Of a DNA stretch of 33,366 nt, positions 1 through 33,366 are shown piece by piece. The translations under genes and the position numbers were made by a program. Origin of the DNA: Candidatus Neomarinimicrobiota bacterium (GTDB lineage: Bacteria; Fidelibacterota; Marinisomatia; Marinisomatales; S15-B10); NCBI GenBank assembly GCA_030743815.1, contig JASLRT010000019.1:1-33366 (forward strand). The letters run 5' to 3'. Position 1 is the first letter of the stretch. Every line of letters starts with the position of its first letter. The notes beneath the pieces are model-generated. The model ran no database searches. It saw only the letters and a program-made list of their open reading frames with translations, and was not told the origin of the DNA.

Positions 1-3000
1 GAGCGCCATCGGATCATCTCGCACCCTGACGCACATGGATTTCTCCGGCAAGGCTATCCTGATCTTCCTCACGTCAATACGACCATCAGAATTCCCCACG
101 ACGGCGAGGTTGAGGCAAGCGTCTTATCCGTAGGGTTCGACGATTTCCGTCTCGGTCCGGTAGCGCCTTCGAAAGGGAGCATCACCAGAAGCAAGTCGTT
201 GCAACAGATTCCGTATCGCTTTGATCCCTTCTATGAGACGGATGAGTGGTTTCCCTCCGAAAATATCACCCTCGGCAAACCGTTCATTCTGAGGGGTGCA
301 AGAGGCGTCAATGTCCAGTTTCAGCCGTTTCAGTACAACCCCGGAACAGGCATTCTGAGGGTAGCCAAGTCGCTGGTAGTCGAAATTCGTTCAGATGGTG
401 GGGTCGCCGCAGGAGGGGGTCAGCCTCACCGCAAGAGCGAATTCGACGCTATCTACCGCGATCTGTTCCTGAACTACGTTACTGATGAATCTTCATCGCT
501 TGGGCAGATCGATGAGCCGGGAGAGCTGGTCATCATCGCACACGACAGTTTTGTGGATGCCGTTGCGCCGCTGGCACAATGGAAGATCCAGAAGGGAATC
601 CCCACCACGGTGGTTGTGCTGAGTGAAATCGGTTCTTCCAGCGAAGATATTAAAGTGTATTTGCGGACAAAGTACGAGACACGGGAGTTGACCTATGTCA
701 TCCTGGTGGGAGATGCATCTGAGATACCCGTCATGTGGGGTACGACCGACGCGGCTTCTGACCCCAGCTACGTCATGCTCGAGGGCGACGATTTTTATCC
801 CGATGCTTTCATTTCCAGGATTTCCGCCAGTTCGGTGGAACATGTTGAGGCGCAAGTAAACAAGATTCTTGCTTACGAGAAAACGCCCACAGGCGGGGAG
901 TGGTATCACAAGGGGTTAGGGATCGCCAGCAACGAGGGTTATGATATTCCGCCGAACTACATGCGGGACTGGGAACGGGCCGAAATTCTGCGAGAGATAC
1001 TTCTCGGCTATACTTATGAGCAGGTGGATCAGGTCTACGATCCCGGCGCCTCGCGGTCAGAAGTTACGGGTACTCTCAATGACGGCAGATCCATCGTGAA
1101 CTATATCGGCCACGGCTCAGGCACGAACTGGGCGACGACAGGATTCGGCAACTCCGATGCACTGCGATTAGAGAACGGCGAAAGATTACCGTTCATCATC
1201 GACATTTCCAGTCTCAACGGTCAGTGGCACGGCAAGACCTGCCTGGCGGAGGCGTTCTTGCGCAATCCTGGTGGAGGCGCCGTGGGGATGTTCTCTTCAT
1301 CGGTGAGTCCTTCGTGGGTGCCGCCTACAGTGATGCAGAAGCGTCTGATTAAACTGCTTGTGGCAGAGGAAAAACTGACTCTCGGTGCACTTACACTATC
1401 CGGTTCGCTGCGCGCACTGGAGGCGTATCAGGGCGGACGTGAGGGAGTAGCCGTGGTCGAAGAATACAATCTCTTCGGCGACTGCACTCTGCCTGTCAGG
1501 ACGGCGACGCCGACCAGGCTTGAAGTCTCCCATCCCAGCATAATCACACCGGGATCGACCACCTTCTCTGTCGCCACATCGGTTGCTGACGCCCTTGTAT
1601 CTCTCTCTATGGGCGGGGTCATCTTCGGCACCGGCGTCACCGATGAATCGGGCATTGCTGTGTTGGACTTCCACCGCGATCCTGATCAAGTGGACGCCAT
1701 GATCCTCACTGTCACAGCAAGGAACACTGTTCCGTACGTCAGAACCATCGCCGTGATGGAGCCGATACGACCGCACATCACGCTCAGCTCGTATGAGATT
1801 GATGACAGCGACGGCAACGGAGACGGCTCGACAGACTACGGCGAAACTGTCCGTCTCAGTCTTGAGTTGAGGAACAGCGGTCGGCTCGCTGCCGAAAATG
1901 TGACAGCGGTCGTTTCTACGGATGATCCCTTTATTAGCGTAGAGGCAGATTCTCTCAGGTTTGGTGATATACCGCCGCAAGCCAGCAGACTGAGTGATGA
2001 CGTCATTGTCTTCCACGTTTCACCGCTGACCCCCGACGCCCATGCCATTCTATTCTCGATCCATGCGCGAGCGAATAAGAGCGCGGGATCAGAGATGAGT
2101 TGGTCGGATAATATTGCTGTTGCCGTTGGAGCTCCGGAGCTGAGCTACGCGGGATACTCTCTTGTGAGGTTAGATTCGTTGCTCAATCTTGAAATCGGCA
2201 GAACGGAAGCCATTGTAGTTTCTATTGTGAACGATGGATCGGAGGGGGTAGAGGAGATTGAGCTGCACCTCAGTTCGGAGTCGAAGCATATCTCTATCGT
2301 GGACGGAGTGGCGATCATGACGGCAGTCCCGGCTGGCGCTCGAATGTCGAGCGCTGATGACCCATTTATCATCTCATCAGATGAGACAATGCCCCTCGGT
2401 TCGGAAGTAGAGTTCACCTTGGAGATGTCGACATCGGACGGCTACGCGGCGTCAAGCGAATTCAAAATTGCGGCGGGAGACAATATTATTTCCAGCAAAG
2501 ATGTGCCCAAGAACTTCGGCGTTAGCAGCGCTGAGTCCGTCCTCAGCATAGAAGAGTGGGTCTTCTTAGCTGACCTGGACGTGATGGTAAATATTACTCA
2601 TTCGTGGGTGGAGGACGTTGCCCTGAAGCTAGAGTCGCCTTCGGGCACTGTCATCGATCTCATCAAAGGCGTGAGCGTGAGCGGCGGCGGTTTTGAGGAG
2701 ACGGTCTTTGACGATGATGCCCCCGTCTCAATTGTAGAAGCGTCGGCCCCTTTCAGCGGTTCTTTCCGGCCCGAGGCGCCTCTGTCAACCTTCAATGGTG
2801 AGCTGGCACTGGGCGAGTGGAAGCTGCATGTTTTAGATAAATTTCCGCAGTTGGACAATGGCACCTTGAACGAATGGGCTCTAATCGTCAAGGGAGCCGA
2901 ACCACCCTGCCGCTCAGGCGACGTCTCGGCGGACGGCGACCTCGATATGCTGGACGTGAGCTACATAATTAGTCTTGTTGTGGGGATTCCCGAAAGTCCC

Positions 3001-3678
3001 AGTGACCAGCAACTGTGCGCGGCAGATTATAATCACAATGGAGAGGTTTCCATTGCCGATGCCGTTCAGCTGTTGAACGATATACTGGGCGTCAGTCTGC
3101 CGCGGCAAGTCGCCGCCGCGGGCGTTGCTCTAGAAGTGCGGGAGAAGAGTGTCGTCTTGCATCCCACTGGCGCCGTAGGGGGTGTTGAATTCACGGTAGT
3201 GTCAGAGAGTGCGGTGTCAGCGGTGAACCATGAGAGTGTTTCTGTTCAACTGAACTGTGTCGGCAAGCGGACACGGGTTGCGGTCTATAGCGAAGATGCC
3301 CGTCCCCTGTCTGAGGCAGATTTGCTCACTGTGGCGGGCCAGTTCTCCATCAAGGATCTGCGTGCGGTGGACAGGTCCGGCAATGAAATCACTGCTGACA
3401 TCGTGAACATTCCTTCTCACTTTGTCTTGCACAATCCCTATCCCAACCCCTTTAACCCCACCACCACTATCCGGTACGATCTCCCCGAAGCAGGGCGAGT
3501 ATCTCTGATCATCTATGATATCCTCGGGCGTAAAGTGGCAGTAGCAGTGGACAGTTGGCAGGAGGCAGGAGCACACGAGGTGGTGTGGTCAGCGGCGGAT
3601 ATTCCTTCGGGGATTTATTTTGTGAGGATGGCGAGCGGCGCTTTCAGTCGGGTGAGGAAGGTGGTGGTGTTGAGGTGA
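1..3678 (+). CDS. Gingipain-like C25 family secreted protein with type IX-style sorting domain (5' partial)
   Basis: The frame is open from base 1 with no stop, so the true start lies outside the window; the TTG at 199 is only an internal codon. Residues here are counted from base 1. Residues 1-60 resemble a C25 propeptide (GYPDLP followed by an IP strand). The peptidase-like domain spans about 170-500, with GELVIIAHD, a VILVGD strand, NYIGHG (His371) and DISSLNG. The position matching the gingipain nucleophile Cys is Ser404. Ig/CARDB-like beta domains follow, then a proprotein-convertase P-domain (about 835-968), a dockerin-like pair of calcium loops (about 970-1033; DVSADGDLDMLD and DYNHNGEVSIAD), and a C-terminal sorting domain from about 1143 (NPYPNPFNPTTTI, YDILGRKV, GIYFVRM). 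It is likely exported and surface-attached or released. Whether it is an active protease is open because of the Ser. Confidence 0.9.
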   Translation, partial: ERHRIISHPDAHGFLRQGYPDLPHVNTTIRIPHDGEVEASVLSVGFDDFRLGPVAPSKGSITRSKSLQQIPYRFDPFYETDEWFPSENITLGKPFILRGARGVNVQFQPFQYNPGTGILRVAKSLVVEIRSDGGVAAGGGQPHRKSEFDAIYRDLFLNYVTDESSSLGQIDEPGELVIIAHDSFVDAVAPLAQWKIQKGIPTTVVVLSEIGSSSEDIKVYLRTKYETRELTYVILVGDASEIPVMWGTTDAASDPSYVMLEGDDFYPDAFISRISASSVEHVEAQVNKILAYEKTPTGGEWYHKGLGIASNEGYDIPPNYMRDWERAEILREILLGYTYEQVDQVYDPGASRSEVTGTLNDGRSIVNYIGHGSGTNWATTGFGNSDALRLENGERLPFIIDISSLNGQWHGKTCLAEAFLRNPGGGAVGMFSSSVSPSWVPPTVMQKRLIKLLVAEEKLTLGALTLSGSLRALEAYQGGREGVAVVEEYNLFGDCTLPVRTATPTRLEVSHPSIITPGSTTFSVATSVADALVSLSMGGVIFGTGVTDESGIAVLDFHRDPDQVDAMILTVTARNTVPYVRTIAVMEPIRPHITLSSYEIDDSDGNGDGSTDYGETVRLSLELRNSGRLAAENVTAVVSTDDPFISVEADSLRFGDIPPQASRLSDDVIVFHVSPLTPDAHAILFSIHARANKSAGSEMSWSDNIAVAVGAPELSYAGYSLVRLDSLLNLEIGRTEAIVVSIVNDGSEGVEEIELHLSSESKHISIVDGVAIMTAVPAGARMSSADDPFIISSDETMPLGSEVEFTLEMSTSDGYAASSEFKIAAGDNIISSKDVPKNFGVSSAESVLSIEEWVFLADLDVMVNITHSWVEDVALKLESPSGTVIDLIKGVSVSGGGFEETVFDDDAPVSIVEASAPFSGSFRPEAPLSTFNGELALGEWKLHVLDKFPQLDNGTLNEWALIVKGAEPPCRSGDVSADGDLDMLDVSYIISLVVGIPESPSDQQLCAADYNHNGEVSIADAVQLLNDILGVSLPRQVAAAGVALEVREKSVVLHPTGAVGGVEFTVVSESAVSAVNHESVSVQLNCVGKRTRVAVYSEDARPLSEADLLTVAGQFSIKDLRAVDRSGNEITADIVNIPSHFVLHNPYPNPFNPTTTIRYDLPEAGRVSLIIYDILGRKVAVAVDSWQEAGAHEVVWSAADIPSGIYFVRMASGAFSRVRKVVVLR

Positions 3679-3798
3679 GGTTCAGAGGGAAGGGGTTGGG
3701 CGATATTGTATTCCGCTGTGGGTGCCATACTACCAGCACTGATTTTGCAGAAGTCGGAAACTTTTATCGCGTTTATACATTGAAGCGATAGATTGATT

Positions 3799-3803
3799 GG
3801 AGG
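3799..3803 (+). promoter_or_regulatory. Ribosome-binding site that fixes the htrA start
   Basis: GGAGG lies four bases before the ATG at 3808. The in-frame TTG at 3793 lies upstream of this site and has no comparable site of its own, so the ATG is the better start. It also gives a clean signal peptide. Confidence 0.7.
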
Positions 3804-3807
3804 TATC

Positions 3808-5217
3808 ATGAAAAGAGTATTATCAGTTTTCTTGATTGTATTAATTGGTGTGACCGCTGGGGCGGGTCAATCTCGATCGGCAAAACAGTTCAGCGACACC
3901 TTTGCACAGGTTGTGGAAAAAGTGAATCCGGCGGTGGTCACTATTACCAGTGAGAAGATCATAAAGTGGGAAGACCGGCGCTTTCGGCATCCGTTTGAAG
4001 AATATTTTGGCGAAGATTTCTTTAAGGACTACTTCGATTTGCCTGAAGGAGAAAGCCGAAACAGAGTTCTCGGGTCTGGCGTTATTGTGGATGCAGGCAA
4101 AGGATACATTCTTACCAATAACCATGTGGTTGAAGGTGCTGACGAGATTAATATCTTGCTGATTGATGAGCGCGAATTCAGCGCCGAAGTCATCGGGACA
4201 GATCCCCAGAGTGATGTAGCGGTTCTAAAGATTGACACCAATGATCTTGTGCAAGCAGAGATGGGTGATTCGGACGAACTTCGGGTAGGCGAATGGATCC
4301 TGGCTATCGGCAGCCCCTTTTCACGCAATCTCAGTCATACCGTTACAGCGGGAATCGTCAGTGCCAAAGGGCGTAGTCGCGTGCTGGGCGGTATCGACTA
4401 TCAGGATTTCATCCAGACCGACGCCGCCATCAATCCCGGCAACAGCGGCGGTGCGTTAGTTAATCTGGATGGTGAACTCGTCGGCATCAATACTGCAATT
4501 GCTACTGGAGGTTTCTCTCGCGGCAATGTCGGCGTTGGATTCGCCATCCCCATCAATCTTGCCAAGAACATTATGGATGATCTCGTGGCGGAAGGTCGCG
4601 TCATCCGCTCATGGCTCGGTGTTTTTATTCAAGATGTGGACGACGGGATAGCAAAAGCATTTGAACTCTCTGATCGCCAGGGCGCTGTAGTGACTGAGGT
4701 CGTTGAGGACAGTCCCGCTGATGAGGCCGGAATTAAAGTCAAGGATGTTATTGTTATAGTTGACGGCACTAAGATCAGGGACTCTTCGCATCTGAAAAAC
4801 GTCATCTCTTCATCAAGTCCTGGAACGCGCAGCGAAGTGGAGGTTATCCGTCGAAAGCGGCAGCGCACCATCCGTGTTGATTTGGCTGAGCTACCTCAAG
4901 AGGGCGCCGTATTTGCTTCACGGGAGAGCGCAACGCCCCAACTGGGAATGGATGTGCAAGATGTCTCTGAGGCGCTGGCTAGACGTTTTCAGCTTGACGA
5001 AGACGAATCTGGCGCTGTTGTTGTAGAAGTTCTTCCCAATAGTGTTGCTGCCAGAGCCGGGATTCAGAGAGGCGACCTTATAAAACGAGTGGGAGACGAA
5101 GAAGTCGACTCTGCAAGGGACTTTCGTAAGGCGGTTAGCGATGTGGAAAAAGGTGCTATTCTGTTTCTCGTTAAGCGTCGCGGCGGATCGCTCTTTATAC
5201 CTGTTGAAAATATGTAG
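3808..5217 (+). CDS. degQ: Periplasmic serine protease, HtrA/DegP/DegQ (Do) family
   Basis: A 469-residue protease/chaperone for misfolded envelope proteins. The N-terminus (MKRVLSVFLIVLIGVTAGAG) is a signal peptide. The trypsin-like domain has the full triad: His106 in NNHVVEG, Asp136 in DPQSDVAVL and Ser213 in NPGNSGGALV. Two PDZ domains follow; the first begins near WLGVFIQDV and the second near QLGMDVQDV, which is the usual Do-family layout and length. It follows the large C25 protein by 129 bases and is closed off by a likely terminator, so it is probably its own transcription unit. Whether it is DegP-, DegQ- or DegS-like in role cannot be told from sequence alone, but two PDZ domains argue against DegS. 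The gene symbol is by family. Confidence 0.93.
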   Translation: MKRVLSVFLIVLIGVTAGAGQSRSAKQFSDTFAQVVEKVNPAVVTITSEKIIKWEDRRFRHPFEEYFGEDFFKDYFDLPEGESRNRVLGSGVIVDAGKGYILTNNHVVEGADEINILLIDEREFSAEVIGTDPQSDVAVLKIDTNDLVQAEMGDSDELRVGEWILAIGSPFSRNLSHTVTAGIVSAKGRSRVLGGIDYQDFIQTDAAINPGNSGGALVNLDGELVGINTAIATGGFSRGNVGVGFAIPINLAKNIMDDLVAEGRVIRSWLGVFIQDVDDGIAKAFELSDRQGAVVTEVVEDSPADEAGIKVKDVIVIVDGTKIRDSSHLKNVISSSSPGTRSEVEVIRRKRQRTIRVDLAELPQEGAVFASRESATPQLGMDVQDVSEALARRFQLDEDESGAVVVEVLPNSVAARAGIQRGDLIKRVGDEEVDSARDFRKAVSDVEKGAILFLVKRRGGSLFIPVENM

Positions 5218-5241
5218 CTACTGTTGCCTGCTGGCTCGACC

Positions 5242-5271
5242 TGAGGGAGTCCTCAACGGCCCCCTTTTTTT
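5242..5271 (+). terminator. Candidate rho-independent terminator after htrA
   Basis: TGAGG-GAGT-CCTCA forms a perfect 5-bp stem with a four-base loop. A nearby outer GGC (5233-5235) can pair with GCC (5259-5261). A run of seven T follows at 5265-5271. The stem is short and sits a few bases before the T run, so the call is moderate. Its place 25 bases after the htrA stop fits. Confidence 0.5.
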
Positions 5272-5355
5272 ATTGCAGGAAATTTAAAGCACTTACGCTC
5301 TCGGATCATTTACCGACGATCAAATGTTTTGTATTTGACGGGCTATGGCGGTAGT

Positions 5356-5382
5356 TTTTTCAGCTAAAAAACAGCTGAAAAA
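5356..5382 (+). repeat. Perfect 10-bp inverted repeat ending on the DUF2905 start codon
   Basis: TTTTTCAGCT (5356-5365), a 7-base loop (AAAAAAC) and AGCTGAAAAA (5373-5382) form a perfect hairpin in RNA. The last base of the 3' arm is the A of the first ATG. No purine-rich ribosome-binding site separates the hairpin from the start, so it may affect initiation or serve as a protein-binding site. The role is unknown. Confidence 0.6.
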
Positions 5383-5603
5383 TGATGCTTGGTAAACTTT
5401 TCTTACTTCTCAGTATCGTCTTTTTCGCCATGTGGCTGCTGACGACCTACGGACAGACTATCCCGATTCTGGGTAAACTGGGTCATCTGCCCGGTGATAT
5501 CCGCGTGGAACGCAACGGACTGTCTCTCTATCTACCTATCGGTTCATCCATTGTGATAAGTATTGTGCTGACAGTCGTCCTGCGTCTTTTAAGCAAAATA
5601 TGA
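5382..5603 (+). CDS. Small two-helix membrane protein, DUF2905 family
   Basis: A 73-residue protein with two hydrophobic helices (about residues 4-23 and 48-70) around the conserved centre LGKLGHLPGDIRVERNG, which I recognise as the DUF2905 family signature (GRLPGDI.IER). Family members are inner-membrane proteins of unknown function. Two adjacent ATG codons (5382, 5385) could start it; neither has a good ribosome-binding site, and a hairpin abuts the first. The stop is three bases before ileS, so it is probably the first gene of the ileS-traR-lspA-rluD run. The length is typical for the family. Confidence 0.8.
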   Translation: MMLGKLFLLLSIVFFAMWLLTTYGQTIPILGKLGHLPGDIRVERNGLSLYLPIGSSIVISIVLTVVLRLLSKI

Positions 5604-5606
5604 TCT

Positions 5607-8600
5607 ATGCTGGAAAAAGTTAATCCAAAAGTCGATTTTATAGCTCTTGAGCATGAAATGCTCGATTACTGGAAAAAAAATGATGTCTTCCAAAAACTGG
5701 TAGCGGCGAATAACGGCAAGGAGAAATGGTCCTTCATTGATGGTCCTATTACAGCCAATAATCCTATGGGTGTTCACCATGCTTGGGGGCGCACTTACAA
5801 AGACGTCTTCCAGCGATACCATGCCATGAAAGGGTACGATCTGCGCTATCAGAATGGCTTCGACTGCCAGGGACTCTGGGTGGAAGTGGAAGTCGAGAAG
5901 GAGATGAATTTCAAGAGTAAAAAGGATATTGAACAATATGGCATCGCTGCCTTTGTGAATAAGTGCAAAGAGCGAGTATTACGCTACTCTGCTGTGCAGA
6001 CTCAGCAGTCGGTCCGCTTGGGCTATTGGATGCAATGGAACGATATCGAACAGTTAAACTGGTTGGCCGATCGTCTCATAGAAAATCCGGAAGAGACTGT
6101 TACGATTGACGGTCCGGAAGGGCCGGTTACCGACACGGTTGAGAATATTGTGGGAAGACTGGGCATGCCTGAACTGGGCGGTAGTTACTACACTTTTTCC
6201 CATGAGAACAATTATATGATCTGGCGTGCACTGAAGACGTGCCACGAGAACGGCTGGCTTTATCGCGGTGCTGATTCCATGCCGTGGTGTCCGCGATGTG
6301 CAACCGGAATCAGCCAGCACGAAATCGTCACAGACGGTTATGCCGAAATCACCCACCGCAGTGTCACTCTGAAGTTTCCTCTCAGAGAGATGCCGGGGGA
6401 AGCGCTTCTTATCTGGACTACGACGCCGTGGACGCTCACCAGCAACGTGGCTGCTGCAGTTGGTCCCGAGCTGGATTATGTCAAGGTAAAAATGAAGGAG
6501 TCAGGCGAGATTCTCTATCTAAGCAAGGACGCCACAGCTATTCTGGGCAGCGATCATGAGGTGCTGCAGGAACTCAAGGGGAGCGAGATGGTCGGATGGA
6601 CGTATGACGGACCTTTTGATGAGTTGCCTGCTCAGCAGAATCCGGGCGGGTGGACAGAAATGAAAGGTGTTATCGAGAACATTACTGTCAGTGCGAGCGA
6701 AGCGCACCGCGTCATTCCGTGGGATGAGGTAGGCGCTGAAGAGGGGACAGGGATTGTGCATATTGCACCCGGCGCCGGTGCTGAAGACTTCAGCCTGGGG
6801 AAAGAACACGGTCTGCCTGTCATCGCGCCGTTGGATGACGAAGGTTATGTTGTGGACGGTTTCGGATGGCTTACGCAAATGTCGGTGTCTGAAGTGTCTC
6901 AACCTATCTTTGATAATCTGAATGAGAAAGGTGTTCTCTACAACGTAGAGGAATACATCCACCGCTATCCCACCTGCTGGCGGTGTAAGACAGAACTGGT
7001 TTTTCGCCTTGTTGATGAGTGGTTTATCAGCATGGACGAGTTGCGCCCGCTCATGATGGAGATTACGCGTCAGATTCGCTGGATCCCCGGTTTCGGTATG
7101 GACCGGGAGCTTGACTGGCTAAAGAATATGCACGATTGGATGATCTCAAAAAAGCGCTACTGGGGTTTGGCACTGCCCATCTGGGAATGTGACTCGTGTG
7201 ATCATTGGACAGTTGTTGGAGATGAAGTTGAATTAAAGGAAAAAGCGGTAGCCGGTTACGAGGAGTTTGCAGGACACACGCCACATCGTCCCTGGATCGA
7301 TTCGGTGAAACTCGGTTGTGAGAAATGCGATAGTGAAATGACACGGGTGCCTGATGTAGGTAATCCGTGGCTGGATGCGGGCATCGTCAGTTTCAGCACG
7401 CTTCGTTACCGGCAGGATCCGGACTACTGGAATAAGTGGTATCCGGCAGACTGGATCAGCGAAAGTTTTCCCGGTCAATTCAGAAACTGGTTTTACAGTA
7501 TGCTGGTGATGGGTGCGATTATAGATAAGAGCCCTTCATTCATGAACAATTTTGGCTACGCTACCCTCTGGGCCGAAGATGGCCGTCCGATGCATAAAAG
7601 CTGGGGTAATTCTATCGAGTTCAACGAAGCCGCCGATAAAATGGGTGTGGACGTCATGCGGTGGATCTATTGTCTCCAGAATCCTGAGCAGAATCTGCTC
7701 TTTGGTTACGGCCCCGCAAAAGAAATTCGGCGGCGGCTAATCACCCTCTGGAATGTCTATTCATTCTTTGTCACTTATGCCAGTTTAGATGATTTCTATC
7801 CCGCGAAAGTGGAGGTTTCTGATGATGATTATACTCAGCTGGACAAGTGGATTACTTCCAGGATAAATCAGCTGATGCTGGTAGCTGAAGAGTCTTACGG
7901 CAGCTTCAGAATCGAGCGCTTCATGCGCAAAGTGGACAGGTTTCTTGACGATCTCTCAAATTGGTATGTCAGGCGCAATCGCCGCCGCTTCTGGAAGGGA
8001 GAGCACGATGGCGATAAGAATGCAGCGTATCTCACATTGTACAACGTTCTTCACGACCTGATCCGCTTGCTGGCACCTATCATTCCATTTGTGACGGAAA
8101 GGATTTATCAAAACATTGTTCGCAATCTTCATGAGAGTGCTCCCGAGAGTGTTCATCTGTGTGATTATCCTGTTGCTGATCCCTCTAAGATTGATGAAGC
8201 TCTAGTGAGTGAAGTTGATGCCGTAATAAAAATCGTAGAAATGGGGCGTCACGCACGCAACAAGGCCAATCTGAAAATCAGACAGCCGCTGGCTAAACTG
8301 GAGTATGCCACCCCGGATAAGACCTTCTCCGCAGCCGTCTTACAAAACAAGGATCAGATCCTGGAGGAACTCAACGTGAAAGCTGTTAAAGAGGTTTCGT
8401 CTACGAAAGAGCTGATCTCTTACTGTCTCGAGCCGAATCTCGCTCTTTTGGGTCAGAAGTACGGCAAGAAGGTTGAGCATATCAGGCAGCTGCTTGACGG
8501 TGCGGAATACGATGAGGTCGTTGCCGCCGTTCGCGCTGAGAGAGAGGTAACCTTTTCTGATGACGGTGACACATTCGCTCTATTGCCCGAAGAGATACTC

Positions 8601-8954
8601 ATTAAAGAGGTTCCGCTGGATAACAAATCAGTCGTTAGCGATCTTAACTTGACAGTCGGCATCTCTACGGAACTTACCGAAGACCTAATCCAGGAAGGTC
8701 TAGTGAGGGATATGATTCGCCAGGTGCAGAACATGCGCAAGGAAGCGGACTTCAACGTGGAAGACCGAATATTAGTGACCTATCAGATGGGTGAAGAAAT
8801 AGGATCAGCTCTGGAGGCGTATCAGGCTTACTTCTGCCAGGAGGTTCTGGCAGTTGATCTGAAGGGAGGTGCGGTAACTGGAGAATTCAGTAAAGATGTG
8901 GAAGTTCGGGGGGAAACAGTTACATTTGGTATTTCAAGAGTGTTATCAAATTAA
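5607..8954 (+). CDS. ileS: Isoleucyl-tRNA synthetase
   Basis: This enzyme charges tRNA-Ile and edits mischarged valine. The 1115-residue length suits the long IleRS type. The class I HIGH-type motif is GVHHAWGR (residues 55-62) after ITANNPMG. The CP1 editing domain carries WTTTPWTLTSNVAAAVG. Several Cys pairs (CPRC, CWRC, CDSC, CEKC) probably bind zinc. The KMSKS position reads MHKSWGN (662-668), a degenerate form. The anticodon-binding region and a DUF5915-like C-terminus (from about HARNKANLKIRQPL) follow. Residues about 146-192 form an insertion between WMQWN and SYYTFSHENNY that I do not know from other IleRS. It is followed closely by traR/dksA, lspA and rluD, a conserved grouping. No T-box leader is present. 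Confidence 0.95.
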   Translation: MLEKVNPKVDFIALEHEMLDYWKKNDVFQKLVAANNGKEKWSFIDGPITANNPMGVHHAWGRTYKDVFQRYHAMKGYDLRYQNGFDCQGLWVEVEVEKEMNFKSKKDIEQYGIAAFVNKCKERVLRYSAVQTQQSVRLGYWMQWNDIEQLNWLADRLIENPEETVTIDGPEGPVTDTVENIVGRLGMPELGGSYYTFSHENNYMIWRALKTCHENGWLYRGADSMPWCPRCATGISQHEIVTDGYAEITHRSVTLKFPLREMPGEALLIWTTTPWTLTSNVAAAVGPELDYVKVKMKESGEILYLSKDATAILGSDHEVLQELKGSEMVGWTYDGPFDELPAQQNPGGWTEMKGVIENITVSASEAHRVIPWDEVGAEEGTGIVHIAPGAGAEDFSLGKEHGLPVIAPLDDEGYVVDGFGWLTQMSVSEVSQPIFDNLNEKGVLYNVEEYIHRYPTCWRCKTELVFRLVDEWFISMDELRPLMMEITRQIRWIPGFGMDRELDWLKNMHDWMISKKRYWGLALPIWECDSCDHWTVVGDEVELKEKAVAGYEEFAGHTPHRPWIDSVKLGCEKCDSEMTRVPDVGNPWLDAGIVSFSTLRYRQDPDYWNKWYPADWISESFPGQFRNWFYSMLVMGAIIDKSPSFMNNFGYATLWAEDGRPMHKSWGNSIEFNEAADKMGVDVMRWIYCLQNPEQNLLFGYGPAKEIRRRLITLWNVYSFFVTYASLDDFYPAKVEVSDDDYTQLDKWITSRINQLMLVAEESYGSFRIERFMRKVDRFLDDLSNWYVRRNRRRFWKGEHDGDKNAAYLTLYNVLHDLIRLLAPIIPFVTERIYQNIVRNLHESAPESVHLCDYPVADPSKIDEALVSEVDAVIKIVEMGRHARNKANLKIRQPLAKLEYATPDKTFSAAVLQNKDQILEELNVKAVKEVSSTKELISYCLEPNLALLGQKYGKKVEHIRQLLDGAEYDEVVAAVRAEREVTFSDDGDTFALLPEEILIKEVPLDNKSVVSDLNLTVGISTELTEDLIQEGLVRDMIRQVQNMRKEADFNVEDRILVTYQMGEEIGSALEAYQAYFCQEVLAVDLKGGAVTGEFSKDVEVRGETVTFGISRVLSN

Positions 8955-8968
8955 AGAGTGAGGAACAA

Positions 8969-9355
8969 ATGGCTAGGAAAAAGCTGACAAAAAAGAAGTT
9001 AGAAATTTTCGAAAAGATTATTATTGAAAAGCAGGATCAGGCTCTTGCCGAGATGGGGTACATCAAGGATCGTTCTATTGATGCTCAGGCGAATTTGGAT
9101 TCCACCGCACGTGATTCTAACTATGCCTACCATATGGCCGATGTAGGGACAGACTCACATGAACGTGAAAAATCTTTTCTCTGGTATACGCGCGAAAACA
9201 ACTTCATCCGTTATCTGGATGAAGCTCTTGAGCGCATAAAGGAAGGAACCTTCGGATTCTGTTCAGTCTGCAATGAACCTATAGCTGAAGAGAGACTTAA
9301 GGAAGTCCCCCATACCCAACATTGTGTAAGCTGTAAGAATAAGAGCAACAATTAG
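8969..9355 (+). CDS. TraR/DksA family zinc-finger regulator
   Basis: A 128-residue protein with a basic N-terminus (MARKKLTKKK), a predicted coiled-coil hairpin and a C-terminal four-Cys zinc finger: Cys98-x2-Cys101 (FCSVC) and Cys119-x2-Cys122 (CVSC). The coiled-coil tip region reads ADVGTDSHERE, with acidic residues where DksA carries its functional Asp pair. Family members bind the RNA polymerase secondary channel and change promoter output, often with ppGpp. It sits 14 bases after ileS and 4 bases before lspA, with a GAGG ribosome-binding site. The position between ileS and lspA recurs in related bacteria. It is shorter than E. coli DksA, so ppGpp response is uncertain. Confidence 0.88.
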   Translation: MARKKLTKKKLEIFEKIIIEKQDQALAEMGYIKDRSIDAQANLDSTARDSNYAYHMADVGTDSHEREKSFLWYTRENNFIRYLDEALERIKEGTFGFCSVCNEPIAEERLKEVPHTQHCVSCKNKSNN

Positions 9356-9359
9356 ATTC

Positions 9360-9827
9360 TTGAGCCCACTTATCTATTCCCTGGCGGTTGTTATCGCCGA
9401 CCAGGCGACTAAGTATATTGCCCGTATACAGTTGAGTCATCATGATTCTATTTCTGTACTCGGCAATTTTTTCCGGCTGACCTATGTGGAGAACTCAGGT
9501 ATCGCTTTCGGCATAAACTTTGAGGGAGGAAGTGTTTTGTTTACCGTTCTCCACTCCATTGCGACTGTTGTAGTTTTTGGTTATCTATGGGCCTCCCGCG
9601 AAAAGGGATTTCCATTCAGGTTTTCATTGGCTCTGATCCTTGGCGGCGCGGTGGGCAATCTCACTGACCGATTCATTTTTGGCAAAGTGGTCGACTTCTT
9701 TCACTTCAGCATTGGGCAATATTCCTGGCCTGTTTTCAACGTTGCCGACTCCTCTGTTACTGTCGGAATGATTCTTTTTCTCTATATTTCCATCTTTCGT
9801 TCCGGCGAGAGCCAAGTCGCTGCCTGA
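9360..9827 (+). CDS. lspA: Lipoprotein signal peptidase (signal peptidase II)
   Basis: This integral inner-membrane aspartic protease cleaves prolipoprotein signal peptides before the lipidated Cys. The 155-residue protein has four hydrophobic segments and the family motifs DQATKY (N-terminal helix), NSGIAFG, GNLTDR with catalytic Asp103, and FNVADS with catalytic Asp130. It starts with TTG at 9360, four bases after traR/dksA; I see no in-frame ATG before the first transmembrane helix. The gene ends one base before the rluD start. It would process the large lipoprotein encoded at 17256, which has a lipobox. Confidence 0.94.
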   Translation: MSPLIYSLAVVIADQATKYIARIQLSHHDSISVLGNFFRLTYVENSGIAFGINFEGGSVLFTVLHSIATVVVFGYLWASREKGFPFRFSLALILGGAVGNLTDRFIFGKVVDFFHFSIGQYSWPVFNVADSSVTVGMILFLYISIFRSGESQVAA

Positions 9828-9828
9828 G

Positions 9829-10788
9829 ATGCCTTTGATGAATATCACCGTCGACGCTGCCGATATCCGTATTGACAAGTATCTTGCCGAAGAGATCGAG
9901 ATTCTCTCCCGGACAAAAGTAAAAGATTATATCACGAAGGATAATGTTCTTGTTGACGGCTCTTCGGTGAAACCGAGCTACCTCCTCCGGGGCGGCGAGA
10001 CGATCCAGCTTGAGATTGAAGAAGAGGGGCCACCCGGCCTGGAAGCTGAGAATATTCCGCTCAATATTGTTCATGAAGATAACGATATTATTGTTCTCAA
10101 TAAACCAGCGGGACTGGTAGTGCACCCCGGTGCCGGCAACCGATCCGGGACGCTGGTGAACGGGCTCATTTATCACTTCAGCCACCTCTCTTCACTGTCG
10201 GGCGCTTTGCGGCCGGGCATTGTACACCGCCTGGACAAGAATACTTCCGGCATTATGGTAGTTGCGAAAACGGATTTGTCCCATATACGATTAGCGCGCC
10301 AGTTCGCTGATCGAAAGGTGAATAAGAAGTATCTGGCGCTCGTGTGGGGGGTTCCCGAAAAGGATGAAGGTACAGTTGATGCACCCATTGGCCGCAACCC
10401 CCGGAATCGTCAGAAATTCGGTGTGGTAGAAGCTGGTCGGCGTGCAGTAACGAGATATAGAGTGGTTGAGGAATTCGATCATTTGTCGCTGGTGGAACTT
10501 CACCCTGAAACAGGCAGAACGCACCAGCTGAGAGTGCACCTGGCATTCATGGGGCACCCCGTATTTGCTGATGAAGTCTACAGCGGCGGACTATCAACAG
10601 TTAGGGGATTTCTGAAGGAGACCCAGAGGTCACTGAAGTCTTTATACAGCCTTATCGAGCGACAGGCACTGCATGCGCTGAGTCTCTCATTTACTCACCC
10701 CTCCACGGATGAACTGGTGGAATTCGTTGCGCCGCTACCTGATGATTTACATAATGTCTTGAGTGAACTGGAGCCGGAATATGAGTGA
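9829..10788 (+). CDS. rluD: Ribosomal large-subunit pseudouridine synthase, RluD/RluA family
   Basis: A 319-residue enzyme that converts uridine to pseudouridine in 23S rRNA. It has an N-terminal S4 RNA-binding domain (from about residue 12, DIRIDKYLAEE) and the RluA-family catalytic domain with HRLDKNTSGIMVVAKT, in which Asp136 is the nucleophile. GRTHQLRVH near residue 230 is also diagnostic. It starts one base after lspA (TGA-G-ATG); an alternative ATG three codons later (9838) cannot be excluded. It overlaps the start of the recombinase gene by 8 bases. The S4 domain and length favour RluD over RluA or RluC. Confidence 0.9.
   Translation: MPLMNITVDAADIRIDKYLAEEIEILSRTKVKDYITKDNVLVDGSSVKPSYLLRGGETIQLEIEEEGPPGLEAENIPLNIVHEDNDIIVLNKPAGLVVHPGAGNRSGTLVNGLIYHFSHLSSLSGALRPGIVHRLDKNTSGIMVVAKTDLSHIRLARQFADRKVNKKYLALVWGVPEKDEGTVDAPIGRNPRNRQKFGVVEAGRRAVTRYRVVEEFDHLSLVELHPETGRTHQLRVHLAFMGHPVFADEVYSGGLSTVRGFLKETQRSLKSLYSLIERQALHALSLSFTHPSTDELVEFVAPLPDDLHNVLSELEPEYE
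10770..10773 (+). promoter_or_regulatory. Ribosome-binding site inside rluD that fixes the xer start
   Basis: GGAG ends seven bases before the ATG at 10781. The upstream in-frame GTG at 10763 has no comparable site. Choosing 10781 gives an ATGAGTGA start/stop overlap with rluD, typical of translational coupling. Confidence 0.6.
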
Positions 10789-11692
10789 ATCAATGACCGA
10801 CCTCATCGATAGCTACCTGATCCATCTGGAGAAGGAGCGAAGCTACTCACAGAATTCCATCAAAGCGTACGGAACAGACTTGGCTCAATTCAGCCGCTTT
10901 ATGATTGAATACAGCGGTAAAACGGCTCCGGGAGTCTCTTCAGTGGATAAAACAACGGTGAAGCATTACCTCGATTTTCTGGTGAAAAAGGATCTTGTGA
11001 AGAGAACGGTGGCGAGGAAGCTGGCGTCACTGAAATCCTTCTTCAAGTATCTTGTGCAGACTGACAGACTTGGAACAAATCCGGCGGCGTCTGTAAGGGG
11101 GCCGAAACAGCCGCAGAAGCTGCCCAAGTTTCTGGACAAGAGGATCGTAGAGAAGCTTATGGAGATTCCCGGAACAGAGACGTGGGAGGAGCTTAGAGAT
11201 AAGGCTATCCTTGAACTTTTTTACTCTACCGGCATTCGCCTGGGTGAGCTAGTCGGGATGAAGATAGGTGATTTTGATACAAGAGACAACTTAGTGAAGG
11301 TTCGAGGCAAGGGAAATAAGGAGAGGCTCGTACCGCTGGGTAGTACAGCTTCTGAGTCCATTCAGGCTTATCTGAAAGAGAGGGTGGCGGCCGAGGGGGA
11401 TTACGGCAGCAGTGATCCTCTTTTCATCTCCAACCGGCTTACGGCAATTGCTCCGCGAACAGTCCAGAACCGTCTGAAGCGATGGTTCGATCAGATTGCT
11501 GAAGGGACGAAATTCACTCCTCATATGCTACGCCACACCTTTGCCACACATCTTCTCGATAGTGGTGCTGATATCAGGGCGGTGAAAGAGCTACTTGGGC
11601 ACTCCAGTCTCTCTTCAACCCAGATATACACGCATCTGAAAGTTGAGAAGATGAAGAAAGCTTTCGATCAGGCGCATCCGCATGCTAGCTGA
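10781..11692 (+). CDS. Tyrosine recombinase XerC/XerD type
   Basis: A site-specific recombinase of about 303 residues, the size of XerC/XerD, which resolve chromosome dimers at dif. It has an N-terminal SAM-like core-binding domain (SYLIHLEKERSYSQNSIKAY) and a catalytic domain with the full set Arg153 (GIRLGEL), Lys177 (GKGNKER), His248 and Arg251 (HMLRHTFATHLL), His274 (LLGHSS) and Tyr283 (TQIYTHL). It overlaps rluD by 8 bases and is followed after 9 bases by pckA, so it is a housekeeping gene in an operon and not part of an integron or mobile element. XerC cannot be told from XerD with confidence. No dif-like site is recognised in the window. Confidence 0.9.
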   Translation: MSESMTDLIDSYLIHLEKERSYSQNSIKAYGTDLAQFSRFMIEYSGKTAPGVSSVDKTTVKHYLDFLVKKDLVKRTVARKLASLKSFFKYLVQTDRLGTNPAASVRGPKQPQKLPKFLDKRIVEKLMEIPGTETWEELRDKAILELFYSTGIRLGELVGMKIGDFDTRDNLVKVRGKGNKERLVPLGSTASESIQAYLKERVAAEGDYGSSDPLFISNRLTAIAPRTVQNRLKRWFDQIAEGTKFTPHMLRHTFATHLLDSGADIRAVKELLGHSSLSSTQIYTHLKVEKMKKAFDQAHPHAS

Positions 11693-11701
11693 GGTTTCAT
11701 C

Positions 11702-13312
11702 ATGGATTTGAGTTATCTGGGATTGGATTCGGTTGGTGAAGTGCGGCGCAATACCCCTCCGGAGATTCTGGTGGAGATGGCGATCACTCGCGGAGAGGGG
11801 AAGATCGGCATGAATGGGGCGTTGATGGTGGATACAGGAAAGTATACAGGCCGTTCACCAAACGATCGATTTATCGTTGAAGAGCCGTCCAGTTCATCCA
11901 ATGTCTGGTGGGGGCCGGTGAATATGCCAGTTTCCGAGGAAGTGTTCAATACTCTTTTCGCGAAAGTAATCGACTTCTATAATATTAACGAGGACGGTGA
12001 GGGGATTCTTCTGTTCGACGGTTTTGCCGGTTCCGATCCGGACACAACAATGCCGGTACGTTTCATTGCCAAGAAGTCGTGGCAAGCTATCTTTGTCAAC
12101 AATATGTTTATTCGCCCTACCGCTGATCAGTTGAGCCACTTCCGGCCCGAGTTCACTGTGATTAACGCTTCACCGGTGATAGATGAAGCGTGGCAGGAAC
12201 ACGGTCTCCATTCAGAGACGTTTATTATTTTCAATCTCGAGAGGGGCATTGCCATAATAGGCGGCTCCGAGTACGGCGGCGAGATGAAGAAAGGGATATT
12301 CTCCATCATGAACTACTATCTGCCGCTCAAGGGGATTCTGACGATGCACTGTGCCGCTAATGTGGATATGGACGGTCAAAACTGTGCCCTCTTCTTCGGA
12401 CTGTCCGGTACGGGGAAAACTACCCTCTCTACTGATCCGAACCGCCTTCTGGTGGGGGATGACGAGCATGGATGGTCAGACAGCGGGATTTTCAATCTCG
12501 AGGGAGGATGCTACGCCAAAGCCATCAACCTGACGCAGGAAGCTGAACCAGGCATTTGGGGCGCTATTAAGCAAGGTGCCCTTCTTGAGAATGTTGTTTT
12601 TGATGAAGATTCGCTTCAGGTCGATTTTTCTGACGGGAGCAAGACAGAAAATACAAGGATCTGTTATCCCATCGATCATATCGAAGCCTCTGTTTACGTC
12701 AGGGAGGGGACCAGCATCGTAGGTCATCCCAGGAATATTCTTTTTCTTTCGTGTGATGCGTACGGTGTTCTGCCGCCAGTTTCACGGCTTACACCTGAGC
12801 AGGCAATGTATCATTTCATCAGCGGCTATACAGCGAAAGTTGCCGGGACAGAAAGAGGCATTACCGATCCTCAGGCAACGTTTTCTCCCTGTTTTGGCGG
12901 CCCTTTCCTGACCCTTCCGCCGCTGGACTACGCAAAACTGCTGAAGGAGAAAATGGAGGTTCACGATACCAAGGTATACCTCATCAATACGGGCTGGAGT
13001 GGCGGATCGGCAACCTCAGGAGCTAAACGAATGCCGCTAGCCTCTACCCGTGCAATGGTAACTTCCATTTTGACTGGAAGCATCGAGGTGTCAAAATTTA
13101 TTACTGAGCCGGTCTTCGGTCTGTCCGTGCCGACTTCCATCGAAGGCGTCGATCCCACCATTCTGATGCCCAGAGAAACTTGGAGTGATGGTGAGGCCTA
13201 TGATCAAACGGCGGCCGGATTAACAGCTAAATTCAGGAAAAACTTTAAGAAATACGCTGTGGAAAAACCTGATCTCGAAATGGCTGGTCCTTTAGTCACA
13301 GATGTAGAATAG
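11702..13312 (+). CDS. pckA: Phosphoenolpyruvate carboxykinase (ATP)
   Basis: It converts oxaloacetate and ATP to PEP, ADP and CO2, the entry step of gluconeogenesis, in the cytoplasm. The 536-residue length is typical of the ATP-dependent family. Visible motifs are TGRSPNDRFIV near the N-terminus, the kinase-1a loop GLSGTGKTTLS (from residue 233), GDDEHGWSD, GYTAKVAGTERG and GWSGG. These match the ATP type and not the GTP enzyme. The gene follows the recombinase by 9 bases with a weak GAGG site. It is the last gene of the run that begins at 5382; 142 bases without a clear terminator follow it. Confidence 0.95.
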   Translation: MDLSYLGLDSVGEVRRNTPPEILVEMAITRGEGKIGMNGALMVDTGKYTGRSPNDRFIVEEPSSSSNVWWGPVNMPVSEEVFNTLFAKVIDFYNINEDGEGILLFDGFAGSDPDTTMPVRFIAKKSWQAIFVNNMFIRPTADQLSHFRPEFTVINASPVIDEAWQEHGLHSETFIIFNLERGIAIIGGSEYGGEMKKGIFSIMNYYLPLKGILTMHCAANVDMDGQNCALFFGLSGTGKTTLSTDPNRLLVGDDEHGWSDSGIFNLEGGCYAKAINLTQEAEPGIWGAIKQGALLENVVFDEDSLQVDFSDGSKTENTRICYPIDHIEASVYVREGTSIVGHPRNILFLSCDAYGVLPPVSRLTPEQAMYHFISGYTAKVAGTERGITDPQATFSPCFGGPFLTLPPLDYAKLLKEKMEVHDTKVYLINTGWSGGSATSGAKRMPLASTRAMVTSILTGSIEVSKFITEPVFGLSVPTSIEGVDPTILMPRETWSDGEAYDQTAAGLTAKFRKNFKKYAVEKPDLEMAGPLVTDVE

Positions 13313-13454
13313 ATTACATGAGTCTGGAACAATTAGCGAAGTGCAGAGGTAAGAGAAGTAAGCGATGCGAGTGGGGCATACACAGTCCGATCTTTTCTCT
13401 CTCCGAAATAGCCCTTTAAACCTAAACTGTCTGGAAAATCGATAAGGAGAAATT

Positions 13455-13745
13455 ATGAATATAGAATTTACCTCTCGGAATTTTAATACAACTGAACAGG
13501 TAAGAGAATACGCATTGAAGAGGCTGTCTAAAATTGACAGGTATGTGAGCAAACCCATTGCCTGTCGGGTAACTTTTGTGAGTGATAATAGCGACCGCAG
13601 GGTCGAGATAGGCCTCTCTGTGCCCGGAAAAAAACTCTTTGTGAAGGAATCATCTGGTGATATGATGAAGTCTATCGATGGAGCTGTTGATAAAATGATA
13701 AGCCGGATTGTGAAGTTTAAAGAGACGAGATATAGTCACATTTAA
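13455..13745 (+). CDS. hpf: Short-form ribosome hibernation-promoting factor (HPF/RaiA/YfiA)
   Basis: A 96-residue protein of the S30AE family, which binds the 30S decoding channel in stationary phase and protects idle ribosomes. It begins MNIEFTSRNFNTTEQVREYALKR and has the expected beta-alpha-beta-beta-beta-alpha pattern, with a basic C-terminal helix (KMISRIVKFKE). It lacks the C-terminal dimerisation domain of long HPF, so it is the short form. A strong site (AAGGAGA, 13444-13450) precedes the ATG. It stands alone between 142- and 78-base gaps, so it probably has its own promoter, though I could not assign one. Confidence 0.9.
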   Translation: MNIEFTSRNFNTTEQVREYALKRLSKIDRYVSKPIACRVTFVSDNSDRRVEIGLSVPGKKLFVKESSGDMMKSIDGAVDKMISRIVKFKETRYSHI

Positions 13746-13823
13746 TCCAAGTTAACTGCTCAACCTGAAACTATCTTACGAGTATAGAGTTAGGTATATT
13801 CAAGTCCAATTTGTGAAAATATT

Positions 13824-14723
13824 ATGAAAGTCATCATTCCAGTTGCAGGACTCGGTTCACGGTTACTCCCACATACGAAGAGAAGGCAGAAGTGTCTTCT
13901 GCCGGTGGCGGGCAAGCCGGTTCTTGATCACATAATTGATCCTTTCGTGGCCCAGGACTTCGATGAAATTGTGCTGGTAACTGGTCATCTGGAGGATCAA
14001 CTGAGAGATTACGTTAACAGATTTGATGCTGAGTTTACTTTCGTTCGTCAGAAAAAAGCACTCGGCCTGGGACATGCCATTTTCCAAGGGCTCAAAGAAG
14101 AGGATAGTCCCGTTATGATACAACTGGGAGACGTTATCTACGATATCGACTTTACCCGCTTCTGTTCATCTGGGAAGCATAAGATCGCCGTGGATGAAGT
14201 GCCGGATCCCGAACGTTTCGGAATCGTCGAGATTGAGAATGAAATCATCAAGAGAGTACTTGAGAAACCCGAGAATCCACCTACAAATCTTGCCATCGTC
14301 GGGTTATATTACCTGGAATCTCAGAAACCACTCTGGCAGGCGATTAAACACCTCATGGACCACAACATCACCACAAAAGGGGAGATACAACTTGCAGATG
14401 CCTTTCAGATGATGATTGAATCTGGCGAGATAATTGCTTACGAAAAAGTCTCCAGTTGGTTTGACTGTGGTGTGCCTGAGACATTTTTGTCAACGAATCG
14501 AGCCCTCCTTTCTCCGGGTAACAGTGAGGTGGAAGGATCGCAAATAATCGAGCCAGTCAGCATGGGGGAGGACTGTACTATAGTCAATTCCACGGTAGGC
14601 CCATATGTGACACTGATGAATGGTTCTCAGATAATCAATTCCGAAATCAGCGACGCCATCGTCCTCTGGAACGGCAAGGTGGAGAATACCGTTGTTCGAC
14701 ACGCAATAGTACCGGAGGGATAA
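13824..14723 (+). CDS. Sugar-phosphate nucleotidylyltransferase (NTP_transferase family)
   Basis: A 299-residue enzyme expected to join a sugar 1-phosphate to an NTP. The N-terminal Rossmann-like domain carries GLGSRLLPHT (residues 9-18) with Lys23, then LLPVAGKP, and the metal-site Asp103 in QLGDVIYD. About 60 C-terminal residues (from about 235: EGSQIIEPVSMGEDCTIVNS) look like a few left-handed beta-helix turns, too short for the acetyltransferase of GlmU. The nearest families are RmlA, GalU and archaeal-type glucose-1-phosphate transferases; the sugar and base cannot be read from sequence. It lies between hpf and metK with no pathway neighbour of its own, though hexose-phosphate enzymes are encoded at 28108 and 30449. 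Confidence 0.85.
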   Translation: MKVIIPVAGLGSRLLPHTKRRQKCLLPVAGKPVLDHIIDPFVAQDFDEIVLVTGHLEDQLRDYVNRFDAEFTFVRQKKALGLGHAIFQGLKEEDSPVMIQLGDVIYDIDFTRFCSSGKHKIAVDEVPDPERFGIVEIENEIIKRVLEKPENPPTNLAIVGLYYLESQKPLWQAIKHLMDHNITTKGEIQLADAFQMMIESGEIIAYEKVSSWFDCGVPETFLSTNRALLSPGNSEVEGSQIIEPVSMGEDCTIVNSTVGPYVTLMNGSQIINSEISDAIVLWNGKVENTVVRHAIVPEG

Positions 14724-14816
14724 CTCTTCTGAAGAAGGACAATTGTATTGATTTTGCCGAGGTAACGGGAGTAAGTTCGTGGTCGCTATATTCTGGATAA
14801 AGGAAAGGAAATATTG

Positions 14817-15977
14817 ATGAAATCGAGATTATTTACGTCTGAATCGGTCACAGAAGGTCACCCGGACAAAATGTGTGACCAGATTTCAGATGCTATATTA
14901 GATGATATTATAGGCCAAGATCCCGATGCGAGGGTGGCTTGTGAAACTTTGACTACTACCGGTCTGGTCCTTGTGGCCGGAGAAATCAGTACGAATTGCT
15001 ATTCTGACATACCGAAGGTTATCCGTAAGACGCTTGAGGATATCGGCTATACGAACCCGGAATATGGATTGGATTATCAGGATTGTTCTGTCCTGACCTC
15101 CATCCATGAACAGAGTGAAAATATCGCTGTTGGCGTTGACGAATCAGATGAACATGAACAGGGAGCCGGCGATCAGGGTCTCATGTTCGGCTATGCCTGT
15201 AATGAGACAGATGTACTCATGCCTCTTCCAATTCATCTGGCGCATAGGGTGGCCAGAAGGCTGGCGGATGTTCGTAAGGATGGAACCCTCCCTTGGGTCA
15301 GGCCCGATGGGAAATCTCAGGTTTCTGTCCGCTACGAGGATTCCAGACCTGTAGGTGTTGAGAAAATTGTGGTCGCCATTCAGCATGATCCTGATGTGAG
15401 TAATGATGTTATACACAGCGCAATTCGAGAAAAAGTGATCAAACCTGTCTGTGGAGACTGGTATCAGGATGATACGGACTGCTTCATCAATTCAACAGGT
15501 ATTTTTGAAAAAGGTGGGCCGGAAGCAGACACTGGTGTTACAGGAAGAAAGATCATCGTTGACACTTATGGCGGCTACGGCCGGCATGGTGGCGGTGCTT
15601 TTTCGGGCAAAGATCCATCCAAAGTAGATCGATCGGCTTCTTACATGGCGCGCTACATCGCGAAGAATATTGTTGCGGCTGAGCTGGCTGAAAGGTGCGA
15701 GATTCAATTGGCGTACACTATCGGGCGCGCTGAACCTGTCTCAGTTTATGTCGATTCCTTCGGGACAGGCAAATTGTCAGATGACAAGCTGGAGAAAATC
15801 GTGAATGATAACTTTCCATTGACTCCAAAGGAGATTATCAGCTATCTTGATCTCAAGCAGCCGATCTACAAAGCGACGGCGGCTTACGGACATTTCGGAC
15901 GGGAAGAGAAGTCATTCACGTGGGAAAAAACTGACAAGGCTGAAGAATTAAGGCAATATATGAACGGAGGGAACTGA
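14817..15977 (+). CDS. metK: S-adenosylmethionine synthetase
   Basis: It makes SAM from methionine and ATP in the cytoplasm. The 386-residue protein has all family signatures: GHPDK (residues 14-18), [12 protein letters not shown] and the [17 protein letters not shown] loop. The ATG at 14817 is preferred over the TTG one codon upstream; AAGGAAAGGAA lies just before. The 93-base leader shows no SAM-riboswitch fold that I recognise. It ends three bases before the GTG start of ahcY, and the ahcY ribosome-binding site lies in its last codons. The pair is therefore very probably co-transcribed: SAM production and removal of the methylation by-product. Confidence 0.96.
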
Positions 15978-15980
15978 CAG

Positions 15981-17237
15981 GTGACGGATCATCACATTAA
16001 GGAGATAGAACTGGCAGCGGAAGGGAAACGTTTGATTCTGTGGGCGGACAGGGATATGCCGGTCCTTACATCCATCAGGGAAAGGTTCAACGATGAACAA
16101 CCGCTGAAGGGCATCCGTCTCTCAGCTTGCCTTCACATTACAGCTGAAACAGCGAACCTTGCCAGAACACTTCAAGCCGGCGGTGCAGAGGTTGTCCTTT
16201 GCGCGTCTAATCCACTCTCCACCCAGGATGAGGTTGCCGCTTCACTGGTCAAGGATTTTGGAGTTAGCACCTACGCCATCAACGGAGAGAACAATGATAT
16301 CTATTACGATCATATTCGAGCGGCCCTTGACCACAAACCTCATATTACCCTGGATGACGGTGCTGATCTCGTCAGTATGTTGCACTCAGACTATCAGGAT
16401 GAAGTGTCTAACGTAAAATGCAGCATGGAAGAAACCACTACCGGCGTGATCCGACTAAGAGCTATGGAGAAGTCCGGTGCCCTCAAGATACCTGTCGTCG
16501 CGGTTAATGATGCGGATTCGAAACATCTATTTGATAATAGATACGGCACCGGTCAGTCTACAGTAGAAGGGATTGTCCGCGCGACGGGCGTGCTTCTGGC
16601 AGGAAAGACATTCGTGGTGGGTGGTTATGGTATGTGCGGTCGTGGACTTGCCTCGAGGGCGAGAGGCATGGGCGCACACGTGATTGTTACAGAAGTCGAT
16701 CCGCTACGGGGGCTGGAGGCGGCGATGGACGGATACACAGTTATGCGTATGTTACAAGCAGCAGCCATTGGTGATATCTTCTGTACCGTCACCGGTAATA
16801 CCACAGTACTTGATGTCAGCCACTTTGAGAAGATGAAGGACGGGACGGTTGTTGCAAACTCAGGACATTTCAACGTCGAAATCGATATTGATGCGCTTGA
16901 AATGCTGGCAAGTGAAGTAAAGAAAGATGTCAAAGAATTCGTTGATGAATATGTGATGGCCGATGGCAGAAGGATATATCTTTTGGGAGAGGGCAGGCTG
17001 ATCAACCTTGTGGCTGCTGAGGGGCATCCGGCTTCGGTGATGGATATGAGTTTTTCTGTGCAGGCGTTAATGGCGGAATACACTGTCCGAAATGATCTTC
17101 CGGTGTCAGTTCACGCTGTGCCGCGAGAAATTGATGAATTGGTTGCAGGTTTGAAACTCAAGGCGATGGGTATCAAGATCGATGCCCTCTCCAACGAACA
17201 AAAAGAATACCTCGATTCTTGGGAAAGCGGGACGTAA
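15981..17237 (+). CDS. ahcY: Adenosylhomocysteinase, archaeal/Thermotoga-type short form
   Basis: It splits S-adenosylhomocysteine into homocysteine and adenosine and relieves product inhibition of methyltransferases. The 418-residue protein uses GTG as start, with GGAGG (15966-15970) ten bases upstream inside metK. Motifs are SACLHITAETANLARTL, SNPLSTQDEVAASL, DDGADLV, NDADSKHLFDNRYGTGQS and the NAD-binding GGYGMCGRG (about 213-220). The C-terminus ends without the KPDHYRY tail of the long bacterial and eukaryotic enzymes, which fits the shorter archaeal/Thermotoga clade. Members of that clade can act on S-inosylhomocysteine (Methanocaldococcus MJ1388), so the substrate is not certain. It follows metK by three bases. 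Confidence 0.92.
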   Translation: MTDHHIKEIELAAEGKRLILWADRDMPVLTSIRERFNDEQPLKGIRLSACLHITAETANLARTLQAGGAEVVLCASNPLSTQDEVAASLVKDFGVSTYAINGENNDIYYDHIRAALDHKPHITLDDGADLVSMLHSDYQDEVSNVKCSMEETTTGVIRLRAMEKSGALKIPVVAVNDADSKHLFDNRYGTGQSTVEGIVRATGVLLAGKTFVVGGYGMCGRGLASRARGMGAHVIVTEVDPLRGLEAAMDGYTVMRMLQAAAIGDIFCTVTGNTTVLDVSHFEKMKDGTVVANSGHFNVEIDIDALEMLASEVKKDVKEFVDEYVMADGRRIYLLGEGRLINLVAAEGHPASVMDMSFSVQALMAEYTVRNDLPVSVHAVPREIDELVAGLKLKAMGIKIDALSNEQKEYLDSWESGT

Positions 17238-17242
17238 GTCCC
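17229..17242 (+). repeat. Short hairpin across the ahcY stop codon
   Basis: GGGAC-GTAA-GTCCC is a perfect 5-bp stem with a GNRA-type tetraloop, and the loop's last three bases are the ahcY stop codon TAA. No T run follows, so it is not a standard terminator. It may mark an mRNA processing or stability point between ahcY and the lipoprotein gene, or be chance. Confidence 0.35.
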
Positions 17243-17255
17243 AACCATCTCGCCT

Positions 17256-20246
17256 ATGAAGCGAGTAGTCTCTATATTCTTGATCGTACTGTCTTGGTTC
17301 CATCTAGGCTGCGATTTCCAGAATCCGGCGGATTTCAAAATGCCGACCTGGAACTGGAATCTTACCCTCCCGCTCATCCAAAACAAGTACCCCCTCGCCG
17401 ATATCGTGAACGACTCGACAATTCAGACAGCCGGTGATTCACTTTTCATCCAGTTCAATGGCGATTTGCCGAAGGATTCGGTCAACGAAGACTTTCTTAA
17501 GATTCCTCTAAATCTCACGCAGGAGGCTTCTACTGAAATAACGCCGCCGAATATTTCCGAAGTATTCTCAGGTGTTACCGTCTCAATGACACTTCCCATA
17601 CCCGTAGGAGAATTTCTGAATGGTAATGTTGTTAACATTGCAGATTCTCCCAATATGGTATCTATTCCGTCGTCTTCAGAACAGCAGATTATGGGTGCGT
17701 CGTGGAATTTTGTGGCGAGCACTATCGAATCCGCACTGGGTGATACTACAATTGAGATTAACCTGTTTAGTTTCGATGATGTTTTCGGCCAGATCGAGAT
17801 CATCGAATCGATACAAGGTGTTCTGGTGGGAGGCGCCGCTGAAGACAACAGGTTCAGCTCCAGTTTTGAGAACACCGATTTTCCTGCAACAATTCCCATT
17901 GACAGCAGTTGGTCAATAGTCATCAGTGGAACCGATACACTTGCATCCCATAAAAATCCTGACATCTCCTCTGGCGAGACAGATGCGGATACTACTTCTC
18001 TGGTGCAAAAGATGCTGGGGGAGTTGCTTGAAATCAAGACTGGATTCAAGCTCACAAGGGTTGCGGATACCGATACAGTGACCATTCCGGCAAACACCAG
18101 CCTGGATATGTCTGTGACGATGAGCATGACAATCACCGATATTAAAGAAGCAGTTGTCGTTTTTAAGGAAACTTCTCTCGTCCCGCCACTCGATCCCATC
18201 GCCTTTAGCAGCTCCAGCACCAGTTCCGAAGATTGCCAGGTCAGGGGGATATACAGCGGTGTGTTCGATAGCCCTACTTCTTCTTCGGTTAACTCTATTG
18301 GTTATGTTGACGTTAAGAATACGTTTCCTTTTAATATCAATTTCAGCATGAAGCTTAAGAACTTCATTAGCACCACCAACGACACACTCCAGTTCAGTGA
18401 AATACTTTCTTCAGATGGTACTTCCGTGTCTGATAACCAGAAGCTTGACGGGTGGACATTCAAGAATCCTACCGATCCCACTAAACCCGTGGAGGAGATA
18501 GACGTTCAGATTAGCGCGAATTCCGTGGCAGGTACCGATACGATCAGGATAGACGGTACGGAAGAAGAGTGGGGTTTTGACTTTGCCATGAATGTTCTTC
18601 CACTCTATTTTTCGACATTGGAGGCGGACTTAGACTGTCCCTTTCCCACACAAGAACAGGAAATCGCTGGTGTGCCTCAGGGCTTCACCGGCATGTCGTT
18701 CGACGAGGTGATACTTCAGTTCACGATGTTCAACGAGATTCGTCTTCCGATTACACTCGATCTGGACATGGTCGGCATCTCAAGCATGGGGGACTCTGTA
18801 AATGTGGCGGTCAGTTCCAAGCTTGCCAATCCTGTCTCCGTTACTGACACAGCCAAGACGATCATTCAGTTGAGTAGTGTCGGTACTAAGGTTGAGCTTT
18901 ACGACAGTGTGAGTGATACTCTTCCAGACAGCAGTTATACCTCGTTAGCTGGCATTGAAGATAACACGATTGTTGATCTTCTAGCGCTCAACCCGTCGGA
19001 TTTTATTGTTAATGCCACGGCGGGCATCGACGGCCGGGGCGCCATCGATGTGAACAAGGCTATCTGGGGTAACTATGAATTGATTGCTCCCTTCAAAGTC
19101 AGGATAGAACCCATAACCTTCATTCCACAGAAAGCGACAGACTTTGCGGAGATTTCGCACGCAACCAGAAGTATGCTCAGGTCGTCTCTGAAGGCGACAA
19201 CACTAGTCACACATGTGAAGAACGGTCTGCCGACAGGCGGGGTGATATCGATACTTTTTTCCAACCGCAATCTGTTTCCACTCGATAGGGATGCGAGCAC
19301 TCTGAGTCTCTTTGCTGACAGCTTGAAAACGACCGCGGCAAAGTTTATCTCAGGCGATACGGAAAGTTTTACTTCTTTCGGTTTCGGTTCCGATAAGACT
19401 CGACTTGCTAACATCTATCAGAATATGGATTCATTGCGTGTGGTTACATCATGTTATGATCTGAATATGGTGGCAGGAGACATTAATGTTTTCGATGTAC
19501 TGCCTGACACGTCCGATTGTAAGGATAATACAGCCTACCTGGTGGCGAGCTTTGCTGATACCACGGAGCGAGTTATATCTTATGTTGATACATTCTTTCA
19601 GGTTCTTCTGCCGACGCCAGAGAGCTTTTTTGGTGATACAGCTACTGTAGGTATTCCTGGTGCGGTTGAGCAAGCGGGAGATACCATATTCTACAGCGAA
19701 CTGGACTCTAACAACATTTTTCATCTGACAGATATAGGTTCCCATTTTGTCAATAATCGAACCCATTTTTTCGGTAGCGGCGGTGAGGCGGTTTTCTTCA
19801 CTATGAAGGATACGCTGGAAATAGAGGCTATGGTCTCCTTCACACTTGAGAGCACAGGACTTCTTGAAGAGGCAGAGGATGAGATTGTGATTACATATCC
19901 CAACGGGGGGGAAACTTTTTCTATAGGTGATACTGTCACCATCAAATGGCGTTCACTGGGCAGTGTCAAGAATTCGTCAGTGGAAGTTTTCTCAGCTACG
20001 GATACATCCGCGGGCGGTCCGTCTGAATGGACATCAATTTCCGGCGGTTCGATCACGAATGTGGACTCGCTAGATTGGATTCCCAGCGTGGCTTCTGATG
20101 TCATCATATTCAGGGTCTGCAACGAAGGTGAAACTGTTTGTGATGAGAGTGCGTCGTATTCGACGGTTGAGGCCAGCAGACTGGCTAATCAAAGTTCCGT
20201 GGCCAAGCGCAGTAAGAACGGCATCCAGAGTGGTAAGATCCGATGA
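17256..20246 (+). CDS. Large predicted surface lipoprotein, unknown family
   Basis: I do not recognise the family of this 996-residue protein. The N-terminus MKRVVSIFLIVLSWFHLGC is a lipoprotein signal ending in an LGC lipobox with Cys19 followed by Asp, so LspA processing is expected. The rest is rich in Ser, Thr, Asp and beta-strand patterns, with very few Cys. A segment after the Cys (MPTWNWNLTLPL, YPLADI) and others such as APFKVRIEPITFIPQ suggest repeated beta-sandwich modules. Near residue 880 there is a Kre9/Knh1-like Ig module (YPNGGETFSIGDTVTIKWRS), and the last 20 residues are basic. No ribosome-binding site is obvious before 17256. Its last bases overlap the barrel gene at ATGA, so the two proteins are probably made together. 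Confidence 0.8.
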   Translation: MKRVVSIFLIVLSWFHLGCDFQNPADFKMPTWNWNLTLPLIQNKYPLADIVNDSTIQTAGDSLFIQFNGDLPKDSVNEDFLKIPLNLTQEASTEITPPNISEVFSGVTVSMTLPIPVGEFLNGNVVNIADSPNMVSIPSSSEQQIMGASWNFVASTIESALGDTTIEINLFSFDDVFGQIEIIESIQGVLVGGAAEDNRFSSSFENTDFPATIPIDSSWSIVISGTDTLASHKNPDISSGETDADTTSLVQKMLGELLEIKTGFKLTRVADTDTVTIPANTSLDMSVTMSMTITDIKEAVVVFKETSLVPPLDPIAFSSSSTSSEDCQVRGIYSGVFDSPTSSSVNSIGYVDVKNTFPFNINFSMKLKNFISTTNDTLQFSEILSSDGTSVSDNQKLDGWTFKNPTDPTKPVEEIDVQISANSVAGTDTIRIDGTEEEWGFDFAMNVLPLYFSTLEADLDCPFPTQEQEIAGVPQGFTGMSFDEVILQFTMFNEIRLPITLDLDMVGISSMGDSVNVAVSSKLANPVSVTDTAKTIIQLSSVGTKVELYDSVSDTLPDSSYTSLAGIEDNTIVDLLALNPSDFIVNATAGIDGRGAIDVNKAIWGNYELIAPFKVRIEPITFIPQKATDFAEISHATRSMLRSSLKATTLVTHVKNGLPTGGVISILFSNRNLFPLDRDASTLSLFADSLKTTAAKFISGDTESFTSFGFGSDKTRLANIYQNMDSLRVVTSCYDLNMVAGDINVFDVLPDTSDCKDNTAYLVASFADTTERVISYVDTFFQVLLPTPESFFGDTATVGIPGAVEQAGDTIFYSELDSNNIFHLTDIGSHFVNNRTHFFGSGGEAVFFTMKDTLEIEAMVSFTLESTGLLEEAEDEIVITYPNGGETFSIGDTVTIKWRSLGSVKNSSVEVFSATDTSAGGPSEWTSISGGSITNVDSLDWIPSVASDVIIFRVCNEGETVCDESASYSTVEASRLANQSSVAKRSKNGIQSGKIR

Positions 20247-21745
20247 CGGTTTTGTTGGTCAAAAAAATAGAGAAGTATTCCGTCGCGCTGGCTATCGTGG
20301 GTATGTTTTCTGGCGTTCTTGAAGCCCAAGTGAAGACCGATCCGAGGAGCGTGTCTATGGGAGGCGCTACCACAACTGTGGCGGATGGAATTTATGCCGT
20401 TGGCATCAATCCGGCGAACCTCTCCATGCAGATAGGCAAACCATTTATGTGGCAGTTGAGTACGCTGAATATAGGTTTTGTGAACAACTGGCTCTCTTTA
20501 GAGAACTTCATGGCGTTGAGCGGAGTAAACATGGAAGCTCAGAATCAGAGGGCTAAGAAAGTGATTTATGATGAAATTGGCGATGGTCTCCGCTTATTCC
20601 GAGATCTCCATCTTGGCATACCCCTTGTCAACTATGCCTCAGGGAATATGGCAATTACGAACGATATCGTCTATGTGTCTGATTTCACATTCCCCAAGGA
20701 TATGTTCAGACTCTTTCTAGACGGCAATCCGCCTTATGAAGCGCTGGACATGTCTATGAAATATGAAACGCTCGCTCTACTGGAATCGGCATTCAGTTTT
20801 GCAGTTCCATTCGAGAAATTTTCGCTAGGCTTTACCGCAAAGTACTTAAGCGGCCTTATCTATCTCGGTCTCGTTTCGGATTCGACATACTATAATGTTA
20901 CGACCGAGCCTTCAGGATTCATCTTTGATGGCCAGTTTTATCTGAGACAAGGACGCGACGGAAGCGGCATCGGTGCCGATATCGGCTTTCTAACGAACGA
21001 TGTCAACGGCTGGCGTTTTGGTATGTCGATCATTAATCTCCTGGGCAAGATCAAATGGACGAGCAGTGGCAGTGTGGATGAGGAGTCATGGTCGGTTGCT
21101 CCCTGGAATGAGATCAAGCCTGGCACAGCCAAAATCTGGACATTCAGTGATACTGTTTCGGCGAATACAATTCAGGACAGCCTGTTCCCATCGCCGGGAA
21201 CTGAATCGAGCGGTATTGCCGGTGTTATGGGGAGGCTTCTTGAGGGGAAAGTAAGCTACGTTCCTGACACTACCGTCTTTACGTTGCGATATCCCGCCAT
21301 GTTTCGTTTAGGCTTTTCGAAAAAATTTGATGAAGACTTGCTCATTGCCAGTGATCTTGTGGCCGGTTTCGACGATCGTTTAAATATCCGCAATCAGTGG
21401 ATATGGTCTATCGGCCTCCAGTTCAGCAGGTTTAAGAGTATTCCGCTTCGTGTGGGATACACTTGGGGAGGGAGATCTTTTAATCAAACCGGTTTTGGCA
21501 TAGGGCTGGAGAAGGGTCCTATTATGATGGACTTTGCTTTTGCCTTCAGGAACGGTCTATGGGTAAACAGCATGAAAGGACTCACTTTTTCAATGGCTTT
21601 TGCAATGACCAGTTTTAAGGGAAGAAAAGAGAAGACGGAGCCGAAAGCAGAAGAAGGTCCTTTACCTGAGCCCGAAGGTGAGCCCGAGACTGGAGTCAAT
21701 AAAGTTCAATTCCGCAGCTACGCGAAGACGTCTGGCCCATCTTAG
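20243..21745 (+). CDS. Outer-membrane beta-barrel protein, PorV/FadL-like
   Basis: A 500-residue protein with a signal peptide (hydrophobic residues about 13-26, likely cut after LEA). The mature N-terminus has SMGGATTTVADGIYAVGINPANL, typical of PorV- and FadL-like barrels of the FCB group (possibly DUF5723). The body alternates hydrophobic and polar residues with aromatic girdles, as expected for strands (RLGFSKKFDEDLLIASDLV, IPLRVGYTWGG). A Pro/Glu-rich tail follows about residue 465. It starts inside the lipoprotein gene (ATGA overlap), which points to coupled translation and a shared task. PorV itself carries type IX cargo to the surface, but this protein may instead be a transporter or assembly factor. 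The exact family is uncertain. Confidence 0.75.
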   Translation: MTVLLVKKIEKYSVALAIVGMFSGVLEAQVKTDPRSVSMGGATTTVADGIYAVGINPANLSMQIGKPFMWQLSTLNIGFVNNWLSLENFMALSGVNMEAQNQRAKKVIYDEIGDGLRLFRDLHLGIPLVNYASGNMAITNDIVYVSDFTFPKDMFRLFLDGNPPYEALDMSMKYETLALLESAFSFAVPFEKFSLGFTAKYLSGLIYLGLVSDSTYYNVTTEPSGFIFDGQFYLRQGRDGSGIGADIGFLTNDVNGWRFGMSIINLLGKIKWTSSGSVDEESWSVAPWNEIKPGTAKIWTFSDTVSANTIQDSLFPSPGTESSGIAGVMGRLLEGKVSYVPDTTVFTLRYPAMFRLGFSKKFDEDLLIASDLVAGFDDRLNIRNQWIWSIGLQFSRFKSIPLRVGYTWGGRSFNQTGFGIGLEKGPIMMDFAFAFRNGLWVNSMKGLTFSMAFAMTSFKGRKEKTEPKAEEGPLPEPEGEPETGVNKVQFRSYAKTSGPS

Positions 21746-21771
21746 CTTCTATCACGATCGATCTGTAGACT

Positions 21772-22863
21772 TTACTTTCTAGAGAGAATGATCAGCAAGA
21801 TACCGCCTGCCAGAAAGACTATATTCCCGATCCATGCCGACAGCATCGGTTCCAATATGCCTTTGTAACCGAGTGTCTGTCCAAATCTTATAAAGGCGTA
21901 ATAGCCAAAAATAACGAATACACTCATGCCTGCCCCGAAGGCTATTCCGCCGTTCTGTTTCGAAGCAACAAGAGGAAACGCAAAAAGTACAACAATTAAG
22001 TTTGTGAGGGCAAAAGAGACCTTACCATAAAGATTGACCTCCCATCTCGTTGTGTCGACACCACTCTCGACCAGTTCCTCAATAAAAACCTTCAGTTGTG
22101 CATAGTTCTTTTCTTCTGGCGATATGGCCTCCCTCTCCAGGTCTTCGGGCGTAAAGTCGATGGTCAGAAGTGTGTCTTTTCGGGATAGCTGGACGTTGGA
22201 CTCGAAGCCGTCAGGGTGGAAACTCCTGAGTGCATAAGTCTTCACGTGCCACCCTTCTTCCTTTTCATTCCACGACATTGAGTTGGCGTCAATCCTCTGT
22301 ATTAGCCGACCGTCTTCCAGAAACTGCATGGCTACCCCCATAGCCTTCTTAAGCTTAGGCTGGTAACGATCGATTGCGATGTGAAATTGATCTGATTTCT
22401 GAAGAAAGATATTTCGCTTGCGGGTGTTATATCGTTTGCGGCGTGTTTTTATAACGTGCTCTTTTTCGATGACTTTCCTTTTCTGATTGCCAACGGTGAC
22501 AACTTGATCATCGAAGAAGAATGAGAGAATACTGATGATTATGGAACAGATGATGAGAGGCGCAACTATCCGGTAAAGCGATACGCCGGCCGATTTCATA
22601 GCCGTCAGCTCATTACGCTTGGAGAGGAGACCGACGGTAAAGATAGTAGAAATCAGAACCGCCATGGGTAATGCTATGCTTATAAACCAGGGGGAGGCAT
22701 AGATATAGTATGAAACGATAATGTTGATGGGTACCGCGGCATCAATAAAACGATCGAGATTTTCCACGGCATCAACAATCACGAATACAGCCCAGAAGCC
22801 GACGAGAGCTCCCACCAACATCAGGAGAAACTCCTTGATCATATAGAAATCTATCCGTTTCAT
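21772..22863 (-). CDS. lptG: LPS export permease, LptF/LptG (YjgP/YjgQ) family
   Basis: A 363-residue inner-membrane protein of the ABC system that pulls lipopolysaccharide from the inner membrane to the Lpt bridge. It has the family layout: three N-terminal helices (MIKEFLLMLVGALVGFWAVF, about 56-80, about 100-116), a large periplasmic beta-jellyroll-like domain (about 120-270) and three C-terminal helices. SKRNELTAMKSAGVSLYRI after helix 2 is the characteristic cytoplasmic loop. The gene converges on the barrel gene (26-base gap) and diverges from the antiporter (77-base gap). The ATP-binding and second permease partners are not in the window. LptG is preferred over LptF by overall feel only. 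Confidence 0.85.
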   Translation of the reverse strand: MKRIDFYMIKEFLLMLVGALVGFWAVFVIVDAVENLDRFIDAAVPINIIVSYYIYASPWFISIALPMAVLISTIFTVGLLSKRNELTAMKSAGVSLYRIVAPLIICSIIISILSFFFDDQVVTVGNQKRKVIEKEHVIKTRRKRYNTRKRNIFLQKSDQFHIAIDRYQPKLKKAMGVAMQFLEDGRLIQRIDANSMSWNEKEEGWHVKTYALRSFHPDGFESNVQLSRKDTLLTIDFTPEDLEREAISPEEKNYAQLKVFIEELVESGVDTTRWEVNLYGKVSFALTNLIVVLFAFPLVASKQNGGIAFGAGMSVFVIFGYYAFIRFGQTLGYKGILEPMLSAWIGNIVFLAGGILLIILSRK

Positions 22864-22940
22864 GGCAAAACCAAATTAAGCAGGCAGTCGCCTTTTTCAG
22901 AATGAAAATTTACTTTTTTCGCCAGTGAAGCTCTTCTATA

Positions 22941-24626
22941 TTGCGACTCTTCGTGAGTATCCCAATCAGAACAGTTTTTGTAATTTTGCTGGCCGTCACG
23001 GCTGTGGTGGTGGAGTTTGCCCTGCCGGACGATCTGTTAAATGATAACTTTTTCCCAGGCATCCTGTCGCTACTGCCTCCTCTGATTGCCATTGCGATGG
23101 CCCTCATTACCCGCGAAGTGATCATCTCTCTGTTTTGCGGTGTCTGGATTGGTGCTGTGCTGCTGCAGGATCTTCACCCCATCTCCGGTCTGGCAAGAAC
23201 TCTTGACACCTATCTGGTGAATGCCATGGCGGACGAATCCCATGCCGCCATAATCCTTTTCAGCCTCGGCTTTGGCGGTATCATCGGTCTCGTCAGTGCC
23301 AACGGCGGTATGAAGGGAATTGTGGAAAGTATCTCACAATATGCCCGCACCGCCCGCAGCACACAATTGGCAACTATGGCAATGGGCGTCATGATCTTCT
23401 TTGATGATTACTCAAACACGCTTTTTGTCGGCAATATGATGCGCCCGTTTACTGACAGGCTTCGAGTGTCGCGGGAAAAGCTGTCGTATCTGGTAGACTC
23501 CACCGCCGCTCCGGTGGCTAGCCTGGCTATTATTAGTACATGGTCAGTCTTCCAGATGTCACTCCTGAACGATCCGTATGAGAAGTTCAATGTGACGGAG
23601 AGCCCTTACATTACTTTTATCCGGTCGGTTCCGTATTCCTTCTACTGTATCCTGGCCATCGTCCTCATGTTTCAGCTACTGTGGCGTAAGAGAGATTATG
23701 GCCCGATGCTGAAGGCAGAAGAAAGAGCAAGGAATGAGGGAAAGGTGATGGCTGACGGAGCACGGCCGTTGCAGAATACGGAACTTCAGACGGAAGCTCA
23801 AAAGGGAATGGCGGCAACTCACTGGTCGAATGCTCTTGTCCCCATCGTTGCCGTGGTTCTGATCACGCTCTTCGGTCTCGTCATCACCGGGATAGAAGGG
23901 GCTGAAGCGAAGCAGATGACTTTGACTGTGCGCAATGTTGTCGGGAATGCTAACTCCTATGCCAGTCTCATGTGGGGTGCTTTTATTGCCGGGCTTATCG
24001 GAATCGTGATGACAGTGGTTAAGAGGATCATGACTTTACGCGATGCCACCGAAGCTTGGATTAACGGAGCGCGGGCGATGCTGGTAGCATTCATGGTGCT
24101 TGTGTTGGCGTGGAGTCTCGGCAACATTTGCGAAGATGTTAAGACTGGCGAGTATCTGGCATCGGTCACGGAGTCGTTCCCGCGGGAACTCATCCCGGCG
24201 GTGACCTTTCTGGTGGCGGCGCTCATCAGTTTTTCCACCGGCACATCGTGGGGCACCATGTCGATTCTTATTCCCGTAATCGTACCTGTACTCCTGGCAG
24301 GCGAGGGTGTTAACGCCAACAACGTTGTGCAAGGCCCCATTTTCCTGTCCGCCTTTGCAGCGGTACTTTCAGGCGCTGTTTTTGGTGATCACTGCTCTCC
24401 CATATCAGACACCACCATCCTCTCTTCAATGGCGTCAGGATCAGATCATATCGACCATGTTCGAACACAGTTGCCGTACGCTCTAACTGGCGGCTTCATC
24501 GCCATCATTTTCGGCTTTGTGCTTGTCGGCTACGGTATCCCGTGGATTGTGAGTATCACTTTGGCGGTTGCGGCGACAGCGGTTGTGGTACAACTTCTCG
24601 GCAAACAGTTGCAGGTTTCCGGCTAA
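22941..24626 (+). CDS. Na+/H+ antiporter, NhaC family
   Basis: A 561-residue polytopic protein with about 11-12 hydrophobic helices. The conserved block FFDDYSNTLFVGNMMRPFTDR and VDSTAAPVASLAIISTW is diagnostic of NhaC-type (IT superfamily) transporters, as are FSTGTSWGTMSILIPV and GDHCSPISDTTILSSM. It would exchange Na+ for H+ across the inner membrane, but amino-acid or other organic substrates occur in the family. The start is unsure: TTG at 22941 or GTG at 22953, and neither has a clear ribosome-binding site; an in-frame stop at 22926 bounds it. It diverges from lptG and its stop overlaps that of the CNNM gene. Confidence 0.88.
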   Translation: MRLFVSIPIRTVFVILLAVTAVVVEFALPDDLLNDNFFPGILSLLPPLIAIAMALITREVIISLFCGVWIGAVLLQDLHPISGLARTLDTYLVNAMADESHAAIILFSLGFGGIIGLVSANGGMKGIVESISQYARTARSTQLATMAMGVMIFFDDYSNTLFVGNMMRPFTDRLRVSREKLSYLVDSTAAPVASLAIISTWSVFQMSLLNDPYEKFNVTESPYITFIRSVPYSFYCILAIVLMFQLLWRKRDYGPMLKAEERARNEGKVMADGARPLQNTELQTEAQKGMAATHWSNALVPIVAVVLITLFGLVITGIEGAEAKQMTLTVRNVVGNANSYASLMWGAFIAGLIGIVMTVVKRIMTLRDATEAWINGARAMLVAFMVLVLAWSLGNICEDVKTGEYLASVTESFPRELIPAVTFLVAALISFSTGTSWGTMSILIPVIVPVLLAGEGVNANNVVQGPIFLSAFAAVLSGAVFGDHCSPISDTTILSSMASGSDHIDHVRTQLPYALTGGFIAIIFGFVLVGYGIPWIVSITLAVAATAVVVQLLGKQLQVSG

Positions 24627-25828
24627 CCCTTCTTTGTCAAATGGAGCCGCTTGATGCGGTTAGCGGTGGCAGAAAGGATTTTTACGCCAAATGAGCCGAA
24701 ATCAAAAAATTCTCCGGCACGAGGTATTCTGCCAACTCTGGCAAGTAAAAAACCGGCGATAGTGTCGTAATTACCTTCAGGAATTCTGAAACCGTACTGC
24801 TGGTTCAGTTCGCTTATTTCAACCAGGCTGTCTACAACCAGACTCCCATCCGGACTCCGCGTCACCGTTCGTCCTTCCTCGTCAAATACATCTTCGAATT
24901 CACCGAAAATCTCCTCCACCAGATCCTCGTCAGTTACCAGGCCGGAGTTACGGCCGTCCGTTCTAGTGACGATGGCGATACTGGAATGGCGGCGCTTGAG
25001 TTCCTTAAGTGCTTCGCTGGCTGGCATATCTTCCTGGATGAAGAGTGGCCGTTTGGTGATGGATGCCAATGAATCTGGATTGACGAAGAGATCGTGAAGG
25101 AACACAATTCCCCGGATGTGGTCGAAGCTTTCTTCATAAACAGGCAGTTTGGACAGGCCTGTGTCTGACATGATTTGGGCTGCTTCTTCCAGGGATGAAC
25201 TGCTCTGGATACCGACGATGTCTACTCTGGATGTCATGGCCCTTTTTACAGGCTGCGTGCCGAATTCGAATATCTTTGAGATAACTTCCAGTTCGTCTTC
25301 TTCAACCTCTTCGTAGACTTCCGCTTCGGAAAAAAGTAGTCTCAATTCTTCCTTCGTGAGCGACGGCTGCGACAGTAAACTGTTTTCGCGACTCAAAATC
25401 CTTGAATAGGCTTTTACCAGTCTGATGAATGGCGTAATGAGGATTTCCATAAATCGCATGAGCGGAGTTATTTCCACAGCAAGCGCGGTGGCATTTTCCC
25501 TGAAAAAGCTCTTGGGCAGGATTTCACCGAAGAGAAGTATAATGACGGCGATGAGAATCACTGTCCACCCTTGAGGCACACCGTAACTGATGAAAGTGAT
25601 GGTAGCGTAGGAAGAGGTTACAACGTTAGCCAGATTCGTGCCGATGAGAACTGTAGTCAGGTAACGTTCTGGATCGGCCATTAGGCGGGACGTCTGGGCG
25701 GCTGCCTTGCGTCCCTGCTTCTGCCACACTTCAACTTGAATGGGGTTGGCCTGAATGAATGCTATTTCACTTCCAGAGAAAAAGGCCGAGAGGATAAGGC
25801 CAACCAGAGCCAGAACAGGTTCGATCAC
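24623..25828 (-). CDS. CNNM/CorC-type membrane protein with CBS pair
   Basis: A 401-residue protein with the DUF21 (CNNM) transmembrane domain in the first about 140 residues (SAFFSGSEIAFIQANP, FGEILPKSFFRENA), then a CBS pair (about 205-330, with VKRAMTSRVDIVGIQ and GLVTDEDLVEEIFGEFEDVFD), and a C-terminal CorC_HlyC domain (EGNYDTIAGFLLARVGRIPRAGE). Such proteins export Mg2+ or Na+ or help CorA; the name hemolysin is historical. The SGSE and GEILPK motifs are intact. It ends tail-to-tail with the antiporter gene, sharing four bases, and is divergent from murQ with a 143-base gap that must hold both promoters. Confidence 0.88.
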   Translation of the reverse strand: MIEPVLALVGLILSAFFSGSEIAFIQANPIQVEVWQKQGRKAAAQTSRLMADPERYLTTVLIGTNLANVVTSSYATITFISYGVPQGWTVILIAVIILLFGEILPKSFFRENATALAVEITPLMRFMEILITPFIRLVKAYSRILSRENSLLSQPSLTKEELRLLFSEAEVYEEVEEDELEVISKIFEFGTQPVKRAMTSRVDIVGIQSSSSLEEAAQIMSDTGLSKLPVYEESFDHIRGIVFLHDLFVNPDSLASITKRPLFIQEDMPASEALKELKRRHSSIAIVTRTDGRNSGLVTDEDLVEEIFGEFEDVFDEEGRTVTRSPDGSLVVDSLVEISELNQQYGFRIPEGNYDTIAGFLLARVGRIPRAGEFFDFGSFGVKILSATANRIKRLHLTKKG

Positions 25829-25870
25829 GGTCTAAAGTTACAGTATATTTCCTCATCACACAGTCTGTTT

Positions 25871-25950
25871 ACACGTGTTACCTGTTTTATCAATGATAAA
25901 CTTTCGCATCCTTCCCAACGCCTGCTTAACTTCAAGACAGTAAAAGTTTA
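25871..25950. promoter_or_regulatory. Palindromes in the divergent CNNM/murQ region
   Basis: ACACGTGT (25871-25878) is a perfect 8-bp palindrome. TAAACTTT (25897-25904) and AAAGTTTA (25943-25950) form an 8-bp inverted repeat 38 bases apart. They lie in the only region that can hold promoters for the two divergent genes and could be operator sites, but elements this short also arise by chance. Confidence 0.25.
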
Positions 25951-25954
25951 GATT
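25926..25954 (+). promoter_or_regulatory. Weak sigma70-like promoter for murQ
   Basis: TTAACT (25926-25931) and TAGATT (25949-25954) are 17 bases apart, each matching four of six consensus bases. Transcription would begin about 10 bases before the murQ ATG. The match is weak. Confidence 0.25.
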
Positions 25955-25971
25955 AAATTTCCTCTGCGATC

Positions 25972-26880
25972 ATGTCTTCGCTGAACCGTAAATCACTTAA
26001 CACCGAGCAGCAAAACATCGCCTCCATCGATATCGACCGTCGTACTGTGGCGGAGATTCTGGAGATAATTAACAGCGAAGATAAAAGTGTTGCTGAGGCG
26101 GTAGGAAAAGTCCTGTCCCAGGTTGAAAAGGTGGTGGAGTTGACTGTGAATGCCGTCAAAGGGGGAGGGCACGTTTTTTATATCGGGGCCGGCACCAGCG
26201 GTCGGCTGGGGGTACTTGATGCATCTGAATGTCCTCCAACTTTTTCAGCGCCCTCGGACATGTTTCAGGGGATAATTGCCGGTGGCGAAGCAGCGTTGAA
26301 AAAATCTATTGAAGGAGCCGAAGACAGGCCAAAAAATGCCGTGAAAGATCTTGAGCAAAAAGGATTGAGCAACAAAGATGTTATCATCGGTATCGCCAGC
26401 AGCAGCACCACACCGTATGTTGTACGTGCCTTGGAATACGGCAGGGAAGTAGGGTGTAAGACAGTGTTTTTAATCTGCAATCCGGCGCCTCTGGTTGCTG
26501 TAAAAGTGGACGTCCTCGTTGCCGTTGATGTGGGAAGTGAAGTGATTACCGGCTCCACGCGAATGAAATCCGGCACCGCTACCAAACTTATCCTCAATAT
26601 GATATCCACCGCCACCATGGTGAGACTCGGAAAGGTCTACGGTAATCTGATGGTGGATTTGAAAGCCGTTAATGAAAAACTTGTTGATCGCGGAACACGC
26701 ATCATTGCTCAGTTAACAGGCTTACCATACGATGAGGCCAAGGCCGCACTTGAAGATGCACACATGGAAGTAAAACCGGCCGTTGTCATGCATCACCGCG
26801 GTTGCAGCTTTGATGAAGCCGGGGAACTTCTGGCGGAGCACGACGACTTCTTGGGACGGACATTGGAAATGGATGATTAA
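25972..26880 (+). CDS. murQ: N-acetylmuramic acid 6-phosphate etherase
   Basis: It removes lactate from MurNAc-6-P to give GlcNAc-6-P in cell-wall recycling. The 302-residue SIS-domain protein matches E. coli MurQ along its whole length: NTEQQNIASIDIDRR, GAGTSGRLGVLDASECPPT with Glu86, EGAED with Glu114, TGSTRMKSGTATKLILNMIS and GNLMVDLKAVNEKL. These Glu residues occupy the places of the catalytic Glu83 and Glu114 in E. coli. The usual ASGRTPYV reads SSSTTPYV here. Next downstream, after 84 bases, is anmK, which makes its substrate. No MurP-type PTS is nearby, so the substrate probably comes only from recycling. Confidence 0.95.
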   Translation: MSSLNRKSLNTEQQNIASIDIDRRTVAEILEIINSEDKSVAEAVGKVLSQVEKVVELTVNAVKGGGHVFYIGAGTSGRLGVLDASECPPTFSAPSDMFQGIIAGGEAALKKSIEGAEDRPKNAVKDLEQKGLSNKDVIIGIASSSTTPYVVRALEYGREVGCKTVFLICNPAPLVAVKVDVLVAVDVGSEVITGSTRMKSGTATKLILNMISTATMVRLGKVYGNLMVDLKAVNEKLVDRGTRIIAQLTGLPYDEAKAALEDAHMEVKPAVVMHHRGCSFDEAGELLAEHDDFLGRTLEMDD

Positions 26881-26964
26881 CAATTCTCAACTGACATTCA
26901 CGGAGCAGGAATAAGTTACAAACCGTGCGATCTTTAATAGCAACAGTTAACCATCTGTCGGATT

Positions 26965-28098
26965 ATGAATAGTATTGTCAGATTAGAGAAAAAGTCTCCA
27001 CTTAGGATGGTGGGTCTCATGTCTGGCACATCTATGGATGGATTGGATATCTGCGTATCTGATATCGACTTTGGAGAAGATTCAGTAGCCTTTTTAGCTA
27101 TTGATTCAGCCTGTATTCAATTCCCTTCTGATTTAAAGATGAATATTCGGCAAGTGCTAGAGGGCACTACCGAAGAGGTGACAAAGACGCACTACAGTTT
27201 AGGACGCTTCTATGCCGAGTCTACCAGTGACTTTCTAACGAGTGCAGGGATCGGCGAAATCGATGCAGTGGCCGTGCATGGTCAGACAGTTCATCATATC
27301 AGCGGCGAAGCGACCTTGCAGATTGGAGAACCCTCTTTCCTCGCTGAAGTTTTGAACAAGCCGGTAATTTCCGATTTTCGTGCACGAGATATTTCGGTTG
27401 GCGGTACGGGAGCACCTCTAATGCCGATTGTAGACAAGTGGCTCTTTCAGAAAGAGGACGCGACTGTTCTCTGTCTCAACCTGGGTGGCGTGGCGAACAT
27501 TACCGCTCTACCAGCAAGATCTTCTGGTGAAGACATTATCGGTTTTGATACCGGGCCCGGTATGGCCCTTCTTGATGAGGCCATGATGCTTTGCGCACAA
27601 CAACCTTTTGATGAGCACGGTTCTCTGGCGGCAGAGGGTACTGCGGATGAAAGCCTCGTTGAGGAGTGGCTGAATGATAAATTCATAATGCAAGATCCGC
27701 CAAAATCGACCGGCAGGGACTACTTTGGCAAGGAATGGCTGAGACTGAATGTGGCCGGAATTGCCGATTGGAAGCTGAATGATCTTCTGGCAACATTATC
27801 TCTTTTTACGGCGAGATCTGTGGTGCTAAATTGTCGGCGATTTTCGACTCTTGAAAAAACATTAAACGTGATTGTGAGTGGCGGCGGAGTTCATCATAAA
27901 ACCGTTATGAAACTGTTAACGCAGCAATTTTCTCCTGTTGAAGTTACCTCTTCGGTACACTTTAATGTTGATCCCGATGTGAAGGAGGCGCTGGGATTTG
28001 CCATCCTGGGTGCAGCCTATCTGAAGAGTGTGCCGGGAAACCTCCCTTCTGTCACCGGAGCCAGTCATCCGGTAGTGCTCGGTAAATTAACCCTGTAA
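26965..28098 (+). CDS. anmK: Anhydro-N-acetylmuramic acid kinase
   Basis: It hydrolyses and phosphorylates 1,6-anhydro-MurNAc from murein turnover to MurNAc-6-P, the MurQ substrate. The 377-residue length is typical. Motifs are GLMSGTSMDGLDI (about residues 17-29), VHGQTVHH, GGTGAPLMPIVDKWLF, NLGGVANITAL, GFDTGPGMALLDEAM and the C-terminal SGGGVHHKTVM. The N-terminus carries about 14 residues before the conserved block; an ATG at 27007 (MVGLMSG) is a shorter alternative, but the 26965 start is kept. The next gene's ribosome-binding site overlaps its stop codon, so anmK and the mutase gene are likely co-transcribed. Confidence 0.95.
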   Translation: MNSIVRLEKKSPLRMVGLMSGTSMDGLDICVSDIDFGEDSVAFLAIDSACIQFPSDLKMNIRQVLEGTTEEVTKTHYSLGRFYAESTSDFLTSAGIGEIDAVAVHGQTVHHISGEATLQIGEPSFLAEVLNKPVISDFRARDISVGGTGAPLMPIVDKWLFQKEDATVLCLNLGGVANITALPARSSGEDIIGFDTGPGMALLDEAMMLCAQQPFDEHGSLAAEGTADESLVEEWLNDKFIMQDPPKSTGRDYFGKEWLRLNVAGIADWKLNDLLATLSLFTARSVVLNCRRFSTLEKTLNVIVSGGGVHHKTVMKLLTQQFSPVEVTSSVHFNVDPDVKEALGFAILGAAYLKSVPGNLPSVTGASHPVVLGKLTL

Positions 28099-28102
28099 GG
28101 AG
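28097..28102 (+). promoter_or_regulatory. Ribosome-binding site overlapping the anmK stop codon
   Basis: AAGGAG starts inside the anmK TAA and ends five bases before the ATG at 28108. It favours this ATG over the TTG one codon upstream. Confidence 0.6.
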
Positions 28103-28107
28103 ATTTG

Positions 28108-29478
28108 ATGAAGTTTAATCCCTACGTTTTTCGTGAGTACGATGTGCGAGGGACTGTGGCTGAGGACTTCCCACCAGAATTTGTTCACGATTTGGGGCGG
28201 GCGTTCGGAACTTTTGTTCAGCGGAAAGGGGCCAGGGAAATTTCCCTCAGCGGGGATATACGTCTCACTACGCCTGCGCTGAAGGCAGACTTCAAGGCTG
28301 GTGTTCTCGATACAGGAGTTGACGTCATTGATATCGGCATACTCCCGACACCTGTCAATTACTATAGCATGTGGAAGCTGAATGTGGCTGGTGCCGTCCA
28401 GATTACAGGCAGTCACAATCCGCCGGAAATGAACGGATTCAAGATGTCCTTTGATAAAGGTGCGGTTTACGGTAGTCAAATCCTTGAATTACGGGATCTG
28501 ATGGAGCGTCAGGATTTTGAGAAAGGAGAAGGGACCGAAGTCGCTTACCGTATCCTTGACGACTATATGGAGATGGTGTTAGGCAAGATCACGCTGGAGC
28601 GGGATATGAAGATCACCATGGATTGCGGCAATGCGGCGGCATGTCTGGCAGCACCGAATATATTCCGTGAGATTGGTGTCGACCTGACCGAACTCTATTG
28701 TGATGTTGACGGCACATTTCCAAACCACCATCCCGATCCGACTGTCAAAAAGAATCTGAGTGATCTGATTGCCCTCACACAGGGCGGAGACTTCCATGCT
28801 GCAGTGGCTTACGACGGTGATGCAGATCGTCTGGGAGTTTTAGATGAGAATGGCGGTGTTGTCTGGGCGGATCAGATCATGGCACTGCTTCTGCCGGAGA
28901 TAATCGAGGCGGGAGATGAAATACTTTTTGATGTGAAATGTTCGCAGGCGCTGGAAGAGGAGATAGTCCGTCTCGGCGGCAAACCTGTCATCTGGAAGAC
29001 GGGACATTCCCTCATTAAGCAGAAGATGAAGGAACTGGGGTGCAAATTCGGTGGTGAGATGAGCGGCCATCTTTTCTTTGCTGATGACTATTTCGGCTAC
29101 GATGATGCCATCTATGTTTCGGCCCGCGTTGTGCAGATGCTTTCGCGCCAGCAAAGAGAACTCTCTGAACTTGTGGCACAACTGCCGCAATATTACTCTA
29201 CACCGGAGTTGCGTCTCGACTGCATCAGTGATGAAGAGAAGTTCAGGATTGCTAAGGAGGCTAGTGACTACTTCAAGGCCAATTATGACTGTCTCGATGT
29301 GGATGGCGTCAGGATCCGATTTGGTGACGGATGGGGATTGGTTCGTGCTTCGAATACTCAACCGGTGATCGTCTGCCGTTTTGAGGCCGGATCAGTTGAG
29401 AGGAGAGACGAGATTAGATCCCTTGTCTTCAGTAGAATCGGAGAGATGGGAGACATCTCGATTCCGACAGATGTCTGA
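28108..29478 (+). CDS. Phosphomannomutase/phosphoglucomutase
   Basis: A 456-residue alpha-D-phosphohexomutase that moves phosphate between C6 and C1 of mannose or glucose. It begins NPYVFREYDVRG, the family start. The phosphoserine loop is TGSHNPPEMNGFK (Ser102), the metal loop is DGDADR (Asp236, 238, 240), the sugar-binding loop is GGEMSGHLFF, and the phosphate-binding C-terminal domain has RASNTQPVIVCRFEA. GEMSGH is typical of PMM/PGM enzymes like Pseudomonas AlgC, not GlmM. Its products would feed nucleotide-sugar synthesis; the transferase at 13824 is a possible user. It overlaps the prenyl synthase gene by 8 bases (ATGTCTGA). Confidence 0.92.
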   Translation: MKFNPYVFREYDVRGTVAEDFPPEFVHDLGRAFGTFVQRKGAREISLSGDIRLTTPALKADFKAGVLDTGVDVIDIGILPTPVNYYSMWKLNVAGAVQITGSHNPPEMNGFKMSFDKGAVYGSQILELRDLMERQDFEKGEGTEVAYRILDDYMEMVLGKITLERDMKITMDCGNAAACLAAPNIFREIGVDLTELYCDVDGTFPNHHPDPTVKKNLSDLIALTQGGDFHAAVAYDGDADRLGVLDENGGVVWADQIMALLLPEIIEAGDEILFDVKCSQALEEEIVRLGGKPVIWKTGHSLIKQKMKELGCKFGGEMSGHLFFADDYFGYDDAIYVSARVVQMLSRQQRELSELVAQLPQYYSTPELRLDCISDEEKFRIAKEASDYFKANYDCLDVDGVRIRFGDGWGLVRASNTQPVIVCRFEAGSVERRDEIRSLVFSRIGEMGDISIPTDV

Positions 29479-30445
29479 CTCCTTTCAGGACATTCTCTCA
29501 ACCTCCCGGGAGCGGATAGACAGAGAACTTCTGGCTCTCGTCAAGAGTCATGAACCGACCTATCTGTATGAGCCGGTGAGATATGTTTTTAAGGGTCGTG
29601 GCAAACGGTTGCGTCCTATTCTCTTGTTAACGGTTGCCGATATGTTCGATATTTCTGAAGATGATGCAATGCCGGCGGCGTTAGCGGTTGAAATCTTGCA
29701 CAATTTTTCCCTTGTACACGATGACATAATGGATCAGGATGATTTGCGCCATGGACAAAAAACAGTCTACAGAGAGTGGGATGAATCGACGGCCATCCTG
29801 GCGGGAGACGCCATTTTTGCTCTCGCTTTTGATGTCCTGTCGCGGATCAGAATCAATCCACTCATGTGCATCCAGGCGCTGAGTGGTGCGACTCTCCAAT
29901 TGTGTGAAGGACAAGCTCTGGACAAAACTTTTGAGTCACGAGATTCTGTCAGTCTTGATGAGTATTTGAATATGGTTAAACTGAAGACAGGGACCCTTCT
30001 TTCATTGTGCTGCCGTATGGGTGCAATTCTGGGAGATGGTAATGAACAGAGCGGGAGTAATCTGGCGGAGTTCGGCATTCTTCTCGGACAAGCTTTTCAG
30101 ATTCAGGACGATGTTCTGGAGATCTACTCGGATTCGCAAAATATGGGTAAGAGTCTCGGCAGCGATGTGACCATCATGAAAAAAACCTATCTCACCTGCA
30201 GTGCCATGGAAACGGATCCTGATGGGTGGCGTAAGATGCTAACTTCCATGGGAGGAAGAGATCTGGAAGACGACCTGTTGCCGGCGTTGCGGAACTATTT
30301 CGAGGAGATTGGAGTTCGAGATGCGGCGGCTGAAGAGGTTGCACGCCTGAGCGCACTATCCAAATCTAATCTGGACGCGTTTTCCGAAAAGGGTCGAGCA
30401 AATCTCAATGAATTCGCTGATATGGTAATGACGAGGAAGAGATAA
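29471..30445 (+). CDS. Short-chain trans-prenyl diphosphate synthase (FPP/GGPP type)
   Basis: A 324-residue class I prenyltransferase that builds C15-C20 (or longer) isoprenyl diphosphates. It has GKRLRPIL, the first Asp-rich motif DDIMD (residues 84-88) and the second as DDVLE (213-217), a DDxxE variant of the usual DDxxD. Phe at position -5 before the first motif, with no two-residue insertion in it, is the pattern of archaeal-type GGPP synthases, so C20 is my guess. I chose ATG 29471 over an earlier in-frame start at 29381 because conserved sequence begins only after it and it gives an ATGTCTGA overlap with the mutase. Three bases separate it from the isomerase gene. Confidence 0.88.
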   Translation: MSDSFQDILSTSRERIDRELLALVKSHEPTYLYEPVRYVFKGRGKRLRPILLLTVADMFDISEDDAMPAALAVEILHNFSLVHDDIMDQDDLRHGQKTVYREWDESTAILAGDAIFALAFDVLSRIRINPLMCIQALSGATLQLCEGQALDKTFESRDSVSLDEYLNMVKLKTGTLLSLCCRMGAILGDGNEQSGSNLAEFGILLGQAFQIQDDVLEIYSDSQNMGKSLGSDVTIMKKTYLTCSAMETDPDGWRKMLTSMGGRDLEDDLLPALRNYFEEIGVRDAAAEEVARLSALSKSNLDAFSEKGRANLNEFADMVMTRKR

Positions 30446-30448
30446 GTA

Positions 30449-31501
30449 ATGACTGATCTTGGCAAGGCGATGCAAGACTACGATCCTTTGGGCATGTTCG
30501 AGAATATTTACAGGTTCCCCGAGCAGATGGAGGAAGCGATCAAAATCGGTGCTGAAGTAAATCTTTCCGGTGATTACTCGAGTATCCAATCGGTGGTGTT
30601 TTGTGGTATGGGAGGCTCTGCTATCGGTGGCGATATTGTTGCAGCACTTGTTTCCAGCAGCATGAATACTTCGCTCTCCGTAATTCGAAATTACACGCTT
30701 CCCGCCTGGGTTGGAGAAGAGACACTAGTCATCTGTGTCAGCTACTCAGGCAATACGGAGGAGACTCTAGCGTGTTTTGATGAAGCGAAGAGTAGAGGAG
30801 CTATCATAGCCGGAATTAGCTCAGGAGGAGAGTTAAGTAAGAGGTTGAAACAGATGGATGCCGATCTTATCGCTATTCCGGACGGCCATCCGCCAAGAGC
30901 ATCACTGGGTTATCTCGCCATTCCCGGTCTCTTTCTTCTCGAAAAATCTGGATTGTTGGACTATTCGGTAGAGGAAGATCTGCTGAAAACCGCGGCACAT
31001 CTGAAGAGTTGGAGAGATAGTTTCGGTGAAAAGGGGGCCGATAATCAAACTCTTAAGGTAGCTGAGACTATTTACAATTCGATTCCGGTTATCTACGGTG
31101 AGGCATGTGGTACGGGTGCAGTCGCTTTACGCTGGCGCGGCCAGCTGGCTGAAAACGGGAAGATGGTATCTTTCCATCATGTACTGCCGGAAATGAATCA
31201 CAACGAAATTGTCGGATACCAGAATAACCCGGAACTCCTCAAACGGCTCGGCGTAATCTGGTTAATAGACAAAGATCATCACGAAAGAACGTTGAAGAGA
31301 CAGCAGCTGACCCGCAATATTCTGGGTGATAATGTGCGATACCAACTTGAAATCGTTAGCGAAGGAGATTCACTATTTGAGAGATTCTTCTATCTCATCT
31401 ATTTTGGCGACTGGGTAAGTTTTTGGGTGGCCATGCTTCATAAGACCGATCCTTCGCCAGTTGAGAAAATTGATCGGTTGAAACGGTCTCTATCCGTGTG
31501 A
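30449..31501 (+). CDS. Bifunctional phosphoglucose/phosphomannose isomerase
   Basis: A 350-residue two-SIS-domain enzyme that interconverts fructose-6-P with glucose-6-P and mannose-6-P, as in archaeal and deep-branching bacterial PGI/PMI. Motifs are FCGMGGSAIGGD (about residues 51-62), SYSGNTEETL, HPPRASLGY, the second-domain VIYGEACGTGAVALRWRGQLAENGK and the active-site PEMNHNEIVG. Together with the upstream mutase it links hexose-6-P and hexose-1-P pools. It starts three bases after the prenyl synthase stop. It may be the cell's only glucose-6-P isomerase, but the window cannot show that. Confidence 0.9.
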   Translation: MTDLGKAMQDYDPLGMFENIYRFPEQMEEAIKIGAEVNLSGDYSSIQSVVFCGMGGSAIGGDIVAALVSSSMNTSLSVIRNYTLPAWVGEETLVICVSYSGNTEETLACFDEAKSRGAIIAGISSGGELSKRLKQMDADLIAIPDGHPPRASLGYLAIPGLFLLEKSGLLDYSVEEDLLKTAAHLKSWRDSFGEKGADNQTLKVAETIYNSIPVIYGEACGTGAVALRWRGQLAENGKMVSFHHVLPEMNHNEIVGYQNNPELLKRLGVIWLIDKDHHERTLKRQQLTRNILGDNVRYQLEIVSEGDSLFERFFYLIYFGDWVSFWVAMLHKTDPSPVEKIDRLKRSLSV

Positions 31502-31508
31502 AATGGAG

Positions 31509-31537
31509 TTGCAATCTGACAATAAGAGCACTATATT
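31509..31537 (+). promoter_or_regulatory. Sigma70-like promoter for the BFN gene
   Basis: TTGCAA (31509-31514; four of six matches) and TATATT (31532-31537; five of six) are separated by 17 bases. Transcription would start near 31545, leaving a leader of about 17 bases with TTAAGG before the ATG at 31562. This is the best promoter match I found in the window. Confidence 0.45.
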
Positions 31538-31561
31538 AGATGGGACTTAAGGCGTGACCCT

Positions 31562-32119
31562 ATGATACCAGTAGAAGTAACTAAGATATCATTTTATCCT
31601 CCCAGCAAAGGTTATGCTGTTGTGCTGCAGGAGATTGGTGGACAGGGCAGAAAACTTCCGGTGATTGTCGGTTCATTTGAAGCTCAGGCTATCGCCCTCG
31701 CAATGGAAAACGTGGAGACTCCCAGACCGATGACTCATGATCTGATCAGTACTATACTTGAAGAGATTGAGATAGATGTCTCGGAGGTCATTATTACCAG
31801 TCTAACTGATGGAACTTTCTTTGCCGAATTGAGGGTTATGGCTAACGGTGCCGGGGAGAGGAAGATTGATTCAAGACCCAGCGATGCCATTGCCATAGCT
31901 CTCCGTCTCGGTTCTACAATCCTTGTAGAAGAGAACGTCATGACTGAGGCTGGGCTGCGAGATGATGTTGAATCAGAATTCAGTTTTGAAGAGCAGCCTC
32001 ACGGTTTTGACTTATCTAAGAAATCCCTGGAAGACGAACTGAGAAGAGCTATTGATGAAGAGGAATATGAAAAGGCTGCCGAACTGAGGGATGAAATAAT
32101 TAAACTCAGCAAGAAGTAA
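31562..32119 (+). CDS. Bifunctional nuclease domain (DUF151) protein with UVR motif
   Basis: A 185-residue protein. Residues 1-135 are a BFN (DUF151) domain: LPVIVGSFEAQAIALAMEN, PRPMTHDL, ELRVMANGAGERKIDSRPSDAIAIALRL. The C-terminal about 35 residues form a UVR (UvrB/UvrC-type) helix pair, SLEDELRRAIDEEEYEKAAELRDEI. Some BFN proteins have RNase and DNase activity, as shown in plants, but the bacterial role is poorly known. The UVR motif normally mediates UvrB-UvrC or ClpC-type contacts. It is probably expressed from its own promoter and ends four bases before the convergent rnc stop. Confidence 0.88.
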   Translation: MIPVEVTKISFYPPSKGYAVVLQEIGGQGRKLPVIVGSFEAQAIALAMENVETPRPMTHDLISTILEEIEIDVSEVIITSLTDGTFFAELRVMANGAGERKIDSRPSDAIAIALRLGSTILVEENVMTEAGLRDDVESEFSFEEQPHGFDLSKKSLEDELRRAIDEEEYEKAAELRDEIIKLSKK

Positions 32120-32123
32120 CGCG

Positions 32124-32840
32124 TCAGGGAATTAATATATCCAGAGCAATTTGGGCCGCTTCCTGTTCAGCGGCCTTTTTTGTTACACCGCTTGCCGAAG
32201 GAAATTCTCTGTCTTCCACTTTCACCGCTACCTCGAATACTTTTTCGTGTTCTGGTCCTTCTATGTTTGTCACTGCAAACTTGGGTGTACCGAGTTGGTT
32301 TCCTTGGCAATATTCTATCAGAAGTCCTTTGTAGTTGATGTTTCTCCACGCTTCGTGCCGATGACTCCAGATGGTTCGCTCGATCAATTTTTCGCAAGGA
32401 TTAATTCCACCGTCAAGATGTATGGCACCGATAATAGCCTCATAAACGTTAGCTAGTTGCTTCTGGGACACCTTTTCCTGTGCCAGATTAACGGATGATG
32501 CCGCTGAAATGTATGTCAACAGATTCAGCAAGCTTCCCATATCGGCAAGAAATGATTTCTGGACAAGCGCCGATCGCTTTTTCGTTAAAATGCCTTCACT
32601 GGCTTCAGGAAATTCATGAAAGAGTTTCTCTGATATGACGTGGTCGATAACAGCATCGCCAAGGAATTCCAATCGCTCATAATTCGTTGCATAGTCCGAC
32701 GCCATCGACTTATGTGTTATCGCCTGGATGAGTAGATTGGTGTCAGAAAAGAAGTAACTAAGTTGTTCCTGAAGTTTAATCAGCTGACCATTCTTATTGG
32801 CAAGTTGATTGAAAAATCGTTTGACAGGCTGAAAAATCAC
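32124..32840 (-). CDS. rnc: Ribonuclease III
   Basis: A 238-residue double-strand-specific endoribonuclease that matures rRNA and processes structured mRNAs. The catalytic domain has the signature ERLEFLGDAVID (about residues 55-66), with acidic residues later in NVYEAIIGAIHLDGG. The C-terminal about 70 residues are a dsRNA-binding domain (LLIEYCQG, KKAAEQEAAQIAL). I chose the GTG at 32840, which overlaps the fabF stop by one base (TAGTG), because GGGAG lies five bases upstream of it; the in-frame GTG at 32852 has no such site. fabF-rnc is a widespread gene order. Confidence 0.92.
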   Translation of the reverse strand: MIFQPVKRFFNQLANKNGQLIKLQEQLSYFFSDTNLLIQAITHKSMASDYATNYERLEFLGDAVIDHVISEKLFHEFPEASEGILTKKRSALVQKSFLADMGSLLNLLTYISAASSVNLAQEKVSQKQLANVYEAIIGAIHLDGGINPCEKLIERTIWSHRHEAWRNINYKGLLIEYCQGNQLGTPKFAVTNIEGPEHEKVFEVAVKVEDREFPSASGVTKKAAEQEAAQIALDILIP

Positions 32841-33366
32841 TACTTCTCCCACCGTTTAAGAATCAACACAGCGTTATGTCCCCCGAAACCAAAGGTATTT
32901 GACATGGCCACATTAACTTCCTTCGTGACAATCTTGTTCGGCGCGTAGTTCAAGTCACAATCTGGATCTGGTGTTTCATAATTAATAGTTGGGGGAATGG
33001 TTCCGGTGCGGATAGTCTGAAGGCACGCAATTGCTTCGATACCACCGCTTGCACCGAGGAGATGTCCAGTCATGGATTTGGTTGAACTTACCGTCAGTGT
33101 ATCAGCGTGGTCACCAAAAACAGCTCTGATGGCAGTGGTTTCGTTTTTATCGTTATACTGGGTAGATGTGCCATGCGCATTAATATAGTCAACAGCTTTG
33201 GCTTCGATTCCTGCATCAGCTATAGCGTGCTTCATGGCGCGGATAGCGCCTTCGCCCCCGGGTGCCGGTTGTGTAATGTGATAGGCGTCGGCTGTTGCGC
33301 CGTAGCCAACTGCTTCGCCATAGATCTCGGCTTCTCTTGACTGTGCGTGTTCGGCTTCTTCCAGCA
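32840..33366 (-). CDS. fabF: Beta-ketoacyl-ACP synthase II, C-terminal part (5' end outside window)
   Basis: The minus-strand frame runs without a stop from the window edge (first full codon at 33364) to TAG at 32840, giving 174 residues of the C-terminal half. The ATG at 33235 is internal. The segment has [15 protein letters not shown] with a catalytic His, [15 protein letters not shown] with the conserved Lys and second His, and the terminal [13 protein letters not shown], all typical of KAS II (FabF). The nucleophile Cys lies outside the window. The enzyme elongates acyl-ACP in fatty-acid synthesis. rnc follows with a one-base overlap. Confidence 0.93.
32846..32850 (-). promoter_or_regulatory. 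Ribosome-binding site inside fabF that fixes the rnc start
   Basis: On the minus strand GGGAG (32850 to 32846) is five bases from the GTG at 32840. It lies within the last codons of fabF, which suggests coupled translation. Confidence 0.55.

Follow-up and report, generated by a model that had tools for sequence, protein, structure and literature searches.

The locus described here raises the question whether a large lipoprotein and the outer-membrane β-barrel encoded directly behind it act as a pair, and what such a pair might do. The two genes lie in a 33,366-nucleotide stretch (the window) from contig C19 of G000, a 2.11-Mb draft genome of a Candidatus Neomarinimicrobiota (SAR406) bacterium. 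Marine bacteria of this phylum are found widely, most have never been cultured, and very little is known about their cell surface. The genes are called LIPO and BARREL below, and the relevant features are as follows.

14814..17237, + strand: metK and ahcY, conserved upstream neighbours (profile matches, recurring gene order)
17256..20246, + strand: LIPO, 996-aa type I lipoprotein of an unnamed family (open reading frame, ATG start)
17310..17312, + strand: lipidation Cys19, followed by Asp (C-D-F-x-x-P), a surface-export-like signal (alignment A1)
17310..17480, + strand: lipid-proximal segment C..P....P.W......PL, residues 19–75, common to types I, II and III (cross-type conservation)
19863..20171, + strand: C-terminal Ig-like module, approximately residues 870–972, a variable accessory of LIPO (weak Kre9_KNH match)
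20243..20246, + strand: LIPO/BARREL stop/start overlap ATGA, 4 bases (read from the sequence)
20243..21745, + strand: BARREL, 500-aa DUF5723 outer-membrane β-barrel, FadL/PorV superfamily (open reading frame, ATG start, PF18990 match)
20327..20446, + strand: BARREL N-terminal tail or hatch with FadL-type NPA motif, residues 29–68 (alignment of 37 sequences)
20873..20914, + strand: predicted extracellular loop L3, residues 211–224, a candidate docking surface (conservation, model)
21772..22863, − strand: lptG, conserved convergent downstream neighbour (profile matches, recurring gene order)

Both open reading frames were recovered as originally predicted, with the same coordinates, lengths and ATGA overlap. 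The description of the pair as an isolated two-gene module has to be given up, since it closely trails metK and ahcY on the same strand, with 18 bases between the ahcY stop and the LIPO start; only lptG is convergent. Because of the common strand and close spacing, metK, ahcY, LIPO and BARREL could form a single transcript. A scan of the locus for promoter and terminator consensus sequences gave nothing above shuffled sequences.

AhcY (window 15981-17237, L035-L075) occurs in two distinct lineages, with about 70-79 % versus 33-43 % identity to the window copy. Which of the two stands at the metK-ahcY position depends on the family, a pattern resembling replacement in place. Near the contig end, positions 199-3678 encode a C25 (gingipain-type) peptidase with a proprotein-convertase P domain, a dockerin-like stretch and a T9SS type A sorting domain.

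Pairing, duplication and loss across the phylum

A single-protein search of genome contigs gave no relatives, and an alignment-based contig search returned 50 loci, whose titles read Neomarinimicrobiota/Marinimicrobia, FCB group or, in a few cases, unclassified bacterium. LIPO homologues were present in 44 of the 61 genomes of the relatives search, and the order metK-ahcY-LIPO-BARREL with convergent lptG recurs among the relatives' loci, also in other families of the phylum. Across a 120-genome phylum sample, a LIPO profile match was found immediately upstream in 88 of 126 loci encoding DUF5723, the family of BARREL; most of the remaining DUF5723 loci that were retrieved were paired too. When non-redundant loci with visible upstream sequence are considered, a LIPO-like gene precedes BARREL in 98 of 98, recognized by profile in 96 and by the N-terminal CxF..P signature (CEFEKP or CEFKLP) in two. 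Of 96 pairs, 61 have the 4-base stop/start overlap and a further 8 an overlap of a single base. The occurrence of a homologous pair at the same metK-ahcY/lptG position throughout the phylum is far beyond chance. Rare adjacency in relatives, which would have spoken against the original prediction, is the reverse of what these 98 BARREL loci display.

Trees were constructed from 88 full, aligned LIPO-BARREL pairs, among which three types can be distinguished: type II, with 13 pairs located elsewhere, type III, with 5 pairs that are the upstream members of tandem arrays, and type I, comprising the pairs that are neither. In the LIPO tree and the BARREL tree alike, type II and type III each form a monophyletic group (support 1.0/1.0), and the pair was therefore duplicated as a unit; no exchange of partners was seen in the 88-pair trees. 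The two trees have 57 of 85 bipartitions in common, and a Mantel test gave r 0.91, with 1000 permutations reaching at most 0.25. Physical linkage alone would also yield congruent trees without contact, and that the linkage was never seen broken is the stronger point. After correction for lptG, metK and g25972 (35 loci), the partial distance correlation of LIPO and BARREL was 0.63, the highest of ten, but the 0.50 retained by lptG and metK, which are not known partners, shows the limits of this test. The genome of the window carries a second pair, of type II (G000:C98, L076 3067-6673), downstream of a lon-like protease gene and with a lipoprotein shortened to 681 aa.

Losses are also shared. 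BARREL is missing as well from 23 of 27 genomes that lack LIPO; the other four are three f13 genomes with type II pairs, in some of which LIPO is only about 365 aa long, and one case (G137) where the contig ends at the barrel. In family f15, with streamlined genomes of 0.8-1.0 Mb, and in G118 of family f17, neighbours such as g10763 and lptG are still close together, but the interval lacks metK, ahcY, LIPO and BARREL. BamD (G023, G033, G039) and SprA are retained in the f15 genomes examined, which have neither LIPO nor BARREL, so in f15 the pair is not a required part of the BAM machinery or the T9SS. Weak DUF5723 matches in f15 were rejected as partners: the one examined, in G033 (L186), encodes 349 aa with no more than a weak similarity to OMP_b-brl, and it follows a TonB-dependent receptor and a 1084-aa protein without Pfam match.

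The co-occurrence and gene order checks called for by the original prediction thus gave universal pairing with shared duplications and losses. Together with the export signal described below, which is of the surface-lipoprotein type, this upholds the idea of a lipoprotein-barrel pair. Obligate pairing and joint duplication and loss point to a dedicated cell-surface complex.

Properties of the lipoprotein and the barrel

The lipoprotein was said to belong to no nameable family, and this is borne out. A Pfam search with LIPO gave no family at E<=1 and NCBIfam one meaningless match; PDB sequence searches gave no match at E<=1 for the type I profile and nothing meaningful for the LIPO type II and BARREL profiles. 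The N-terminus reads MKRVVSIFLIVLSWFHLGC-DFQNPADFKMPTW. Its lipobox is F-H-L-G-C, in which His at −3 is unusual. In the 35-row alignment A1 of LIPO homologues Cys19 is invariant and Asp20 is present in at least 90 %. An acidic residue at +2/+3 after the cysteine is found in 54 of 62 type I and 5 of 5 type III proteins but in 0 of 13 of type II. In the same phylum, such a residue is present in 14 of 14 SusD homologues, taken as surface proteins, and in 0 of 14 BamD homologues, which are periplasmic, the N-termini being read by eye and then counted. Types I and III thus combine the lipobox cysteine with a putative phylum-specific acidic export signal, and because this signal is as in SusD and unlike BamD, we infer that they are displayed on the surface. 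For type II surface display is doubtful, since the acidic residue is missing from all 13 sequences.

Residues 31-60 form the best-conserved 30-residue block across all three types (2.00 bits). By analogy with BamH (see below), the lipid-proximal segment to which they belong is proposed as the docking segment. Type I proteins also have a conserved cysteine pair at 733 and 755, probably forming a disulfide.

The AlphaFold2 model of LIPO (mean pLDDT 82, pTM 0.46) is an all-β chain of modules of uncertain arrangement. A Foldseek search with this model, weakened by the pTM of 0.46, gave generic β proteins only (reelin, C3/C5, BcsB and 4h3w; TM <= 0.12 to the query). Profile self-comparison detected no internal repeats in the window LIPO (best probability 2.7 %), and in type II paralogues it revealed tandem modules of about 150 aa (99.7 %, E 2.4e-26); the window LIPO aligns to the last type II module and the region beyond. 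The repeated β modules ascribed to this protein therefore hold as modular all-β architecture, but not as sequence repeats, which are detectable in type II paralogues only. Type II proteins are 365, about 680 or about 980 aa long (overall range 365 to 990 aa), from which it follows that the length of the module array varies. Module copy number in type II appears to differ among lineages (L217, L213 and others). The C-terminal Ig-like module is mostly missing from types II and III, is matched alone in other proteins (e.g. G125:C2, G051:C109), and its weak similarity to Kre9_KNH was found in 2 of 35 LIPO members (best E 0.0012).

BARREL matches DUF5723 (PF18990) with 43.4 bits against a gathering score of 26.8 (E 4.7e-11), as do 34 of 37 relatives at E<=0.01. 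For DUF5723 no described function or partner was found, and it was not mentioned in the literature searched. The PorV_fam model (NF033709) is matched by 37 of 37 members (best E 5e-12); BARREL itself scores 46 bits (E 5.1e-12), below the curated cut-off of 90, which makes it a weak relative of the PorV/PorQ family. The PorP/SprF models did not match BARREL, Pfam Toluene_X/FadL gave no match above cut-off in this genome, and a plasmid tblastn search with BARREL as query gave no match. The structural model is of moderate quality (mean pLDDT 71.6). Foldseek gave the toluene channel TodX as top match (E 4.7e-9, probability 1.00), within a group at E 5e-9 to 1e-6 that includes FadL, chains 9hjm_F, 9n2d_B and 9hiv_F of BAM entries, taken as BamG, and chains 8gl6_F and 6h3i_F of T9SS entries, taken as PorV; these labels rest on entry titles and two BAM papers (PMC12611786, PMC12578637). 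BamG, TodX and PorV match about equally, so that BARREL is not nearer to BamG. With a FadL-like fold, an N-terminal hatch and the NPA motif, BARREL belongs to the FadL/PorV superfamily, and its initial description as a PorV/FadL-like barrel is right at that level.

No other long region of BARREL is as conserved as the hatch, which has 78 % mean identity to the commonest residue and a length of 39-40 in 37 of 37 sequences. Loop L3, placed on the outside from FadL topology and DSSP, has 2.90 bits compared to 2.85 for the whole mature barrel and is 14-16 residues long. Both L2 and L3, the predicted outer loops, are nearly constant in length. Since free outer loops of barrels are usually variable, this would fit a bound partner. 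The variable Pro/Glu-rich tail of BARREL (window 21611-21742; 7-52 residues) is predicted to be periplasmic.

Possible roles and comparison with known systems

In view of the above, we consider it fairly probable that LIPO and BARREL form one stable outer-membrane complex in which BARREL is the platform for a surface-displayed cognate lipoprotein. LIPO would be exported as a lipoprotein and displayed on the cell surface, where BARREL, a 14-strand-type barrel of the FadL/PorV superfamily, would grip it by the conserved lipid-proximal N-terminal segment while the variable β-module array projects outward. Translational coupling could supply both proteins in matching amounts. Such a complex may serve in surface assembly, adhesion or capture.

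Three cases are known in which a FadL-family barrel holds a surface protein: PorV in the T9SS, SprF/PorP with type B clients, and BamG with BamH. SprF/PorP barrel genes lie directly downstream of those of type B clients (PMC12618676), which the barrels anchor (PMC9143113). The LIPO-BARREL order is that of SprB-SprF, with a large surface protein followed by a cognate 14-strand FadL-family barrel, and in both cases a genome may hold several specific pairs. However, LIPO has a lipobox and no T9SS CTD, and BARREL is a DUF5723 protein. CTD families were matched neither by the window LIPO at E<=1 nor by 35 type I members at E<=0.1, which excludes a type A or B substrate. Dependence on the T9SS was rejected because 60 of 61 relatives, ones without LIPO among them, have SprA, and because LIPO lacks a CTD. 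BARREL is not the T9SS PorV either, as another gene scores 259 bits and adjoins a C25 (PorU-like) gene near bamD. With SusC/SusD the pair shares the combination of barrel, surface lipoprotein and acidic export signal, but the SusD family, TonB plug and receptor barrel were all unmatched by LIPO and BARREL in the Pfam search.

A stronger interpretation would make the pair the BamG-BamH equivalent, an accessory canopy on the BAM complex that aids assembly of complex outer-membrane proteins. BamG holds on to BamH through the lipidated N-terminus of the latter (PMC12611786, PMC12578637), which is wedged into BamG (PMC12578637) and which LIPO residues 31-60 echo. Both systems combine a FadL-family barrel having a conserved N-tail with a large surface lipoprotein having a conserved lipidated N-terminus. 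BamG-BamH occurs in most FCB phyla, BamG2-BamH2 being a putative operon (PMC12611786, PMC12578637), BARREL matches the three Bacteroidota BAM chains, and the genes around the pair form a conserved housekeeping neighbourhood. Nevertheless, this equivalence is quite unlikely. LIPO has no BamH match by sequence or fold; BamH is not among the 50 best Foldseek matches, although the library searched does contain barrel chains from those entries. BARREL belongs to DUF5723, not Toluene_X, and resembles BamG no more than it does TodX or PorV. F. johnsoniae cannot do without BamG and BamH (PMC12611786), yet f15 genomes retain BamD and SprA without LIPO-BARREL, which a pair kept wherever the BAM core is kept would not allow.

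Foldseek does not separate a platform from a channel for hydrophobic substrates. BARREL could be a true FadL-type channel and LIPO a protein that captures, covers or passes its substrate, in line with TodX as best match, FadL channels heading the list, retention of the NPA hatch motif and the uptake function of lipoprotein-barrel pairs such as SusCD. This is unlikely, considering that BamG and PorV, for which no small-molecule transport is known, give nearly as good a match, that Toluene_X/FadL is unmatched above cut-off in this genome, and that a multi-domain protein of about 1000 aa, with relatives of 365-1100 aa, would be an unusual lid. Strict one-to-one pairing and translational coupling would also suit a dedicated exporter that flips its own lipoprotein to the surface, as Slam does, instead of anchoring it, and, to our knowledge, there is no agreed route for the passage of surface lipoproteins through the outer membrane of this superphylum. 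We regard this as very unlikely: BARREL has no TPR or other periplasmic domain family in the Pfam search, Slam is of another family, and SusD-type lipoproteins with a like signal in these genomes have no known need of a partner of this kind.

The best reading is that LIPO-BARREL is a FadL-superfamily barrel docking a lipoprotein of its own, similar in action to BamG-BamH or SprF-SprB but part of neither system, because the assignments as T9SS substrate, T9SS PorV, BamH and SusCD all fail and the pair is absent from f15. A wider proposal would make it a distinct class of FadL-type platform apart from BAM and T9SS, with paralogous barrel-lipoprotein dyads throughout SAR406 that build, and may also export, a large surface canopy or stalk whose module number differs by paralogue; this is possible but tentative. 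A FadL-superfamily barrel holding a specific surface protein, as BamG, PorV and SprF do, suggests a general habit of the FCB superphylum that may have produced further, unrecognized dyads. LIPO-BARREL is a conserved, obligately paired and unannotated surface system and thereby a ready target, and DUF5723 gains in LIPO a first concrete partner to test.

The 2.1-Mb genome G000 has 14 NF033709 matches, and thus many FadL-type barrels, each possibly with a partner. Elsewhere in it (L314, G000:C23:20000-38000), a stretch of about 9 kb contains bamD together with a PorV-family gene and a C25 (PorU-like) gene; many relatives show comparable proximity of PorV-family and bamD matches. Two of the streamlined f15 genomes (L315, G033:C2; L317, G023:C4) have the PorV-family gene immediately next to bamD, with the C25 gene and its two neighbours absent from between them, although SprA is retained.
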